NCBI RefSeq assembly: GCF_015191005.1 | Contig: NZ_CP040442.1 | Coordinates: 3,286,001 to 3,350,000 of the forward strand | Length of the DNA stretch: 64,000 bases | Direction: 5' to 3' | From: Kaistella flava (ex Peng et al. 2021) | GTDB taxonomy: Bacteria > Bacteroidota > Bacteroidia > Flavobacteriales > Weeksellaceae | Shown: positions 1 through 64,000 of the stretch, piece by piece | Position numbering within the stretch: position 1 is the first letter of the stretch | Layout: every line of letters starts with the position of its first letter | Made by a program: the position numbers and the translations under genes | The notes under the pieces: model-generated | What the model saw: only the letters and a program-made list of their open reading frames with translations | What the model was told of the DNA's origin: nothing | Databases searched by the model: none

Positions 1-328
1 TAAAAACAGTTCCGTTTGAAATTTTTGCAACGCCAGAAATAGTGGGATGGGTTTCATAGTCAAAAAGATTTGGGTCTGCTACAAATAATTCGCCTGTGCT
101 GGAATTTAAACCCATTGCACCTGGTAAATTTTGCGAAATGATTTCGTATTTTAAATTTCCTTGATTGGTCGTTGCGTTAATTTTACCAATTACTTGTTGT
201 GATGAAGGATTTTCATCCATCGTTACTGCAAAATCTGATGCGGTAATTGTTGTTATATCTTCATCATGATTGCATGAAAATAAAATAAATAAGGAAAAAA
301 ATAACAATTTGGTATAGCTTAAATTCAT
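1..328 (-). CDS. Lipoprotein with cadherin-like repeat, 3' part missing
   Basis: The gene runs off the window start; 109 codons are visible. The N-terminus is hydrophobic and ends in LFSC (Cys19), a lipoprotein signal, so the product is probably anchored to a membrane. The following segment (SDFAVTMDENPSSQQVIGKI, later DPNLFDYET) resembles the opening strand and the calcium-binding DxNxFDYE motif of cadherin-type domains found in surface proteins of Bacteroidota. It could be a single-domain lipoprotein or the start of a long adhesin; the length cannot be judged. The start is the ATG preceding the signal peptide. Function is unknown; the cadherin call is by motif only. Confidence 0.6.
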   Translation of the reverse strand, partial: MNLSYTKLLFFSLFILFSCNHDEDITTITASDFAVTMDENPSSQQVIGKINATTNQGNLKYEIISQNLPGAMGLNSSTGELFVADPNLFDYETHPTISGVAKISNGTVF

Positions 329-392
329 TTTAATATTTTGTGAAACAAATATATCTTATTTCAACTTACATTGATAAAAATATTTATCGCAT

Positions 393-424
393 AAAAAAAG
401 CCGACTATATTAAATAGCCGGCTA
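393..424 (-). terminator. Rho-independent terminator after guaB
   Basis: On the minus strand the stem ATAGCCGGCT / AGCCGACTAT is followed by a run of seven T. It lies 18-50 nt after the guaB stop codon, between guaB and the upstream-edge lipoprotein gene. Confidence 0.75.
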
Positions 425-441
425 TATGATTGATTAATTTT

Positions 442-1926
<1,485 letters not shown>

Positions 1927-1973
1927 TTATTTTTATTAAAGATAAAAATATGTGCTTTTTTATTAACAAAACT

Positions 1974-4520
1974 TTAATATGCATTTTTCAAAAGAATCCA
2001 TTGTGCTTTTTGAATTCTAGTTCCAGCTTCATCAGTCAATATATAATACGTCCAGTATGTTCCTGTCGGATAACTCATGCCAGTTTTTGATTTTCCGTCC
2101 CAAAACGATTTGTTTTTTTCGCCATGTTCATACACTTTCGTACCGTATCTGTCAAAGATTGCCAATTGTAGATTGCTCATGTTCCCCAAGGCCGAGTAAT
2201 CCCAAACATCATTAATGCCATCATCATTTGGCGAAAAAACATTAGGGAGAAGGGTATTTGGATTTCCCGGTTGGTCCGGAATATCAGTTTGAATTAAATC
2301 TATTTTTCTAACTACGTAACAATTATTTCTGGTAATCACTCTGGCAAAAACTTCTGTGTTATTTGTAACAAAAGAGGTAATTTGATTTCCTGTAATTTCA
2401 TTACTACCACTCTCTGCATCGCTGTTTAATCGATAGTATTTTATGATATCACTGTCTGGATTGGCAATAGTCGATTCCGTCAAATCATAAACATAACTTC
2501 TGTTATTAAAGCTTTTTGGAAAGATGGCGTTTTTTAATTCAGCAGTAGGCGAAGCATAAATCGTAAATGAAGCTTTAAATATTTCATAGAAACCACTTTC
2601 TGCATTTACCCGATAAACCATTCTGTTTTCTCCAGAAAAATCCTCATTAATTTTTACTAAAATATCCTCACCATCAACAATTGCAGTTCCAGATAGTGGT
2701 TGGGTTAGAATTTGAATTGACTTCACGACTTCTTTAATTCTTGGTGGACTGAAAGAAGGACTGACTACAAAAGAATGACAGAAGCTACCAAGATATTTAT
2801 CAGTCAAAGTATAAGGGCAAACATCTACAAATATGGGATCTGTGGTGAAGCTAAATCCAGTGTAAAAACAAACGCAGGTATAATTCCCAGGAAGAGTAGG
2901 CGTGTAATTTGAACTCGTTGCGCCTAGAATATCCACGCCGTTTCTTTGCCATTGAAAACTAATGAAATCGGTATTATTCAAATAAAGGTAAACACCTTCT
3001 TCAATACAGTTCCCGTTTTTGATGATGAACGGGTCATTTGAAAAGCCGGTATAACTGCTTCCGAAACCTGCATACGGATAGCCACCGACCACATCTACAA
3101 TCAGACTTTTGTTAGAGGTGATATTGATGTCTCCTACATTATAAGGTCTTGTAAAATAGGACCAGCCAGGCTTCCCTACGATTGGCGAAAGATTGGTGAC
3201 CGCAGCTCCATTGTAAAGGATGGTCGCGTTGTCTTCTGTCTTAACAGTTATTTTATTATCCATACGTACCACGCCGATTTTTTCAACGCTCGGGATTTGA
3301 ATGGTGTTGGTTAATTTCTGTCGCGGATCTGGCAGATAATTTTTATCGAGAGGGTAAGAAAATAGCATTCCGCTGGAAAACCAGGTGCGATCTGCCACGG
3401 GACCTCTGACCAACATATTGAAACCTCCAATGAGCTGATAGAAATAAATTGGTTCAGAAGACCGAATGTACATTCCCCTGGTCGGTACGGTGATGGGCTC
3501 CGTATTCACAAAATTTGGTTGATTTCCATCAATCCATTTATTATCCCGATTTGGGTAAGGCCCAATGAAATGCTGTCCTTTGTTCAAAGTTATAAAGGGT
3601 GTAGTGTCATCATTGAAATAGATTTTGGTATTGTCCTTAGTTGCCAGGAATAAAGGTTTTTCCACACCGGATTCAGATTTTGTCATTCCATTGACAATGA
3701 AATATTCTTTGCCGATTTTTGACGTCGGAACCGTTTGGTCAAAATTCATATTCCCGGACTCTTCACCAACATCCTGACTTATAAAATTACCGTTAGAAAC
3801 AACCACGGGTTGGTCAGAAGTTATTTTTGCACCAATTAAATTAGGATCATTATCATCTAAAATTCCGCTCGGATTGTTGTTTTTTTTATCTGCTGCAACA
3901 ATAAAAGATTCGCCTTTATTTAAAGTAAAATTCAGTTCATCGTCGGTACTTCCATCAGAAAAAATAATTCTGTTATCGAATTCGGAAACGCGTACGTGGG
4001 TATTGTCTTTTGTAGCCATCACCGACGCAACGTAATTTTTGTCATTCGGATTATTGCCATACAGAATGTTCTGATCCATTACGGTATAAAACTCTTTACC
4101 TAAGGCAGATTTTCCTTTAGAAGCAAAGACATCGGTAATCGGAGGAGAAGACAGCATCGGACCGGTGGCTACCCTTAGACTTGCATAAAAACTTTTCTCG
4201 CCGGTGATATGGATTCCACTTGAGATCACTTTCATAACCCGAAAATTTGTCATAACGTAAATCATGCTGCTGTCATTTAACTGAAACGCCGCGGGAGATG
4301 ACTTGCTGATGGTCAAAGTTTTTAACAGAACATTATTGTTATAAACTTTCACCGTAAAAGGATCAACTTTGTCTGTGGAGAGGTAGAAGTATATTTCTGA
4401 AATCTGAAATCCAGATGCTGTTCGGTACAAAGGCGGAAACCAATGTTCTAAGTCTAATTGCGCTTTTGCATTTAAACCGAAAAATAGAAGAACAATTAAA
4501 AGGATTTTTGAAAATTTCAT
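1974..4520 (-). CDS. Secreted IgGFc-binding-like protein with T9SS type B sorting domain
   Basis: An 848-residue secreted protein. Residues 1-20 form a signal peptide ending in NAKA-Q. The next 450 or so residues resemble the IgGFc-binding N-terminal region of Bacteroidota, with repeated phrases of the form ATKDNT and LNKGESF/LNKGQHF. An Ig-like stretch (WQRNGVDILGATSSNYTP, about 525-542) and a second beta-rich region follow. The last 95 residues (LPNVFSPNDDGINDVW, then FDRYGTKVYEHG and PTGTYWTYYILTD) are a typical gliding-motility-associated C-terminal domain, the type B signal for type IX secretion. It is expected to be exported and surface-attached or released. A longer paralogue lies at 55113-58478. 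The ligand is unknown; IgG binding should not be assumed. Confidence 0.85.
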   Translation of the reverse strand: MKFSKILLIVLLFFGLNAKAQLDLEHWFPPLYRTASGFQISEIYFYLSTDKVDPFTVKVYNNNVLLKTLTISKSSPAAFQLNDSSMIYVMTNFRVMKVISSGIHITGEKSFYASLRVATGPMLSSPPITDVFASKGKSALGKEFYTVMDQNILYGNNPNDKNYVASVMATKDNTHVRVSEFDNRIIFSDGSTDDELNFTLNKGESFIVAADKKNNNPSGILDDNDPNLIGAKITSDQPVVVSNGNFISQDVGEESGNMNFDQTVPTSKIGKEYFIVNGMTKSESGVEKPLFLATKDNTKIYFNDDTTPFITLNKGQHFIGPYPNRDNKWIDGNQPNFVNTEPITVPTRGMYIRSSEPIYFYQLIGGFNMLVRGPVADRTWFSSGMLFSYPLDKNYLPDPRQKLTNTIQIPSVEKIGVVRMDNKITVKTEDNATILYNGAAVTNLSPIVGKPGWSYFTRPYNVGDINITSNKSLIVDVVGGYPYAGFGSSYTGFSNDPFIIKNGNCIEEGVYLYLNNTDFISFQWQRNGVDILGATSSNYTPTLPGNYTCVCFYTGFSFTTDPIFVDVCPYTLTDKYLGSFCHSFVVSPSFSPPRIKEVVKSIQILTQPLSGTAIVDGEDILVKINEDFSGENRMVYRVNAESGFYEIFKASFTIYASPTAELKNAIFPKSFNNRSYVYDLTESTIANPDSDIIKYYRLNSDAESGSNEITGNQITSFVTNNTEVFARVITRNNCYVVRKIDLIQTDIPDQPGNPNTLLPNVFSPNDDGINDVWDYSALGNMSNLQLAIFDRYGTKVYEHGEKNKSFWDGKSKTGMSYPTGTYWTYYILTDEAGTRIQKAQWILLKNAY

Positions 4521-4571
4521 TGGCTAAATTTAATTAAAAAAAATAGCAATAATTTATTTAATAATGTTAAA

Positions 4572-5096
4572 TTACTTCTTTACCATTTTATTCAAATCAT
4601 TTTTCTCCGAATAATTAATAAGTCTCGAAATATCATCTGCCGTAAATTTACCCGAAACATCTACCAAAACCAATTCACTTCCCGATGCAATCGTAATCAT
4701 TAGTCTTTTTATTTCTTCACCTTTTTGTTTTGCCCGAAAATGGATGGTTTCTTTTTCTTTCTTCACCGTGATCCATTCTTCGAAATTATCTTTCTTCAAA
4801 TATTTAGCAAAATCAGCGATCATTTCTGAGTTTCCGTTTTCGATCGTCATCACTTTTATATCAGAAACTTTTTTGATGAGGTTAATGAGTTCTTCGCTTT
4901 CGCCATCATCACGCAGCGCCTTTTTCACAAAAGGTTTAGCCAGAAACATTGGGACATTTATACTGGTGAATTGTGCGCCTCTATAGTCGTAATGAGGATT
5001 GTCAAAAAATCCCATGTTTGGTTTCTCCGATACGATGCAGGATTGCAACGAGAATATAAGCAAGGCCAATCCAAAGAAGTAATATGATTTTTTCAT
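4572..5096 (-). CDS. DUF4252 lipoprotein
   Basis: A 174-residue protein with a lipoprotein signal (SLQSC, Cys20). The rest fits the DUF4252 family: short, mixed alpha/beta, with the phrase VDVSGKFTADDISRLI near the end. It lies 4 nt after the 415-residue DUF4252-GIN gene and is the last gene of the sigma-factor operon. The same domain appears in that neighbour, so the two probably share a cell-envelope role. The biochemical function of DUF4252 is not known. Start at the ATG that begins the signal peptide. Confidence 0.75.
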   Translation of the reverse strand: MKKSYYFFGLALLIFSLQSCIVSEKPNMGFFDNPHYDYRGAQFTSINVPMFLAKPFVKKALRDDGESEELINLIKKVSDIKVMTIENGNSEMIADFAKYLKKDNFEEWITVKKEKETIHFRAKQKGEEIKRLMITIASGSELVLVDVSGKFTADDISRLINYSEKNDLNKMVKK

Positions 5097-5100
5097 GATT

Positions 5101-6348
5101 TTAGTTTAAAGGTTTAATGCTTCCACCGCTTACTGATTTCGCCGAGCCGTTGAAGCTTTTCGGAGTTCCTTTATATCTGATCGAAGCTCCGGAAGTTGCC
5201 GTTGCAGTTAAATTATCTGTAACCTGAATTTTCAGATTCGCACCAGAAGAAACATTGGCACTTCCATTTTTAGAAATCAAATCCTGAGCATTACAAGTTG
5301 CTGCACTCGTCATATTTACTTTGATGTTTTGCGCAGTTCCGACGATCGTTGCCATTGAACCACTCGTTCCTTCAAATTCAAAATTACTGGTATTCATATC
5401 GATTCTCGCACTGGAACCTGAACTGATATCAACGCTCACTGTATTTTTAATATTCAAATCTGCATTTAGATTTGCTCCCGAAGAAATATCGGTTTTGAAA
5501 TTATCTTCATTAATGGTATTTAAAGTCGTAAGCAAAGATCCTGAAGAAACTTTTACCGAAGAAAGTCTTGGTGCTTCTATAGTTACCAACAGTTTTTTAA
5601 AATTTAAATTCTTGTTGTTTTTATCTTTTACTTTAATCACCAGAATCCCGTTTTCAACTTCCGTAGAAATATATTGCTGCATATTTGGATCGGTGTCTAC
5701 TACGACTGATTGATTATTTCCCTGAGTGAAATTGACTTTAATTCCACTCGAAACTGAAACTCCGGTAAACTTGCCTACGTTTCGAACTTGAGTTATGCCG
5801 TTTGAAGTTATATTTTCTGTAGTTACCGAACTTTTAGTTGCTGATTTTTCGGCTTCATTGATGAGGTTGTTCACGTCATCCATCGAAATTTTCCCATCAA
5901 GCATCATTAAAACCGTATTTCCATCAGCATTAATACTCAACAACAGATTATCTAAAATTCCGTTGGTCGCATCAGAAGACAAAAATTTTATTTTATTGTC
6001 TTTGCTGTTCACCGTCATCAGTTCTTCATATTTCATGCTTTTGATGGAACTTGAAATGTCAGCTTGTAATTTCTGAAATTGATTTTGTGGTTTCTGGCCA
6101 TCAGGTTTTTCAACAATTAAAATTTTCAAACCATTAATTTTACTGAGCAAAGGTTTAATTTGAGCCAGTTCATCATCAGCGATATTCAACTTGTTCAGCA
6201 TGTTGAACATTGGTTTTGCAATCTTGATGGAAGTCACACCATCAGTTTCCTGGTACTTTTCAAAAAGCTGATCAAGTTTATCTTTCTGTGCATTGATCTG
6301 AAAGAAATGCGAAAAGAAAAGGGCGAATATTAAGAGTAATTTTTTCAT
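5101..6348 (-). CDS. Secreted DUF4252 - GIN (DUF2807) fusion protein
   Basis: 415 residues. Residues 1-20 are a signal peptide (cut likely after INA-Q). Residues about 25-170 match the DUF4252 layout, with the phrase LDGKISMDDVNNLI parallel to that of the downstream gene. Residues about 195-405 form a GIN/DUF2807 domain, a right-handed beta-helix-like fold marked by recurrent short strands with SSGS, SSGAN and TSGS turns. The gene sits 11 nt after the membrane protein gene of the same operon. GIN domains are envelope proteins of unknown function, often encoded near regulators. A stand-alone GIN lipoprotein is encoded at 36828-37625. Domain assignment is secure; role is not. Confidence 0.8.
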   Translation of the reverse strand: MKKLLLIFALFFSHFFQINAQKDKLDQLFEKYQETDGVTSIKIAKPMFNMLNKLNIADDELAQIKPLLSKINGLKILIVEKPDGQKPQNQFQKLQADISSSIKSMKYEELMTVNSKDNKIKFLSSDATNGILDNLLLSINADGNTVLMMLDGKISMDDVNNLINEAEKSATKSSVTTENITSNGITQVRNVGKFTGVSVSSGIKVNFTQGNNQSVVVDTDPNMQQYISTEVENGILVIKVKDKNNKNLNFKKLLVTIEAPRLSSVKVSSGSLLTTLNTINEDNFKTDISSGANLNADLNIKNTVSVDISSGSSARIDMNTSNFEFEGTSGSMATIVGTAQNIKVNMTSAATCNAQDLISKNGSANVSSGANLKIQVTDNLTATATSGASIRYKGTPKSFNGSAKSVSGGSIKPLN

Positions 6349-6359
6349 GATATTAGATT

Positions 6360-7031
6360 TTAGTAATCATTGTTAAAGGATTTGATGACTTCGGTTTGAG
6401 CCATCGTTTTCGATACATTTTCAGACAGAATTCGGAAGGAATACTTCGTCAAGTCAATCGCTTCCTGTTCATTTTCTATTTTTTGTCCGTTGATAATCAC
6501 GTAACTGGATTCGTATTTTGGAGTTTTTACAGTCGTCTTTTCTTTATCTCTTGGAACAGAAACTTCTGCATACCGTTCTCGCGATGTTCTGTTAATTCTT
6601 CCTCTTTTTGGAATAATCTGCTCCATGATATCTGCAGTATTAATTTGTTCTACAGTTCGCGTGGAATCAGAAATAATACTGTCGGATTTTATTTTTAAAG
6701 AATCATTAATCGCATTCACGGCCAATTGTGATTCCTGGTGAAAACTATCTTTCTGTTTTAGGATTTCATTTTGAACCAGTTGATTTTGTTGATCAATGGT
6801 ATTTCTGCTTTCATAATTAAAGAAAATACCGATTGATACTAGCAAAATTACACTTGCGGCCATCCAAAATGTTTTCGGGAAAGAACCACTTTTCGTTTTC
6901 GAAACTAAAGGAATAACTTTTTCTTCCTGCTTTGTTTTCTCCAGGAAATCTTCAAAATCCCAATTCATTTTCTCTTCTTTGAGCTCCTGCGTAATTTCCT
7001 TATATTTATCTTGAGTTTGATCTTTTTTCAT
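6360..7031 (-). CDS. Single-pass membrane protein, candidate anti-sigma factor
   Basis: 223 residues: a charged cytoplasmic N-terminus (about 1-52), one membrane segment (WMAASVILLVSIGIFF, about 56-71), and a periplasmic region rich in Ser, Thr, Lys and Glu. The gene starts 11 nt after the end of the ECF sigma gene, the usual position of an anti-sigma factor. I see no zinc-binding HxxxCxxC motif, so it is not a classical ZAS-type protein. The placement and topology support a regulator of the sigma factor, but a structural envelope role is also possible. Confidence 0.55.
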   Translation of the reverse strand: MKKDQTQDKYKEITQELKEEKMNWDFEDFLEKTKQEEKVIPLVSKTKSGSFPKTFWMAASVILLVSIGIFFNYESRNTIDQQNQLVQNEILKQKDSFHQESQLAVNAINDSLKIKSDSIISDSTRTVEQINTADIMEQIIPKRGRINRTSRERYAEVSVPRDKEKTTVKTPKYESSYVIINGQKIENEQEAIDLTKYSFRILSENVSKTMAQTEVIKSFNNDY

Positions 7032-7042
7032 CGTGATAATTG

Positions 7043-7555
7043 TTATAAACTTTCAATCATTCTGTTTTCGAAATCCATTAATTTTTGGATCTGCTCTTTC
7101 ACTTTTTGTCTTGCGCGCATCAGATTTACTCTTACGGCATTTTGTTCCATTTCCAGAATTTCAGAAATCTCCGCCACATCAAAATCTTCTACATCTTTCA
7201 AATGAATCACCGCTTTCTGCTTCTCCGGAAGTTCATTAATAAAACCAATAATCTGTTCCTTCATATTATTAGACTCCACTTCATGAATTTCACTTCTGTG
7301 TTTTTGAAAATCAGCAAAACCCATTTTCACGTCTTCGTGCTTTAATCGGTTCAGACATTCATTTTTCACCGACTTCATTGCATACGATTTCAAGTTTCCG
7401 AAACTCGCCAGCTCTTCTTTTTTCTGCCAGAATTTCATCATCAAATCCTGCACAACATCTTCCGCTTCGTCACTGCTGATCACGAATCTTTTCGCAAAAC
7501 GATACATCTCATCCTTGAGACAGAATACCGTGTTTTTAAAGATTTCGTGGGTCAT
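7043..7555 (-). CDS. ECF-type RNA polymerase sigma factor
   Basis: 170 residues. Region 2 is seen at about 18-50 (YRFAKRFVISSDEAEDVVQD and following MMKFWQK) and region 4 at about 108-160 (LPEKQKAVIHLKDVEDFDVA, then the helix-turn-helix EISEILEMEQNAVRVNLMRA). It is a sigma-70 family ECF factor that directs RNA polymerase to a specific regulon. It is the first gene of a four-gene minus-strand operon with a membrane protein and two DUF4252/GIN envelope proteins, so the operon probably controls itself. I see no TAnnTTTG element directly upstream, which fits self-regulation by an alternative promoter but does not prove it. Confidence 0.9.
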   Translation of the reverse strand: MTHEIFKNTVFCLKDEMYRFAKRFVISSDEAEDVVQDLMMKFWQKKEELASFGNLKSYAMKSVKNECLNRLKHEDVKMGFADFQKHRSEIHEVESNNMKEQIIGFINELPEKQKAVIHLKDVEDFDVAEISEILEMEQNAVRVNLMRARQKVKEQIQKLMDFENRMIESL

Positions 7556-7674
7556 AGTTTTGTTTCTATAAGTAAGACAACTAATTTCCGAATTATATTA
7601 CATCAAAATAAAAAAAACTTCAAAATAGTTTTTGAAGTTTCCTTTTTTAGACAAATTTTCTTGTCAATATTTAT

Positions 7675-7778
7675 TTGGGCAGACATTTCCGCCTTCCACT
7701 CCCGCTTTTTTAATTGGTGGCTTAGTTTCGGCATGCTCAACCACCAATTAAAAAGAGCTCCGTTCAAGTCGGGCTGCA
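7675..7778 (-). repeat. Structured repeat, copy A, with 14-bp hairpin
   Basis: A perfect 14-bp stem (7707-7720 with 7741-7754, ending in T/A runs) can act as a terminator in both directions. It is framed by GC-rich arms: on the minus strand CAGCCCGACTTGAACGGAGC before the hairpin, and GCGGGAGTGGAAGGCGGAA after it. The arms resemble those of the repeats at 33104-33162 and 40507-41834. From memory, similar AGCCCGA...AGCGGGA elements recur between genes in flavobacterial genomes; this was not checked. Confidence 0.6.
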
Positions 7779-7787
7779 GATCGGATT

Positions 7788-7919
7788 TTATTTCTTTAGA
7801 TATCTGTTGTGAATTTGTTTCAAATTTTCTTTTCTATTGAATTGTTTTACCAAACCGCTATTCTCACCAATAAATAGTTGAGCTTCGAGAATAGATTTCT
7901 TGATATCTAAATCTTTCAT
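7788..7919 (-). CDS. Possible 43-residue protein
   Basis: A short reading frame beginning MKDLDIKKSILEAQLFIGEN and ending NRYLKK, stopping 10 nt before the structured repeat. Composition (many Lys, Gln, Asn, Ile) looks like real coding sequence, and the hairpin just after it would serve as its terminator. It lies downstream of paaI with a 41-nt gap. No family is recognised. It may be a small protein or chance. Confidence 0.35.
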   Translation of the reverse strand: MKDLDIKKSILEAQLFIGENSGLVKQFNRKENLKQIHNRYLKK

Positions 7920-7960
7920 GATTGAGGTTTTTTATTTCAAAATTAAGAGAAATTTAATAT

Positions 7961-8374
7961 CTACAAATCCGTCACCTTCTTCTCAATTTTATAAACCGTT
8001 CCTCTAAATGTCGCAACCAAAACTTTATGCTGATTCGTAATCGAAATATCGTAAACTCCGGTTTTTCTGGTATCGGAAATCAAAACACTTTCCGCGGTTA
8101 AAATATCTCCCAATCGAATTGCTTTCGTAAAGTTCATGGAACAATGTAGCGCAACCGAGGCTTCATTCGTATTATTACTCGAAAAAGCCAAAGCCGAATC
8201 TGCGAGGGAAAAAGTAATGCCGCCGTGAACCGTTCGCAGTCCGTTGATCATTTCTTGTTTTACAGGCATTTCAATCAGACAATATTTCTCCCGAACTTCG
8301 ATGAGTTTTATTCCCATCCATTGTGAGAAGTGATCTTGATTAAGCATGTATTGAGCGAGTTCGTATGGAGTCAT
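7961..8374 (-). CDS. paaI: PaaI-type acyl-CoA thioesterase (hotdog fold)
   Basis: 137 residues with the hotdog thioesterase core. The motif HGGITFSLADSALAFSSNN (about 50-68) contains the HGG and the Asp of PaaI-like enzymes. It hydrolyses (hydroxy)phenylacetyl-CoA and related ring intermediates, relieving CoA sequestration when the pathway stalls. It is the last paa gene of the minus-strand cluster, after a small membrane protein and paaH, which supports the PaaI call over other hotdog thioesterases. Confidence 0.88.
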   Translation of the reverse strand: MTPYELAQYMLNQDHFSQWMGIKLIEVREKYCLIEMPVKQEMINGLRTVHGGITFSLADSALAFSSNNTNEASVALHCSMNFTKAIRLGDILTAESVLISDTRKTGVYDISITNQHKVLVATFRGTVYKIEKKVTDL

Positions 8375-8438
8375 ATTTTTAATTTGAGAATGAGATAATT
8401 TATAAATTTGAAAATGAAAATAGAATGGGCGAAATTTA

Positions 8439-8699
8439 TTATAAGTTGCGGGATTTAATTTCTTTATTTAAGGAATTCACCTGAAAAAGTAAAGGCAAAG
8501 TAATGACCGGCAACAGAAAAACAGGAATAAAACTGCCAATTGATATTTTGGCAACTTCTTTAAAGAAAAAGATATACAGTAATAATACAATCAACATAAA
8601 ACAAACGACATACATTCCGATTAAAACGCCTTTTAAGAAATCTCTTTGTTTAATTAATTTTTTATCTGACCAGTCAGAAAGTTCATTCTTTTTATCCAT
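8439..8699 (-). CDS. Small membrane protein of unknown function
   Basis: 86 residues with a charged start (MDKKNELSDWSDKKLIKQRD) and two membrane segments (about 23-47 and 54-73), then a short basic tail. It lies between paaH and paaI in the phenylacetate cluster, 15 nt after paaH. No catalytic motif is visible. The position suggests co-transcription only; a role in phenylacetate use is not shown. Confidence 0.6.
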   Translation of the reverse strand: MDKKNELSDWSDKKLIKQRDFLKGVLIGMYVVCFMLIVLLLYIFFFKEVAKISIGSFIPVFLLPVITLPLLFQVNSLNKEIKSRNL

Positions 8700-8714
8700 C
8701 GATTTATTTAATTA

Positions 8715-9848
8715 TTACATTTTACGCAGTAAAGGACTTTGTCTGTATCTTTCCTCCTGATATTCATCGTATAATTTTTGCAACGTTTCAGAAACTTTGT
8801 CTAACCCAATATCAAATCCCCATTGCAATAAACCTTTCGGATAATTCACGCCCTTTTGCATCGCTAATTCAATCGCTTCATCGTTGGCGATTCCGAGTCG
8901 TTTTGCTTCTACGGCTTCATTAATTAACATTGATAAAATTCGCATAAAGATTTCTTGATACAATTCTTCATCTTTTTCGGGAGCGGGTTTTTGAGCATTT
9001 TCGGAATAATCGTAAAATCCTTTTCCGGTTTTTCTACCATGTAATTTTGCCTCGCTCATTCTTTGTTGAAGCAAACTCGGTTTGTATTTCGGGTCGAAAA
9101 AATAATCAGCGTAAACGGTTTTTGTTACAGAGAAATTAACATCAATTCCAATAAGATCCATGAGTTCAAAAGGACCCATTTTGAAATTACCTAAAGTGCG
9201 CATCGCATCATCGATCTGTTCTGGTGTGGCGATATTTTCTTCCGCAATTCTTAGCGCTTCACCATAAAACGGACGCGCAATTCTGTTCACAATAAATCCG
9301 GGAACATCTTTCGCAATCACCGGGATTTTCCCCCAACTTTCCATTAAGGCCGTAATTTCGAATGCCAGAGTTTTCTCCGTTAAAAGTCCCGGAATAACTT
9401 CCACCAAAGGCATCAAAGGAGCTGGATTGAAAAAATGAATTCCAATAAAACGTTTGGGATTCTTTAATTCTGAAGAAAGGGAAGTAATCGAAATAGAAGA
9501 AGTATTACTCGAAATAATACAATCGTCAGAAACAATTTCTTCTAAACTTTGAAAAACTTTGGTTTTGATTTCTTTGTTTTCAATAATGGCTTCGATCACC
9601 AAATCGCAATCTTTAAAATCCTGAAGTTCCGAACAAGGTTTTATTTTATTAAAAATATCTTCACTTTTTCCTGAAGATATTTTTTGTTTTTCAACCAATC
9701 TATCCAGAACCTTTTTTAGACTTGCTATAGATTTTGCTGTTTGTGCTGAATTAGCATCATATAAAAAAACCTCACATCCGGAAGTTGCTGCAACTTGCGC
9801 AATCCCAATTCCCATGGTTCCAGAACCTATAATTCCTATTTTATTCAT
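8715..9848 (-). CDS. paaH: 3-hydroxyacyl-CoA dehydrogenase of phenylacetate degradation
   Basis: 377 residues. The N-terminal Rossmann fold starts GIIGSGTMGIGIAQVAATSG. The NAD-domain end carries FIGIHFFNPAPLMPLVEV with the catalytic His, and PGFIVNRIARPFYGEALRI opens the C-terminal helical domain. A second C-terminal helical segment (about 290-370) is present, as in PaaH-type enzymes. It oxidises 3-hydroxyadipyl-CoA to 3-oxoadipyl-CoA with NAD+. It lies in the paa cluster and overlaps the GLPGLI gene by one base. Confidence 0.9.
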   Translation of the reverse strand: MNKIGIIGSGTMGIGIAQVAATSGCEVFLYDANSAQTAKSIASLKKVLDRLVEKQKISSGKSEDIFNKIKPCSELQDFKDCDLVIEAIIENKEIKTKVFQSLEEIVSDDCIISSNTSSISITSLSSELKNPKRFIGIHFFNPAPLMPLVEVIPGLLTEKTLAFEITALMESWGKIPVIAKDVPGFIVNRIARPFYGEALRIAEENIATPEQIDDAMRTLGNFKMGPFELMDLIGIDVNFSVTKTVYADYFFDPKYKPSLLQQRMSEAKLHGRKTGKGFYDYSENAQKPAPEKDEELYQEIFMRILSMLINEAVEAKRLGIANDEAIELAMQKGVNYPKGLLQWGFDIGLDKVSETLQKLYDEYQEERYRQSPLLRKM

Positions 9849-10660
9849 TATTTAATTAAATCAATTTCGATGATGTTATTGTCTTTCTTAAGGTCTTCCA
9901 GCATATCTTTTTCAATATTTTTAATCATTTCTGCAGCTTCAATATTAGGAAATCGCTTCTTCAGAGCGATAGCAGGATATTTTCGATTTTCTTTAAATGC
10001 TTTTGCAAATTTTGCATGAGGTATCATGATTTGAATGTCATCAGAATTGTCCGGGTAAACAAAACTATCATTCAAATTTTTTATCCCCTTTAATTCAAAT
10101 TGATGACTTTTAGATTCGTCTTCTATTTTTACAATTAAGCCTGGCAAACCTTTGAATTTGTAAGGACCATCTTGAAAAGGAATATCTTTTGTGAACCAAG
10201 CAATCCATTTTCTGCCACCAAATTCTGTGGTAGCTTTTTGAGCATTATAGTCTAAAACCGAGATGTATTCTGGTAAAAGTTTCCATTTTAAGTCAATAGT
10301 TTGATGAACCGAATAATCAGTTTCAGAAATCTGTGTAATATATTCAATGGTATTAGAATTATTTTTTTTAATTACCCGACTTCTTGAAATTATTTTATTT
10401 CTTTTTTGCGGCGGAGCTGGTGGTTTAAGAAAGTAGGAACCATCTTTAATTTCTGAATGTATTGTAGAATCTGAAACATACTTTTCGTAATTGAAATATT
10501 CAGACTTTTCTTTATCAATATTTAATACCATTATTGCGGAGAAATTAGCTGCTTTTTGCGTAGAATCAGGTACAGAAATATAATCGTAAATAAACTGTTT
10601 TGTTTGCGCAAAAGTGAAATTTATTATTAAAATAAATAATGGTATAATTAATTTTCTCAT
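9848..10660 (-). CDS. GLPGLI family secreted protein
   Basis: 270 residues with an N-terminal signal peptide (MRKLIIPLFILIINFTFAQ). The family signature FKGLPGLIVKIEDES is present at about 169-183. GLPGLI proteins are Bacteroidota-specific and exported; their function is unknown and they are often linked to TonB-dependent uptake. Here it sits between paaG and paaH in the same direction, with its stop overlapping the first base of paaH. It may have been inserted into the paa operon, or it may help envelope passage of aromatic substrates; both are inferences. Confidence 0.85.
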   Translation of the reverse strand: MRKLIIPLFILIINFTFAQTKQFIYDYISVPDSTQKAANFSAIMVLNIDKEKSEYFNYEKYVSDSTIHSEIKDGSYFLKPPAPPQKRNKIISRSRVIKKNNSNTIEYITQISETDYSVHQTIDLKWKLLPEYISVLDYNAQKATTEFGGRKWIAWFTKDIPFQDGPYKFKGLPGLIVKIEDESKSHQFELKGIKNLNDSFVYPDNSDDIQIMIPHAKFAKAFKENRKYPAIALKKRFPNIEAAEMIKNIEKDMLEDLKKDNNIIEIDLIK

Positions 10661-10758
10661 GTAATTTGAAAGTTTGCTAATCCCTACGTTTATAATTATT
10701 TATTGATGCGCTGATGGGAAAATTGTCAAATTAATATATTATCACATCATCAAATTAA

Positions 10759-11556
10759 TTACTTTCCTTTATATTCAGGTATTCTTTTTTCTAAAAATGC
10801 AGAAACTCCTTCCATGAAATCTTCTGATTCTGCAGCTTCCTGTTGGAGAATCCCTTCGATATCCAGTTGTTTACTTAAACTGTTGTCGTAAGATTCGTTG
10901 AAGGCTTTTTTTGTCAAAGCAATTGCTTTCGTCGGTAAATTTGAAATTTGAGTTAAAACTCCCATCGCATTTTCCATGAAGTTTTCATCTTCGAAAACGT
11001 CAGCAATTAATCCTAAATCTTTTGCTTCTTTCGCTGACAGTTTTTTTCCTGTAAACGCCAAATAATTGGCTTGCTGTCTTCCTAAAAGTTTTGGTAACCA
11101 ATATGTTCCGCCGGTGTCAGGAATTAATCCGATGTTGACAAACGCTTGAGAAAAATAAGAAGATTCCGTCGCCAAAGCGATGTCGCAAATTAAAGCTAAC
11201 ATTGCACCAGCGCCAACTGCAGGACCATTCACCAAAGAAATAACTGGTTTTCTGGCGTTGGCAATTTCTTTCACCAAAGGATTATAAAAATCAATAACCA
11301 TTCTCTGAATTACTCGATCTTCGTCTGGATCGCTGAAAGACATGGCGTCTTTCAAATTTTGTCCGGAGCAAAAAGCTTTTCCACGACCTGAAATAGCCAG
11401 ACAACGAACATTTTCATCACGACTTCCGTCATGAATGAAATTTTTGAGTTCAGAAAGTAAGGTTTTATTTAAACTGTTATAAGTTTTCTCGTCGTTCAGA
11501 TAAGCGATTTGCAATTTCCCATCAAGGTGAGATTCTATTTCGAGTTGTGTGTACAT
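10759..11556 (-). CDS. paaG: Crotonase family epoxyphenylacetyl-CoA isomerase
   Basis: 265 residues of the enoyl-CoA hydratase/isomerase family. The oxyanion-hole motifs GRGKAFCSGQNL (about 55-66) and GPAVGAGAMLALICDIALAT (about 112-131) are clear, and IPDTGGTYWLPKLLG (about 145-159) contains the Asp expected for PaaG-type isomerases. It converts ring-1,2-epoxyphenylacetyl-CoA into the oxepin form. The cluster context (PaaB-C-D upstream, PaaH downstream) favours PaaG over PaaF. A separate paaF is not in the window. Confidence 0.88.
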   Translation of the reverse strand: MYTQLEIESHLDGKLQIAYLNDEKTYNSLNKTLLSELKNFIHDGSRDENVRCLAISGRGKAFCSGQNLKDAMSFSDPDEDRVIQRMVIDFYNPLVKEIANARKPVISLVNGPAVGAGAMLALICDIALATESSYFSQAFVNIGLIPDTGGTYWLPKLLGRQQANYLAFTGKKLSAKEAKDLGLIADVFEDENFMENAMGVLTQISNLPTKAIALTKKAFNESYDNSLSKQLDIEGILQQEAAESEDFMEGVSAFLEKRIPEYKGK

Positions 11557-11719
11557 ATTATTAATTTGAGAATTTGAAAATGTGATTGAATTTTTCCGTT
11601 TAATAAAAGGATTCTAACAAAGATAAAACTTTAATTATATTTAAAATAATTAAAGCAATGCTGAGAATAAAGAGTATTTAAATCATCAAATTTTCAAATT
11701 ACCAGATTTTCAAATTGGA

Positions 11720-12193
11720 TTAATGACATTTAAAATAATCGAAAGGTTCCAGACAATCGTTACACTGATAACTGGCTTTGCAAAGAGTAGAGCCAAAACG
11801 GCTGATTTGCTTCGTATTAGTAGAACCACATCTTGGACATTTTTTCGGAACATTTAAATGATCTTCGTGATTTCCTTTTTCTGGCGGCGTAATTCCGTAA
11901 ACGCGAAGTTTTTCCCGAGCTTCGTCGGTAATCCAATCAGTTGTCCAAACGGGAGCTATTTTTGTGATTACTTTGGCCTGAATTCCTTTTTCTTTAAAGA
12001 GTTTAATAATGTCTTCTTCAATATTAAACATCGCCGGACACGCCGAATAAGTCGGTGTAATCACGATTTCTACTTCGTTGTCAGAAATCATTTTTGCTTC
12101 CCGAACGATTCCGAGTTCCACGATATTGATAACGGGAATTTCGGGATCGGGAATTTGGGAAAGAATTTCTAGTAAGTTTGCTTGATTAATCAC
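11720..12193 (-). CDS. paaD: Phenylacetyl-CoA epoxidase assembly subunit PaaD
   Basis: About 157 residues. The N-terminal half is a MIP18/DUF59 domain (SQIPDPEIPVINIVELGIVR), and the C-terminus is a zinc-ribbon-like CPRCGSTNT ... CNDCLEPFDYFKC. PaaD (PaaJ in older naming) helps assemble or mature the multicomponent epoxidase. No ATG is available near the N-terminus. I chose the GTG at 12193 (start INQANLLEIL), just before the conserved domain; a longer frame to GTG at 12226 would run into the CACAAAAGG tandem repeat and is less likely. The gene follows paaC with a repeat-filled gap. Confidence 0.85.
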   Translation of the reverse strand: MINQANLLEILSQIPDPEIPVINIVELGIVREAKMISDNEVEIVITPTYSACPAMFNIEEDIIKLFKEKGIQAKVITKIAPVWTTDWITDEAREKLRVYGITPPEKGNHEDHLNVPKKCPRCGSTNTKQISRFGSTLCKASYQCNDCLEPFDYFKCH

Positions 12194-12214
12194 GGGATTT
12201 ATATTTTTTTTAAC

Positions 12215-12232
12215 CACAAAAGGCACAAAAGG
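12215..12232. repeat. Tandem CACAAAAGG x2
   Basis: Two exact copies of the 9-mer CACAAAAGG lie just upstream of paaD. The same word type (CAACCACAAAAG) recurs at 15907-15929 and, inverted, at 16033-16055. Confidence 0.7.
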
Positions 12233-12290
12233 TTGAAGTGAAATTTATGATGTTGAAAAGTTCAAAAAAGAGCAAAACCAATAATTTTGC

Positions 12291-12329
12291 AACTATCAAC
12301 TATCAACTATCAACTATCAACTATCAACT
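12291..12329. repeat. Heptamer tandem repeat AACTATC, 5.6 copies
   Basis: Five exact copies of AACTATC and a partial sixth lie 5 nt after the paaC stop, in the gap before paaD. Such arrays can change length by replication slippage. Confidence 0.9.
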
Positions 12330-12334
12330 GAAAT

Positions 12335-13084
12335 TTACCAAGCGCAATTCGGATAAGTTCTTTGCATAAACTGCAATTCACATAAAATAAATCCGAAATA
12401 TTCGGTGTGATAACCAGTTCTGGAACCTTTTTGCATAAAGTCACTTTCCGGAATTGCTATTCCGAAATTTTGGAAATCTTCAGCAACTGTTTTTTTCCAA
12501 AGTTCCTTAATTTGTTTTCCGTTGGGAACGATTTCTAATTTTGCTAAATCTTCTTCGCCTGGAGTTTCTGCAAACATTCCGCCGGTATATTCCCAAAGAT
12601 GTTCAACTGCATTTTTCAAACGGGTTTTACTTTCTTCAGTTCCACCTGCAAACATTTTGATCCAGGTTGAAGTATGCGTGTAATGGTATTTTACTTCTTT
12701 CAAAGATTTTTCGGCAATCGCAGAAATTTGTTCATCGGTGCTTTTCATTAATTCTGTATAAAGAATTTTCTGATAAACCGAAAAGAAGTAAACCTTCAAA
12801 ATCGTCTGTGCATAATCACCATTTGGAAGTTCCGTCAACTGACAATTCAGATATTCTTTTTCCAAACGCAAGAAAGCCAAATCATCTTCTGATTTTCCAA
12901 GATCCTGAATTTGTGCTGCGTATTTATAAAAATTATTGGACTGTCCGAGATAATCTAAAGCGATATTCGTCAAGGCGATATCTTCTTCCAGATAAGGTCC
13001 CTGTCCGCAAAGTTCGCCCAACCTTTGACCAAAAATCAAAGTGTCATCGGCTAATTTTAAAGTATAATTAAAAAGTGGATTCAT
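12335..13084 (-). CDS. paaC: Phenylacetyl-CoA epoxidase structural subunit PaaC
   Basis: 249 residues with the ferritin-like helical layout of PaaC (PaaI in older naming). Visible features are GQRLGELCGQGPYLEEDIAL near the N-terminus, the helix pair HYTHTSTWIKMFAGGTEESK (about 134-153), and the terminal RTGYHTEYFGFILCELQFMQ segment. PaaC is the catalytically inactive partner that forms the heterodimer with PaaA in the oxygenase complex. It is encoded between paaB and paaD, but PaaA is not encoded in the window. Confidence 0.92.
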   Translation of the reverse strand: MNPLFNYTLKLADDTLIFGQRLGELCGQGPYLEEDIALTNIALDYLGQSNNFYKYAAQIQDLGKSEDDLAFLRLEKEYLNCQLTELPNGDYAQTILKVYFFSVYQKILYTELMKSTDEQISAIAEKSLKEVKYHYTHTSTWIKMFAGGTEESKTRLKNAVEHLWEYTGGMFAETPGEEDLAKLEIVPNGKQIKELWKKTVAEDFQNFGIAIPESDFMQKGSRTGYHTEYFGFILCELQFMQRTYPNCAW

Positions 13085-13094
13085 TTATTTAAAT

Positions 13095-13131
13095 TTTTAG
13101 ACATGAGATGTAGAGATTTTAGACATGAGAT
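13095..13131. repeat. Direct repeat TTTTAGACATGAGAT, 22-nt period
   Basis: Two copies (13095-13109 and 13117-13131) lie between paaC and paaB. A loosely inverted relative (TTCTCGTGTCTC) follows at about 13177-13189. It is intergenic filler of unknown role. Confidence 0.6.
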
Positions 13132-13212
13132 TTTTTGTAATAGAAGAAATTGACCTGGTATTTTCTACCATCCAATTTCTCGTGTCTCACTTCTCCCAGT
13201 CTCTGGTCTATT

Positions 13213-13494
13213 TTACATGTTTTTCACATCATTTGGGATTTCGTAAAAAGTCGGATGGCGATAGAGTTTATCGTCTGCCGGATCGAAAAATGCTTCTTTA
13301 TCAACGCCTTCTGAAGTCACCAAATATTTACTTGGAACAACCCAAATTGAGGTTCCTTCCATTCTTCTGGTGTACACATCTCTTGCTCCTTGAAGTGCCA
13401 TTTCCGCCGTCGCAGCTTGCACTGTTCCTGCGTGTTTATGGGAAAGTCCCGGTTTTGTCTGGATGAAAACTTCCCACATATCTAAGTTGCTCAT
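13213..13494 (-). CDS. paaB: Phenylacetyl-CoA epoxidase subunit PaaB
   Basis: 93 residues, typical PaaB length, with the characteristic start MWEVFIQTKPGLSHKHAGTV and the phrase DVYTRRMEGTSIWVVPSKY. PaaB is a small bridging subunit of the PaaABCDE oxygenase that epoxidises the ring of phenylacetyl-CoA. It is the first paa gene of this cluster. The next gene upstream in the same direction is DUF695, not the expected paaA, and only 34 nt separate them, with no trace of a broken paaA. Confidence 0.94.
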   Translation of the reverse strand: MSNLDMWEVFIQTKPGLSHKHAGTVQAATAEMALQGARDVYTRRMEGTSIWVVPSKYLVTSEGVDKEAFFDPADDKLYRHPTFYEIPNDVKNM

Positions 13495-13528
13495 TGTTGT
13501 AAATTTTAAGGTTTAAAGATAAAGATTT

Positions 13529-14602
13529 TTAATGAATTCCGTATCGTTCGAATGATTGCCAATACTTATCCTTATAGATTTCAAAAGTCATTCTATAGTC
13601 AGGATATTTTTGAACCGTTTCTGCCAGAACTTTTGAGATTTTTCGGAAGTCTCTGCTGACAAAGTAAATTTCCCTAATGTTTTCGGCAGTTTCCCGACCC
13701 AAATTTAAATTTCCTTCGTCGTTTTTTAATTCAAGCATCATTTCATCTTCAATCAAATTAAACAGGTCATAATCTTTATCATCCGGAAAACCATTGTCTT
13801 CATCACCTTGATATTCAATTCTTAAAACCGAAATCCAGGGATGCGACGCTTTTTGATCCCACTGCAATAAATCGACATTTACGGTAGCGAGCAACGGAAA
13901 TCCACTTTCCAAAGTTCCTTCTAGTAAAGAATAGGAATCTTCAGACGTTTCAATTTTTGCGTCTTCGTATTTTTCGGTAAATTCTCTTTCACGCCAACTC
14001 AAAAAATCTTTCAGTTTTTCGATGGGAATCAGTTCTTTTTCAGCCTCACTTTTTCCTGCGATTCTAAAATTATCAATTTGAGCAAGGAAATTGAGTTCAC
14101 CTAAATAACTATCAATAAACAGATAAGTTCCATTAATTACGTCACTTTCATTTTGATCATTAAAATCTTCATGAACAAAAACCAAATCAATTTCATCAGG
14201 ATAATCTTCGTCATCATTTGAATAGAAATAAATATTTTCTTTGTTAAAAATATAATCGCCCATTTTGAGGCTGATTTTGTCAATTTCCAATTCTGGTTTT
14301 AGTGCAGTGAATTTCCAATTTTCAAGCTTTGGAGATTCAGCAATAAGTTCTTCGGCGTAAACGATTTCTTTAAGATTTCCATCAACGGTGATAATGAGTT
14401 CTGCTTTTGAATCATCAGACATTCCCACGAGGATGAAGAAGTTTTCATTCAGTTCTTTCAACTGCGGTAGAATAATATCTAAAAAATTTCCATCAATATT
14501 TTGACGCTCTTTTACTACGTTGAAAAAATCTTTTTCCTTGGTTTCAAACCACTTCCAAAACTCCTGATAAGTGGATTTGTTTAGTTTTATTAATTCAGTC
14601 AT
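13529..14602 (-). CDS. DUF695-like domain protein
   Basis: 357 acidic residues with no signal peptide or membrane segment. The C-terminal part (about 215-355) matches the DUF695 pattern: a beta-rich start with GFPLLATVNVDLLQWDQKAS, then IEYQGDEDNGFPDDKDYDLF, and a closing MTFEIYKDKYWQSFERYG. The N-terminal half has a related WKWFETKEKDFFNVVKE helix and may be a second, divergent domain. The gene overlaps the stop of hutI by three bases (ATGA), so the two are translated together. Function is unknown; nothing links it to histidine breakdown beyond position. Confidence 0.7.
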   Translation of the reverse strand: MTELIKLNKSTYQEFWKWFETKEKDFFNVVKERQNIDGNFLDIILPQLKELNENFFILVGMSDDSKAELIITVDGNLKEIVYAEELIAESPKLENWKFTALKPELEIDKISLKMGDYIFNKENIYFYSNDDEDYPDEIDLVFVHEDFNDQNESDVINGTYLFIDSYLGELNFLAQIDNFRIAGKSEAEKELIPIEKLKDFLSWREREFTEKYEDAKIETSEDSYSLLEGTLESGFPLLATVNVDLLQWDQKASHPWISVLRIEYQGDEDNGFPDDKDYDLFNLIEDEMMLELKNDEGNLNLGRETAENIREIYFVSRDFRKISKVLAETVQKYPDYRMTFEIYKDKYWQSFERYGIH

Positions 14603-15828
14603 GATGATTGTTTTTCTCCGTCAATATAAATGGTTTCGGCTTTCAAACTTCCCTGTTGATAAAGAATGTTCTGGAAATTATCTGTTTTAAAAGTAACGAA
14701 ATCTGCTTTCTTTCCTTTTTCTAAAGTTCCGCGGTCATTTGAACTCAACGCAAAAGCCGAACGGAAAGTAATTCCTGCCAAAACTTCAGCCGTTGATAAT
14801 TTTTCAAAAGTCGCTAAAATACTCGCTTGAGTAATTAAATTTCCCATCGGAGCAGAACCAGGATTCCAATCGGAGGCGATGGCTAAAATTCCACCAGCAT
14901 CTAAAATTTTTCTGGCAGGCGTAAACTTTTCTCCTAAACCTAAACTTGCTCCCGGAAGCGCAGTTGCAACAGTTTCAGATTGTGCTATAAACTCGATATC
15001 TTCATCAATCGTTGCTTCCAAATGATCGGCTGATTTTGCACCAACTTCCACCGCAATTCTTGAACTTCCTGAGGTGAATTGATCGGCATGAACGGTGATT
15101 TCAAAACCTAATTCTTTTGCTTTTAATAAAAATTCTTTGCTTTCTTCGGGTAGAAAAGCGGATTTTTCGATGAAAATATCGACGCGTTTTGCAAGATTTT
15201 CTTCTTTTACTTTTGGTAAAATTTCATCAATAATATAATTTAGATATTCTTCTGAACTTCCTTCAAAATCTCTTGGTTTTAAATGCGCAGAAAGACAAGT
15301 TGGAACTAAAGTCGCTTTGGTAAAAGTTTGTGCTTTTTTAATGACACGCAACATTTTCAATTCGTTTTCAACATCTAAACCGTAACCGGATTTTATTTCA
15401 ATCGTCGTAATTCCTAATGAAATCAGATAATTAATTCTTTCTAAAGTCGTTTTTAGTAATTCCTCTTCGCTCGCAATTCTGGTATGCTGAACAGAACTCC
15501 AAATTCCGCCGCCACTTTCTGCGATTTCTAAATACGTTTTCCCAGCGTTTCGCATGGCAAAATCATTGGCGCGATTTCCACCAAAACAAATATGCGTGTG
15601 CGAATCTACAAAAGCCGGTAAACAAATTTGTTCACCTTCAATGTTTTCGATTTCGATATTTGGAAATTGTTCTTTTAATTCTTGAAAAGAACCTGTATTT
15701 TCTACTTTACCATCTTTAATTAAAAGTCCACCATCATTGATGATTTCAAGTTGATGATCTGAAAGTTTTCCGCGCAATGGAAGATTGGCAAGCGTAACAA
15801 TTTGTTTGAAAGGACCAATTAATTTCAT
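14599..15828 (-). CDS. hutI: Imidazolonepropionase
   Basis: 409 residues from the ATG at 15828. It hydrolyses 4-imidazolone-5-propanoate to N-formimidoyl-L-glutamate, the third step of histidine degradation. Metal-dependent amidohydrolase motifs are present: DSHTHICFGGNRANDFAMR (HxH), EITVHADQFTSG, SADHLEA and ASDWNPGSAPMGN. An open frame extends upstream to 15924, but it runs through a CACAAAAG repeat and a TAATTTTG promoter-like element at 15852-15859, so the internal ATG is the better start. The stop overlaps the DUF695 start. No hutH, hutU or hutG is in the window. Confidence 0.93.
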   Translation of the reverse strand: MKLIGPFKQIVTLANLPLRGKLSDHQLEIINDGGLLIKDGKVENTGSFQELKEQFPNIEIENIEGEQICLPAFVDSHTHICFGGNRANDFAMRNAGKTYLEIAESGGGIWSSVQHTRIASEEELLKTTLERINYLISLGITTIEIKSGYGLDVENELKMLRVIKKAQTFTKATLVPTCLSAHLKPRDFEGSSEEYLNYIIDEILPKVKEENLAKRVDIFIEKSAFLPEESKEFLLKAKELGFEITVHADQFTSGSSRIAVEVGAKSADHLEATIDEDIEFIAQSETVATALPGASLGLGEKFTPARKILDAGGILAIASDWNPGSAPMGNLITQASILATFEKLSTAEVLAGITFRSAFALSSNDRGTLEKGKKADFVTFKTDNFQNILYQQGSLKAETIYIDGEKQSS

Positions 15829-15851
15829 GAGGATAGTTTTTAAAATATGTT

Positions 15852-15859
15852 CAAAATTA
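15852..15859 (-). promoter_or_regulatory. Putative -7 element for hutI
   Basis: TAATTTTG on the minus strand, 23 nt before the chosen hutI ATG. It supports the shorter start. Confidence 0.4.
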
Positions 15860-15906
15860 AAATAAAAGACTTTAGGCCAGGACGAAAAATTATATTTGAA
15901 TTTTTT

Positions 15907-16055
15907 CAACCACAAAAGTAACAAAAGCGAAGAGCATAAAAATAGTCGTATTAAAGTTCAAATAAGCAGAACGTTTTTGAATCAACCTTTTTTTATATTG
16001 AACACAAAATTTATTAATCTTTAAAATGCTAACGCTTTTGTGACTTTTGTGGTTG
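15907..16055. repeat. Inverted repeat with 23-nt arms and 103-nt spacer
   Basis: Arms at 15907-15929 (CAACCACAAAAG...CG) and 16033-16055 are complementary at 22 of 23 positions. Each arm is itself a two-copy tandem of an ACAAAAG word. The AT-rich spacer has no reading frame I would call. It lies between hutI and the MFS gene and looks like a small non-coding repeat or a long stem-loop; transposon ends are not evident. Confidence 0.65.
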
Positions 16056-16116
16056 ATTTTTTGTCATGTATAAGATAAAAGACTTTAAAACCGAATTAAA
16101 TACATTTAATTAATAT

Positions 16117-17262
16117 CTAATTGGTCTTCTTTAAATGATCAAAAACGAATTTGGAAAGTGGAATAAACATCAACCCAGCGAAAATAAAAGTGATAAATGC
16201 TTTTTGCAATCCAAATGCACTTGCAAGATAACCAATAATCGGTGGTCCTAAAAACATTCCAACGGTTGAATAGGTACTAATAATAGAAATCACAATCGGA
16301 ACCGAATATTTTTTGGCTTTCCCAGCCAGAATAAAAGTCATTGGATAAAGTCCGGAAACACCAAATCCTACCATGCAAAAACCAATAAGAACTGGGGTAA
16401 GAAAAGGGAAAAGCGTTGCGAGAAGAACTCCCGAAATGATAAGAATAGAACTTGTAATGTACAGTTTTTGCATACCAAATCGTCCCATCAAATTATCGAT
16501 CGTTAATCTGGAAATCGTCATGCAAACCATGAACAATAGATAGCCATACGTGAAAACTTCCTGGTTAACAATTTCTTTTAAATAGACTCCATTCCAGTCG
16601 TACATTCCACCCTCACAAACTGCGGCGAAAAAGACGATGAATCCTAATAAGGAAATATATTTGCTGGGTTTTTGGAATTTGAAAGGACTACTTGTTTTGG
16701 CTTTGTCATTTTTAAGAAGAAAAGGAAACATGCAGATAATTATTAAGAACCCAAACAGCATGATCATCAGAAAATGCCAGAAAATCGAAATATCATATTT
16801 GATCATGATCGTAGAAAAGAGTACGCCTAAAATACCTCCAATGCTCCAAACTCCGTGAAATTTCCCCACGATTCTCTTTTCAAATTTTTCCTGAATAGAA
16901 AGTGATTGCGTATTAATTGCAACATTAATAATTCGGAGCGCTATCGAGAATATAACCAACGAGATTACAAGTCCAACCAGTGAAAATCCCCAACCTATAG
17001 AAAATAGAGATAATAGAAATAATACGCTGGCTAACTGCAGCGGAATTCTGCTGTCGTATTTTGCGACAAGCCAGCCCGAAAGAGGAATTCCGACGATGGC
17101 ACTTGCAGGCATGATCATTAATAAATTTCCTAAATCCCCTTCCGTAAGATTAAAAATTGCTTTGATGGTGGGAATTCTGGAAGCCCAGCTAGAAAAACAA
17201 AGTCCAGATAAAAAGAAAAAGGCCGATAGTGCAATTCTTTGCTTTTGAGGTGTTGAAAACAT
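16117..17262 (-). CDS. MFS transporter
   Basis: About 381 residues with 12 predicted membrane segments. The start region reads QKQRIALSAFFFLSGLCFSS then WASRIPTIKAIFNLTEGDLG, a pattern of the YbjJ/fucose-permease-like branch of the major facilitator superfamily. The loop after segment 2 has GWLVAKYDSRIP in place of the usual motif A. Substrate cannot be told. I place the start at the ATG at 17262; an in-frame TTG three codons upstream lies inside a TAATTTTG promoter-like element. It is a single gene, convergent with nothing and divergent from ruvB. Confidence 0.85.
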   Translation of the reverse strand: MFSTPQKQRIALSAFFFLSGLCFSSWASRIPTIKAIFNLTEGDLGNLLMIMPASAIVGIPLSGWLVAKYDSRIPLQLASVLFLLSLFSIGWGFSLVGLVISLVIFSIALRIINVAINTQSLSIQEKFEKRIVGKFHGVWSIGGILGVLFSTIMIKYDISIFWHFLMIMLFGFLIIICMFPFLLKNDKAKTSSPFKFQKPSKYISLLGFIVFFAAVCEGGMYDWNGVYLKEIVNQEVFTYGYLLFMVCMTISRLTIDNLMGRFGMQKLYITSSILIISGVLLATLFPFLTPVLIGFCMVGFGVSGLYPMTFILAGKAKKYSVPIVISIISTYSTVGMFLGPPIIGYLASAFGLQKAFITFIFAGLMFIPLSKFVFDHLKKTN

Positions 17263-17268
17263 ATCGTG

Positions 17269-17276
17269 CAAAATTA
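17269..17276 (-). promoter_or_regulatory. Putative -7 element, leaderless MFS gene
   Basis: TAATTTTG on the minus strand ends exactly 6 nt before the ATG at 17262. Transcription would start at or next to the start codon, giving a leaderless mRNA. Confidence 0.45.
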
Positions 17277-17400
17277 CGACTTTAGACTTTTAAATTTCGG
17301 TTGTTTTGGATATAAAAATTTAAGACTGAAAAAGAAACACTAAATCACTAAATTATTTATTTTTAAAAAATAGATAGAATATTTCCGTTCTAAAATTTTC

Positions 17401-17408
17401 TATCTTTG
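17401..17408 (+). promoter_or_regulatory. Putative -7 element for ruvB
   Basis: TATCTTTG, a full match to TAnnTTTG, ends 15 nt before the ruvB ATG. Confidence 0.45.
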
Positions 17409-17423
17409 AACAAATTTATTTAA

Positions 17424-18446
17424 ATGACCGATTTTTTGCATCCCGATCAAGAAAATTTTTCCGAGGATGAATTAATTTTAGAAGAGAAAATCCGTCCGCA
17501 GAGTTTTCAGGATTTTGCCGGTCAGCGCAAAACTTTGGATAATTTAGAAGTGTTTGTAGCTGCGGCGAAAAACCGTGGCGGCGCATTGGATCACGTTCTT
17601 TTACACGGTCCACCCGGATTGGGGAAAACGACTTTAGCAAATATTATCGCAAATGAATTGGGAGTTGGCTGCAAAATAACGTCGGGTCCTGTTTTGGATA
17701 AACCCGGAAGTTTGGCGGGATTGCTCACGAATTTAGAAGAGAATGATGTTTTATTTATCGATGAAATTCATAGACTTTCTCCGATTGTAGAAGAGTATTT
17801 ATATTCGGCGATGGAAGATTATAAAATCGATATCATGCTGGAAAGTGGTCCGAATGCGAGAAGTGTTCAGATTGGTTTGAATCCTTTTACGTTAGTTGGT
17901 GCAACAACAAGAAGCGGAATGTTGACCAAACCGATGTTGGCGAGATTCGGAATTCAATCACGATTAGAATATTACACAATTGAACTTTTATCAATGATTA
18001 TTGAAAGAAGTGCGCGAGTTTTAGATGTCAAAATCTACGAAGATGCTGCGTTGGAAATTGCCAGAAGAAGTCGTGGAACGCCGAGAATTGCAAATGCACT
18101 TTTGAGAAGAGTTCGTGATTTTGCTGAGATTAAAGGAAATGGTGAAATTGAAATTAATATTACGAAATTTGCTTTGAACTCATTAAATGTTGATGAATTC
18201 GGATTGGATGATATGGACAATAGAATTATGCGAGTAATGATTGAAAATTTCCGTGGGAAACCGGTGGGGATCTCTGCGCTGGCAACTTCGATTGGAGAGA
18301 ATCCGGAAACTTTGGAAGAAGTTTATGAACCGTTTTTGATTCAGGAAGGTTTTATTATTCGAACTCCGAGAGGAAGGGAAGTGACGGAGAAAGCGTATAA
18401 ACATTTGAATATTGCGATTCCTAGAAAGCCGGATGAACTTTTTTAA
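17424..18446 (+). CDS. ruvB: Holliday junction branch migration helicase RuvB
   Basis: 340 residues, typical length. AAA+ ATPase motor that drives branch migration with RuvA at Holliday junctions. Walker A is [15 protein letters not shown] (about 65-79), Walker B is [20 protein letters not shown], the sensor and arginine-finger region is [18 protein letters not shown], and the C-terminal winged helix ends [18 protein letters not shown]. It is the first gene of a plus-strand run; ruvA and ruvC are not in the window. Confidence 0.97.
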
Positions 18447-18479
18447 TTAATAGTTAAAAAATAATAATGAATATCTGAA

Positions 18480-18851
18480 ATGGAAAATAATTTTCAAGAA
18501 AAGGATAATATTATTAGGAGTAAATCATTTGATTTTTCTGTTAGAATCGTCAATTTGTATAAAATTCTTTATTATGAGAGAAATGAAAAGGTTATTTCTA
18601 AGCAGTTAATAAGATCTGGAACTTCGGTTGGAGCAAATATTGAAGAAGGAATTGCTGCTTTTAGCAAAAAAGATTTTATATTTAAACTTCAAATTTCTTA
18701 CAAGGAAGCTTTCGAAAGTAGATATTGGCTAAAACTTCTTTTTAAAACAGAATATATAAAACAATCGGAATTTGAATCTCTCCTTTTTGATGTTGAAGAA
18801 ATTATAAAAATTATGACTGTAATTTTAAAATCTTCAAAAGAAAATCAGTAA
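18480..18851 (+). CDS. Four-helix bundle protein (S23/TIGR02436-like)
   Basis: 123 residues, all helical, with the family hallmark LIRSGTSVGANIEEGIAAFS (about 42-61) followed by KLQISYKEAFESRYWLKLLF. Relatives are encoded in 23S rRNA intervening sequences of some bacteria and as free genes in Bacteroidota, commonly between unrelated genes, which hints at mobility. Here it lies 33 nt after ruvB and is probably read through from it. Function unknown, perhaps RNA- or protein-binding. Confidence 0.85.
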   Translation: MENNFQEKDNIIRSKSFDFSVRIVNLYKILYYERNEKVISKQLIRSGTSVGANIEEGIAAFSKKDFIFKLQISYKEAFESRYWLKLLFKTEYIKQSEFESLLFDVEEIIKIMTVILKSSKENQ

Positions 18852-18923
18852 ATTTTCTATTAGATTAAACAATTGGTTAAAAACCAATATTATTTATTAA
18901 ATATTAATTATTCATTTTTACCT

Positions 18924-19790
18924 ATGAAACTCTATCCTATACAGTGCGGAAAATTTAAGTTAGATGGTGGTGCCATGTTTGGTGTTGTGCCGAAAACTCT
19001 TTGGCAACGGACTAATCCGGCTGATGAAAATAATTTGATTGAATTGGGAACGCGTTCGCTTTTGGTGGAAGACGGTAAAAAACTGATTCTCATCGATTGT
19101 GGTTTGGGAAATAAACAGGATGATAAATTCTTTGGTCATTACTCACTTTTTGGCGATGATACTTTGGATAAAAACCTGAAAAAATATGGTTTTGTAAAAG
19201 AAGATATTACTGATGTTTTTTTGACGCATCTTCATTTTGACCATTGTGGTGGCGCAATCGAGTGGAATGACGACCGAACCGGTTACCAATCAGCTTTTAA
19301 GAACGCCCATTTCTGGACGAACGAAGAACATTGGAAATGGGCAACTGAACCGAATCCAAGAGAAAAGGCAAGTTTTTTGAAGGAAAATATTCTGCCAATG
19401 CAGGAAAGCGGACAGTTGAATTTTTTACCAACTCCGAAAAGTGGTAATTATGGTTTCGCTCCAGATTTGAAAATGGATGTTATTTTTGTTGATGGACATA
19501 CGGAAAAACAAATGCTTCCCGTGATTCAGTATCAGGAAAAAACGATAGTTTTCGCCGCAGATTTAATTCCGACTGTTGGGCATATTCCACAGGTTTATGT
19601 GATGGGTTATGATACTCGTCCACTTTTGACAATGGAAGAAAAAGCGAAGTTTTTGAAACAATGTGTTGATAATGATTATCTGTTGTTTTTTGAACATGAT
19701 GCGCACAACGAATTGGCAAGTTTAAAAATGACCGAAAAAGGTATTCGGTTAGACCAAACTTTCAGCATGAATGAAGTTTTTGGATATTAA
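18924..19790 (+). CDS. MBL-fold metallo-hydrolase
   Basis: 288 residues from the ATG at 18924 (MKLYPIQCGKFKLDGGAMFG); an open frame reaches 17 codons further upstream but is AT-rich and non-conserved. The metallo-beta-lactamase motif THLHFDHCGG (HxHxDH) lies at about 101-110, with later metal ligands in FVDGHTEKQM, FAADLIPTVGHI and FFEHDAH. The pattern is that of the quorum-quenching-lactonase-like and general hydrolase branch. No signal peptide, so it is cytoplasmic. Substrate unknown. Confidence 0.88.
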   Translation: MKLYPIQCGKFKLDGGAMFGVVPKTLWQRTNPADENNLIELGTRSLLVEDGKKLILIDCGLGNKQDDKFFGHYSLFGDDTLDKNLKKYGFVKEDITDVFLTHLHFDHCGGAIEWNDDRTGYQSAFKNAHFWTNEEHWKWATEPNPREKASFLKENILPMQESGQLNFLPTPKSGNYGFAPDLKMDVIFVDGHTEKQMLPVIQYQEKTIVFAADLIPTVGHIPQVYVMGYDTRPLLTMEEKAKFLKQCVDNDYLLFFEHDAHNELASLKMTEKGIRLDQTFSMNEVFGY

Positions 19791-19885
19791 CTATTATTGA
19801 TAAATGATGATTGATGAATAATATTTTTTTCAATTATTATCAATCAACCATTAATTATAAAAAATAGAAAAATTAAAATAAAGTT

Positions 19886-20512
19886 ATGATAGAAGACGAA
19901 CCTGAACCCGAACCCAGGGTCAGAACAAAGATTATTGGAATAACCGGAGGAATTGGCTCCGGAAAGTCAACCGTATCGAAATATATCGAAGAAGCAGGCT
20001 ATCCTGTTTACTACTCCGATATTCGTGCGAAAAACATTGTCAATGATAACCAGCATCTTCAGCAACTCATCAAAGAACTTCTAGGCGAAAATGCCTATGA
20101 TGAAGATGATTTATACGACCGGAAATATGTTGCCGAAATTGTATTTAATAATGAAGAATTATTATTGAAATTGAATTCATTGATTCATCCTGCGGTGAGA
20201 ATTGATTTTGAAAACTGGGTTGCTCAGCAAACAACTGATTTTGTATTTAAAGAAACTGCGCTTTTATTTGAATTAAAATTAAATAAAACTTGCTACAAAT
20301 CTGTTCTAGTTACTGCGGATGATAACTGCCGACTGAAAAGAGTAATGGATCGCGACAACAAAACCTACCGAGAAGTTGAAACAATTATGTTGCGACAAAT
20401 GCCGGAAAAAGATAAAGTGAAATTGGCTGATTTTGTTATTTTTAATAATGAAGGTTTGGAAGAACTTAAAGCCGAAACTAAAAAAGTACTGGCTGAGATT
20501 GAGTCTTTATAA
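19886..20512 (+). CDS. coaE: Dephospho-CoA kinase
   Basis: 208 residues. It phosphorylates dephospho-CoA in the last step of CoA synthesis. The P-loop GITGGIGSGKSTVSKYI is at about 18-34, slightly further from the start than usual because of an acidic MIEDEPEPEPRVRTK leader. LVTADDNCRLKRVMDRDNKT (about 139-158) forms the nucleoside-binding lid. coaD, the preceding enzyme of the pathway, is at 31939-32412. A strong terminator follows. Confidence 0.93.
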   Translation: MIEDEPEPEPRVRTKIIGITGGIGSGKSTVSKYIEEAGYPVYYSDIRAKNIVNDNQHLQQLIKELLGENAYDEDDLYDRKYVAEIVFNNEELLLKLNSLIHPAVRIDFENWVAQQTTDFVFKETALLFELKLNKTCYKSVLVTADDNCRLKRVMDRDNKTYREVETIMLRQMPEKDKVKLADFVIFNNEGLEELKAETKKVLAEIESL

Positions 20513-20534
20513 TTAGAGTTTCCACCAAAATATA

Positions 20535-20566
20535 AAACCTGAATTCGTTTGAATTCAGGTTTTTTT
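20535..20566 (+). terminator. Terminator after coaE
   Basis: Stem AAACCTGAATTC / GAATTCAGGTTT with a GTTT loop, followed by a T run. Confidence 0.85.
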
Positions 20567-20622
20567 GATTTAATTTAATAATGTTTGTAGCGTTTCTAAA
20601 ATTTTAATCTTATAATTTTCAA

Positions 20623-20630
20623 TAACTTTG
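20623..20630 (+). promoter_or_regulatory. Putative -7 element for the phosphodiesterase gene
   Basis: TAACTTTG fits TAnnTTTG and ends 16 nt before the ATG at 20647. Confidence 0.45.
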
Positions 20631-20646
20631 TTGTTATTCTAATTTT

Positions 20647-21915
20647 ATGAAAAAATTTATTTCCCTTCTTTTAATTTTAAGTTATTTTGTAGTTTTCTCA
20701 CAAACTGATACAGCGCAAGTTGTCACTCCTAATAGGGTGAATTCTGTTGAAGCGATTTCCAAACCTTATGTTATTTTAATTTCGGCCGATGGCTTTCGGT
20801 ATGACTATGCTGATAAATATAAGGCGGAGAATCTTTTAAAATTAGCAAAAACAGGAGTTTCAGCAACTGCTATGTTACCCAGTTATCCGTCAATTACTTT
20901 CCCAAATCATTGGAGTTTAGTTACCGGTTTATATCCTGCACATCATGGTTTGATTGATAATTTCTTCTACGATTATCAAAAGAAAGAATTCTACAAAATG
21001 AGCAGTAAAGAAAATGCGGAAGACGGAACGTGGTACGGCGGAATACCTCTTTGGACTTTAGCCGAAAAACAAGGAATGCTTTCTGCATCGATGATGTGGG
21101 TGGGTTCTGCAAGTGATGCTGGTGGAGAAAGACCAACTTACTATTACCATTACCACGAAAAGTTTTCACCTGATGAAAAAGTAGATAAAGTGATTGATTG
21201 GTTAAAATTACCAGAAGATAAAAGACCGCACTTTATTACGTTGTATTTTCCGGAAGTTGATGGGGCAGGACATCATTTCGGCCCAGACACTGCGGAAACA
21301 GAAAAAGCGGTTCATTTAATTGATAGCGCGGTGGGGAATTTAGTAGAGAAAGTAAATCAGTTGGGATTGAAAAATGTGAATTATATTTTCGTAGCCGATC
21401 ATGGAATGATCAAAGTAGATCTTGAAAAGCCAATTGCGATTCCGGAGATTCTTTTTGATAAAAACCGTTTCGATTTTTATAATTCGCAAACTTTACTAAG
21501 AGTTGTGGTGAAAAATCCGGAGGAAGTAAAGTCTGTTTATAAAGAGCTAAAGAAAAATAAAACTACTGATTACGATGTTTTCCTCGACAAGAAATTTCCG
21601 AAAAAATTAAACTTTTCACCGAAAGACGATCGATATAATCGAATTGGGCAAATTATATTGATTCCGAAAGCGCCAAAAATATTTTTAGAAAAGGGCAAAA
21701 AGACTTCCGCGGGAAAACACGGTTATAGTCCGTACGAAGTTCCTGAAATGAAAGCTACTTTTATTGCTTTTGGTCCAGCGTTTAAACAAGATAAAAAAAT
21801 AGGAGAGTTTCAAAATGTAAATGTCTATCCAATTGTTACCGATATTTTAAATTTGAAAATGACCGAACCAATTGATGGAACTCAAAAAGTTGCGAAAGAA
21901 GTTCTCAGAAAATAA
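20647..21915 (+). CDS. Exported ENPP-like nucleotide pyrophosphatase/phosphodiesterase
   Basis: 422 residues with a signal peptide (MKKFISLLLILSYFVVFSQ). The alkaline-phosphatase-superfamily metal sites are visible: VILISADGFRYDY (first Asp), PSYPSITFPNHWSLVTGLYP (nucleophile Thr in SITFPN), PEVDGAGHHFGPDT, FVADHGMIKVD, and the late GKHGYSP His. This is the ENPP layout; the enzyme would hydrolyse nucleotide phosphodiester or pyrophosphate bonds in the periplasm. It is a single-gene unit with its own promoter element and terminator. Confidence 0.9.
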   Translation: MKKFISLLLILSYFVVFSQTDTAQVVTPNRVNSVEAISKPYVILISADGFRYDYADKYKAENLLKLAKTGVSATAMLPSYPSITFPNHWSLVTGLYPAHHGLIDNFFYDYQKKEFYKMSSKENAEDGTWYGGIPLWTLAEKQGMLSASMMWVGSASDAGGERPTYYYHYHEKFSPDEKVDKVIDWLKLPEDKRPHFITLYFPEVDGAGHHFGPDTAETEKAVHLIDSAVGNLVEKVNQLGLKNVNYIFVADHGMIKVDLEKPIAIPEILFDKNRFDFYNSQTLLRVVVKNPEEVKSVYKELKKNKTTDYDVFLDKKFPKKLNFSPKDDRYNRIGQIILIPKAPKIFLEKGKKTSAGKHGYSPYEVPEMKATFIAFGPAFKQDKKIGEFQNVNVYPIVTDILNLKMTEPIDGTQKVAKEVLRK

Positions 21916-21920
21916 TCAAA

Positions 21921-21956
21921 AAATCCGGCTGAATTAATTCAACCGGATTTTTTTTG
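21921..21956 (+). terminator. Terminator after the phosphodiesterase gene
   Basis: AAATCCGG...TGAATT / AATTCA.CCGGATTT stem followed by a run of T. Confidence 0.85.
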
Positions 21957-22064
21957 TTATTAAAAAGTCAGTTTAATACGAGATGTACTTTATGAACTTT
22001 TTAAAAGTATGATTTTCACTTTAAAAAAGATAAAAACTTTGTGGTTTTAAAAAAAAATAAATTT

Positions 22065-23126
22065 CTAGTTTTTCAAAGATTGCATATCAATTACAAAACG
22101 ATATCTGACATCGCTTTTCAGCATTCTTTCGTATGCTTCATTAATGTCTTGCATATTAATCATTTCGATTTCTGGTAAGATATTATGTTCGCCACAGAAA
22201 TCAAGCATTTCCTGAGTTTCTTTAATTCCACCAATCAGTGAACCAGCTACCGATCTTCTTCCTAAAACCATTGGTACAGATAAAAGAGCTTCTTCCATCT
22301 TACCAATAAATCCTACTAAAACTAAAGTTCCGCTGATATTTAAGGTAGAAATATAAGGATTAATGTCGTGGTCATAAGGAACGGTATCGATAATTAAATC
22401 GAATTTTCCAGCTGCTGCTTTCATCTCATTTTCGTAGGTTGAAATCACCACAGCGTCTGCTCCCAAGTCTAATCCATCTTGAATTTTATCCGGACTTCTT
22501 GAAATTAAAGTCACTTCTGCACCCAAACCTTTTGCCAGTTTTATGGCCATATGTCCCAATCCTCCTAATCCGACAACTGCTACTTTACTTCCTTCTTTTA
22601 CGTTCCAGTGTTTCAATGGAGACCAAGTTGTAATTCCTGCACAGAGTAATGGAGCAATTGCTTTTAAGTCTAAATTTTCAGGAATTTTTAAAACGAAATC
22701 TTCAGTAACGATAATCTTTTCTGAGTAACCGCCAAAAGTCTGTTGGTTCAAATATTTATCTTTTCCATTATAAGTTCCGGTTGAACCATTCAAACAATAC
22801 TGTTCTAAATCCTGTTTGCAACTTTCACATTCTTTGCAAGAATCTACTAAACAACCTACGCCAGCTAAATCACCAACTTTGAATTTGGTAACATCATCAC
22901 CAATTTTCGTAATTCTACCTACGATTTCGTGTCCCGGAACAGCTGGGTATTTTGTGCCACCCCAATCATTTCTTGCCGTATGCAAATCACTGTGACAAAC
23001 GCCACAATATAAAATTTCAATTTCGATATCCTTTGGTTTTACCTCGCGTCGTTCGATGGTCATTGCTTTTAAATCATCATCTTTCGATGCTGTGCCAAAT
23101 GCTTTTATATGAAGATTATCGCTCAT
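22065..23126 (-). CDS. Zinc-dependent alcohol dehydrogenase, cinnamyl-alcohol type
   Basis: 353 residues of the medium-chain dehydrogenase family. Catalytic zinc ligands are in LYCGVCHSDLHTARNDWGG and PAVPGHEIVG; structural zinc Cys are in DSCKECESCKQDLEQYC; the Rossmann motif is VVGLGGLGHMAIKLAKGLGA. This is the NADP(H)-dependent CAD/YahK-like group that reduces a broad range of aldehydes. It is a single gene with a TATCTTTG element upstream. Confidence 0.92.
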   Translation of the reverse strand: MSDNLHIKAFGTASKDDDLKAMTIERREVKPKDIEIEILYCGVCHSDLHTARNDWGGTKYPAVPGHEIVGRITKIGDDVTKFKVGDLAGVGCLVDSCKECESCKQDLEQYCLNGSTGTYNGKDKYLNQQTFGGYSEKIIVTEDFVLKIPENLDLKAIAPLLCAGITTWSPLKHWNVKEGSKVAVVGLGGLGHMAIKLAKGLGAEVTLISRSPDKIQDGLDLGADAVVISTYENEMKAAAGKFDLIIDTVPYDHDINPYISTLNISGTLVLVGFIGKMEEALLSVPMVLGRRSVAGSLIGGIKETQEMLDFCGEHNILPEIEMINMQDINEAYERMLKSDVRYRFVIDMQSLKN

Positions 23127-23422
23127 TTTTTTAATTTTTAGTTAAACAAAGATAGTGGGTTAAGTAAAGATAGTATGTTAATGAAATCCTAAATAAAGAT
23201 TGAGAAGTCTTAAATTTTACTTTAAAAACAGGTTTTTAGTCTTTATTTCAATTACTTTTTTTAACACAAATGACACTGATTTTTTTAAACAAATAGCAGA
23301 AATTTAAAATCTAATAGTTTGAATAGTGAAATTTATATCTCGAAACTTTTCGAGCGTTCTATGTAGAGATAATTGAAATAGTGATCTGTGAAATTATTAG
23401 TATAATTTGTGTTTAATATTTT
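23127..23422. other. Gene-free gap between alcohol dehydrogenase and amylase
   Basis: A 296-nt AT-rich stretch. Near the alcohol dehydrogenase it holds the promoter element at 23147-23154 and a second TATCTTTA copy further up. I see no reading frame, RNA or strong hairpin in the rest. Confidence 0.5.
23147..23154 (-). promoter_or_regulatory. Putative -7 element for the alcohol dehydrogenase
   Basis: TATCTTTG on the minus strand, 20 nt before the ATG at 23126. Confidence 0.45.
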
Positions 23423-24898
23423 TTAATTCTCAGGAACCCAAACTGAAACATTTCCAGCCGGAACTGGGAAATTTCCCCAGCCGTTTTCGTCAATGATAAT
23501 TTTATCCTGAAACCAACCAAGAAAATCATAAAAAGTTTGTCCCGCATATTGCGTTCCTATTTCCATTGGTTTGTCGTAAGCATCTTTATTGCTGAGAACA
23601 ACTGCACAGCCTTTGTGTTCGCCATCACCTTCACGAATCCAGCCAAGACAATTCGCATCTTCAAAATAATCCCGCTGATTTCCGTAAGCAAAATATTTTC
23701 GGGCTTTCAATAATTCTTCAATCTTTTCCACTTTATCTAAAAATATTTCCTGATCATTTCCTTCTTTATCCTTATCGGTATAATGGGCACCAAATAAATC
23801 AGGATAGAAAATACAGGGATAACCATCTTTTCGTAATAAAATTAAAGCATACGCTAAAGGTTTAAACCATTTTTCAACAGGCGCTTCCAATTCTTGTAAG
23901 GGCTGCGTATCATGATTATCAACCAAAGAAACCGATAAAAGTGGATTGGCTAAAGTTAAAGTTTCGTCAAAGATTTTTCTTAAATCATATTCTGCGCCTG
24001 CCAAAGAAGCAACATGAAAATTATGCTGTAACGAAGAGTCAAATAAACTCATTGAACCTTCTGTCGCCTCAATATATTTTTCTAAAAGTGGCAATTCTCC
24101 TGGAGCCCAATATTCACCAACTGCAAAAATATTTTTTCCAGTATTCGCTCGCAGATTATAAAGCCATTCCTTGTAAAATTCGGGAGATTGATGTTTCACA
24201 GCATCCAAACGAACACCGTCAAAATGGATTTGGTCATGATACCATTTTCCCCAATTATTGAGTTCTTCGCGCACGAAAGGATTTCTTTGGTCGATGTCAT
24301 TATACATTAGATAATCGTAATTTCCCTTTTCATCAGAAATCATTTCTTCCCAACCTTCGCCGTGATCATTGATGATTTGGTAGATTCCTTCTTCCTGACC
24401 TTCAGCAAAATCAACTCCTGAAAAGCAATGAAAGTTCCATTTAAAATTGGAGTATTTTTCTCCTCTTCCCGGAAAGGTAAATTTGGTATAAGATTCTATT
24501 TCAAAAGGTTCAGATATGTTTTCCTGACGGTTTTCAGGATTTACTTTTACCGCATGAAATTTTTCTTTTTCGTCGCCACCAGCTTTATGATTGAGGACAA
24601 TATCGGCGATAATAGAAATGCCATTTTCCTGTAAAGTTTTACAAGCGGTAAGATATTGTTCTTTTGTTCCGTATTTTGTGGGAATCGTTCCTTTTTGGTC
24701 AAATTCTCCTAAGTCGAATAAATCGTAAGGATCGTAACCTACGGAATAACCGCCGCCAGCACCTTTGTAAGCAGGTGGAAACCAAACGGCTGAAATTCCT
24801 AATTCCTTTAAATAAGACGTTGAATTTTTAATCTGATCATACAATTGGGAATTTCCATCGGAATACCAATGGAAAAATTGAATCATGGTTGGGTTCAT
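23423..24898 (-). CDS. Cytoplasmic alpha-amylase (GH13)
   Basis: 491 residues with no signal peptide, so it acts on intracellular maltodextrins or glycogen-like polymers. GH13 motifs occur in order: IIADIVLNHKAGG (region I), FDGVRLDAVKH (region II, nucleophile Asp), FAVGEYWAPGEL (region III, acid Glu) and SLVDNHDTQPLQ (region IV). The start MIQFFHWYSDGN and the insert pattern match the GH13_5 group of cytoplasmic amylases (AmyA of E. coli). No starch-utilisation neighbours are present. Confidence 0.93.
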   Translation of the reverse strand: MNPTMIQFFHWYSDGNSQLYDQIKNSTSYLKELGISAVWFPPAYKGAGGGYSVGYDPYDLFDLGEFDQKGTIPTKYGTKEQYLTACKTLQENGISIIADIVLNHKAGGDEKEKFHAVKVNPENRQENISEPFEIESYTKFTFPGRGEKYSNFKWNFHCFSGVDFAEGQEEGIYQIINDHGEGWEEMISDEKGNYDYLMYNDIDQRNPFVREELNNWGKWYHDQIHFDGVRLDAVKHQSPEFYKEWLYNLRANTGKNIFAVGEYWAPGELPLLEKYIEATEGSMSLFDSSLQHNFHVASLAGAEYDLRKIFDETLTLANPLLSVSLVDNHDTQPLQELEAPVEKWFKPLAYALILLRKDGYPCIFYPDLFGAHYTDKDKEGNDQEIFLDKVEKIEELLKARKYFAYGNQRDYFEDANCLGWIREGDGEHKGCAVVLSNKDAYDKPMEIGTQYAGQTFYDFLGWFQDKIIIDENGWGNFPVPAGNVSVWVPEN

Positions 24899-25102
24899 TT
24901 TTATAGATTTTGAAATGGAGGAGCAAAAACCGTCCCGAAATCATAAAGAAATAGGTATTCTTTTTTGTTAAGAATGAAAGTTCGTTTTAAAGACACTGTT
25001 TTTTAAATTTTGAATATCTTTTTTAAGAAATACCGCCATAAAATAAAATAAACGCTAATTCAGAAGGGGGCGAGCTAATGACATCTTGTCGATTATTATA
25101 AT

Positions 25103-25132
25103 AAAAAAGCCGCACAAAAGCGGCTTAAAAAA
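25103..25132 (-). terminator. Terminator after the YceI gene
   Basis: AAGCCGC / GCGGCTT stem with T run on the minus strand, 22 nt after the YceI stop. Confidence 0.8.
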
Positions 25133-25153
25133 TAATAAAACTATTAAAAAAAA

Positions 25154-25828
25154 CTATTTGTTTGCAACAATATTCAGTCCAAGATTAACTTCCTGAGAAA
25201 TCATCCAGTCTTTCGGATCGCCTTCAGCACCGTACGCTAAGCCCCAATCCTGTCTGTTGATGGTGAATTTGGACACTAAACTTACTTTATCGTTAGTCAC
25301 TTCAACTTTCGCCGGGAAAGTAACATTTACTGTTTTGTCTTTGATGGTAAGGTTTCCGCTAACCTGTTTGTTAGCTCCTTCCACTTTACTCTCTGTACCT
25401 GCAGGAAGATCTTCAACTTTAGTAATATCGAATTTCACACTTGGATATTTTTCCACATCAAAGAAGTCTGCGCTTTTCAAATGCATATCAAGATCAGCAG
25501 CTGTTTTACCGTCAGTGATGGCTGGATCTACCGCGGTTGGATCAGTAGTTAAAGAGTTGATGTCAGAAACCAGGCTGCCTGAGATAAGATTTCCGTTGTC
25601 TACAGAAAATAAACCGGTCGTTTTAGTTGTTCCGAATCTTGGGTTTAAACCTCCTTTGTGGTAAGCAGTCCAATTTACCATGCTGCTGTCTGTATTCACG
25701 TTAAATGTTTCCGCGGTATGTTGAGCAACGGTTTGTTCCGTTGTAGAGGTAGCCATGTCCGTTTTTGATTCCTTACATGATACTACAGCAAGAGCAGCAG
25801 AAAGCGCCAGAATTGATAATTTTTTCAT
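25154..25828 (-). CDS. YceI-family lipoprotein
   Basis: 224 residues: a lipoprotein signal with Cys18 (AVVSC), then a YceI lipocalin-like domain at about 42-222. Markers are VNWTAYHKGGLNPRFGTTKT, DLDMHLKSADFFDVEKYPSV and FTINRQDWGLAYG. YceI proteins bind isoprenoid-like lipids in the periplasm; some respond to stress. It is a single gene with a TATTTTTG promoter element and its own terminator. Confidence 0.93.
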   Translation of the reverse strand: MKKLSILALSAALAVVSCKESKTDMATSTTEQTVAQHTAETFNVNTDSSMVNWTAYHKGGLNPRFGTTKTTGLFSVDNGNLISGSLVSDINSLTTDPTAVDPAITDGKTAADLDMHLKSADFFDVEKYPSVKFDITKVEDLPAGTESKVEGANKQVSGNLTIKDKTVNVTFPAKVEVTNDKVSLVSKFTINRQDWGLAYGAEGDPKDWMISQEVNLGLNIVANK

Positions 25829-25855
25829 TGTATAATATTAATTGTTATCTAGGTG

Positions 25856-25863
25856 CAAAAATA
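25856..25863 (-). promoter_or_regulatory. Putative -7 element for the YceI gene
   Basis: TATTTTTG on the minus strand, 27 nt before the ATG. Confidence 0.4.
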
Positions 25864-26088
25864 AAGCAGATAACCGAGGCAAATATTGACTTATGATAAG
25901 AAGTGTCAGATAATTTCGTAAAGTTTAAGTTGGAGGATAGCAAATCGTTATCGTATACAGAATACGTTATGAAATATTAATCTTTACTATTAATGAATTT
26001 TGACCTTTAATTTTTTTTAAAGTTGATGTGGCGGTTTTACATCAGTATGGCAATTATTTAATTTTTATAATATTCTTTATTTCGGGAT

Positions 26089-27177
26089 CTAATCCAGATC
26101 AAATTCCTCAAAGGGAATTTTCAGCTGTACCGAAATCTGTTTTTTTTCCTGAGTATTTAAATTAGAAAGTGACAAACCCAGCAATCGAACGGGTTTGTCA
26201 AAAGGGCGAAGTTCCCAAAGTTTCTGTGCAGTTTCGTAGAAATCCTGAGCATTATCAAAATAAACTTCCTGCGTTTTACTTCTGGTGTAAACCGTGAAAT
26301 CTTTATATTTAATTTTCAGTGTTAAAGATTTTCCTTTAATTTCTTTTTTAGAAAGGCGTCCTTCTAATTCTTCGCTGATAATTTGTAATTGCTTAAAAAC
26401 AGACTCTTCATCCAAAAGATTTTCCCAGAAGGTTTCTTCAACCGCTACACTTTTTTGGATGCGATGAGGTTTTACTTCGCTGTGATGAATTCCTCTCACG
26501 ACATTGTAATAATAATTTCCTGATTTTCCGAAAAGGCGGGTTAATTCTTCCAGTGATTTTTCCTTTAATTCTTTTCCGGTGTAAATGTGAAGTTCATGCA
26601 TTTTGTTGGCCGTCACTTTTCCGATCCCGTAGAATTTTTCAATTGGAAGTTTTTCCATGAATTCCAAAATCTGAGTCGGATGAATAGATTTCTGTCCATT
26701 AGGTTTGCGATAATCAGACGCGACTTTTGCCAGAAATTTATTCACCGAAATTCCAGCAGAAGCAGTAAGGCCAGTTTCTTCGAAAATTCTGCTTCTTATT
26801 TGTCGTGCAATTTCCTGTGCAGATTCAATTCCTTTTTTGTTTTCAGTAACATCAAGATAGGCTTCATCTAAAGAAAGCGGTTCGACCAAATCGGTGAACT
26901 CATAAAAGATTTTTCTAATCTGTTGTGAAATTTCTTTGTATCGAGCAAAACGAGGTTTAACAACAATTAAATGCGGGCATTTTTCTAAAGCAATTTTTCC
27001 AGGCATCGCAGAACGGATTCCGAATTTTCTGGCTTCATAACTTGCAGCTGCAACCACGCCATGCATTCCACCACCTACGGCCAAAGGTTTTCCGCGGAGT
27101 TCGGGATTATCGTGTTGCTCCACAGAAGCGTAGAACGCATCCATATCAACATGAATTATTTTTCGGTCAGATTGCAT
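26089..27177 (-). CDS. dinB: DNA polymerase IV
   Basis: 362 residues. Y-family translesion polymerase: HVDMDAFYASVEQHDNPELR (palm, first catalytic Asp), PLSLDEAYLDVTE (second acidic pair), helix-hairpin-helix MEKLPIEKFYGIGKVTANKM, and the little-finger domain from about 235. The C-terminus lacks an obvious beta-clamp QL-rich motif; the tail ends SVQLKIPFEEFDLD. A TAATTTTA sequence lies 4 nt upstream of the ATG. No SOS box was recognised. Confidence 0.94.
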   Translation of the reverse strand: MQSDRKIIHVDMDAFYASVEQHDNPELRGKPLAVGGGMHGVVAAASYEARKFGIRSAMPGKIALEKCPHLIVVKPRFARYKEISQQIRKIFYEFTDLVEPLSLDEAYLDVTENKKGIESAQEIARQIRSRIFEETGLTASAGISVNKFLAKVASDYRKPNGQKSIHPTQILEFMEKLPIEKFYGIGKVTANKMHELHIYTGKELKEKSLEELTRLFGKSGNYYYNVVRGIHHSEVKPHRIQKSVAVEETFWENLLDEESVFKQLQIISEELEGRLSKKEIKGKSLTLKIKYKDFTVYTRSKTQEVYFDNAQDFYETAQKLWELRPFDKPVRLLGLSLSNLNTQEKKQISVQLKIPFEEFDLD

Positions 27178-27248
27178 TGCGTAAAATTAAGGAATGATAT
27201 TGAACTTTAAAGATTGTTGCATAGGAGTTTCATATAACTTAGAATTTG

Positions 27249-27256
27249 TAAATTTG
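27249..27256 (+). promoter_or_regulatory. Putative -7 element for the toxin-antitoxin pair
   Basis: TAAATTTG fits TAnnTTTG and ends 17 nt before the antitoxin ATG. A TTT sequence about 18 nt further up may be a weak -33. Confidence 0.45.
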
Positions 27257-27273
27257 AAATAAATTGCAACACA

Positions 27274-27498
27274 ATGAGCACGGCTGAAATTAAATTAGAT
27301 TTAATCAATAAAATTACCAACTTAAAAGAAATTTGGATTATTGAAGAGATTCAAAAACTTTTAGATTTTGAATTAGATGAAGGTGTTTTTGAAGTTTCTT
27401 CTTTGCAAAAAGAGAGACTAATTAAAGCCAAAAATGATACTGTTCTTTCAGAAGAAGAAGCAAATACCGAAATTGAAAAGTGGCTACAAGAAAAATAA
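27274..27498 (+). CDS. Antitoxin of a ParE-type toxin-antitoxin pair
   Basis: 74 acidic residues. The helical N-terminus (STAEIKLDLINKITNLKEIW) and the C-terminal KNDTVLSEEEANTEIEKWLQ match the small antitoxin-like proteins that precede RelE/ParE toxins in Bacteroidota. The last 19 nt overlap the start of the toxin gene, a classic coupling. It would bind and neutralise the toxin and probably repress the operon; a DNA-binding domain is not obvious. Confidence 0.8.
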   Translation: MSTAEIKLDLINKITNLKEIWIIEEIQKLLDFELDEGVFEVSSLQKERLIKAKNDTVLSEEEANTEIEKWLQEK

Positions 27499-27779
27499 AT
27501 TGGACAAAAGAAGCCAACTTTGAAAGGAAGGAGATTCTTGTGTATTGGATTAATAGAAATAAATCTAAATCCTATAGTATTAAATTGAATAAACTATTCA
27601 TAAATACTTTAAAACAAATTTCTGACAATCCAAAAATTGGTCGAAAAACAGACTTTGGAAATGTGCGAGTGAAAATTGTTCGAGATTATCTTCTTTTCTA
27701 TGAATTTGATATAAAACAAATTAAAGTGTTATCTCTTTGGGATGGAAGAAGAGACGACAACACTATTCCACTAAAATAA
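27480..27779 (+). CDS. RelE/ParE-family toxin
   Basis: 99 basic residues. The fold pattern INWTKEANFERKEILVYWIN ... ISDNPKIGRKTDFGNVRVKI ... YLLFYEFDIKQIKVLSLWDG RR fits ParE/RelE toxins, including the C-terminal LSLWDGRRD. No ATG is available; the GTG at 27480, inside the antitoxin gene, is the likely start and gives translational coupling. Target (gyrase or ribosome-bound mRNA) cannot be told. Confidence 0.85.
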   Translation: MATRKINWTKEANFERKEILVYWINRNKSKSYSIKLNKLFINTLKQISDNPKIGRKTDFGNVRVKIVRDYLLFYEFDIKQIKVLSLWDGRRDDNTIPLK

Positions 27780-27800
27780 AATTGTAAATAGATAAATAAT

Positions 27801-28568
27801 ATGACCGACGATAAATTAGCTGTCCTCATCGACGCGGACAATGTTCCCTATAAAAATGTGAAAGAAATGTTGGAGGAAATTTCCAAAAATGGAACTCCGA
27901 CAATTAAAAGAATTTATGCCGATTGGACGAAACCAACAGTTTCAGGCTGGAAGAATGTTCTTTTAGAAAACGCAATTACACCAATCCAACAATATAGTTA
28001 CACGACGGGAAAAAACTCCAGTGACAGTGCCTTGATTATTGATGCGATGGATATTTTATATTCTGAAAAAGTAACGGGGTTTTGTATCGTTTCCAGTGAC
28101 AGTGATTTCACTAGATTGGCGACAAGACTTCGAGAAGCGGGAATGATGGTGATGGGATTTGGCGAAAAGAAAACACCGAAACCTTTTATCTCTGCCTGCG
28201 ATAAATTTATTTATCTGGAAATATTAAATGATACAGAAGATTCTGATAAAGATTCTGAAAAGGGGTCCGAAAATACAGTAAGTAAGAAAACGGAGAAACA
28301 AAAACGCAAAAAAGAGCCACTTAGTAAAGTTGATGGCAGAACCATTAAATTGATCACAGAAAGTATCAACGATTTAGGCGACGAAGATGGTTGGACTTTT
28401 CTAGGAAACTTAGGCAGTTTTATTATTAAAAAGAAACCTGACTTTGATCCGCGAAATTTCGGTTTCCCAAAACTATTACCTTTAATTAAAAGTATCGGTA
28501 AGATTGAAATTGATGAACGTGAAACCGGCGTGAACAATATCAGACATATTTATGTGAAAGTAAAATAA
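27801..28568 (+). CDS. NYN-domain protein with C-terminal LOTUS/OST-HTH domain
   Basis: 255 residues. The N-terminal NYN (PIN-like) domain has acidic sites in LAVLIDADNVPYKNVKEMLE, NSSDSALIIDAMDILY and CIVSSDSDFTRLATRLREAG, consistent with a metal-dependent RNase. A Lys/Glu/Ser linker (about 145-180) leads to a LOTUS-type winged helix (about 182-253, with EDGWTFLGNLGSFIIKKKPD and FDPRNFGFPKLLPLI). Such proteins are thought to bind and process structured or G-rich RNA. It starts 21 nt after the toxin gene and may share its promoter. Substrate unknown. Confidence 0.88.
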   Translation: MTDDKLAVLIDADNVPYKNVKEMLEEISKNGTPTIKRIYADWTKPTVSGWKNVLLENAITPIQQYSYTTGKNSSDSALIIDAMDILYSEKVTGFCIVSSDSDFTRLATRLREAGMMVMGFGEKKTPKPFISACDKFIYLEILNDTEDSDKDSEKGSENTVSKKTEKQKRKKEPLSKVDGRTIKLITESINDLGDEDGWTFLGNLGSFIIKKKPDFDPRNFGFPKLLPLIKSIGKIEIDERETGVNNIRHIYVKVK

Positions 28569-28638
28569 TGAGATGAAATGTAATCTTTCGAAGATTTTTA
28601 TTTCACGTTTTTTGAAAATAATTCGATTTATAGTTCTC

Positions 28639-28706
28639 GCAGATTTAGCAGATTAATTCAAATGATAAATTGTAATTAATGATCTGCTAAATCACCTAGA
28701 TCCGCG
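28639..28706. repeat. Imperfect palindrome built from CAGATTTAG words
   Basis: Left arm CGCAGATTTAGCAGATTAAT pairs with the right arm ATTAATGATCTGCTAAATC, with a looser outer part (AGATCCGCG). The left arm is a near-tandem of a 9-mer (CAGATTTAG CAGATTAAT). Confidence 0.6.
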
Positions 28707-28848
28707 GGAGTAAATACAGATATTGAAAGTTTTATAATTTCCGACGGGAATCTTAATGCTCTTCACTTCTTAATTGAAAGCTTAATGGTTTATTTTCATT
28801 CATTTTTAAACTTAAGTTTTTAAGATAGTTATCAATATTTTAAAACAA

Positions 28849-28880
28849 AAGAAACGCATCCCAAAAAGATGCGTTTCTCT
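28849..28880 (-). terminator. Terminator after punA
   Basis: Perfect 11-bp stem AGAAACGCATC / GATGCGTTTCT on either side of an 8-nt loop, with T/A runs around it; 20 nt beyond the punA stop. Confidence 0.8.
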
Positions 28881-28899
28881 ATTTATATTTTTAAAAAAA

Positions 28900-29718
28900 T
28901 TAGGCGTTGTAATTTTTCACTAAGCCTTTCACAATTTTAATAACGTTCGGCATTGCTTTATCAGCAGCTTGCAAAACTTCTTCGTGAGAAACGGTGAAAG
29001 CGATTTCCGGTCCGCCAACATCGGTAATAATGGAAATTCCGAAACAATCCATTCCCTGATGTTTAGCGATAATCACTTCAGGAACGGTGCTCATTCCAAC
29101 AGCGTCTCCACCGATGGCGCGAATCATTCCATATTCAGCCGGAGTTTCGAAAGTTGGACCTTGTAAAGCGACATAACAACCTTGATGCGCTTTGATGCCT
29201 AAATCTTTGGCAACGTTTGCAGCGACTTCAATCATTTTTTTATTGTAAGGCTCGCTCATATCCACAAATCGTGGGCCCATTTCATCTATATTTTTACCAC
29301 GCAATGGATGTTCCGGCATCATGTTGATGTGATCATTTATAATCATTACATCAGCAACATTAAAGTCCGGATGTACACCACCGGCAGCATTTGATAAAAT
29401 TAAATTTTTAATTCCTAATAAATGAAAAACTCTGAAAGGGAAAACAACGGTTTGGATATCGTGACCTTCATAATAATGAAATCGGCCACTCATCATCAAT
29501 ACTTTTTTACCTTCAAGTATTCCGTAGATTAATTGTCCGCCATGTCCCGCAACGGTTGTTTGAGGGAAATTGGGAATTTCGGGATATTCTAAAATGTGAA
29601 TCGGTTCTACTTCATCTTTTAGTTTTCCTAAACCTGAACCTAAAACGATTGCAAAATCAGGAGTGTCCAGAATAATGTTTTTGATAAAACTTGCAGTCTC
29701 TTTAATTTTTTCTAACAT
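28900..29718 (-). CDS. punA: Purine-nucleoside phosphorylase
   Basis: 272 residues of the trimeric PNP class. Motifs are VLGSGLGKL near the N-terminus, TVAGHGGQLIYG, LSNAAGGVHPDF (phosphate/base site), and GDAVGMSTVPEVI near residue 205. It splits (deoxy)guanosine and inosine with phosphate for purine salvage. Its start overlaps the end of lpxK by 17 nt, so the two are coupled. Confidence 0.93.
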   Translation of the reverse strand: MLEKIKETASFIKNIILDTPDFAIVLGSGLGKLKDEVEPIHILEYPEIPNFPQTTVAGHGGQLIYGILEGKKVLMMSGRFHYYEGHDIQTVVFPFRVFHLLGIKNLILSNAAGGVHPDFNVADVMIINDHINMMPEHPLRGKNIDEMGPRFVDMSEPYNKKMIEVAANVAKDLGIKAHQGCYVALQGPTFETPAEYGMIRAIGGDAVGMSTVPEVIIAKHQGMDCFGISIITDVGGPEIAFTVSHEEVLQAADKAMPNVIKIVKGLVKNYNA

Positions 29719-30727
29719 AATCTAATATGATTTGATTAAAATCTTCCTTTCTGTCGATGTTCACATTGATAGGCCAATAGTATACAAGATCTCTAAGGTA
29801 ATCAAAAGTTTTCAGTCTTACATAGTCTTTTTCAGTAGTAAGAATGAGTTTATATTCGCCGAGTTTCTTATATTCTGCAATGATATTTTTAATATCCTGA
29901 TCCGTAAAATTGTGATGATCGCGGAACTTTAAATGTTTTACTTTTTGAGAAAAACGAGCCAGATGTTTCAACAAAGGTTTCGGGTTTGCAATTCCGGTAA
30001 TTAACAAAATATCGTAGTAGTCCAGATTATTATCAGGAAGCATTTTGTTTCTTGAATAAACATTTTCATCATAACCAATACTCGAAAAGAAAACTTTTTG
30101 GTAATGTTGAGGTTTGATTCTCGAAATGTAATATTGCTTTTTCTCGTCGGTTAAATCTTCCGGGCATTTAGAAACCATAATAATCTGAGCGCGTCTTGCT
30201 CCACTTCTGCTTTCACGTAAATCTCCAGCAGGTAAAAGAAAATCTTTGAAATATGGATCATTATAATCCGTCATCAGAATATTAAACCCAGGTTTTATGG
30301 CTCGGTGTTGATAAGCGTCGTCTAATAATAAGACGTTCAAATCCATATCGCCAATCATCTTTTTTGCACCAGGAACCCTTTCTTCAGAAACGCCAATAAC
30401 AAAACGGTTTTTGTAGCGTTCAAAAAGTTGCATCGCTTCATCACCAACGGTTTTGTAATTGCTGTCGTAATTCGTGATTCCGTAACCTTTAGTTACTCGT
30501 CCATAACCACGGGATAATACTCCTGTTCGGTAATGCTTGGATAGTAAATCTGCGATATACATCACCATAGGCGATTTTCCGCTGCCACCCACGGAGAGAT
30601 TTCCGACATTAATTATCGGAGTTTTAAATGTGGTCGATTTATAGATTCCCCAGTCATACATTACATTTCTAATGGCAGTTGCCAAATGATAACCTAGGGA
30701 AAAAGGGTAGAGGTACCATCTTTTCAT
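29702..30727 (-). CDS. lpxK: Tetraacyldisaccharide 4'-kinase
   Basis: About 341 residues from the ATG at 30727; an in-frame TTG three codons upstream falls inside a TAATTTTG promoter-like element. It phosphorylates the lipid A precursor at the 4' position at the inner membrane. The hydrophobic N-terminus (WYLYPFSLGYHLATAIRNVM) is followed by the P-loop NLSVGGSGKSPMVMYIADLL. LLLDDAYQHRAIKPGFNILM holds the conserved DDxxQH motif. It confirms a Gram-negative envelope. It is co-transcribed with punA. Confidence 0.94.
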   Translation of the reverse strand: MKRWYLYPFSLGYHLATAIRNVMYDWGIYKSTTFKTPIINVGNLSVGGSGKSPMVMYIADLLSKHYRTGVLSRGYGRVTKGYGITNYDSNYKTVGDEAMQLFERYKNRFVIGVSEERVPGAKKMIGDMDLNVLLLDDAYQHRAIKPGFNILMTDYNDPYFKDFLLPAGDLRESRSGARRAQIIMVSKCPEDLTDEKKQYYISRIKPQHYQKVFFSSIGYDENVYSRNKMLPDNNLDYYDILLITGIANPKPLLKHLARFSQKVKHLKFRDHHNFTDQDIKNIIAEYKKLGEYKLILTTEKDYVRLKTFDYLRDLVYYWPINVNIDRKEDFNQIILDYVRKN

Positions 30728-30733
30728 AGCTGA

Positions 30734-30741
30734 CAAAATTA
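30734..30741 (-). promoter_or_regulatory. Putative -7 element, leaderless lpxK
   Basis: TAATTTTG on the minus strand, exactly 6 nt before the lpxK ATG. This is the same spacing as for the MFS gene and folK. Confidence 0.45.
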
Positions 30742-30852
30742 CGTTTTTTTACGAGTAAAGGAAATAGTAAAAACCTCATTTTTATCACTTTCTTATTTTT
30801 AATGAATGATATAAATTTTCTAATTATAACCGTGGTTTTTAAACAATTTGCT

Positions 30853-30860
30853 TAATTTTG
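30853..30860 (+). promoter_or_regulatory. Putative -7 element for ddl
   Basis: TAATTTTG ends 18 nt before the ddl ATG; divergent to the lpxK promoter. Confidence 0.45.
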
Positions 30861-30878
30861 CTTCCATAGTTTTACCTC

Positions 30879-31865
30879 ATGAGCAAAAAAAATGTCGCCG
30901 TGGTGATGGGCGGATATTCTGACGAATATAAAGTTTCCCTAAAAAGTGGTCAATTAATTTTCGATTCGCTGGATCGTGATCTTTATAATGTGTATAAAGT
31001 GGTCATTCTTAAAGAGGAATGGTATTTCCTCGATGATCGTGGTGAAAAATCATCCATTAATAAAGCTGATTTTTCTGTAAGTTTAAGCAGTGGATTTAAA
31101 GTAAAGTTTGATGCCTGCTTTAATATTATTCACGGACGACCTGGCGAAAATGGCGAACTTCAAGCGTATTGGAATACCATCGGACAAAAATATACCGGTT
31201 GCGATTTCTATCAAAGTGCCTTAACTTTTAATAAAAAAGATACTTTAGCCGTACTTTCAAAATACGGAATTCCATCAGCGAAAAGTATTTATTTAAGACA
31301 TGGTGAAGAAATTAATGAAGATCAAATTATCAAAGAATTAGGCTTGCCTCTTTTTGTAAAACCGAATCAGTCTGGCTCCTCTTTAGGGATTTCAAAAGTA
31401 AAACAACAATCAGAATTAAAGAAAGCTTTGGAATTTGCTTTTGCAGAAGATGAAGAAATTTTAATTGAAAGTTTCCTTGATGGAATGGAAGTTTCTGTCG
31501 GCGTTGTTGATTTTAACAATGAAACAATTGTTTTGGGAATTACTGAAATTGTACCTTTCAAAGAATTTTTCGATTATGAAGCCAAATACGAAGGAGCTTC
31601 GGAAGAAATTACACCAGCCAGAATAGATGACGAAACTCGTAAAAGAGTTGAAGAGATTTCGAAACGGGCTTACGAAGCCTTAGGAATGAGCGGCTTCTCA
31701 AGAAGTGAATTCATCATTATGAACGGAATTCCTTACATGCTTGAAATGAATACCAATCCTGGATTTTCACCAGCTTCAATTCTTCCGCAACAGGCAAAAA
31801 TTTATGGAATTTCCATTAAAGATTTGTGCGGAAATGAAGTCGAAAAAGCCTTAGCGAAAAAATAA
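30879..31865 (+). CDS. ddl: D-alanine--D-alanine ligase
   Basis: 328 residues of the ATP-grasp fold. It joins two D-alanines for peptidoglycan. The start VAVVMGGYSDEYKVSLKSG, HGRPGENGELQAYWN, FVKPNQSGSSLGISKV (ATP loop), ILIESFLDGMEVSVGV, and the metal site YMLEMNTNPGFSPASILPQQ are all present. It heads a short plus-strand run with coaD and a TRIC-type channel gene. Confidence 0.96.
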   Translation: MSKKNVAVVMGGYSDEYKVSLKSGQLIFDSLDRDLYNVYKVVILKEEWYFLDDRGEKSSINKADFSVSLSSGFKVKFDACFNIIHGRPGENGELQAYWNTIGQKYTGCDFYQSALTFNKKDTLAVLSKYGIPSAKSIYLRHGEEINEDQIIKELGLPLFVKPNQSGSSLGISKVKQQSELKKALEFAFAEDEEILIESFLDGMEVSVGVVDFNNETIVLGITEIVPFKEFFDYEAKYEGASEEITPARIDDETRKRVEEISKRAYEALGMSGFSRSEFIIMNGIPYMLEMNTNPGFSPASILPQQAKIYGISIKDLCGNEVEKALAKK

Positions 31866-31938
31866 ATAAAAACTTTTCTATTTTAGATTTAAAAATTATT
31901 TTCATCTAAAATTTATAATTCAAAATCTAAAATCATTT

Positions 31939-32412
31939 ATGAGAGTTGCAGTTTTCCCGGGTTCATTCGATCCTATCACGCTTGGTCATTATGATATTGT
32001 CGAAAGGGCTTATCCTTTATTCGATAAAATTATTATTGCGATCGGACAGAACTCACAGAAGAAATATATGTTTTCTTTAGAGCAAAGAATGGAATTTATC
32101 CGCAAGTCATTTGAAAAATTCCCTAATATCGAAGTGGATCATTTTGAAGGATTAACCGTAGATTACTGTCACAGCAAAAATGTAAATTTCATCTTGCGTG
32201 GTCTCCGAAATCCTGCCGATTTTGAATTTGAAAAAGCGATTGCACAAACTAATAGAGAATTGACAAAAGACAATCAGATTGAAACGATATTTTTACTAAC
32301 ATCTTCCGGGAAGTCATTTATCAGCAGCAGTATTGTTCGCGAGATTATTACCTTCAATGGTAATTATGAAATCCTAGTTCCAGAAGCAGTTCGCGTTCAA
32401 CTTAAAAAATAA
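31939..32412 (+). CDS. coaD: Pantetheine-phosphate adenylyltransferase
   Basis: 157 residues. It adenylates 4'-phosphopantetheine to dephospho-CoA. The nucleotidyltransferase motif FPGSFDPITLGHYDIVERAY (TxGH) is at the N-terminus and the ISSSIVREI motif near the end. The 73-nt gap after ddl holds a short inverted ATTTTAGATTT / AAATCTAAAAT pair. The stop is followed 4 nt later by the TTG start of the next gene. Confidence 0.95.
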   Translation: MRVAVFPGSFDPITLGHYDIVERAYPLFDKIIIAIGQNSQKKYMFSLEQRMEFIRKSFEKFPNIEVDHFEGLTVDYCHSKNVNFILRGLRNPADFEFEKAIAQTNRELTKDNQIETIFLLTSSGKSFISSSIVREIITFNGNYEILVPEAVRVQLKK

Positions 32413-32416
32413 ATAA

Positions 32417-33055
32417 TTGCAAGTACAGGAAAACTTTACACTAGCCATCGAGATTTTGGGTACGGTTGCTTTTGCAATGTCGGGCAGTTTTGCTGCGATG
32501 CAAAAACGATTGGATCCTTTTGGTGTACTCATTATCGCCTTTGTAACTTCCGTTGGAGGCGGGACAATTCGTGATTTATTATTAAATGTTCCGGTTTTCT
32601 GGATGCACGACATGGTCATTTGTAGCGTAATTTTCATCACCTGTATCGTGTCGATGATCTTCAAATCGCTAGAGAAAAAATTTAAAGTCACCCTATTCCT
32701 GTTTGACAGTTTTGGGTTGGGATTATTTACCATTGTCGGAATTCAAAAAGGAATGAGTGCCGATTTGCATCCTATAATTTGTATCACTTTAGGAACGATC
32801 ACCGGTTGTTTTGGAGGAATCAGCCGTGATATTTTATTGAACAGAATTCCCTTAATTTTCCGAAAAGAAATTTATGCAACCGCCTGTATTGTTGGCGGCG
32901 GAATCTTTATCGCTTTAGTAAATTATACGACGCTTTCTTATGCACTGGTGCAGATTTTCACAATCCTTCTAATCGTTGTTATTAGAACGCTCGCCGTCAA
33001 ATACCAATGGCAGATTCCGAAGTTTTACGGTATCGATAACAATACGGAAATGTAA
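32417..33055 (+). CDS. Trimeric intracellular cation channel (TRIC/UPF0126) family protein
   Basis: 212 residues, about seven membrane segments, with the two internal repeats of the family: FGVLIIAFVTSVGGGTIRDL and ICITLGTITGCFGGISRDIL. Prokaryotic TRIC proteins form monovalent-cation channels in the inner membrane. Only a TTG start (32417) lies before the first membrane segment and directly after an in-frame stop; the first in-frame ATG would delete that segment, so TTG is chosen. It lies 4 nt after coaD. Confidence 0.88.
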   Translation: MQVQENFTLAIEILGTVAFAMSGSFAAMQKRLDPFGVLIIAFVTSVGGGTIRDLLLNVPVFWMHDMVICSVIFITCIVSMIFKSLEKKFKVTLFLFDSFGLGLFTIVGIQKGMSADLHPIICITLGTITGCFGGISRDILLNRIPLIFRKEIYATACIVGGGIFIALVNYTTLSYALVQIFTILLIVVIRTLAVKYQWQIPKFYGIDNNTEM

Positions 33056-33103
33056 AAGATTATGTTTTTTCAGGAGCAAATAGATTTGTGCTTCTTAGAA
33101 GTT

Positions 33104-33162
33104 TCGGTCCCGCTCTCCACTATATCCCGCCGAGGCGGGGATGTCGTTCCGATCGGGGCTAA
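33104..33162 (-). repeat. Structured repeat, copy B
   Basis: On the minus strand: arm TTAGCCCCGATCGGAACGAC, then a tight GC-rich hairpin (CCCGCC / GGCGGG at 33126-33139), then arm GATATAGTGGAGAGCGGGAC. Both arms match copy C (AGCCC.GATCG.A..G...ATCC and GAT....GGAGAGC.GGAC). It is markedly more GC-rich than the surrounding sequence. Confidence 0.65.
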
Positions 33163-33340
33163 AATGTCATTCAATTTGTTTTTTCAAAATTCCCCAAAAC
33201 CATTTCGTGATTCTAACATAAAGAGAATCGCATTTACAACCAGTCTCAAATTAAGAAATAGTACTAATTGTATTTATAAAATGATTTAAAACAACCGTGT
33301 CAAAGATTTTAAATTTTGATTGAATTGTTTATTTATTTTA

Positions 33341-33390
33341 TGCCACGAATGCACGAATATTTAATTTTTAATATTCGTGCATTCGTGGCA
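33341..33390. repeat. Perfect 21-bp inverted repeat
   Basis: Arms 33341-33361 and 33370-33390 are exactly complementary, with an 8-nt loop. Each arm is a tandem-like CACGAATG CACGAAT word. No T run follows directly, so it is not a standard terminator. Confidence 0.85.
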
Positions 33391-33463
33391 TTGTTTTTTC
33401 CAAAATAAGACTAATTAATACTTATAAATAGTGTCATTATTTTCGGCGCTCACTTCTTTCCAC

Positions 33464-33490
33464 AAAAAAAGCCCGAACTAATTCGGACTT
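33464..33490 (-). terminator. Terminator after the DUF2892/TPR-like gene
   Basis: GTCCGAA / TTCGGGC stem with a TTAG loop, followed by a T run on the minus strand. Confidence 0.75.
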
Positions 33491-33525
33491 CCTTTCATTA
33501 ACTACCTTAAATAATTGCTCTTCTA

Positions 33526-34092
33526 TTAAGAGAATTTCCCTCTGTTTCGCATATTTGGATTATGCATGTGTTTCTGCATTGATGGCATTTTCAACTGATC
33601 TTTCAGCATTTTAATCTGGTCAGTCATCATTCCGGCGGCATCTAATTTCTTAGCTTCTTCCAGTAAGTTTTTCGCTTCTTGGCGTCTTCCTTTTTGCATT
33701 GCTCCAGCTGCAATATTCAAAGTGGCCATTGCGCGGTCATGTTTCATATTTAAACCATATTCCAAGGCTTTTCTCATGAATGGCTCTACTTTCGAAGGAT
33801 TGTCCTGAGCTAAAGTAAGTCCTTGTAAATAATGGAAATAACCATATTGAGTCTTGTGCAATTGTGATTTGTAATTGGTGATTTTAGTCAGCCAACTCGC
33901 AGCTTTTACCATATTTTGTTTTCTCAAAAACCAAAATGCCAGTAAGATATATTCGTTTTTGAAAAAAAGTAAAACAGGAATAGCGGATAAAATAACCACC
34001 ACGATTCCCCAGCCAATATTTCTGTTCATCATCAGGTAAACTCCGAAAGCAATCATTATTGCAGTGATGACGAATTTTATGTATTTATTCAT
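33526..34092 (-). CDS. Membrane protein with TPR-like soluble domain
   Basis: 188 residues. Two membrane segments at the N-terminus (about 6-20 and 27-45) are followed by a helical repeat region (about 55-165) in which pairs of helices such as YFHYLQGLTLAQDN and RAMATLNIAAGAMQKGRRQE look like tetratricopeptide units. The tail is Met-, Asn- and Arg-rich. The N-terminus resembles DUF2892. It is likely a scaffold at the inner membrane; no enzyme motif. Single gene with its own terminator and TATCTTTG element. Confidence 0.65.
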   Translation of the reverse strand: MNKYIKFVITAIMIAFGVYLMMNRNIGWGIVVVILSAIPVLLFFKNEYILLAFWFLRKQNMVKAASWLTKITNYKSQLHKTQYGYFHYLQGLTLAQDNPSKVEPFMRKALEYGLNMKHDRAMATLNIAAGAMQKGRRQEAKNLLEEAKKLDAAGMMTDQIKMLKDQLKMPSMQKHMHNPNMRNRGKFS

Positions 34093-34110
34093 TGTTCAAT
34101 TTTAGTGGTG

Positions 34111-34118
34111 CAAAGATA
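34111..34118 (-). promoter_or_regulatory. Putative -7 element for the TPR-like gene
   Basis: TATCTTTG on the minus strand, 18 nt before the ATG. Confidence 0.4.
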
Positions 34119-34163
34119 ATAATTTGTGTGGAAAATAGAAGTCAACTGTAGAATTCTTAAATT

Positions 34164-34661
34164 CTAGACTAATTTGACTTTTCTCTCGTAGGTTTGGAAA
34201 CAGAAATCGAACTCATTATTCTCATCTTTTTCGTGACAAACCTCTTCTATTTTGTTCCAGATTTTTGGACTGATTTTGGGGAAGAAAGTATCCGCTTCTA
34301 ATTTTGCCTGTACTAAAGTTACTTCTAATTTATCAGTCAAATCCAGTGTTTGTTCGTAGATATTTCCGCCACCGATAATGAAAACTTGTTCGTCAATTTT
34401 CTTGGCAAATTTTACGGCTTCTTTTACACTTCCAACAATTAAAATTCCTTCTGCGAACCAGTCTTGTTTTCTACTGACTACAATATTCGTACGGTTGGGA
34501 AGTGGTTTGCCAATGCTTTCATAAGTTTTGCGACCCATGATAATTGGATGTTCAGAAGTGAGTTCTTTAAAATGTTTCAAATCTTTTGGAAGATGCCAAA
34601 GTAACTGATTGTCTGCACCAATTTCATTGTCTAACCCCATTGCCACAACAATTGTTATCAT
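34164..34661 (-). CDS. folA: Dihydrofolate reductase
   Basis: 165 residues. It reduces dihydrofolate with NADPH. Motifs are VVAMGLDNEIGADNQLLWHL (substrate-binding start), HPIIMGRKTYESIGKPLPNR (NADPH binding) and VFIIGGGNIYEQTL. The acid residue following LWHLPKDL is as expected (Asp). Single gene, divergent from lemA; a TAAATTTG element precedes it. folK of the same pathway is at 48933. Confidence 0.95.
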   Translation of the reverse strand: MITIVVAMGLDNEIGADNQLLWHLPKDLKHFKELTSEHPIIMGRKTYESIGKPLPNRTNIVVSRKQDWFAEGILIVGSVKEAVKFAKKIDEQVFIIGGGNIYEQTLDLTDKLEVTLVQAKLEADTFFPKISPKIWNKIEEVCHEKDENNEFDFCFQTYERKVKLV

Positions 34662-34677
34662 TTAATTTAAATTTTTA

Positions 34678-34685
34678 CAAATTTA
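34678..34685 (-). promoter_or_regulatory. Putative -7 element for folA
   Basis: TAAATTTG on the minus strand, 16 nt before the folA ATG. Only 12 nt separate it from the opposing LemA element. Confidence 0.45.
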
Positions 34686-34697
34686 GCACATAATTTG

Positions 34698-34705
34698 TAT
34701 ATTTG
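34698..34705 (+). promoter_or_regulatory. Putative -7 element for the LemA operon
   Basis: TATATTTG ends 32 nt before the LemA ATG. It faces away from the folA element, so the two polymerase sites overlap and may compete. Confidence 0.45.
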
Positions 34706-34737
34706 GGTATCACATTAAATTAAAAAAATAATAAACT

Positions 34738-35346
34738 ATGAGAAATAAAGGATGTATGAGCGCCGGAACTATAGGTATTGCTCTTCTTGTCATTGCCGTA
34801 CTTGTTTTTTTCTGGGGAAAAAATGGCTACAATAATTTTGTTGCTAAAGAACAGACGGTTAATACAAAATGGTCGAATGTTGAAACCGTTTATCAAAAAC
34901 GTGCGAACTTGATTCCTAATTTGGAACGTACCGTAAAAGCGTATTCGCAATTCGAACAGGAAACTTTAACCAAAGTAATCGAAGCGCGTTCAAAAGCAAC
35001 TTCAATCACTGTAGATCCAACCAATATGACCGAGCAGGATTTAGCAAAATTTCAGGCAGCGCAGGGAGAATTAAGTGGAGCGTTAAGCAGATTGATGGCG
35101 GTAGTAGAAAGTTATCCTAATTTGAAAGCAGACCAACAATACATCAATTTCCAGAGAGAATATACGGCGATTGAAAACAGTATCCGAAGCGAAACCGTTT
35201 ATTATAACGAAGCTGCTCAGGATTATAATACGTCAATCAAAACGTTCCCAAATAATATTTTGGCCAACTTTACTAATTTCAAAGAAAAACCATACTTCAA
35301 AGCGGAAGCAGGTGCTCAAAAAGCGCCAGAAGTTTTTACCAACTAA
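34738..35346 (+). CDS. lemA: LemA family protein
   Basis: 202 residues with an N-terminal membrane segment (GTIGIALLVIAVLVFFWG) and a helical LemA domain. Markers are NTKWSNVETVYQKRANLIPN, LERTVKAYSQFEQETLTKVI and YPNLKADQQYINFQREYTAI. LemA proteins are envelope proteins of unclear function. Its stop overlaps the start of the next gene by one base, and two TPM-domain genes follow, the common Bacteroidota arrangement. Confidence 0.93.
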   Translation: MRNKGCMSAGTIGIALLVIAVLVFFWGKNGYNNFVAKEQTVNTKWSNVETVYQKRANLIPNLERTVKAYSQFEQETLTKVIEARSKATSITVDPTNMTEQDLAKFQAAQGELSGALSRLMAVVESYPNLKADQQYINFQREYTAIENSIRSETVYYNEAAQDYNTSIKTFPNNILANFTNFKEKPYFKAEAGAQKAPEVFTN

Positions 35347-35774
35347 TGAATAGTTTTCTAACAGATTATCAAATGGCTTCTCTTGTAGAAGCCATTCAAA
35401 CAGCAGAAAATCAGTCCAGCGGGGAAATTAGAATTCATATTGATTCTACGACCGAAGGAAATAATGCAGAGATCGCTTTTGAAGTGTTCAAAAGACTTTG
35501 CAAAGATCAGACTGCTGAGAAAAATGCTGTGCTTTTTCATGTGAATTTTGAACAGCAATATCTTACCATTATCGGTGATGAAGGCATTCATAAAAAAGTT
35601 CACCAAGATTTCTGGAATAAAATGCATGATGAAATTACCACTGCATTTTCTAAAGGCAAATATTTCGATGGTCTGAAAAAAGCCATTTTAGAAACAGGTA
35701 TCGAACTGAAAAAACACTTCCCAATTGTGGGCGAAAATCCAAATGAACTTCCCAATGAGATTACGTTCTCGTAA
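35346..35774 (+). CDS. TPM-domain protein without signal peptide
   Basis: 142 residues: a TPM (TLP18.3/Psb32/MOLO-1) domain starting MASLVEAIQTAENQSSGEIR with the acid-rich IHIDSTTEGNNAEIAFEVFK and FEQQYLTIIGDEGIHKKV parts. It has no signal peptide or membrane segment, unlike its downstream paralogue, so it would be on the cytoplasmic side. It starts one base into the LemA stop and ends inside the start region of the next gene. Molecular role unknown; TPM domains can be phosphatase-like. Confidence 0.85.
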   Translation: MNSFLTDYQMASLVEAIQTAENQSSGEIRIHIDSTTEGNNAEIAFEVFKRLCKDQTAEKNAVLFHVNFEQQYLTIIGDEGIHKKVHQDFWNKMHDEITTAFSKGKYFDGLKKAILETGIELKKHFPIVGENPNELPNEITFS

Positions 35775-36561
35775 CTACTTTTTAGCTTTTCTTTTATTAG
35801 GCTTAAATATTATTGTTTTTGCCCAAAAAGTTCCAGAAAAGCCGGCAATACTTTATCCAGTTTATGATCAGGTCGGACTTTTGACTCAAGCTCAGAAAGA
35901 CGAACTCAATCAAAAATTAATCAAGTTTTCAGATTCAACTTCTACGGAAATTGAAGTGATTATTATTCCAACAACGGGCGGGGAAGATGTGAATTATCTT
36001 GCCACAATGTATGGTGAGCAATGGAAAATTGGTCAGAAAGGAATCGATAACGGAATTGTATTCCTGATTGCGACTGAAGATCATACCATGTCAATCCAAC
36101 AAGGACGTGCGGTGGAGCAATATTTAACTGCTTCGGTTGCCGGACAGATCATGGATTATATCGTGACGCCAAAATTCAAACAAGGATTATGGTACGACGG
36201 AATTAACGGTGGTGTAGTTGCTTTGATGGATGCGGTTCAGGGAAAATTTAAACCGATTGCTAAAGATACTTCCAGTGAAAAAGGATTGAGTCCGGGACAA
36301 ATGGTTATGATTGCATTTTTTGTATTCTTAATCATTAGTTTCTTATTTAAAAATGGCGGCGGCGGTCGTGGCGGCGGCAATAATGATGACGATGACGTGA
36401 TTCTTTCCCGAAGAGGACGAAGTATTTATCCCGGCGGATTTTTCCCATTCCCAGGCAGTTTCGGCGGCGGCGGATTTGGTGGCGGTTCAGGCGGCGGTGG
36501 ATTCGGTGGCTTCGGCGGTGGCGGAAGTTTCGGCGGTGGTGGCGCTTCTGGAGGCTGGTAA
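35755..36561 (+). CDS. Exported TPM-domain protein with glycine-rich tail
   Basis: 268 residues from the ATG at 35755; an open frame starts ten codons earlier, but this ATG opens a clean signal peptide (RSRNYFLAFLLLGLNIIVFA). It overlaps the previous gene by 20 nt. The TPM domain spans about 30-165 (YDQVGLLTQAQKDELNQKLI, TSTEIEVIIIPTTGG, GQKGIDNGIVFLIATEDHTM). A membrane segment (about 180-196, MVMIAFFVFLIISFLF) precedes a tail of Gly-rich repeats ending GGGGASGGW. The tail would face the cytoplasm or periplasm depending on topology. Last gene of the LemA operon. Confidence 0.88.
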   Translation: MRLRSRNYFLAFLLLGLNIIVFAQKVPEKPAILYPVYDQVGLLTQAQKDELNQKLIKFSDSTSTEIEVIIIPTTGGEDVNYLATMYGEQWKIGQKGIDNGIVFLIATEDHTMSIQQGRAVEQYLTASVAGQIMDYIVTPKFKQGLWYDGINGGVVALMDAVQGKFKPIAKDTSSEKGLSPGQMVMIAFFVFLIISFLFKNGGGGRGGGNNDDDDVILSRRGRSIYPGGFFPFPGSFGGGGFGGGSGGGGFGGFGGGGSFGGGGASGGW

Positions 36562-36659
36562 CGTTGTAAGAGCCAAGGTAAAAGTGAAAAGAGCTAAAAT
36601 GAGAATTTATCTTAATTTAAAATATATTCTTATAATTAAATATTTTACGAATCAATAGG

Positions 36660-36684
36660 AACGGGCTTTAGCCCGTTTTTTTAT
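36660..36684 (+). terminator. Terminator of the LemA-TPM operon
   Basis: AACGGGCT / AGCCCGTT stem followed by a run of T. Confidence 0.8.
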
Positions 36685-36771
36685 TACGGCTAAGTTTTGT
36701 TGGCTTTAGCCAAAGCTTATTTTCAGTAATAATGAGACAAACGAATATAATTTGTCTTCTCAATGTTTAAC

Positions 36772-36800
36772 AAAAAAATCAGCCGTAGAATGCTGATTTT
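36772..36800 (-). terminator. Terminator after the GIN lipoprotein gene
   Basis: AAAATCAGC / GCTGATTTTT stem with T run on the minus strand, 28 nt beyond the gene's stop. Confidence 0.7.
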
Positions 36801-36827
36801 AATTTTTAATAAATGAGATTGTTTTTT

Positions 36828-37625
36828 TTATTGAATAGAAATACTTCCACCACTACTTTCTTTCTTACTAACGATATTCAGATTTCCAGTTTTGGTAATT
36901 GCAATTCCTGCTGATGAACTTGCAGATGCGTTTAATTGATTGGAAACCGATAAGCTTACATCTCCAGAACTGGAAGCTTCCACAGTTGCGTTTTCTGCAA
37001 TCACTTTTTGGGCATTCAAAGTTCCGGAAGAAGAAGCACGGAGATTCGCATTTTTCGTTTTTCCTGAAATGATAATATCTCCGGAAGAACTCACTTTTGA
37101 TTCTAAATTAATGGCCCAAACTGTTCCTAAATAAGTGCCCGAACTTGATACATCGATTGATAAATCATTAGCTTCCAGATTGCCTTTAATGGTTCCTGAA
37201 CTTGACACTTCAATGTCGGTTTTGTCCTGCGTGAATTTATCTTTAATGGTAATTGTTGCGGATGAACTGGCTTTAATTGCTGAGAAATCTTTAGCGAAAA
37301 TTTTTGCAGAAACATTTCTTGATGAAATATTCAATCCTGATTTAAAATGGATGTACAGTTTACCTCCCGAATTTTCTACCAAAACATCATCGATAATATC
37401 TGATGGTGCAGTAATCACCACTTTTTCTTCATTGGCTTTTACCACTTCTGCATTAATCGATTGTGCAACTCTAATTTCATCGAAATTCATTTTGTATTCC
37501 CGGTCTGTTAAAGCGCCGTTTCCTTCTTTTGGCATAATGTTAAAAGAGAAACCATTATCCGTTGTAGCATTACAGGAGGTTAAAAATAGTGCAGCTGCAA
37601 AAGCTGAAATGTAAAGTGTTTTCAT
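36828..37625 (-). CDS. GIN-domain (DUF2807) lipoprotein
   Basis: 265 residues. Lipoprotein signal LTSC (Cys18), then a GIN/DUF2807 beta-repeat domain from about 45 with recurrent KASSSATI, VSSSGTI, VSSSGDI, ASSSGTL and ASSSGDV turns, about 25 residues apart. This regular SSSG spacing shows a stacked beta-coil. The same domain is fused to DUF4252 at 5101-6348. It lies divergent from the M3 peptidase gene. Envelope protein of unknown function. Confidence 0.85.
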   Translation of the reverse strand: MKTLYISAFAAALFLTSCNATTDNGFSFNIMPKEGNGALTDREYKMNFDEIRVAQSINAEVVKANEEKVVITAPSDIIDDVLVENSGGKLYIHFKSGLNISSRNVSAKIFAKDFSAIKASSSATITIKDKFTQDKTDIEVSSSGTIKGNLEANDLSIDVSSSGTYLGTVWAINLESKVSSSGDIIISGKTKNANLRASSSGTLNAQKVIAENATVEASSSGDVSLSVSNQLNASASSSAGIAITKTGNLNIVSKKESSGGSISIQ

Positions 37626-37704
37626 AGTTTGATGTATTAGATTTTTATTATGTTAAAGATATATCTAAAAATTAATATCTTTATCCTTTAATAACAATTT
37701 ACGA

Positions 37705-39846
37705 ATGAAAAATATTACATCTGTTTTTTTAATTTCATCTCTGGCAATGACAACTGCCTGTACTACTATGAAAACAACTGAAAGTTCTCCCACTGAAATT
37801 CCCACTCCGGACGCTAATATGGCGAATAATCCGTTTATGAAAAAAAGTTCGCTGCAATACCAAGCACCGGAATTTGATAAAATTAAGGATGAACATTTCA
37901 AACCTGCTTTTGATTATGGTATGAAAGTTCAAATGGCAGAAGTTGACCAAATTGCCAATAATTCTGCAGCTCCAACTTTTGAAAATACCATCGTCGCTTT
38001 AGAAAATAGTGGTGAAGTTTTGAAAAGAGCGCAATTTGTATTTTATAATCTGACAGGATCGAATACGAACCCGACGTTGCAGAAATTGGAAGAAGAGTAC
38101 GCACCGATTTTTTCTGCCCTCAGCGATAAAATTCTTTTGAATGAGAAATTGTATGCCAGAATTAAAGCCATAAAAACTGAAGGATTAGGTTCTGAAGAAA
38201 AAAGAATGCTGGAATTATATACCACCAATTTCGAAATTGCCGGAGCGAATCTTTCTCCTGAAAATAAAGCGAAGGTTAAAAAAATCAATGAAGAGTTAGC
38301 GACGCTTTCTACGCAGTATACAAGTAAATTATTGAATGCGAGAAAAGATGGAGCACTTTTAATTACTGATGTAAAAGAATTGGACGGACTTTCTGCGGAT
38401 GAAATTGCTGCTGCAGCTGCGGATGCAAAAGAAGCCGGAAAAGTAGGTTATCTTCTTGCTTTGCAAAATACGACGCAACAGCCGATGCTTCAGAATTTGA
38501 AAAATAGAGCAACCAGAGAAAAGCTATTCAAAGCATCTTGGTACAGAGCTGAAAAAGGCGATGCCGATGATACGAGAAGTATTCTTGAAAGAGAAGCGAA
38601 ACTGAGAATGGAAAAAGGACATTTGATGGGCAAAAAATCTTTTGCTGAATGGAAGCTCCAGGATCAAATGGCGAAAACTCCGGAAAATGCAATGAACCTT
38701 TTAGCAAGATTAGCAACTCCTGCTGTAGAAACGGCAAAAAGAGAAAGTAACGAAATTCAAAAATTAATCGATCAGCAAAAAGGAGGATTTACGGTTGAGC
38801 CGTGGGATTGGAATTTCTATGCTGAACAGGTTAGAAAAGCAAAATACGATTTAGATGAAAATCAAATCAAGCCTTATTTCGAAGTAAGAACTGTTTTGGA
38901 GAAAGGAGTGTTCTATGCTGCGGAAAAGTTTTACGGTATTACGTTTAAAGAAAGAAATGATATTCCGGTCTATCATCCTGATGTGAAAGCGTATGAGGTT
39001 TTCGATAGAGATGGTAAATCATTAGCCATTTATTATTTGGATTTCTACACCAGAAATAATAAAAACGGTGGAGCGTGGATGAGTAATTTTGTAGAGCAAT
39101 CTCATTTATTAGGTCAGAAACCTGTAATTGTAAATGTTTTCAATTTCCAGAAACCGGCGGAAGGAAAACCTTCTTTGATTTCTTATGATGACGTTACCAC
39201 AATGTTCCACGAGTTCGGACATACTTTACACGGATTGTTTGCAGATCAGAAATATATTTCGATTTCAGGAACAAATGTGCCGCGTGATTTTGTAGAATTC
39301 CCTTCTCAAATTAATGAGTTCTTCGCGTTGGAACCTTCTGTATTGAAAAATTATGCAATACATTATCAAACCAAAAAACCGATGCCTCAAGCATTAGTTG
39401 ATAAAATTAAAAAAGCCGGAACTTTTAATCAGGGATATTCTACGACGGAATTAGTTTCTGCTGCAACCATCGATATGGGATGGCATTCTGTAACTGATGC
39501 TTCACAGTTTAAACCAACTTTAGAATTTGAAAAAGAGGTGTTGGCGAAATATGGTTTTAACTTAAAAGAAGTTCCGCCAAGATATCATTCTCCATACTTT
39601 GCTCACATTTGGGGCGGTGGATATTCAGCAGGATATTACGCATATATGTGGAGTGATATGTTGAATTCTGATGCTTGGGACTGGATCACAACGCATGGTG
39701 GAATGACCCGTGAAAATGGAGACCGTTTCCGTAAATACATTTTGTCGGTAGGGAATTCAATGGATTTAAATGAAGCATTTAAAAACTTTACCGGAAGAAA
39801 TCCCGATTTAAAACCTTTGTTGAAAGATAAAGGATTTATTAAATAG
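37705..39846 (+). CDS. dcp: M3-family metallopeptidase, Dcp-like lipoprotein
   Basis: 713 residues. A hydrophobic N-terminus (ITSVFLISSLAMTTAC) may be a lipoprotein signal with Cys19. The zinc motif FHEFGHTLHGLF (HExxH-type, HEFGH, about 503-514) and the downstream FVEFPSQINEFFALEP Glu are typical. PPRYHSPYFAHIWGGGYSAG is the conserved C-terminal substrate-binding stretch. Dcp-type enzymes remove dipeptides from C-termini; this would act in the periplasm. Terminator follows. Confidence 0.93.
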   Translation: MKNITSVFLISSLAMTTACTTMKTTESSPTEIPTPDANMANNPFMKKSSLQYQAPEFDKIKDEHFKPAFDYGMKVQMAEVDQIANNSAAPTFENTIVALENSGEVLKRAQFVFYNLTGSNTNPTLQKLEEEYAPIFSALSDKILLNEKLYARIKAIKTEGLGSEEKRMLELYTTNFEIAGANLSPENKAKVKKINEELATLSTQYTSKLLNARKDGALLITDVKELDGLSADEIAAAAADAKEAGKVGYLLALQNTTQQPMLQNLKNRATREKLFKASWYRAEKGDADDTRSILEREAKLRMEKGHLMGKKSFAEWKLQDQMAKTPENAMNLLARLATPAVETAKRESNEIQKLIDQQKGGFTVEPWDWNFYAEQVRKAKYDLDENQIKPYFEVRTVLEKGVFYAAEKFYGITFKERNDIPVYHPDVKAYEVFDRDGKSLAIYYLDFYTRNNKNGGAWMSNFVEQSHLLGQKPVIVNVFNFQKPAEGKPSLISYDDVTTMFHEFGHTLHGLFADQKYISISGTNVPRDFVEFPSQINEFFALEPSVLKNYAIHYQTKKPMPQALVDKIKKAGTFNQGYSTTELVSAATIDMGWHSVTDASQFKPTLEFEKEVLAKYGFNLKEVPPRYHSPYFAHIWGGGYSAGYYAYMWSDMLNSDAWDWITTHGGMTRENGDRFRKYILSVGNSMDLNEAFKNFTGRNPDLKPLLKDKGFIK

Positions 39847-39874
39847 GTCGTAGGATTTAGATAATAGGTATTAA

Positions 39875-39904
39875 AAAACCGCAGAAATTTCTGCGGTTTT
39901 TTTG
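39875..39904 (+). terminator. Terminator after the M3 peptidase gene
   Basis: AAACCGCAGAAA / TTTCTGCGGTTT perfect stem followed by T. Confidence 0.85.
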
Positions 39905-40088
39905 TTTGGGAAGTTCACGTAAAAGCAATGTTGAATTTTACCATTAAGATTTTGGGTAAAAAGTTAAGAGGATTAAGTTTTCTACGGAAATTAGGTATGC
40001 TAAAATAGTTTAGGATTTGGATTATCAAGATTTTATTATTATTAATTTGCGTAATTTTATTCTTGTCAACTTTTTAAAAATATAGAAG

Positions 40089-40472
40089 ATGAAAGATTAT
40101 AAACCCAAAAATTATAATTCGCTTTCGGCTTATCTGATTGTAGATGATGCAGACGAACTTGCAACACAGCTCAAAAGTATTTTTAATGCTGAGCAGTTGC
40201 GCAGAATTGAACACGAAGGAAGAGTGCAACATCTTGAACTCAAAATTGATGATACGGTTTTGATGATGAGCAACAGTGTTCCGGGTTATCCGGCGCAGAA
40301 AGTGATGCTTCATTGTTATGTTCCGAATGTGTTTGAGACTTTTGAAAAAGCTTTAGCGAATGGTGCTGAGAAAATTGAGGAACCCAATCAACGTGAGGAT
40401 GATGATGATATTCGGGGCGCTTTTTGTGATTTGGCTGGAAATTATTGGGCAATTTCTACACAGAAAGACTGA
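40089..40472 (+). CDS. VOC-family (glyoxalase-like) protein
   Basis: 127 residues with the beta-alpha-beta-beta-beta pattern of the vicinal oxygen chelate fold: SAYLIVDDADELATQLKSIF, VQHLELKIDDTVLMMSNSVP, HCYVPNVFETFEKALANGAE and the final IRGAFCDLAGNYWAISTQ. It resembles the PhnB-like/DUF1428-like group. Metal ligands and substrate are uncertain. It is a single gene just before the structured repeat carrying the IS110 element. Confidence 0.85.
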   Translation: MKDYKPKNYNSLSAYLIVDDADELATQLKSIFNAEQLRRIEHEGRVQHLELKIDDTVLMMSNSVPGYPAQKVMLHCYVPNVFETFEKALANGAEKIEEPNQREDDDDIRGAFCDLAGNYWAISTQKD

Positions 40473-40506
40473 ATCATTTCTCGGAAATACAAACCACCTG
40501 AACTTC

Positions 40507-40587
40507 TAGCCCGGATCGAAGAGGAAATCCTGTTATTGCGAAAAAAAACAAATATTTCAACGGATTGCTTCGCTTCACTCGCAATGA
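40507..40587 (+). repeat. Structured repeat copy C, left part (interrupted by IS110)
   Basis: Left arm TAGCCCGGATCGAAGAGGAA continues into ATCC, then an internal hairpin (TTATTGCGA, 40533-40541, pairs with TCGCAATGA, 40579-40587). The element stops abruptly at the IS boundary. Its right part is at 41809-41834, and joining the two gives one continuous element with the same arms as copy B. Confidence 0.7.
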
Positions 40588-40609
40588 TCTGTGTTAATAT
40601 GCAAGTATT

Positions 40610-41568
40610 TTAACAATAATTTACTTCATATTTTTCTTGTTTCTTTCCGATTTCAAATGCGAGTTTTAATAACTTATTTGCGATAGCGATTTTCACAACA
40701 CGCTCTGGTTTTCCTTTTGCAATTAATCTTTCATACATGTCTTTGCACGATTTATTCCACCTTTTTGCAGACCAGCTACACATGTATAAAAGTTTCCTTA
40801 TTTGAGATTTACCCATTTTGCAAATTGAACCTTTTCCTCGCACGCTACTTCCACTTTGATAAATTCTGGGACTAAAACCAACAAATGCAATGAGTTGTTT
40901 ATAGTTTTCAAATTTCTCAAAATTGTTGGTTGTAGCAATGAGCATTGCAGCAGTTTTCATACCTATTCCTGGAATTGAAGTTAAACATTCTACGCTTTTT
41001 GCATAGTTTGCTTTTGCCAATTTTTCGATCAATAATTCCAATTTTTCAATGCTTTTCTTAAGATTTTTTACAGAATTTATCATCTCATTTTCCAAGGTTT
41101 TATCCAATAAACCACTGCTTGTAAAAGCTTCTAATTGATTATTACTTTGGTTTATCTGTTTTTGAAGCAGTTGAACACGCGTAAATATTGCCGCATTTTT
41201 GATACAACTTCGCTATCTGGAACCCATAATTTTAGATCTTCTGCATTCTTTTGTGCATATTCCGATATGATTCTTGAATCTGCTTTGTCTGTCTTTGCTC
41301 GTTTTAATTTTGATTGTGAGTAGCGTTTTATTACCAAAGGGTTTTCTACCACAACTTTTACATCCATACTGAAAAGAAAATCTGCCAGTGGAAGATAATA
41401 ACTTCCCGAAGCCTCCATCACAACCAAATCTTCTTTACCAATTAGCTTTAAAAGTTTTTTAAAACCAACTTTACCATTCTCTAAAACCACATGTTTCCAA
41501 TCTGCGTTTTCTAAAAAACTTACATCAAAAACTTGCTTACTAATGTCAATTCCTATAAATTTACACAT
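40610..41568 (-). pseudogene. IS110 transposase, frameshifted (DEDD recombinase)
   Basis: The N-terminal RuvC-like half is read from ATG at 41568: FIGIDISKQVFDVSFLEN (first Asp), VMEASGSYYLPLADFLFS (Glu) and RAKTDKADSRIISEYAQ (two Asp). It stops at 41152. The C-terminal half, in the frame one base away, reads from about 41182 (VQLLQKQINQSNNQ) to 40610 and holds SIPGIGMKTAAMLIATT and the catalytic-Ser region YQSGSSVRGKGSICKMGKSQ. The span is 959 nt, one short of 320 codons, so one base is missing near 41175-41183. It is likely inactive unless frameshifting occurs; no slippery heptamer is seen at the break. Confidence 0.9.
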
Positions 41569-41599
41569 AACAATAATTTTTTAAAAGGAAAATACTACT

Positions 41600-41760
41600 G
41601 TAACTTATCTATCCTTAATACAGGCTTTAATGCCTCATGATCTGTCCAAGTTTATGTAGTAGGGGTAAAGTGATTTTCATTGCGAACGGTCTTTAAGACA
41701 AATGACAAGTAATAACCTTTCTCTTTACCCTTTCCTTTTTATTACTACATAAAGTTATTA
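41600..41760 (-). ncRNA. Predicted IS110 bridge RNA
   Basis: The region between the element's left edge and the transposase start folds on the minus strand into a long hairpin: 11 bp (41651-41661 with 41743-41753) and 8 bp (41663-41670 with 41723-41730) enclosing a 52-nt loop. In the loop, 41677-41685 is an exact reverse complement of the target flank at 40579-40587, and 41702-41710 resembles the other flank (ATGACAAGT against ATGACAGAT). Next to it, 41637-41645 (ATGATCTGT) equals the sequence at the element's right edge (40584-40592), with a small AGGC/GCCT hairpin after it. The order target loop then donor loop matches bridge RNAs of IS110 elements. Ends are estimates. Confidence 0.6.
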
Positions 41761-41808
41761 ACATTTAGAGATTTAATCCTATATTATACTTATGCAAACA
41801 TAGGATGA

Positions 41809-41834
41809 CAGATTGCAACGGAGAGCCGGACGTG
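41809..41834 (+). repeat. Structured repeat copy C, right part
   Basis: CAGATTGCAACGGAGAGCCG followed by GACGTG. It matches the right arm of copy B (GATATAGTGGAGAGCGGGAC). It ends 67 nt before the aminotransferase gene. Confidence 0.65.
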
Positions 41835-41901
41835 TTTTTCAAAGGAGCGAAAATCGTTTTGCTCCGAAAAAAATTCTTAATTTTGCAAAAAATATATCAT
41901 C

Positions 41902-43107
41902 ATGCCAAAAATATCTCATAGAGCGCAAAATATGCCCGCATCGCCGGTAAGAAAATTGGTTCCTTTCGCCCTGCAAGCGAAACAAAAAGGAATTAAAGTT
42001 TATCATTTGAATATTGGTCAACCTGATATTGAAACGCCACAAACAGCTTTGGATGCGGTGAAAAACAATGATTTGAAAATCTTTGAATACGCACTTTCTG
42101 AAGGGAATTTAGATTACAGAACGGCGCTGAAAGATTATTATCACACGCTTGGTTTTACGGATCTTACGACCGATAATTTCATGGTGACTAATGGAGGATC
42201 GGAAGCGTTGAATTTTGCTATTTCAACTTTGTGTGATGATGGTGATGAGATTATTATTCCGGAGCCTTATTATGCGAATTATAATGGTTTTGCAAATACT
42301 TTCAATGTGAATGTTGTAGCGGTTTCTTCCACGATTGATACTGGATTTGCATTGCCTCCGATTGAGGATTTTGAGAAAAAAATCACACCAAAAACAAGAG
42401 CGATTTTAATTTGTAATCCTGGGAATCCAACCGGTTATCTTTATACAAGAGAAGAGCTTCAGAAATTGGCCGATATGGCTTTGAGACACGATATCGTGAT
42501 TATTTCTGATGAGGTTTACAGAGAATATGTGTATGATGGAAAGCAGGCAGTATCAATGTTTGATTTCCCTGAAATCGCTGAAAACTGTATTATAATTGAT
42601 TCAGAGTCAAAACGGTACTCAATGTGTGGCGTAAGAATCGGTTGTTTGGTTACGAGATCTAAAAAAATTCATGATGCTGCGATGCTTTTTGCGCAGGCAA
42701 GATTGAGTCCGGTTCTTTTGGGGCAAATTGCAGCGGCGGCAGCTCATCAGAATGATACAGAATATATTTTGAAAGTTCGTGCAGAATATACGCACCGTAG
42801 AAATGTTTTGGTGGATTTATTGAATGGAATTCCGGGCGTGATTTGTCCGAAACCTAAAGGTGCATTCTATTGTGCGGTTGAACTTCCGGTTGATGATACT
42901 GATAAGTTTGCGCAATGGTTGCTTGAAAGTTATTCTCATAACAACGAAACCATTATGGTGGCGCCAATGAGCGGTTTTTACAGCAATCCGGAATTGGGTA
43001 AAAAACAGGTGAGAATTGCTTATGTTTTGAAAGAAGATGATTTAAGAAGGAGTGTGGAGTTATTGAATGACGCACTGCAAAAATATAAGATCGAATTTGG
43101 TCTTTAA
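41902..43107 (+). CDS. Pyridoxal-phosphate-dependent aspartate-type aminotransferase
   Basis: 401 residues, fold type I, class I/II. Markers are HLNIGQPDIETPQTALDAV, FMVTNGGSEALNFAISTL, ILICNPGNPTGYLYTREEL, and the cofactor lysine in IIDSESKRYSMCGVRIGCLV (about 230-249). The final Arg region is KKQVRIAYVL. It probably transaminates aspartate or an aromatic/branched substrate with 2-oxoglutarate; exact specificity cannot be read. A terminator follows at once. Its upstream region now contains the IS110 element, so its promoter may be affected. Confidence 0.9.
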   Translation: MPKISHRAQNMPASPVRKLVPFALQAKQKGIKVYHLNIGQPDIETPQTALDAVKNNDLKIFEYALSEGNLDYRTALKDYYHTLGFTDLTTDNFMVTNGGSEALNFAISTLCDDGDEIIIPEPYYANYNGFANTFNVNVVAVSSTIDTGFALPPIEDFEKKITPKTRAILICNPGNPTGYLYTREELQKLADMALRHDIVIISDEVYREYVYDGKQAVSMFDFPEIAENCIIIDSESKRYSMCGVRIGCLVTRSKKIHDAAMLFAQARLSPVLLGQIAAAAAHQNDTEYILKVRAEYTHRRNVLVDLLNGIPGVICPKPKGAFYCAVELPVDDTDKFAQWLLESYSHNNETIMVAPMSGFYSNPELGKKQVRIAYVLKEDDLRRSVELLNDALQKYKIEFGL

Positions 43108-43112
43108 ATTAT

Positions 43113-43138
43113 GAGCGGGTTTTTTAGCCCGCTTTTTA
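43113..43138 (+). terminator. Terminator after the aminotransferase gene
   Basis: AGCGGG / CCCGCT stem around a TTTTTTA-rich loop, with a short T run. Confidence 0.7.
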
Positions 43139-43152
43139 ATTTTTTATTTTAA

Positions 43153-43168
43153 CGCAAAGTCGCAAAGT
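43153..43168. repeat. Tandem CGCAAAGT x2
   Basis: Two exact copies of an 8-mer in the gap between the aminotransferase and DUF2199 genes. It is the same type of two-copy word as at 12215 and 33341. Confidence 0.7.
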
Positions 43169-43316
43169 TTTTAATGCAATGTTGTATTGAAAATTACGAT
43201 CACGAAGGCTTTTGACTGTGTCGAATCTTTAATTTTACTTAACGAGGTTTGTAAAGAATTTGTAGTTATAATTACTTCAATATTTTTAAATAATAGAATT
43301 TTCATAAATTTTAAAA

Positions 43317-43835
43317 ATGAGTTTAGAAAATAAATGTGGCATTTGTGGTGAAATTCATCACACTTATCCCGCGCTCACTTTTGCATATCCCAATTCGTAT
43401 TATTGGCTGACAGAAGAACAAAAAAACATCTACAAAATTCATATTGATAGTGATTTTTGTACGATTGAATATCCGGATCGAATAGACCGATTTATTCGTG
43501 TGGTTTTAAAGCAGAAGATTGCAAAATCCGCTCTGTATTTGGAATACGGACTTTGGGTTTCTTTAAGTGAAGCAAGTTACGAGGATTACGCAGCTAATTT
43601 CAATAATGAAAATCACGAAACGGTTTATTTCGGTTGGTTGAGCAATGCGCTGCCGGATTATCAGTTTGAAAAAAGTATCGCCATGGATGTTAAAACAAAA
43701 CCGGGGAATGAACGGCCGGAAGTGTATCCTCAACTGGATTTTAGCCATCCGTTTGTGGTTGACTTTTATCACGGAATTACCAAAGAAGAAGCCGAAAAAA
43801 GAATTCACAATATGCAGTCAACTAATTCTCAATAA
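43317..43835 (+). CDS. DUF2199-family protein
   Basis: 172 residues. The N-terminal CGICGEIHHTYPALTFAYPN with a CxxC pair, the middle YLEYGLWVSLSEASYEDYAA and FGWLSNALPDYQFEKSIAMD, and the C-terminal HPFVVDFYHGITKEEAEKRI are the DUF2199 pattern. It is cytoplasmic and of unknown function; the CxxC suggests a metal site. murB follows 3 nt after its stop, so the two are co-transcribed. Confidence 0.85.
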   Translation: MSLENKCGICGEIHHTYPALTFAYPNSYYWLTEEQKNIYKIHIDSDFCTIEYPDRIDRFIRVVLKQKIAKSALYLEYGLWVSLSEASYEDYAANFNNENHETVYFGWLSNALPDYQFEKSIAMDVKTKPGNERPEVYPQLDFSHPFVVDFYHGITKEEAEKRIHNMQSTNSQ

Positions 43836-43838
43836 AAA

Positions 43839-44858
43839 ATGAATATCCAGGAAAATTATTCTCTTAAAAAGCAAAATACTTTTGGTGTTGATGTTTCTGC
43901 AAAGTATTTCGCAGAAGTTACTTCTTTGGACGAACTTACTCAGATTCTCAGAAACACTTCTGTTCAAAAATTTAAGTTGCTTTTCTTAGGTGGCGGAAGT
44001 AATGTTTTATTTACCCAAGATTTTGAGGGAGTCGTTCTTCAATTAAATTTGAAAGGTATTTCTGAAAAAATATTGAATGAAGATGAAGTTTTAGTGACTT
44101 CAAAAGCGGGTGAGAACTGGCATGAATTTGTTCAGTTTTGTCTCGGTCAAAACTATGGTGGATTAGAAAATTTATCACTGATTCCAGGGAATGTAGGAAC
44201 GTCGCCAATGCAAAATATTGGTGCTTACGGAACGGAAATTAAAGATACGTTTGTTAGTTGTAAAGTGTTGAATTTGGAAACTTTAGTGGTGGAAGAATTC
44301 AATCATGAAAAATGCGATTTCGGTTATCGGGAATCTATTTTTAAAAGAGAAGGAAAAGGAAAATATGTTATTCTGGAAGTCACTTTTAAATTGACTCGAA
44401 AAGATCATTTAATCAAAACAGAATACGGTGCGATTCAATCTGAATTGAAGAATTTAGGTGTTGAAAACCCGACCATTCAGGAGGTTTCTAAAGCTGTTAT
44501 TAATATTAGGCAAAGTAAGTTGCCTGATCCAAAAGTTATTGGAAATGCAGGCAGTTTCTTTAAGAATCCTTCCATTCCGATGGAGCAGTTTTTAGAGGTG
44601 CAGAAAAGATATCCTGAAATGCCTCATTATCCGAATGGAAACCTAGTGAAAGTTCCTGCTGGTTGGCTCATTGAACAATGTGGTTGGAAAGGGAAACAGA
44701 TTGGAAATGTGGCGTCACATGAACTTCAAAGTTTAGTGATTGTAAATAAAACAGGTCTGGCTTCGGGAAAAGAGGTTTTTGATTTTTCCACCATGATTAT
44801 TGAATCAGTGAAAGAAAAGTTTGGAATAGAGCTGGAAAGGGAGGTTAATATAATTTAA
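43839..44858 (+). CDS. murB: UDP-N-acetylenolpyruvoylglucosamine reductase
   Basis: 339 residues, type I MurB. It reduces the enolpyruvyl group to lactyl to give UDP-MurNAc. FAD motifs are KLLFLGGGSNVLF and LENLSLIPGNVGTSPMQNIG; catalytic parts include CDFGYRESIFK, NAGSFFKNPSIPMEQF (catalytic Ser) and PAGWLIEQCGWKGKQIGNVA. It lies 3 nt after the DUF2199 gene. Confidence 0.96.
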   Translation: MNIQENYSLKKQNTFGVDVSAKYFAEVTSLDELTQILRNTSVQKFKLLFLGGGSNVLFTQDFEGVVLQLNLKGISEKILNEDEVLVTSKAGENWHEFVQFCLGQNYGGLENLSLIPGNVGTSPMQNIGAYGTEIKDTFVSCKVLNLETLVVEEFNHEKCDFGYRESIFKREGKGKYVILEVTFKLTRKDHLIKTEYGAIQSELKNLGVENPTIQEVSKAVINIRQSKLPDPKVIGNAGSFFKNPSIPMEQFLEVQKRYPEMPHYPNGNLVKVPAGWLIEQCGWKGKQIGNVASHELQSLVIVNKTGLASGKEVFDFSTMIIESVKEKFGIELEREVNII

Positions 44859-45005
44859 TATAAAAGGGAAATTGCCTTTTAAAATAACAGTAGTGCAGAA
44901 GATTGAATTTTCTTTAAAATAATTTACAATATTATTTGTCTAACTAAAATATTCTTCGTTATTTTGCACTCTCAAATATTCATTCAGAAATAAGAACATC
45001 GAGAT

Positions 45006-45248
45006 ATGTCAAGAATTTGCCAAATAACAGGAAAGCGTGCCATGGTAGGAAACAATGTTTCTCACGCAAAAAACAGAACGAAACGTCGTTTTGAAATTAA
45101 CTTATTGGAAAAGAAATTTTACCTTCCAGAGCAAGAGAAATCTGTAACTTTAAAAGTTTCAGCTCATGGATTGAGAATTATCAATAGAATAGGGATTGAC
45201 GAAGCAATACTAAGAGGAATCAGAAGTGGTTTCATTAAAAAATCATAA
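45006..45248 (+). CDS. rpmB: 50S ribosomal protein L28
   Basis: 80 residues, starting [20 protein letters not shown], the L28 signature. It is the first gene of the L28-L33-DUF4295 unit, preceded by 147 nt of AT-rich sequence that contains a TTATTTTG stretch 39 nt before the ATG as a possible, imperfect, -7 element. L33 starts 2 nt after its stop. Confidence 0.97.
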
Positions 45249-45250
45249 TC

Positions 45251-45433
45251 ATGGCAAAAAAAGGGAATAGAGTACAAGTGATTTTGGAGTGCACTGAGCA
45301 CAAAGAAACTGGAGTAGCAGGAATGTCAAGATACATCACTACTAAAAATAAAAAGAACACTACCGAAAGATTAGAGTTGAAAAAATTCAACCCTGTTCTT
45401 AAGAAATATACTGTTCACAAAGAAATTAAGTAA
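45251..45433 (+). CDS. rpmG: 50S ribosomal protein L33, cysteine-free zinc site
   Basis: 60 residues with the L33 pattern [20 protein letters not shown] and YTVHKEIK end. Only one Cys is present, so the four-Cys zinc ribbon is absent and this is the zinc-independent form. A zinc-binding paralogue may exist elsewhere. Between L28 and DUF4295. Confidence 0.95.
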
Positions 45434-45451
45434 TTTTTTAAAGAATAAAAA

Positions 45452-45607
45452 ATGGCAAAAAAAGTAGTAGCAACCCTTCAAGGTGGTGCAGGTTCAAAGA
45501 AAATGACCAAAGTTATAAAAATGGTAAAATCTGCTAAAAGTGGAGCTTACGTTTTTGATGAAAAAGTAATGAACGCTGATGAAGTTGATTCTTATTTGAA
45601 AAAATAA
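45452..45607 (+). CDS. DUF4295 protein
   Basis: 51 residues, MAKKVVATLQGGAGSKKMTK followed by a basic helix and ADEVDSYLKK. This tiny basic protein sits after L33 throughout Bacteroidota and is probably ribosome-associated; its function is not established. It is 18 nt after rpmG and is followed by a terminator. Confidence 0.92.
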   Translation: MAKKVVATLQGGAGSKKMTKVIKMVKSAKSGAYVFDEKVMNADEVDSYLKK

Positions 45608-45629
45608 TTTTCACTCACACGAGAATATA

Positions 45630-45658
45630 TAAAACTATCCTATTGGGGTAGTTTTTTT
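45630..45658 (+). terminator. Terminator of the L28-L33-DUF4295 unit
   Basis: AAAACTATCC / GGGGTAGTTTT stem with a TATT loop and a T run. Confidence 0.8.
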
Positions 45659-45715
45659 ATTTTATCTTTGTTTGCCATTGGCAATTTTTATAATTTCAAA
45701 TTTGTAATTTTTATA

Positions 45716-46669
45716 ATGAGTTGGTATAAAAAAATATTTAAGAAGGAGGAGAAAGAATCTTTAGATAAAGGTTTAGAAAAATCGAGTCAAGGTTTTTTTG
45801 AAAAAATTTCGAAAGCTGTTGTTGGAAAATCCACCGTAGATGAAGATGTTTTAGATAATTTGGAAGAAATACTAATCGCTTCTGATGTTGGTGCATCTAC
45901 CACCATTAAAATTATTGAAAGAATTGAGCAACGTGTTGCACGAGATAAATTTGTGGGAACTGATGAGTTGGATCAAATTCTTCGGGAAGAAATTACAGGT
46001 TTACTTTTAGATAATCCACACGCCGGATCTGGAAATATAGATGAGACTAAAAAGCCATATGTTATTATGGTTGTTGGTGTAAACGGAGTTGGTAAAACAA
46101 CGACGATTGGAAAACTTGCTCATCAATTTAAATCAGAAGGGAAAAATGTGGTGCTTGGAGCGGCGGATACTTTCCGTGCTGCGGCTGTTGATCAATTGGT
46201 GATTTGGAGTGAAAGAGTAGGCGTTCCTATTGTGAAGCAAAATATGGGAAGCGATCCTGCTTCTGTAGCGTTCGATACGGTGCAAAGTGCTGTTGCTAAT
46301 AAAGCTGATGTCGTGATTATAGACACTGCGGGAAGATTGCACAATAAAGTGAACTTGATGAACGAATTGACTAAAATCAAAAGAGTGATGCAGAAAGTAA
46401 TTCCTGATGCGCCTCACGAGATTCTTTTGGTATTGGATGGTTCGACTGGTCAAAATGCTTTTGAACAAGCAAAGCAATTTACAGCTGCGACTGAAGTGAA
46501 TGCATTAGCAGTAACAAAATTAGATGGAACTGCGAAAGGTGGAGTGGTTATCGGGATTTCTGATCAATTTCAAATCCCTGTAAAATATATTGGTGTAGGT
46601 GAGAAGATGACTGATTTGCAGTTGTTTAATGGTGCGGAGTTCGTAGATTCTTTCTTTAAAAAACGATAG
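45716..46669 (+). CDS. ftsY: Signal recognition particle receptor FtsY
   Basis: 317 residues from the ATG at 45716 (MSWYKKIFKKEEKESLDKG); 16 further in-frame codons upstream are hydrophobic and not typical. NG GTPase domain motifs: GVNGVGKTTTIGKLA (P-loop), LGAADTFRAAAVDQLVIW, IIDTAGRLHNKVNLMNELTK and AVTKLDGTAKGGVVIGISD. It docks SRP-ribosome complexes at the inner membrane. The short N-terminus without an acidic A domain is normal in Bacteroidota. Confidence 0.96.
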   Translation: MSWYKKIFKKEEKESLDKGLEKSSQGFFEKISKAVVGKSTVDEDVLDNLEEILIASDVGASTTIKIIERIEQRVARDKFVGTDELDQILREEITGLLLDNPHAGSGNIDETKKPYVIMVVGVNGVGKTTTIGKLAHQFKSEGKNVVLGAADTFRAAAVDQLVIWSERVGVPIVKQNMGSDPASVAFDTVQSAVANKADVVIIDTAGRLHNKVNLMNELTKIKRVMQKVIPDAPHEILLVLDGSTGQNAFEQAKQFTAATEVNALAVTKLDGTAKGGVVIGISDQFQIPVKYIGVGEKMTDLQLFNGAEFVDSFFKKR

Positions 46670-46763
46670 ACTTCAGGAATATTCAGCTTATAGAAATAGT
46701 TGATTTTAAATAGTAAATAAGTATTTTCTGGACCAGCTTTTATGATATTTATCATTTTGGTCT

Positions 46764-46771
46764 TATGTTTG
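46764..46771 (+). promoter_or_regulatory. Putative -7 element for the GlsB gene
   Basis: TATGTTTG fits TAnnTTTG and lies 52 nt before the ATG. Confidence 0.4.
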
Positions 46772-46823
46772 ATTATTAATCAACAATAATAAGTACTTAA
46801 TATTAACATTAAAATTAAAAACT

Positions 46824-47078
46824 ATGGGTATTTTAACTTGGATCATTTTTGGTCTTATCGCAGGTGCAATCGCTAAAATGATTATGCCAGGAAATCAGGG
46901 AATGGGTTGGTTGATGACTATTATTTTAGGAATCGTAGGTGCATATGTTGGTGCATTTGTAGGTCAACTATTAGGTTTAGGAGATGTAACCGGTTTTAAT
47001 ATCGGAAGTATGTTCTTAGCTGTTGCCGGTGCATTAATTATCCTCTGGATATATGGTATGGCCACTAGACGTAATTAA
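46824..47078 (+). CDS. GlsB/YeaQ/YmgE family membrane protein
   Basis: 84 residues with three membrane segments and the glycine-rich motif ILTWIIFGLIAGAIAKMIMP plus GMGWLMTIILGIVGAYVGAF. Members are stress-responsive small inner-membrane proteins of unknown mechanism. Single gene with a TAnnTTTG element and a shared bidirectional terminator. Confidence 0.92.
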   Translation: MGILTWIIFGLIAGAIAKMIMPGNQGMGWLMTIILGIVGAYVGAFVGQLLGLGDVTGFNIGSMFLAVAGALIILWIYGMATRRN

Positions 47079-47096
47079 TAAATTAGGATAATAAGA

Positions 47097-47129
47097 AATC
47101 CCGCTCTGAATTTCAGGGCGGGATTTTTA
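47097..47129. terminator. Bidirectional terminator between GlsB and sppA
   Basis: AAATCCCGC.CTGAA / TTCAG.GCGGGATTT stem with T/A tracts on both sides, serving the plus-strand GlsB gene and the minus-strand sppA. Confidence 0.8.
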
Positions 47130-47154
47130 ATTTTAAATGGACTTGTTACAGCGT

Positions 47155-48912
47155 TTAATTTATTTTAATTTCAAAAGGCACTTTCATCATTACACCTTCC
47201 TGTAATTTTGGATTGGTCATTTGTTCAAACATCTTGTAGTTTTCTGCGCCGATTTTATTTTTAATCAATCTTGCAGAAATTTCATCTTCATCTAAGTTTT
47301 TGAAAATTTGATCAAACGGACTCATTTTTTTTGGATAACTCATAACACCATAATCTTTCAACTTCGCTTTTTGTGCTGCGAAATTAATTGCATCTTGTAA
47401 AGTTCCCAATTCATCAACTAAGCCGATTTCCTTAGCACGCGTTCCGCTCCAAACTCTACCGCCTCCTATTTCATCAATTTGTTCAAATGATTTCTTACGG
47501 TTTTCTGTTACAAAATGTACAAATCTTTTATAAGTCTGTTCTACACTTTTTGTTAGGATTGCAACTCCACCTGGTGTAACTCCATTTACCGCTGAATACA
47601 TATTGGAATTTGCATTGGTCGTTACCGCGTGAGAACTTAGTCCATTTTTATTTGCAAGTTCTTTAAAGTAAGGGATCATCCCAAAAACTCCAATTGAACC
47701 AGTTAATGTGTTAGGTTCAGAATAGATTTTATCTGCAGCCATTGCAATATAATATCCCCCAGAAGCAGCATAGTCACCAAAAGAAACAATGATTGGTTTT
47801 TTCTTTTTCAGCTGTTGTAGTTCAAATAGGATTTCATCAGAAGCATTTGCGCTTCCACCAGGAGAGTTTATTCTAAGAACTACTGCTTTTACTTTATCAT
47901 TTTCAGATAGCTTTTTAATTTCTTTCACGAAATTATCGGCATAAATGTCTTTGTAACCTTCACCATTATAGATAGATCCCGATGCATAAAGTACCGCAAC
48001 CTGGTCATCTTTTTTAGAAGAATCATCGCTGTAAGAATTGATGTATTTTTTAAAAGAGACTTTCGTAAGTTTATCTGTTGCAGTAAGATTAAGTTTTGTT
48101 TTGATCATTTGATCGTACTCACTTTTCTGCATTAATTTATCTACTAATTTATTAGTTAAACTTAAAGTAGGAATCGCTCCATAAAGACTATCAACAACGG
48201 TACGAAACTGTGCGGAATCAATTTTTCTTGAAGTCGCGATTTTCTGTGAGTTAACAGACCAGATATCATTTAATAAAGTTGAGAGTTGTTCTTTATTTTC
48301 TGGAGACATATCATCTCGCATAAATGGTTCTACAGCAGATTTGTATTTACCGTGTCTGATGATTTGAATTCCAATTCCGTATTTATCTGCAAAGCTCTTC
48401 ATATATAGGACTTCCATTGATAAACCTTTTAAGTCAATTCCACCAGCTGGGTTTAGAATATACTGATCAGCGACAGAACCTAAATAATAAGCCGGTTGTG
48501 ATACAACATTACCATAAGCGTAGACGAATTTTCCGCTTTTCTTAAAGTCTTCTAAAGCATTACGAATATCATCTAACTGTGTAAATCCGGCACGAAGTCC
48601 ATCTGTTTCAATACTTATTCCTTTAATTTTATCATCTGATTTTGCTTTTTTAATGGCTTCGAGCATATCAAATATTAATATATTTTTCTGCTTATCACCG
48701 AAGGCAAATAGCTCGTCTTGGTCTTCTGTAGGGCTATCGATGATATTTGTTTTAAAATCAAGTGTAAGTATAGTGTTGTTTTTAATGTTAGGTTTTTGAT
48801 CACCGCTGAAGGCGCTTGCTGCGATTATCATTATTAAAAACAGTGAAAACACTGCAGCTATAATAATAATAGCAACTATATTTGCCATAACATTTTTAAA
48901 AAAACTCTTCAT
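47155..48912 (-). CDS. sppA: Signal peptide peptidase SppA, 67K type
   Basis: 585 residues. An N-terminal membrane anchor (about 8-32) is followed by two tandem peptidase S49 halves. The catalytic Lys lies in RHGKYKSAVEPFMRDDMSPE (about 180-199), and the catalytic Ser in FGDYAASGGYYIAMAADKIY (about 385). RINSPGGSANASDEIL is the conserved loop. It degrades cleaved signal peptides at the inner membrane. Divergent from folK with only 20 nt between start codons. Confidence 0.95.
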   Translation of the reverse strand: MKSFFKNVMANIVAIIIIAAVFSLFLIMIIAASAFSGDQKPNIKNNTILTLDFKTNIIDSPTEDQDELFAFGDKQKNILIFDMLEAIKKAKSDDKIKGISIETDGLRAGFTQLDDIRNALEDFKKSGKFVYAYGNVVSQPAYYLGSVADQYILNPAGGIDLKGLSMEVLYMKSFADKYGIGIQIIRHGKYKSAVEPFMRDDMSPENKEQLSTLLNDIWSVNSQKIATSRKIDSAQFRTVVDSLYGAIPTLSLTNKLVDKLMQKSEYDQMIKTKLNLTATDKLTKVSFKKYINSYSDDSSKKDDQVAVLYASGSIYNGEGYKDIYADNFVKEIKKLSENDKVKAVVLRINSPGGSANASDEILFELQQLKKKKPIIVSFGDYAASGGYYIAMAADKIYSEPNTLTGSIGVFGMIPYFKELANKNGLSSHAVTTNANSNMYSAVNGVTPGGVAILTKSVEQTYKRFVHFVTENRKKSFEQIDEIGGGRVWSGTRAKEIGLVDELGTLQDAINFAAQKAKLKDYGVMSYPKKMSPFDQIFKNLDEDEISARLIKNKIGAENYKMFEQMTNPKLQEGVMMKVPFEIKIN

Positions 48913-48918
48913 AATTTA

Positions 48919-48926
48919 TATATTTG
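48919..48926 (+). promoter_or_regulatory. Putative -7 element, leaderless folK
   Basis: TATATTTG ends exactly 6 nt before the folK ATG at 48933 and only 7 nt from the sppA ATG on the other strand. The sppA promoter must therefore overlap folK. Confidence 0.5.
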
Positions 48927-48932
48927 AACGAT

Positions 48933-49355
48933 ATGTCGCAACATGAAGTCACTTTGTTACTCGGAAGCAATCTGGGAGATACCAAAAGTAATATTGAGTT
49001 AGCTCTCCTTAAGATAGAGCAGGAGATTGGAGAGATTATAAGGAAAAGTGAAACGTTAGTTACTGACCCTGTAGAATTTGTTAGTAATAATATTTTTTGT
49101 AATATTGCATTAGTAATAAAAACACAATTTTCTCCCGTAAAACTCTTAGATAGAATAAAATCAATTGAAAGAGAGATGGGTAGGGAGAATGATACATTGA
49201 TTTCAGGAGAGTACCAAGACAGGATCATCGATATAGATGTAGTATGTGTTGGTAATCTGCGTTTCTGGTGCAAAGAATTAAAAATTCCACATCACAAGCA
49301 TTTATATCAACGTGATTTTTCTAGGAAATTGTTAGATGAACTTTCGAAACATTAA
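48933..49355 (+). CDS. folK: 2-amino-4-hydroxy-6-hydroxymethyldihydropteridine diphosphokinase
   Basis: 140 residues from the ATG at 48933; a TTG three codons earlier falls in the promoter element. It pyrophosphorylates the pterin precursor of folate. Motifs are VTLLLGSNLGDTKSNIELAL and IKSIEREMGRENDTLISGEY with DRIIDIDVVCVGN (catalytic acids). The C-terminus is slightly shorter than usual and ends with the HHKHLYQRDF loop that replaces the usual PHP motif. Confidence 0.9.
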   Translation: MSQHEVTLLLGSNLGDTKSNIELALLKIEQEIGEIIRKSETLVTDPVEFVSNNIFCNIALVIKTQFSPVKLLDRIKSIEREMGRENDTLISGEYQDRIIDIDVVCVGNLRFWCKELKIPHHKHLYQRDFSRKLLDELSKH

Positions 49356-49366
49356 AAACACCAAAT

Positions 49367-50467
49367 ATGAAATTAAATTTATTATTAACATTAGCAATAC
49401 CCATTGCTTTTTATGCGCAGAATAATTCTGCTGTCAATACTACTGGTGACTATCCCAATTCTTACTCATCTGGATCCGCAAAAGTTAAACACTTTGATAA
49501 TTCATCAAGGATGTTTCGCGATTGGTCTATTTCTGTAGGCGGTGGTGGTGCATTTATGCAAAATGCAGACGTTACTTCCTTTTACGACGGAAAGGTTAAT
49601 TTTGGATGGAACGCTTACGCTAGTTTAGATAAGCAAATTACACATACATTTGGGATGAATTTGCAATATCAAATGGGTAAGACCAATCAAAAAGCTCTGT
49701 TACCAGGAGCAGCAGGAATAGCAGCAGGCGTAGCAACTGCTTATACAAAATATCATCAAGTTTCTATCTTAGGTGATATTAATTTTTCTAATTTAGTTCG
49801 TCGTACCGATAATCATTCGCCATATAGATGGGCTTTGCATGGTTATGGGGGAGTTGGTTTGCAAGGTTATAGAACTTTGTTACTTGATAATGATATGTCT
49901 AGATGGAGTACGACCCCAAGAAGAATTCCTGTTCAAATTGAGCAAAAATTAGCCTTAGACAGTTTCTTTTACCAAATCGGAACCGGTGTGAAATTCAATG
50001 CTTCTAAATTGATTGATATTGAAGCCAGAGCAATGTATATTATTTCTGGTGATGACTCTTTTGATGGAGGTGGCTTTGGGAAAAATGGAGTTCCTAGATA
50101 TAATGCAATTAAAGATGGAAATTCAGATAATATGCTAACAGTTAACTTAGGTTTATCATTTAAACTTGGGAAACACGATACGCATCTTGCCTGGTTTGAT
50201 CCATTGCAAAACATTAATTCTAGAATAAATGTTTTAGATAATGCAAATAATGATTTTGTAGTATGTGAAAAAGGAGATTTAGATAATGATGGAGTTTGTG
50301 ATGATTGGGACAGACAGCTTGATACTCCTGCAGGAGCGCGAGTTGATGGTGCAGGTGTAGCATTGGATATGGATTTAGATGGTGTCATCGATTTGTATGA
50401 TAAATGCGTTACGGTTCCAGGACCAGTTGAAAATAATGGTTGTCCAATTAATGTGAATCCAAAATAA
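49367..50467 (+). CDS. OmpA-related outer-membrane protein lacking the OmpA domain
   Basis: 366 residues. Signal peptide 1-17 (LLLTLAIPIAFYAQ) precedes a beta-barrel-like region at about 50-270 (DWSISVGGGGAFMQNADVTS, RRTDNHSPYRWALHGYGGVG). A calcium-binding TSP3-like linker (DLDNDGVCDDWDRQLDTPAG ... DLDGVIDLYDKCVTVPGP) then ends at NGCPINVNPK. The peptidoglycan-binding OmpA domain of its downstream paralogue is absent; the frame stops cleanly at the linker. It lies 11 nt after folK. It is either a truncated copy or a barrel that needs no wall anchor. Confidence 0.85.
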   Translation: MKLNLLLTLAIPIAFYAQNNSAVNTTGDYPNSYSSGSAKVKHFDNSSRMFRDWSISVGGGGAFMQNADVTSFYDGKVNFGWNAYASLDKQITHTFGMNLQYQMGKTNQKALLPGAAGIAAGVATAYTKYHQVSILGDINFSNLVRRTDNHSPYRWALHGYGGVGLQGYRTLLLDNDMSRWSTTPRRIPVQIEQKLALDSFFYQIGTGVKFNASKLIDIEARAMYIISGDDSFDGGGFGKNGVPRYNAIKDGNSDNMLTVNLGLSFKLGKHDTHLAWFDPLQNINSRINVLDNANNDFVVCEKGDLDNDGVCDDWDRQLDTPAGARVDGAGVALDMDLDGVIDLYDKCVTVPGPVENNGCPINVNPK

Positions 50468-50535
50468 AAAGAAGTGAAATGTTGTATTTAAAAACAACTA
50501 AGTAGCTTTCATTAATTAAAAAAATAACAAATAAT

Positions 50536-51978
50536 ATGAAACTAAATTTAACAAGTATTGCATTAGCGCTCGTATTGCCTACGGCGGTTTTTGCGCAGGA
50601 TTCGATTATCAGTTCTACTGCTAATTATCCTAATCCTTATACTTCAGGTTCGGCAAACGTATCTCCTTTTACACAAGAGTCAAAAAGATTTAATGATTGG
50701 GCTATCTCTGCTGGTGTTGGGGTTCCATTGATGCAGTCTTCAGATCTTACTTCGCTGAAAGGCTACGGAGCAGGAAAAAACCTTTTTGGTTGGTCTGCTT
50801 ATTTAAGTGTTGATAAAGCACTTACTCATGCTTTTGGACTTAAACTTCAGTATGATAAAGGAGAATCAAGACAAGGATTTGTAGATACAAAAGATCACGT
50901 TGCTTCAAGTGGTGATGGATCAAGAACACAATATGATGCGATTTCGTTATTAGGAGATATTAATTTTTCAAACCTTTTGAGAAGAGTAGATAATAAATCT
51001 CCGTTTAGATGGGCACTTCACGGTTATGCCGGTGTTGGTACTTTAGCATATAGAGCTTATAGACAAGATGCAGGTCCTGTTTATAATCAAAATTTAGTAA
51101 CGGAAATCAAACCATTTAAATTAGGTAGTTTATTCGGACAAGCTGGTGCAGGACTAAAATTCCGTGCTACAAAATCTTTGGATCTTGAAGCAAGAGGGAT
51201 GTATGTGTTAAGCGGTGATGATAACTTTGATGGAGCTGGTGGTACATCATATAATGGAAAAATTAATGATAACCCTTCAGATAACTTAATTAATGTTACT
51301 TTAGGAGCAACATTAAATTTAGGTAAACATGAAGCTCACCTTTTCTGGCATGATCCACTCCAGGAGATTTATTATAAGTTAGATGTTTTGGCTGATAGAA
51401 ACCAGGATGTTGAAGTTTGTAAAAAAGGAGATGCTGATAATGATGGAGTTTGTGATGATTGGGACAGACAACTTGATACACCTCTAGGTGCGAGAGTTGA
51501 CGGTGCAGGTGTAGCTTTAGATACAGACTTAGACGGTGTAATTGACTTGTATGACAAGTGTGTGACTGTTCCGGGACCAGTTGAAAATAACGGTTGTCCA
51601 TTAGATTCACAATCAACTGTTTCGGATGAGACAAGAACATTAGAAGGAATTGAATTTGATTTGAATTCAGACAGAATTCTTCCATCAAATACTCCAATTC
51701 TAAACAATGCAATTAACTATATTAATTCATCTGAGGGTTCTTATTATGTAATTGGAGGTACTGATACAAGAGGTACTGACGCTTACAACCAGAAATTGTC
51801 TGAAAGAAGAGCGAATAATGTTAAGAATTATTTAATCAAGAACGGCGTTAATACAGGTAAATTAGATGCGATTGGAAGAGGTGAAACAAACCTTAAATAT
51901 CCAGAATGTGAGCCTGCAACTAAATGTCCAGAATGGAAAAACAGAGCGAATAGAAGAGTTTACTTCGAAGCAAAGTAA
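50536..51978 (+). CDS. OmpA-family outer-membrane protein
   Basis: 480 residues: signal peptide (TSIALALVLPTAVFAQ), beta-barrel region (about 50-285), TSP3-like linker nearly identical to that of the preceding gene (GVCDDWDRQLDTPLGARVDG), and a complete OmpA C-terminal domain (about 355-480; TLEGIEFDLNSDRILPSNTP, DTRGTDAYNQKLSERRANNV, NRRVYFEAK). It tethers the outer membrane to peptidoglycan. The tandem pair arose by duplication. A strong terminator follows. Confidence 0.93.
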   Translation: MKLNLTSIALALVLPTAVFAQDSIISSTANYPNPYTSGSANVSPFTQESKRFNDWAISAGVGVPLMQSSDLTSLKGYGAGKNLFGWSAYLSVDKALTHAFGLKLQYDKGESRQGFVDTKDHVASSGDGSRTQYDAISLLGDINFSNLLRRVDNKSPFRWALHGYAGVGTLAYRAYRQDAGPVYNQNLVTEIKPFKLGSLFGQAGAGLKFRATKSLDLEARGMYVLSGDDNFDGAGGTSYNGKINDNPSDNLINVTLGATLNLGKHEAHLFWHDPLQEIYYKLDVLADRNQDVEVCKKGDADNDGVCDDWDRQLDTPLGARVDGAGVALDTDLDGVIDLYDKCVTVPGPVENNGCPLDSQSTVSDETRTLEGIEFDLNSDRILPSNTPILNNAINYINSSEGSYYVIGGTDTRGTDAYNQKLSERRANNVKNYLIKNGVNTGKLDAIGRGETNLKYPECEPATKCPEWKNRANRRVYFEAK

Positions 51979-52004
51979 CTTTCTAAATACTTTTAGATAC
52001 TAAA

Positions 52005-52034
52005 GAAAGCCACGTTAATCGTGGCTTTTCTTGT
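52005..52034 (+). terminator. Terminator after the OmpA gene pair
   Basis: AGAAAGCCACG / CGTGGCTTTTCTT stem with a TTAAT loop. Confidence 0.8.
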
Positions 52035-52065
52035 TTTATGCCATCTATTTCAGTAATTTTACTCC

Positions 52066-53973
52066 ATGATTTCCACCCATGATTTTGAAAAATTAAAGCA
52101 ACAAACCTTAAAGCATTTTTGGGGCTACGACACGTTTCGAGACTCGCAGGAAGAAATTATTAATTCTATTATTTCAGGGAAAGATACTTTGGCGTTACTT
52201 CCGACAGGAGGTGGAAAATCAATTTGTTATCAACTCCCGGCTTTGATTTTAGAAGGAACATGTTTGGTTGTTTCACCTCTTTTGGCTTTGATGAAAGATC
52301 AAGTTTCTCAGATGAAGAGACTTGGAATAGAAGCTGAATATCTTTCTTCAGAACTGGACGAATATGATGCCGAAGTGATTTTTAACCGTTGCAAAGATGG
52401 CTTGACTAAATTACTATACATTTCTCCAGAACGTTTAACGAATCGGTTATTTCTTCAGAATTTAGAAGAAATTCAGATCTCATTTATTGCGGTAGATGAA
52501 GCGCATTGTATTTCAGAATGGGGACAGGATTTTCGTCCGAGTTACCAGCATATCAAAGCCTTCAGAGATCAATTAAAAAACATTCCTTGTGTTGCATTAA
52601 CCGCAACTGCAACTCCAAAAGTTTTGCAGGAAATTCAGTTAAAACTGAACCTTAAAAACCCGGTCATCTTTCAGAAAAGTTTTAGACGAAATAATCTTAA
52701 AATTATATCCGATAAAATTGCTGACAAATACGAAAGAGTTCGAAATCTTTTAAAATATAATAATTCTTCAGGAATTATATATGTCAGAACTCGAAAAGAA
52801 GCCGAAGAATTATCGAGTTTTCTTCACCGAAATCAAATCACCAACGTTGATTTTTTTCATGCAGGAATTCCGGTGAAAGAGAAAAATGCGAAACAAAACC
52901 ATTGGCTTCAAAGTCAAGACCAAGTCTTAATTTCCACCAATGCTTTCGGAATGGGAATCGACAAAGATAATGTGCGGTTCATTATCCATTTTTCTCCCGC
53001 TGCTTCTATTGAAAATTATTATCAGGAAATTGGTAGAGCTGGTCGGGATGGCGTAGATTCTCATGCTTTTCTACTTTGGAACGAACAGGAATTAAAGAAT
53101 TTTGATCAAATTTTGATTAATCAAATCCCATCGAAATCAGAGTTTCAGAATATTGTTTCTTATTTATATTCCACTTTTCAAATTGCGGAAAATGATCTGC
53201 CTGGAAATGTTTTCCAGCTTCATATTCAAAGAATTCAGAAATTTACAAAAGTGTCTTTAGCAAAGATTAGAAACGTTCTTCAGTTTTTGCATCATCAGGA
53301 AATTATTTTCTATAACTATCAAAATTCTCTTTCGTCATTGGAACTCAAAATTGGTTCTGATGAAATTGATTTATTACCAAAAAAAGACGCTTATTTTATC
53401 GAACTTTTATTAAGAACACTTTCAGGACTTACCACGCACAAAGTGATGTTCAGTGAAAAAACCTTTAGTAATAAAATCGAGTCAGATCCACATTTGGTAA
53501 AAGAGCGGTTGCGGGAATTACAGAATAAAGGCTATTTAGATTATATCGATGGCGCTTTATCGAGTGTTAAATTTTTGAAGCATCGAGATCAGCGAGCTAT
53601 AGAAGGAAAGTACTGGAATCTTTTTTCTCAGATTCAAAAGAACAAAATTCAGAAATGGGAAGAAATGAAATTCTTTGTTCAGAATGATGACTTTTGTAAA
53701 ATGAAATTGATCTTGTCTTATTTCGGCGAGAAGAATGCGAAAAACTGTGGTCATTGTTCGGTTTGTGAACAACAAAAAGAAACGGTGTTCGGACGTGATG
53801 TTTCCGCTGAAATTTTAGAAATATTAAAAAGGTCTCCAGCAAACGTGGAAGAGATTTCCATTAAACTTAATTATTTTGGCAAAGAAAATATTTTAGAAAA
53901 TCTGATTCATTTGCTCGATTCGGGTAAGGTAAAAATGCTCAATTTTAGAACGTACTGTTATAATCATGATTAA
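52066..53973 (+). CDS. recQ: ATP-dependent DNA helicase RecQ
   Basis: 635 residues. Walker A LLPTGGGKSICYQLPALILE, DEAH box FIAVDEAHCISEWGQDFRPS, motif III ALTATATPKV, motif VI YYQEIGRAGRDGVDSHAFLL. The RQC zinc-binding part is CKMKLILSYFGEKNAKNCGH followed by CSVC. The C-terminus is short: no HRDC domain is seen, as in one of the two RecQ types of Bacteroidota. It unwinds DNA 3'-5' in recombination and repair. Confidence 0.94.
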   Translation: MISTHDFEKLKQQTLKHFWGYDTFRDSQEEIINSIISGKDTLALLPTGGGKSICYQLPALILEGTCLVVSPLLALMKDQVSQMKRLGIEAEYLSSELDEYDAEVIFNRCKDGLTKLLYISPERLTNRLFLQNLEEIQISFIAVDEAHCISEWGQDFRPSYQHIKAFRDQLKNIPCVALTATATPKVLQEIQLKLNLKNPVIFQKSFRRNNLKIISDKIADKYERVRNLLKYNNSSGIIYVRTRKEAEELSSFLHRNQITNVDFFHAGIPVKEKNAKQNHWLQSQDQVLISTNAFGMGIDKDNVRFIIHFSPAASIENYYQEIGRAGRDGVDSHAFLLWNEQELKNFDQILINQIPSKSEFQNIVSYLYSTFQIAENDLPGNVFQLHIQRIQKFTKVSLAKIRNVLQFLHHQEIIFYNYQNSLSSLELKIGSDEIDLLPKKDAYFIELLLRTLSGLTTHKVMFSEKTFSNKIESDPHLVKERLRELQNKGYLDYIDGALSSVKFLKHRDQRAIEGKYWNLFSQIQKNKIQKWEEMKFFVQNDDFCKMKLILSYFGEKNAKNCGHCSVCEQQKETVFGRDVSAEILEILKRSPANVEEISIKLNYFGKENILENLIHLLDSGKVKMLNFRTYCYNHD

Positions 53974-54018
53974 AAATTAATCTGATATTTATTTAAACAT
54001 CCTCAATTATTATATTCA

Positions 54019-54966
54019 ATGAAATCATTAAAAGTTATATTTTTCGGAACTCCAGAATTTGCAAAAACTTCACTAGAAGCTATTCATCAATCGCATCATG
54101 AAGTTGTTGGAGTAGTAACGGTTGCCGATAAAGCGAGTGGACGTGGACAAAAGATTCATCAATCTGCAGTAAAGGAATTTGCCGTTGAAAATTATTTACC
54201 AGTTTTTCAACCAGAGAAATTAAGAGATCCTGAATTTTTAGAAAATATCAAAAATTTAAACGCTGATGTTTTTGTTGTGGTAGCATTCCGAATGATGCCG
54301 AAGATTTTGTTTGAAATGCCAGAAATGGGAACATTCAATCTTCATGCATCTTTGTTGCCTGATTATCGTGGTGCGGCTCCAATTAATTATGCCGTAATTA
54401 ATGGTGAGAAAAAAACAGGTGCAACTACTTTTTTTATTAATGAAAAAATTGATGAAGGAAATATTCTTTTACAAAATGAAATTGAAATTTCACCAGAAGA
54501 AAATGCCGGTGAATTACACGACCGTTTAATGGAAATGGGCGCGAAACTCGTGGTTGAAACTTTAGATGGTTTGTCGGAAAATTCAATTCAGGAGAAACCG
54601 CAGCCAGAAGTTGAGCATCCAAAAAATGCCTTTAAAATTTTTAAAGAAGATACTAGAATTACCTGGAATCAAAATTCGGAAACTGTTCATAATTTCATCC
54701 GTGGAATGTCGCCATATCCTGCTTCTTTTACAACCATTAAAATTGGAGAAGACGAGAAATTCTTAAAAATTTATAAAGGAAAATTTGAAAATGAAACTCA
54801 TGATAAAACGCCAGGAAGTTTAGAAATCGATAAACATCAATTTAAAATATTTACGAAAGACGGTTTTTATGTGCCAGAAGAAGTTCAGCTTGAAGGAAAG
54901 AAAAGAATGTCAGTCAAAGATTTCTTAAATGGATTTCAACATTTCGACCATATTTCGATGGCATAA
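54019..54966 (+). CDS. fmt: Methionyl-tRNA formyltransferase
   Basis: 315 residues. It formylates initiator Met-tRNA. Motifs: IFFGTPEFAKTSLEAIHQSH at the start, NLHASLLPDYRGAAPINYAV (active-site HxSLLP and Asp) and FFINEKIDEGNILLQNEIEI. The C-terminal OB-like domain begins near 210 (IRGMSPYPASF). It lies 45 nt after recQ. Confidence 0.96.
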   Translation: MKSLKVIFFGTPEFAKTSLEAIHQSHHEVVGVVTVADKASGRGQKIHQSAVKEFAVENYLPVFQPEKLRDPEFLENIKNLNADVFVVVAFRMMPKILFEMPEMGTFNLHASLLPDYRGAAPINYAVINGEKKTGATTFFINEKIDEGNILLQNEIEISPEENAGELHDRLMEMGAKLVVETLDGLSENSIQEKPQPEVEHPKNAFKIFKEDTRITWNQNSETVHNFIRGMSPYPASFTTIKIGEDEKFLKIYKGKFENETHDKTPGSLEIDKHQFKIFTKDGFYVPEEVQLEGKKRMSVKDFLNGFQHFDHISMA

Positions 54967-55048
54967 TTTAATTTCTGTTTTTAATTTGCCATAATTAATC
55001 GCTTTCAATAGTTAATCAGTACAATTGTTTTACTGAGTTTTCTATAAA

Positions 55049-55086
55049 TAAAAAATGCCCAAGTTCTAAACTCTGGCATTTTTTTG
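55049..55086. terminator. Bidirectional terminator between fmt and the T9SS protein
   Basis: AAAAATGCC..AGTT / AACT..GGCATTTTT stem with T/A tracts, between convergent genes. Confidence 0.75.
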
Positions 55087-55112
55087 TAACTAATCCAATA
55101 TCAAAAATGGTG

Positions 55113-58100
55113 TTAATTTCTATTTTTTAATAATACCCAACCTTTGTACATAACGGGTAAATTGGTTGCAGGTTCGATCCAGTTTAAAATATACCAGTAA
55201 GTTCCGGTCGGAAGAACTCTCCCGTTTATTTTACCGTCCCAGATATAAGGTGTTTTTTGAGAAATAAAAACTTGATTTCCGTAGCGATCGTAGATTTCTA
55301 TTTTCACGTCTTTTTTAATGCTTAAATCCGAATAATCTAAAACATCATTTTTGCCATCTGCGTTTGGCGTAATGACATTAATTAAGTTGAGAATTAAAAA
55401 TTCTTTATTAATGGTTTCGCAATTCTGAGCATCTTTTAAATAAACTTTACGAAGACCTCGTGGAACATTACTGAAAATATTGGAGTCTTGAAAAGTGATA
55501 TTATCCAATGAGTATTGATAAGGAGGTGTTCCTCCGTTTGCGAAAACAGTTGCTGTACTTCCTGAAATATCGATATTGGTGATTTGTGGAAGTTCTGAGG
55601 CGGTGACTTTTACGGTTTGTCGATAAGTACATCCGTTGGAAGTTAAATCTACGTAATAAGTACCAATTCCTACATTTGAAATAGTTGATGTTAAAATGCC
55701 TTCTTCACCTGTGCTCCATTTATAATAATTGAATCCTGACCCTGCGTCTAAAGATGTTGTTGAAGTTCCGCAAATAATCTGATCCTGTAAAACCAAGGAT
55801 TCATCTGGAGTTTTTTTAATAATCGTAATCTCACCAACATTTGGACAATCGGAGGAGTTTTGTAGTCTTATACCAAAAGTTTTTGAAGCGGTACTTAAGG
55901 TTTGTGAGGCTGAAATCGGGTTCACATTATTTCTTGCATCAGCGATAGAAGCGAAAAATAGAGGTGTTAATGAATCTAAAGTGAATTGTGATACATATTT
56001 ATTTAAATCAACAGTTACTGAGTCATTACGTTTATCATCACAAATGGGATCAGTAAGATCTATAGTTATTAATGGGGTTTTAATCCCGATCGTAAAATCC
56101 ATTTGTCCTAAAACAACCGGACAACCCGCAGTGTTTTCTATTCTGATATAGACTGTTGTGTTGTTAGAGAAAGACCAATTATCGGGAAGAAATTTGGTGT
56201 TGCCACTTTGTTGATCGGCAGGATCTAAATAGTATTTTACGATAAATGAGCTATTGTAATTCGAAATAATCTGCGGAGAAATAGTTGAAAATTTAATTGG
56301 GATACTTCCTGTAAAAAGATCATCGCAGAAATTAGAGTTAAATGCAGCAAGATTTAAAATTGGGGGACTTGTAATCTCTAAAGTAATTTGTGCAACTTTA
56401 ATGCATCTAAATGAAGACGTGATTTTAGCGTAAACAATTCCGCCATTAGTATTGTAATTGGTGAAATTGGTAATCGGATTAGTTAATCCCTGATCAGTAA
56501 AGTAGAGGATTGTGTTCGTTATATCGGTTGAAATATTCGCAAAACTCAAATTGAAAGTTCCTGTTCCATCTGGATTTGGACAAACTCTAATCGTATCATC
56601 TTTAACTTGAAGGACTTTTATATTTATGATTACTTTAAAATATTCGGTGTCTTCGGGAGTTCCGTTTCCTTCAATATAATAAACAAAAATATCTGAAGTA
56701 TCTGCGGTTAAAGTAGAATTCGGAGTATAAGTAATAATTCCTGTTGTAGCATCTACGGTTGCAGTTCCAGAGGATGGTTTTATGCTAACTCTGGTTTTAC
56801 CCGGTACAATTACTTGTGTAGAAGTTGTGAAGTTTGGAGTAATCTTAGTCGTGTTACAAGATCCAATCGTAAATGCAGTCGTGGAAATCGGTGGACAAGA
56901 AGTGAATTGATACGGTGTAGTTAGTTTTGTATCGCAATTCGTTTTGGTAATGATACATGTATAATCTCCAGGACCAAAGATATCAGGATTAACGAAATAA
57001 GTAGTTGCACCTGGAATAGTTACTCCGTTTAAATACCATTGATATTGATCATAAGAATCATCAACCTGTAATAAAACGCCCGAATAGCAATCTCCAGTTT
57101 TAGAAATAACTGGTACTGAACTAAAACCTGCAAAATAACCACCGTAGCCGACTGCGCCATTTCCAGCAGCAATTCCAGCAGTGACGGATTTTGTTGAATT
57201 AACGGTAATATTCCCACTCACATTTAATACGGTGTAAGTTTCCCAATTTGAATTGCCTTGCACCGGAAAAGGACCTTGGAAGCCGGAAAGTACATTTCCA
57301 TTTACTCTAACTGTAGCTCCTTTTTCGGAAATGATATTAAGTTTAGTGTTAAAATTTTCATAGCCAATTTGATTAATAGAAGAAATCTCATCAATCTTAT
57401 TTGGTAAAAAACAACTCAGTGCAGGAATGAAATTAAAGCCTCCTGTTGCATAAACATTGCCCGTAGGGATTCCAGCTAGAAGTTGATATACATATACATT
57501 TTGTGTAGTGGAAATACTCATGTTATAATGATCTTTTCCTTGATCTACATAATTGCTCACGCCAAATACATGATATTTTCCCGCATTTAAAACAACTCCT
57601 GTGTCTACGCCATTAATCATAATATGGGTATTATCTTCAGATGCCACAATAAGAGCAGATTCCATATTGTTGTTAGAAGGACCATTTCCTTTTACCATAA
57701 TGAATTCATTACCCAGTCTTTCTACCGGAACAGACTGATCCATTAATATGTCATTATTACTGGAGTTCTCATTAGTGTAAATCGCATTAAAGTTTCCGTT
57801 AGTCACTGCAATAGGTTGGGTTGCTTCGATTTTAGCACCGACTAAGCCGGCTCTATTTGCTTGGTCTCTATTACTAATCGCATCAATAATATAGGACTGT
57901 CCTTTATTTAGAGTAAATGTTTTAGTTGGGCTGCTTGTGCCATCCGCAAAAACTACCGCGGGATTATAGCCAGATAATTTTACCGTAGTATTGTCTTCAG
58001 TAGCAATGATTCCTATCGTTGCATTGATATAGTCTTGTGCTGCGGTAAGAGGTGCCATCACTGCGAAAAAGTTTTTACCAACTCCAGCTAAACCTTTAGA

Positions 58101-58478
58101 AGTAATGATTTCTGCGTGATTGGGAACAGCAAATCGATAGTTAGCAAAAAACTTTTTAGAACCTTTGACATGAATCCCCATCGGAACCGGTGTGAACATT
58201 TCATTACTCAAGATCGTCATCATGAAGTTAAAAGGAATGTCAATTGTTTGAGGACTTCCCTTCGCTATTTGGACGGTAGTGTAAAGAATGTTGTTATTAT
58301 AGATTTCAACCTGAAAAGGAATAGTTTCACTCGTGGAAAGATATAAATAACTTTCTGGTTGAAATGATCCGTTGGAACCAGGACTTCCAGCCATCGGAGC
58401 AAACCAATGTTCAGTATCCATCTGTGCTGATGCAAATGTAAAAAATAAGGCAAAAACTAAAGAAAGTAAATTTTTCAA
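55113..58478 (-). CDS. Large secreted IgGFc-binding-like protein with T9SS type B sorting domain
   Basis: 1121 residues, the longer paralogue of the 1974-4520 gene. Signal peptide KNLLSLVFALFFTFASAQ, then MDTEHWFAPMAGSPGSNG, close to the other protein's DLEHWFPPL. The IgGFc-like region spans about 20-480 (ATEDNTTVKLSG, LNKGQSYIIDA). An Ig-like stretch (YQWYLNGVTIPGATTYFVNP) and several beta-rich repeats follow. The last 85 residues (NVITPNADGKNDVLDYSDLS, YDRYGNQVFISQKTPYIWDG, PTGTYWYILNW) are the type B sorting domain. No ATG is available; TTG at 58478 opens the signal peptide. Ligand unknown. Confidence 0.87.
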   Translation of the reverse strand: MKNLLSLVFALFFTFASAQMDTEHWFAPMAGSPGSNGSFQPESYLYLSTSETIPFQVEIYNNNILYTTVQIAKGSPQTIDIPFNFMMTILSNEMFTPVPMGIHVKGSKKFFANYRFAVPNHAEIITSKGLAGVGKNFFAVMAPLTAAQDYINATIGIIATEDNTTVKLSGYNPAVVFADGTSSPTKTFTLNKGQSYIIDAISNRDQANRAGLVGAKIEATQPIAVTNGNFNAIYTNENSSNNDILMDQSVPVERLGNEFIMVKGNGPSNNNMESALIVASEDNTHIMINGVDTGVVLNAGKYHVFGVSNYVDQGKDHYNMSISTTQNVYVYQLLAGIPTGNVYATGGFNFIPALSCFLPNKIDEISSINQIGYENFNTKLNIISEKGATVRVNGNVLSGFQGPFPVQGNSNWETYTVLNVSGNITVNSTKSVTAGIAAGNGAVGYGGYFAGFSSVPVISKTGDCYSGVLLQVDDSYDQYQWYLNGVTIPGATTYFVNPDIFGPGDYTCIITKTNCDTKLTTPYQFTSCPPISTTAFTIGSCNTTKITPNFTTSTQVIVPGKTRVSIKPSSGTATVDATTGIITYTPNSTLTADTSDIFVYYIEGNGTPEDTEYFKVIINIKVLQVKDDTIRVCPNPDGTGTFNLSFANISTDITNTILYFTDQGLTNPITNFTNYNTNGGIVYAKITSSFRCIKVAQITLEITSPPILNLAAFNSNFCDDLFTGSIPIKFSTISPQIISNYNSSFIVKYYLDPADQQSGNTKFLPDNWSFSNNTTVYIRIENTAGCPVVLGQMDFTIGIKTPLITIDLTDPICDDKRNDSVTVDLNKYVSQFTLDSLTPLFFASIADARNNVNPISASQTLSTASKTFGIRLQNSSDCPNVGEITIIKKTPDESLVLQDQIICGTSTTSLDAGSGFNYYKWSTGEEGILTSTISNVGIGTYYVDLTSNGCTYRQTVKVTASELPQITNIDISGSTATVFANGGTPPYQYSLDNITFQDSNIFSNVPRGLRKVYLKDAQNCETINKEFLILNLINVITPNADGKNDVLDYSDLSIKKDVKIEIYDRYGNQVFISQKTPYIWDGKINGRVLPTGTYWYILNWIEPATNLPVMYKGWVLLKNRN

Positions 58479-58526
58479 TGATATAAAAATTAGGTTAACA
58501 AAATTACTTCTATTTAAGCCGAAAAA

Positions 58527-58558
58527 AAAATCTCTTCCTAAAAATAGGAAGAGATTTT
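58527..58558 (-). terminator. Terminator after tsf
   Basis: AAAATCTCTTCCTA / TAGGAAGAGATTTT perfect stem with T run on the minus strand. Confidence 0.85.
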
Positions 58559-58578
58559 AATCATATTAAGATTTAGAA

Positions 58579-59403
58579 TTAAGTAAGACTTACTCTTACG
58601 AAACCTATTACTTTTAAATCTCCGTTTACAGATTTTACATAATCAGCAACAGACATATTACCATCTTTAATAAAAGCTTGGTGAACCAAAGTGTTGTCTT
58701 TGTAGAATTTCTGCATTTTACCTTTCAAGATGTTATCGATGATGTTTGCAGGTTTCCCTTCTTTAATCAATAATTCTCTTTCGATTTCTAATTCTTTATC
58801 AATCGTTTCTTGAGAAACCATAGTTTCATCTAATGCGATTGGCTTCATTGCAGCAACCTGCATAGATACAGATTTTGCAACTTCAGCAGCTCCATCAACA
58901 TTAGCAGAAAGTGAAGTGATTGCAGCAATTTTATTTCCTGCGTGAATGTAAGCTCCTAAGAAAGGACCTTCAATTCTTTCGAAAGAACCGATTTCAATTT
59001 TTTCTCCGATCAAACCTGTTTGCTCGATCAATTTTTCAGCAACAGTCATTCCGTGGAAATCAGAAGCTAAATATTCTTCTTTGTTTGCATAAAAAATAGC
59101 TTGCTCAGCAAGTTCGTGTGCTAATTCTACGAAATTGTCATTTTTTGCAACGAAATCTGTTTCACAATTCAAAGCGATGATTGCACCCATAGTGTTATCT
59201 TCGTTTACTTTTGCAATTACAGCACCTTCGTGAGAATCTCTGTCTGCTCTGTTAGCTGCAACTTTCTGTCCTTTTTTTCTAAGGTTTTCAATTGCTTTAT
59301 CGAAGTCTCCATCAGCTTCTACCAACGCTTTTTTGCAGTCCATCATTCCTGCGCCTGTAATGTTTCTTAATTTAGCTACATCTGCAGCAACTGGTGTATA
59401 CAT
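58579..59403 (-). CDS. tsf: Translation elongation factor Ts
   Basis: 274 residues. It recycles EF-Tu-GDP. Markers: VAKLRNITGAGMMDCKKALV near the start, ALNCETDFVAKNDNFVELAH, and GFVRVSLT at the end. The usual partner rpsB is not adjacent: the gene is flanked by its own TATCTTTG promoter element and terminator, so it is a single-gene unit here. Confidence 0.97.
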   Translation of the reverse strand: MYTPVAADVAKLRNITGAGMMDCKKALVEADGDFDKAIENLRKKGQKVAANRADRDSHEGAVIAKVNEDNTMGAIIALNCETDFVAKNDNFVELAHELAEQAIFYANKEEYLASDFHGMTVAEKLIEQTGLIGEKIEIGSFERIEGPFLGAYIHAGNKIAAITSLSANVDGAAEVAKSVSMQVAAMKPIALDETMVSQETIDKELEIERELLIKEGKPANIIDNILKGKMQKFYKDNTLVHQAFIKDGNMSVADYVKSVNGDLKVIGFVRVSLT

Positions 59404-59457
59404 ATTTTTGTTTTTTTTGTTAAAAATTGATTAAGTTCGCTATGTTTTTAAGCGTTG

Positions 59458-59465
59458 CAAAGATA
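59458..59465 (-). promoter_or_regulatory. Putative -7 element for tsf
   Basis: TATCTTTG on the minus strand, 54 nt before the tsf ATG. It implies a leader of about 48 nt. Confidence 0.5.
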
Positions 59466-59541
59466 ATAAATTTCGCACAAACTAAAAAGCGCAATTTTTC
59501 GTTCCTAATAAAATATAGAATTCTAAGAAATTAACCTATTG

Positions 59542-60120
59542 ATGAGAAAATTTATCTACGTCCTGTTTTTATTTATTTCAGCTTTTTCCTTCGCTCAATC
59601 GAAATATACAGTAGCTCAAGTTGAGAAAAGTACTGATATGCAGGTTATTGCCAATTTTATTAAATTTAATCCTAATCATCCGCGAACGCCTGAGTTTAAA
59701 AGAAAGCTTTTTGCAGTTATGAATAATGATAAAACACCGCAACAACAGGCGAGTGTGGCGAAACCAACCGTGAGAGCAATAAGTCCTGCAAAACTTGAAA
59801 ATGAAGTAAAAAGGGATGTTGCTAAAAACGGATCAAATACACATAGTAAAAGAACTGAAGATTTATTGAATCATCTTTTTAATAGCGATCCAACGAGTAA
59901 AGCTGCCTATGTGCAAATTAAAAATAAATCGAAATGTAATTTGATTGTCAAACTTAGCGGTAAAAAATTCTACAACCTTAATGTGCCGGCAAATAATGAA
60001 AACTTTATTATGGTAGAAAAAGGCAGTTATATAGTTACGACCATGGTTTGCGATGCAAAATATTCTTCAACGAAAAATGTAGGTAAAGACATGGTGATTA
60101 CGTTGAATGCTCCGAAGTAA
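59542..60120 (+). CDS. Small secreted protein, DUF6759-like
   Basis: 192 residues from the ATG at 59542. Signal peptide RKFIYVLFLFISAFSFAQ. The middle is basic and low in complexity; the C-terminal third (about 120-190) looks like a small beta-sandwich (YVQIKNKSKCNLIVKLSGKK, NFIMVEKGSYIVTTMVCDAK). The pattern recalls DUF6759 proteins of Chryseobacterium, but the name is tentative. Two Cys could form a disulfide. Function unknown. Confidence 0.7.
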   Translation: MRKFIYVLFLFISAFSFAQSKYTVAQVEKSTDMQVIANFIKFNPNHPRTPEFKRKLFAVMNNDKTPQQQASVAKPTVRAISPAKLENEVKRDVAKNGSNTHSKRTEDLLNHLFNSDPTSKAAYVQIKNKSKCNLIVKLSGKKFYNLNVPANNENFIMVEKGSYIVTTMVCDAKYSSTKNVGKDMVITLNAPK

Positions 60121-60125
60121 AAGAT

Positions 60126-60821
60126 TTATTTAAGAAATTGATGAAATTCTTCAGTGAGTTTTAAATACTCTTCTGTAAATTTCCTTGGAGATTTCTCAAT
60201 GACTAATTCCAGCTCAATTGCTTCTTTTAGCTGTAAACTAAATTCTAATAAAAGCCTTTTAGGTTTAGAATCTTTGATTCCATAAATTTGTATTTTTCGA
60301 TGTAAATACAAATTTTTTCTATTGCAATAATCTTCGAAAAAAAATCCTGATTCAGATGGGATAATTACAGAAAGCAAACCGTTTTCCGATAATAGATCCG
60401 ATGATTTTTCAATTAATTGCTCGAAAGAAAGTTCACTTTGCTGTCTTGCAATAATATCTTTGCTCGAGTCATTCTCTTCAAAATAAGGAGGATTAGAAAC
60501 AATTAGATCATATTTTTCTTTTGAATTAAAGTTTTTATAATTCTGTAGAAAAACCTTTAATCTGTTTTTAAATGGTGAATTTTCAAAGTTCTCTAAAGCC
60601 AACTCTACCGCATTTTCAATAATGTCAATCGCTTGAATTTCAGCTTCTGGATTTCTTTGCGCCAACATCATTGAGATTAAACCAGTTCCTGTTCCCACCT
60701 CCAGAATGTTTTTTGCATGATTTACACTTGAAGCGGCACCGAGTACAACACCGTCTGTTCCGACACGAAATACCGTTTTTGATTGCTGAATGCTGAATTG
60801 TTTAAACTGAAAAGGCTTCAC
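60126..60821 (-). CDS. trmN6: tRNA1(Val) adenine-N6 methyltransferase
   Basis: 231 residues. The start FQFKQFSIQQSKTVFRVGTD, SAM site NILEVGTGTGLISMMLAQR, and the adenine N6-methylation motif VSNPPYFEENDSS match the YfiC/TrmN6 family. It methylates A37 of tRNA1-Val. It lies 5 nt after the histidine kinase gene and is probably co-transcribed with it. Confidence 0.9.
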   Translation of the reverse strand: MKPFQFKQFSIQQSKTVFRVGTDGVVLGAASSVNHAKNILEVGTGTGLISMMLAQRNPEAEIQAIDIIENAVELALENFENSPFKNRLKVFLQNYKNFNSKEKYDLIVSNPPYFEENDSSKDIIARQQSELSFEQLIEKSSDLLSENGLLSVIIPSESGFFFEDYCNRKNLYLHRKIQIYGIKDSKPKRLLLEFSLQLKEAIELELVIEKSPRKFTEEYLKLTEEFHQFLK

Positions 60822-60826
60822 TGAAT

Positions 60827-62284
60827 TTATTTCAAATTGTTAGGAAGAGAAATCGTAAAAGTTGTTCCTTTTCCGAGTTCAGATTTCACGGATATTTCAC
60901 CTTTATAATCTTCTACCATTTTACGAACCATTGTTAATCCAAGTCCCATTCCGCTTGATTTAGACGTGAAGTTAGGTTCGAAAATCCGACCGTAATGATC
61001 TTCGGAAATACCAACGCCATTGTCTTCTACGGTAATGATGATTCTTTTTTGTATTTGTTCTACATCAACATTAATAATGTTTTCGCGCTCATCATCGGTT
61101 GCTTGTCTTGCATTAGAAACCAAATTAGTGATGATTCTGGAAAGGTATATTTTGTCCATTTCAATCATTATTTTATTCTTATTAGAATGAAAATAAATCT
61201 TTTCGTCGCTAAAAATATTGATGATATTGCGTATTTCTTTATTTAAATTAAAGATCTCATTATTCTTTTCCGGTAGTTGGGCAAACTGAGAGAAAGCATT
61301 AGCAACGGTGGCAACCAAATCAATTTGATCTACCATGGTTTTGCTTAGGTGTTTTACTTTCTTGTAGATGTCTGGATCATTCGGATCAAATTTTCTTTCA
61401 AAATTCTGAATGGTCAGTTTCATCGGTGTTAAAGGGTTCTTCACTTCATGAGCAACCTGTTTTGCCATTTCACGCCAGGCTTCTTCTTTGTCTTTGAAAC
61501 TCAGCCTTTCTTTTTGTTCTTTAATCTGAAGAATCATCTTGTTATAAGCCTTTACCAATTGATTCAATTCATCATTTTGATAATATCGAATCGGTTGCGG
61601 ATCATTTTCCAAAAGGGTAATTCTATTAATTAAATCTGAAAATTTAGTTACTGCTTTTGTTAAGTGATTAGAGATTACCCAACTCAACCAAACTCCAAAT
61701 GCAATTACAAAAAGATTAACAATGAAAATGTAATTGAGATATTTATTGAAGACACTTACATAAGAAGCGTCATTGTGATGATAAGGAAAAAGTACAATAG
61801 CAATCGGCTCCAGCATATTGTTTTTCAAAATCATGTACGAAGAAGTTACATTAGAATCTGTTCTCTGATCATAGTTTTGAAAATCTACTCTTTTGTCGCT
61901 TTTCAACACCCGATTAATAATTTCTAAGGGAAGTTTTTTGGTGGGAATGAGATTGATGTCTTTATTAGAAATAACAAAATCACCGTTCAAATCATAAATA
62001 ATTATATCTTGGTTATTGATGTCGGCAATTTCGAAAATCGCATTTGATAAAATTTTTGGTAAATCGCCGGTTTGTACTTGGGTGTGACTTACCGCATAGT
62101 CAAGAGCGGACATGAGAGATTCTGCTCTTTTTTGTAAATCCGTTCTGCTTTGTTCAGTAGCATTATTTTTTAAAATAAAGTAGGATAGCGTAGAAGAACC
62201 TGTGATACTGAGAAAACAGATGAGTAAGAATCCCCAGAAAACTCTATTTCTTAAACTAAAACCTTTGTATTTAGAGAGCGGCAT
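60827..62284 (-). CDS. Membrane sensor histidine kinase, NtrY-like
   Basis: 485 residues. Two membrane segments (about 16-38 and 186-206) enclose a periplasmic sensor region; HAMP follows (about 207-262); the dimerisation helix holds the phospho-His in WREMAKQVAHEVKNPLTPMK (about 270-289); N box NLVSNARQATDDE; G boxes DNGVGISEDHYGRIFEP and SSGMGLGLTMVRKMVEDYKG. No response-regulator gene is adjacent, so the partner is unknown. The first 14 nt overlap the end of ribE. Confidence 0.93.
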   Translation of the reverse strand: MPLSKYKGFSLRNRVFWGFLLICFLSITGSSTLSYFILKNNATEQSRTDLQKRAESLMSALDYAVSHTQVQTGDLPKILSNAIFEIADINNQDIIIYDLNGDFVISNKDINLIPTKKLPLEIINRVLKSDKRVDFQNYDQRTDSNVTSSYMILKNNMLEPIAIVLFPYHHNDASYVSVFNKYLNYIFIVNLFVIAFGVWLSWVISNHLTKAVTKFSDLINRITLLENDPQPIRYYQNDELNQLVKAYNKMILQIKEQKERLSFKDKEEAWREMAKQVAHEVKNPLTPMKLTIQNFERKFDPNDPDIYKKVKHLSKTMVDQIDLVATVANAFSQFAQLPEKNNEIFNLNKEIRNIINIFSDEKIYFHSNKNKIMIEMDKIYLSRIITNLVSNARQATDDERENIINVDVEQIQKRIIITVEDNGVGISEDHYGRIFEPNFTSKSSGMGLGLTMVRKMVEDYKGEISVKSELGKGTTFTISLPNNLK

Positions 62285-62867
62285 TTTTTTTCATCAATTT
62301 ATTAACATATTTTCCAATGATATCAAATTCCAGGTTAACGGTATCTCCAACTTTCAGCGTTTTCATATTGGTAAATTCCCAGGTGTAAGGAATGATCGCA
62401 ACTGAAAAATCATTTAAACCACTTTCTGCAACGGTTAAACTAATTCCATTTAAAGTAATTGAGCCTTGCGGAACAGTTGTGTATTCATCAGAGTTTTCAT
62501 AAGAAATAGTGATAAAAAAACTTCCGTCTTTGTCTTGAATATTTTCTACGATACCCGTTTTATCAACGTGACCTTGAACCAGGTGACCATCTAGTCGTCC
62601 ATCGAACTTCAAACAACGTTCCAAATTAACTTCGGTGCCGATTTTCCACTTGCCAAGATTTGTTTTTTCTAAAGTTTCATCAATCGCAGTAACCCGATAA
62701 TTGGTATCGGTAATCTCCACCACCGTTAAGCAGCAGCCGTTGTGTGCTAAACTTTGATCAATTTTTAATTCTTGGGTAAAAGGACAATTTAAAATAAAAT
62801 CGATATTACTTTCGTTATGATTTATTGCTTCTACAATTCCGGTCGCTTCTACAATTCCTGTGAACAT
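62271..62867 (-). CDS. ribE: Riboflavin synthase, alpha subunit
   Basis: 198 residues with the two lumazine-binding repeats: FTGIVEATGIVEAI and LDGHLVQGHVDKTGIVENI. It dismutates two 6,7-dimethyl-8-ribityllumazine molecules to riboflavin. The end overlaps the kinase start. No FMN riboswitch fold was recognised in the 118-nt gap to pdxA. Confidence 0.95.
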   Translation of the reverse strand: MFTGIVEATGIVEAINHNESNIDFILNCPFTQELKIDQSLAHNGCCLTVVEITDTNYRVTAIDETLEKTNLGKWKIGTEVNLERCLKFDGRLDGHLVQGHVDKTGIVENIQDKDGSFFITISYENSDEYTTVPQGSITLNGISLTVAESGLNDFSVAIIPYTWEFTNMKTLKVGDTVNLEFDIIGKYVNKLMKKNAAL

Positions 62868-62945
62868 ATTTTTGATATTTTTAAAGAAAAGATGAACTAA
62901 AAATCGATTAATTCGATAAAGTAATAGTAGTTAATCCTAATTTGT

Positions 62946-62953
62946 TAAATTTG
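62946..62953 (+). promoter_or_regulatory. Putative -7 element for pdxA
   Basis: TAAATTTG, 32 nt before the pdxA ATG. Confidence 0.4.
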
Positions 62954-62985
62954 TAAAATTCAATTAATTTTCAAAGATAATAAAA

Positions 62986-64000
62986 ATGAGTCCGAAACAA
63001 CATAAAATAAAAGTGGGAATTTCTATCGGTGATTACAATGGAATCGGTCCAGAAATCATCATGAAATCTCTGAAAGATAAATCTATTACCGATTTTTTTA
63101 CGCCCATTATTTTTGGTTCGGGGAAACTCTTTACCTATCAGAAGAATATTTTCAAACTGCAGCATAATTTTAATTATATCACCGAGGTTGCTCAAGCTCA
63201 GGAAGATAAAATTAATATGGTGAATCTTTGGAAAGATAATGTGAATGTTGATTTAGGAACGCCGACAGAAGAATCTACCCGTATGGCAATTGATTCTTTA
63301 GAAGCCGCTACCAACGCTTTGATGAATGGTGAAATTGATGTTTTGGTTACTGCTCCCATTAACAAAGAAGAAATGATGAAACATGGTTTTCAGCATGCAG
63401 GTCACACTGGTTATTTGGAAGAGAAGTTTGGAAAGAAAGGATTGATGTTTTTAGTAACCGACGATTTAAAAGTTGCGGTATCTACGCATCATATTCCGAT
63501 TTCAAGCGTTGCCGAAAATATTTCTAAAGAGAAGATTAAAAAACAAATCAAAATGTTAAACCAATGTTTAATTGAGGACTTTTGTATTGAAAGACCGAAG
63601 ATTGCAGTATTAGGTTTGAATCCACACGCCGGAGACGGAGGAGCAATTGGCAGAGAAGAGATTGAAATTATAGAGCCGGCAATTAAGGAATTGTTTGATA
63701 ATGGAATCCTGGCATTCGGACCTTATCCTGCAGATAGTTTTTTCCAGCCGAGTAAATATAAAAACTTCGATGCTGTTTTAGCAATGTATCACGATCAAGG
63801 TTTAGCTCCGTTCAAAACGTTGGCTTACGAAGAAGGGGTGAATTATACTGCCGGTTTACCTTTTATCAGAACTTCACCAGATCACGGCGTTGCTTATGAT
63901 ATTGCAGGGAAAAATATTGCTGATGAACAAAGTTTTACGGAAGCGATTTTCATGGCAATCAAAATTTTCAACAATAGAAAAGAATATAATGACTTAATGA
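62986..64000 (+). CDS. pdxA: 4-hydroxythreonine-4-phosphate dehydrogenase, 3' end cut
   Basis: 338 codons are visible and the frame is still open at the window end; family length suggests only a few residues are missing. It oxidises 4-phosphohydroxy-L-threonine in vitamin B6 synthesis. Motifs: GISIGDYNGIGPEIIMKSL, HAGHTGYLEEKFG, VLGLNPHAGDGGAIGREEIE, AMYHDQGLAPFKTLAYEEGV and PFIRTSPDHGVAYDIAGKN, which give the metal- and NAD-binding residues. Confidence 0.95.
   Translation, partial: MSPKQHKIKVGISIGDYNGIGPEIIMKSLKDKSITDFFTPIIFGSGKLFTYQKNIFKLQHNFNYITEVAQAQEDKINMVNLWKDNVNVDLGTPTEESTRMAIDSLEAATNALMNGEIDVLVTAPINKEEMMKHGFQHAGHTGYLEEKFGKKGLMFLVTDDLKVAVSTHHIPISSVAENISKEKIKKQIKMLNQCLIEDFCIERPKIAVLGLNPHAGDGGAIGREEIEIIEPAIKELFDNGILAFGPYPADSFFQPSKYKNFDAVLAMYHDQGLAPFKTLAYEEGVNYTAGLPFIRTSPDHGVAYDIAGKNIADEQSFTEAIFMAIKIFNNRKEYNDLM

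Follow-up and report, generated by a model that had tools for sequence, protein, structure and literature searches.

A predicted bridge RNA gene in an IS110-group insertion sequence of Kaistella flava, with guides that change among relatives together with target and donor DNA

The stretch at 41590..41790 on the minus strand of the window, the 64,000 nucleotides of the Kaistella flava genome analyzed here, very probably encodes the bridge RNA of an insertion sequence of the IS110 group. Across relatives of this element, the loops of the RNA change in step with the insertion sites and with the element's own ends, the fold is kept by compensatory changes, an unoccupied form of the site is found in another genome of the genus, and the transposase is homologous to that of IS621. 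These observations support the interpretation offered by the original prediction, which was made from the letters of a single copy and had proposed a comparison of homologous loops with their flanks as a check; this comparison yielded covariation. Transcription, binding and recombination are inferred.

The element and its insertion site

The element (40584..41808, minus strand) is about 1.22 kb long, and a whole-genome search recovers one copy, that of the window. Read directly from the sequence, its left end lies near 41808 and its right end at 40584, junctions that are common to its relatives; at both (40584-40587 and 41805-41808), a 4-bp TCAT/ATGA belongs to element and target alike. The left end, about 240 bp of non-coding DNA, carries the RNA, and the right end is short (about 26 bp). 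This location of the RNA sets the element apart from the IS1111 group, in which the RNA lies in the right end and long subterminal inverted repeats are found; here, the ends have in common only a short imperfect inverted repeat, AACACAG / CTATGTT.

The transposase is a DEDD recombinase that is split on the minus strand into an N-terminal part (41152..41568, 138 aa, DEDD_Tnp_IS110, Pfam PF01548, E 9e-20), which ends at a frameshift, and a C-terminal part (40610..41107, 165 aa, Transposase_20, PF02371, E 3.7e-25). The two reading frames are continuous in relatives. In L013 (genome G241), which is the same stretch as L042, whose host is Frigoriflavimonas asaccharolytica, and which is 95% identical in DNA to the element of the window over 1254 bases, the frame is unbroken (319 aa); the split is therefore damage and not a family feature, and the copy in the window probably cannot move by itself. 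Among solved structures, a profile of six relatives' transposases matched only two distinct sequences at E up to 0.01, the transposases of IS621 (E 4.7e-49) and ISCro4.

Joined together, the two flanks of the element form a REP-like palindrome. The right target half is one arm of it (40563..40587, GATTGCTTC...CGCAATGA), and the left target half (41805..41816, ATGACAGATTGC) reads TGTCAT on the minus strand. At the orthologous gap before the aminotransferase in L184 (genome G286, same genus), the sequence is GGATTGCTTCACTTTGTTCGCAATAACAGATTG and the element is absent; compared by eye, this gap is the counterpart of the joined flanks but for a single letter in the core region. L177 and L178, in which the same upstream gene adjoins (again by eye), also lack the element at the orthologous spot. 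By this comparison, insertion was scarless, around a short core. The present genome has 5 occurrences of GTCATTGCGA versus 1 of the reversed-pattern control, and as many as 74 were counted in others among 34 genomes; GTCATTCCG is found 30 times in this genome (reversed-pattern control, 9); several of the 34 genomes have no excess of the repeat, and the longer GTCATTGCGAG is absent from this genome. Genome G328 has several copies in inverted pairs, 67-88 bp apart.

Relatives, fold and guides of the RNA

Matches to the C-terminal piece of the transposase are present in 103 of the 320 genomes of the family, and a scan of named genomes with a six-transposase alignment gave 166 relatives, the best 80 of which were kept. 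Hosts among these best 80 of 166 include Chryseobacterium, Epilithonimonas, Faecalibacter, Polaribacter, Flavivirga, Mucilaginibacter and Sphingobacterium, as well as an Ignavibacteriota MAG and more distant hosts; viral contigs held three distant transposase relatives. We loaded 57 of the 80 named loci, leaving out 12 more Mucilaginibacter/Sphingobacterium copies and 11 distant loci, and added six others (L012, which is the window's own copy, L014, L017, L022, L125 and L126). From these 63, ten (L060, L083, L101, L103, L105-L108, L111 and L114) were set aside, which left a table of 53 elements. The table is partly redundant: seven Polaribacter Hel1_85 copies have one RNA, and one RNA is likewise common to L014/L125/L126, to L071/L074 and to L089/L091. 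Right ends were located by the conserved CACAG..CAT, independently of the right target guide, and the adjoining flank was then read.

The left-end alignment revealed one kind of RNA throughout the close relatives, and a covariance model, R1, was built from 40 of them. R1 matches the window copy at G000:C1:3327592-3327748 (41592-41748 of the window) with 154.6 bits, a score reached with that very copy in the training set. The predicted extent of the RNA has its 5' end placed from the position of the candidate promoter and its 3' end after the donor arm. Like the transposase, the RNA is on the minus strand, which corrects the strand of the original prediction. The alignment holds 28 G-U versus 16 A-C cells, which mildly favors the transposase strand; single-strand folding gave a weak signal by which the strand is not decided (161-nt stretch, z -1.36 on the minus and -3.11 on the plus strand; whole left end, z -2.54 on the minus strand).

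RNAalifold, applied to the 40 RNAs, predicted two arms with 23 pairs in all, 19 of which show changes in both partners: the target arm is made of a closing stem, an inner helix and an apical hairpin, and the donor arm of a closing stem and a hairpin. The program recovers unaided the five helices of a closely similar hand-written 23-pair structure, in which 97.2% of cells are paired versus 84.6% in shuffles and at most 55.3% in slid versions, with a covariation score of 0.453 versus 0.207. On the minus strand of the window, the target-binding arm (41663..41731; 15 pairs, 13 with compensatory changes in the 40 RNAs) comprises a closing stem (41731-41724/41670-41663), an inner helix (41718-41715/41675-41672) and the stem of an apical hairpin (41699-41697/41691-41689). 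The donor-binding arm (41593..41661), placed by the alignment fold of relatives, comprises an outer helix (41661-41656/41598-41593), a closing helix (41651-41648/41606-41603) and a hairpin stem (41635-41632/41625-41622). Two internal loops hold the guides to target and donor.

The two-part stem of the original prediction needs revision. Its outer part is a perfect 11-bp pairing (41651-41661/41743-41753) as claimed, and the partner of the 8-bp part at 41663-41670 is 41724-41731 rather than 41723-41730, which closes a loop of 53 nt instead of 52; the inner 8-bp part is conserved in relatives and the outer one is not. As a part of the target arm, the 11-bp stem was found by eye only in L012 and L042 and was rejected, a competing donor-arm helix being conserved in the 40 RNAs: the 3' half of the stem pairs with 41593-41598 to give the outer helix of the donor arm, which averages 6.88 bp in own pairs versus 5.20 in swapped ones (40 RNAs). 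In the 40-RNA alignment, the 19 leader columns, where a 5' stem-loop before the target arm would lie, contained no predicted pairs, and 35 leaders at the median folded no better than shuffles (-2.5 kcal/mol, z 0.3), with exceptions such as L046 (-11.4).

The right target guide, TCGCAATG (41678..41685, minus strand), is complementary to the right flank; direct reading confirms the exact reverse complementarity first noted between 41677-41685 (TCATTGCGA) and 40579-40587 (TCGCAATGA). A full right flank is present in 50 of the 53 elements. Over the 8 nt that adjoin and include the core, guide and flank form Watson-Crick pairs in 33 of these 50 and pair in 41 when G-U is allowed, as is needed in eight (L014, L044, L048, L049, L059, L089, L099 and L102). 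Among 41 unique pairs, 5.22 of the 7 positions outside the core match versus 3.67 with swapped flanks (SD 0.12), and none of 10,000 swaps was as good; with one element per distinct guide (19), the values are 5.21 versus 2.98, and wrong pairs among these 19 match over all 8 positions in 0.9% of cases. Matching flanks accompany each of the guides TCGCAATG, TCCGGAATG, TCTGGATG, TCAGAATG, AAGGAATG, GCTCACCATG, GTTCAGCATG and GTTCTATG. Since the two outermost of ten positions do not covary (0.32 versus 0.34 and 0.37 versus 0.34), the guide is about 8 nt long. The 8-nt pairing is broken even with G-U in nine of the 50 elements: L046, L047, L093, L096, L125, and four of the seven Polaribacter Hel1_85 copies (L053, L054, L055 and L065), which miss one position.

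Such a match would also be seen if the element merely carried a piece of the REP-like palindrome, with no RNA reading the target, and the flank is indeed a REP-like repeat of a kind over-represented in many of the 34 genomes counted. Against this, the matching piece is 8 nt long, occupies a fixed place in a conserved fold and changes between relatives in step with different repeats, and one loop carries the two target pieces on its opposite sides, oriented as has been described for IS621; we consider a carried repeat very unlikely as the source of the match.

The left target guide, TGTCAT (41702..41707, minus strand), is identical to the left flank at 41805-41810, and 41702-41710 (ATGACAAGT) does have ATGACA and a final T in common with 41805-41813 (ATGACAGAT), as originally read. 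GTCAT is kept in nearly all left target guides and left flanks, and for that reason it cannot show covariation. In 38 unique pairs (L058 and L082 left out), the two letters before GTCAT covary weakly (1.13 versus 0.84 of 2, p 0.0004) and letters farther out do not (p 0.87). The same change is present in guide and flank in L067 (GTCGT) and L083 (GCCGT). In this lineage, the left target half is nearly fixed and the right target half is re-aimed.

In the second loop, the left donor guide, ACAGATCAT (41637..41645, minus strand), is identical to the right end of the element, and ATGATCTGT stands, as claimed, at both 41637-41645 and 40584-40592. Within its ACAG-NN-CAT, NN follows the right end in 53 of 53 elements (TT 30, AT 21, AA 2), and other letters differ in some elements, for example L048, L064 and L085. 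The right donor guide, AGGAT (about 41611..41615, minus strand), is the weakest of the four; ATCCT is present at 41611-41615 as reported, and the guide is complementary to the left-end ATCCT. It agrees with the left end in 42 of the 45 elements with the left end read, the exceptions being L047, L067 and L069, and in L048 and L059 it reads AGAAT where the left end has ATTCT. Overall, covariation is clear for the right target and left donor guides, weak for the left target guide, and seen in two elements for the right donor guide.

What a single copy reveals was gauged with 3000 dinucleotide-preserving shuffles of the left end, scored by the longest match including the core. The right target guide (8 nt) was equalled in 1 shuffle, the left donor guide (9 nt) in none, and the left target guide (6 nt) in 82, a marginal result; the right donor guide (3 nt including the core) was equalled in 2908 and is not significant, because the ATCCT match stops short of the core. 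One copy thus suffices to place two guides clearly beyond chance, and the claim of guides readable from one copy stands for the right target and left donor guides and does not clearly extend to the other two.

The inverted repeats might alternatively form only a regulatory hairpin, an attenuator or antisense structure of the transposase message, with guide matches due to chance. The region does belong to the transposase's 5' leader, regulation by small RNAs is described for ISPpu9 in the excerpted text of PMC8450116, and in one copy the left target and right donor matches do not clearly exceed chance. Yet the loop letters covary across relatives with DNA outside the element, for which a leader hairpin has no reason; such a hairpin is therefore refuted as the sole explanation, and we give it hardly any weight beside a bridge RNA.

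Held-out loci, remnants and odd loci

Outside its training set, R1 matched 26 of 26 loci, as well as 19 of 30 more distant ones at E up to 1, its weakest matches being in Acidithiobacillus (L114, E 0.03) and Methylotenera (L107, E 0.12). The 11 distant loci without a match at this threshold are L028, L111 and nine further IS110-family stretches of the genome under study (L002-L008, L010 and L011). These nine lie at G000:C1 850-857 kb and 1232-1273 kb, and both regions adjoin a tyrosine recombinase gene or fragment. On whole genomes, R1 found matches in 18 of the 320 genomes from the family and in 9 of the 395 from the order.

For a held-out test of the right target guide, 36 of 46 aligned R1 matches allowed both the left donor guide and the right end to be read (35 unique, with 27 distinct loops); right ends were found from the left donor guide, and the flank was then compared with the right target guide. 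L083, L101, L105, L107 and L114, set aside from the table of 53, re-entered here; L082, L084 and L096 are in that table and outside the model, and some loops from the same genome differ by few letters. The longest complementary run averaged 6.56 in the 27 distinct loops versus 4.15 with swapped flanks (largest of 2000 swaps, 4.85) and was at least 7 in 16 of them, the best runs being 10 nt in L105 (Neomarinimicrobiota MAG) and 8 nt in L101 (Kangiella MAG), L107 and L114. In L029, L034 and L036, a one-letter guide difference is mirrored by a matching flank letter. Runs were shorter than 7 in 11 of the 27: L139 (right end lost), L096, L026, L032, L033, L155, L168, L162, L165, L169 and L159. L160, with the loop of L154, misses one letter.

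In a sister group (L029, L034, L035, L036 and L037), the right guide reads CCC, then C, G or T, then GAT, with matching flanks. L032 and L033 instead seem to have a long left guide, with CCTTTGCG in the RNA and CTTTGCG in both left flanks.

R1 also found a solitary bridge RNA without a transposase, L139 (G286:C57:80674-80811; also L153). In L139, the left end, the target arm and the left donor guide are fused directly to a right flank, TGCGAGG, which fits the right target guide of that locus. The simplest reading, for this one case, is that the DNA from the left donor guide to the right end identical to it was deleted, which may have come about by slippage or by recombinase action, the two being indistinguishable. 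That such fusions are common was rejected: an exact-pattern search of 320 genomes gave three hits, with L151 and L152 in unrelated sequence and only L153/L139 real.

Other loci are unusual in different ways. L058, at a contig end of Polaribacter marinus MSW13, is immediately preceded, at its left end, by another left end and by part of an RNA that extends as far as the left donor guide, a doubling that may be a tandem rearrangement or an assembly artefact. L142 (G009) and L143 (G272) are decayed bridge RNA stretches with no intact transposase nearby. In G386:C1 (110-138 kb), five copies of one IS110 element (L155, L161, L164, L166 and L168) lie within about 27 kb, all with the attC-like right flank TTTGTTA, and a tyrosine recombinase is about 9 kb away. 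The flanks of L155-L170 resemble integron attC sites. We do not claim an integron location for these loci: the nearby integrase scores 120 of the 265 bits of the curated cut-off and lacks the middle of the profile, and the search was also positive in 14 of 14 control genomes. A search of the open PMC literature found nothing on IS110 in attC of Bacteroidetes.

Proposed mechanism, known systems and meaning

Understood as the action of a bridge RNA, the following course is proposed. In an excised circle, the right and left ends would join and form a promoter, from which the RNA would be made in the transposase direction. The first loop would pair with both target strands, the left target guide reading the TGTCAT edge of the REP-like palindrome and the right target guide its arm, and the second loop would pair with the element's own joined ends. 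The recombinase would swap strands within the short common core (CAT or part of it), and the element would be inserted without duplication.

The candidate junction promoter consists of TATGTTTG (41795..41802, minus strand), a putative -7 box of Bacteroidota type present in 41 of 45 left ends, and TTG (40602..40604, minus strand), a putative -33 box that is 20 nt from the former once the ends are joined. Of the 45 elements with both ends read, 38 have a TTG in the right end at 21 nt from the end of CAT; the seven others are the Polaribacter Hel1_85 copies, which have TAG there. After joining, TTG is exactly 20 nt before the left-end TAT(G/C)TTTG in 36 of 45. TTG at that distance is absent from all integrated left flanks, 40 of the 45 being of sufficient length to judge. 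The Bacteroidota promoter is described as TTTG at -33 and TAnnTTTG at -7 in excerpts of PMC2483708 and PMC7366714, with the -7 box also in the excerpt of PMC9723704; the -33 box could not be found in Flavobacterium johnsoniae RNA-seq data (same excerpt of PMC7366714). Judged from its letters, circularization would build a putative Bacteroidota-type promoter, which may be active. A sigma70 promoter and terminator scan, with 7 promoter-like sites versus 5.0 expected and 0 terminators, was not used.

Bridge RNAs and their natural re-aiming are already known (excerpts of PMC11208160 and PMC11187229). As the excerpted text of PMC11208160 describes it, the bridge RNA of IS621 is alike in many respects: it lies in a long left end, with a target loop followed by a donor loop; in each loop, the left target or left donor is repeated on the 5' side and the right one is complemented on the 3' side; the core is inside the guides, REP elements are targeted, a promoter arises from joined ends, and the transposase is homologous. 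The same excerpt gives IS621 guides of 8-9 on the 5' side and 4-7 on the 3' side, as printed, whereas here the left guide has 5-7 nearly fixed nt and the right one 8 variable nt. IS621 further has a 5' stem-loop before the target arm, where none was recognized here, and a sigma70-like junction promoter, in contrast to the apparent Bacteroidota form in this lineage. The seekRNA of IS110/IS1111 elements (excerpt of PMC11187229) is the same kind of RNA under another name, with natural reprogramming and a promoter at joined ends; the IS110 member tested there is ISEc21, and the excerpt does not mention the present Bacteroidota group. REP-targeting insertion sequences (PMC1525189) likewise enter repetitive extragenic palindromes, but the excerpted text names no RNA, and the hosts in it are Pseudomonas, Sinorhizobium and Neisseria.

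What is new is a member from a Bacteroidota lineage whose left guide is shorter and nearly fixed, whose right guide is longer, and whose junction promoter pattern appears specific to the phylum. In the open PMC literature, we found nothing that joins bridge RNA with Bacteroidota palindromic sequences, and nothing under bridge recombinase with IS110. We tentatively suggest, while thinking it somewhat less probable than its opposite, that this is a half-fixed bridge RNA lineage living on Bacteroidota repeats, with the left guide locked on the GTCAT edge common to many REP-like palindromes and only the right guide re-aimed to their differing arms, and in which the left donor guide DNA acts as a false end, leading to loss of the transposase and leaving solitary target loops such as L139. 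The left donor guide DNA could serve in this way because it equals the right end of the element.

The bridge RNA and half of its address were recognizable from one genome and then confirmable by public relatives alone. Since a search of 40400-42000 against Rfam (E up to 1) gave no match, the model has annotation value. The relatives provide a natural series of single-letter re-aimings, in which the right guide has C, G or A at one place and most elements have the matching flank, and this series is useful for learning mismatch tolerance. Finally, the family offers a compact recombinase (about 319 aa) whose phylum has a promoter code of its own.
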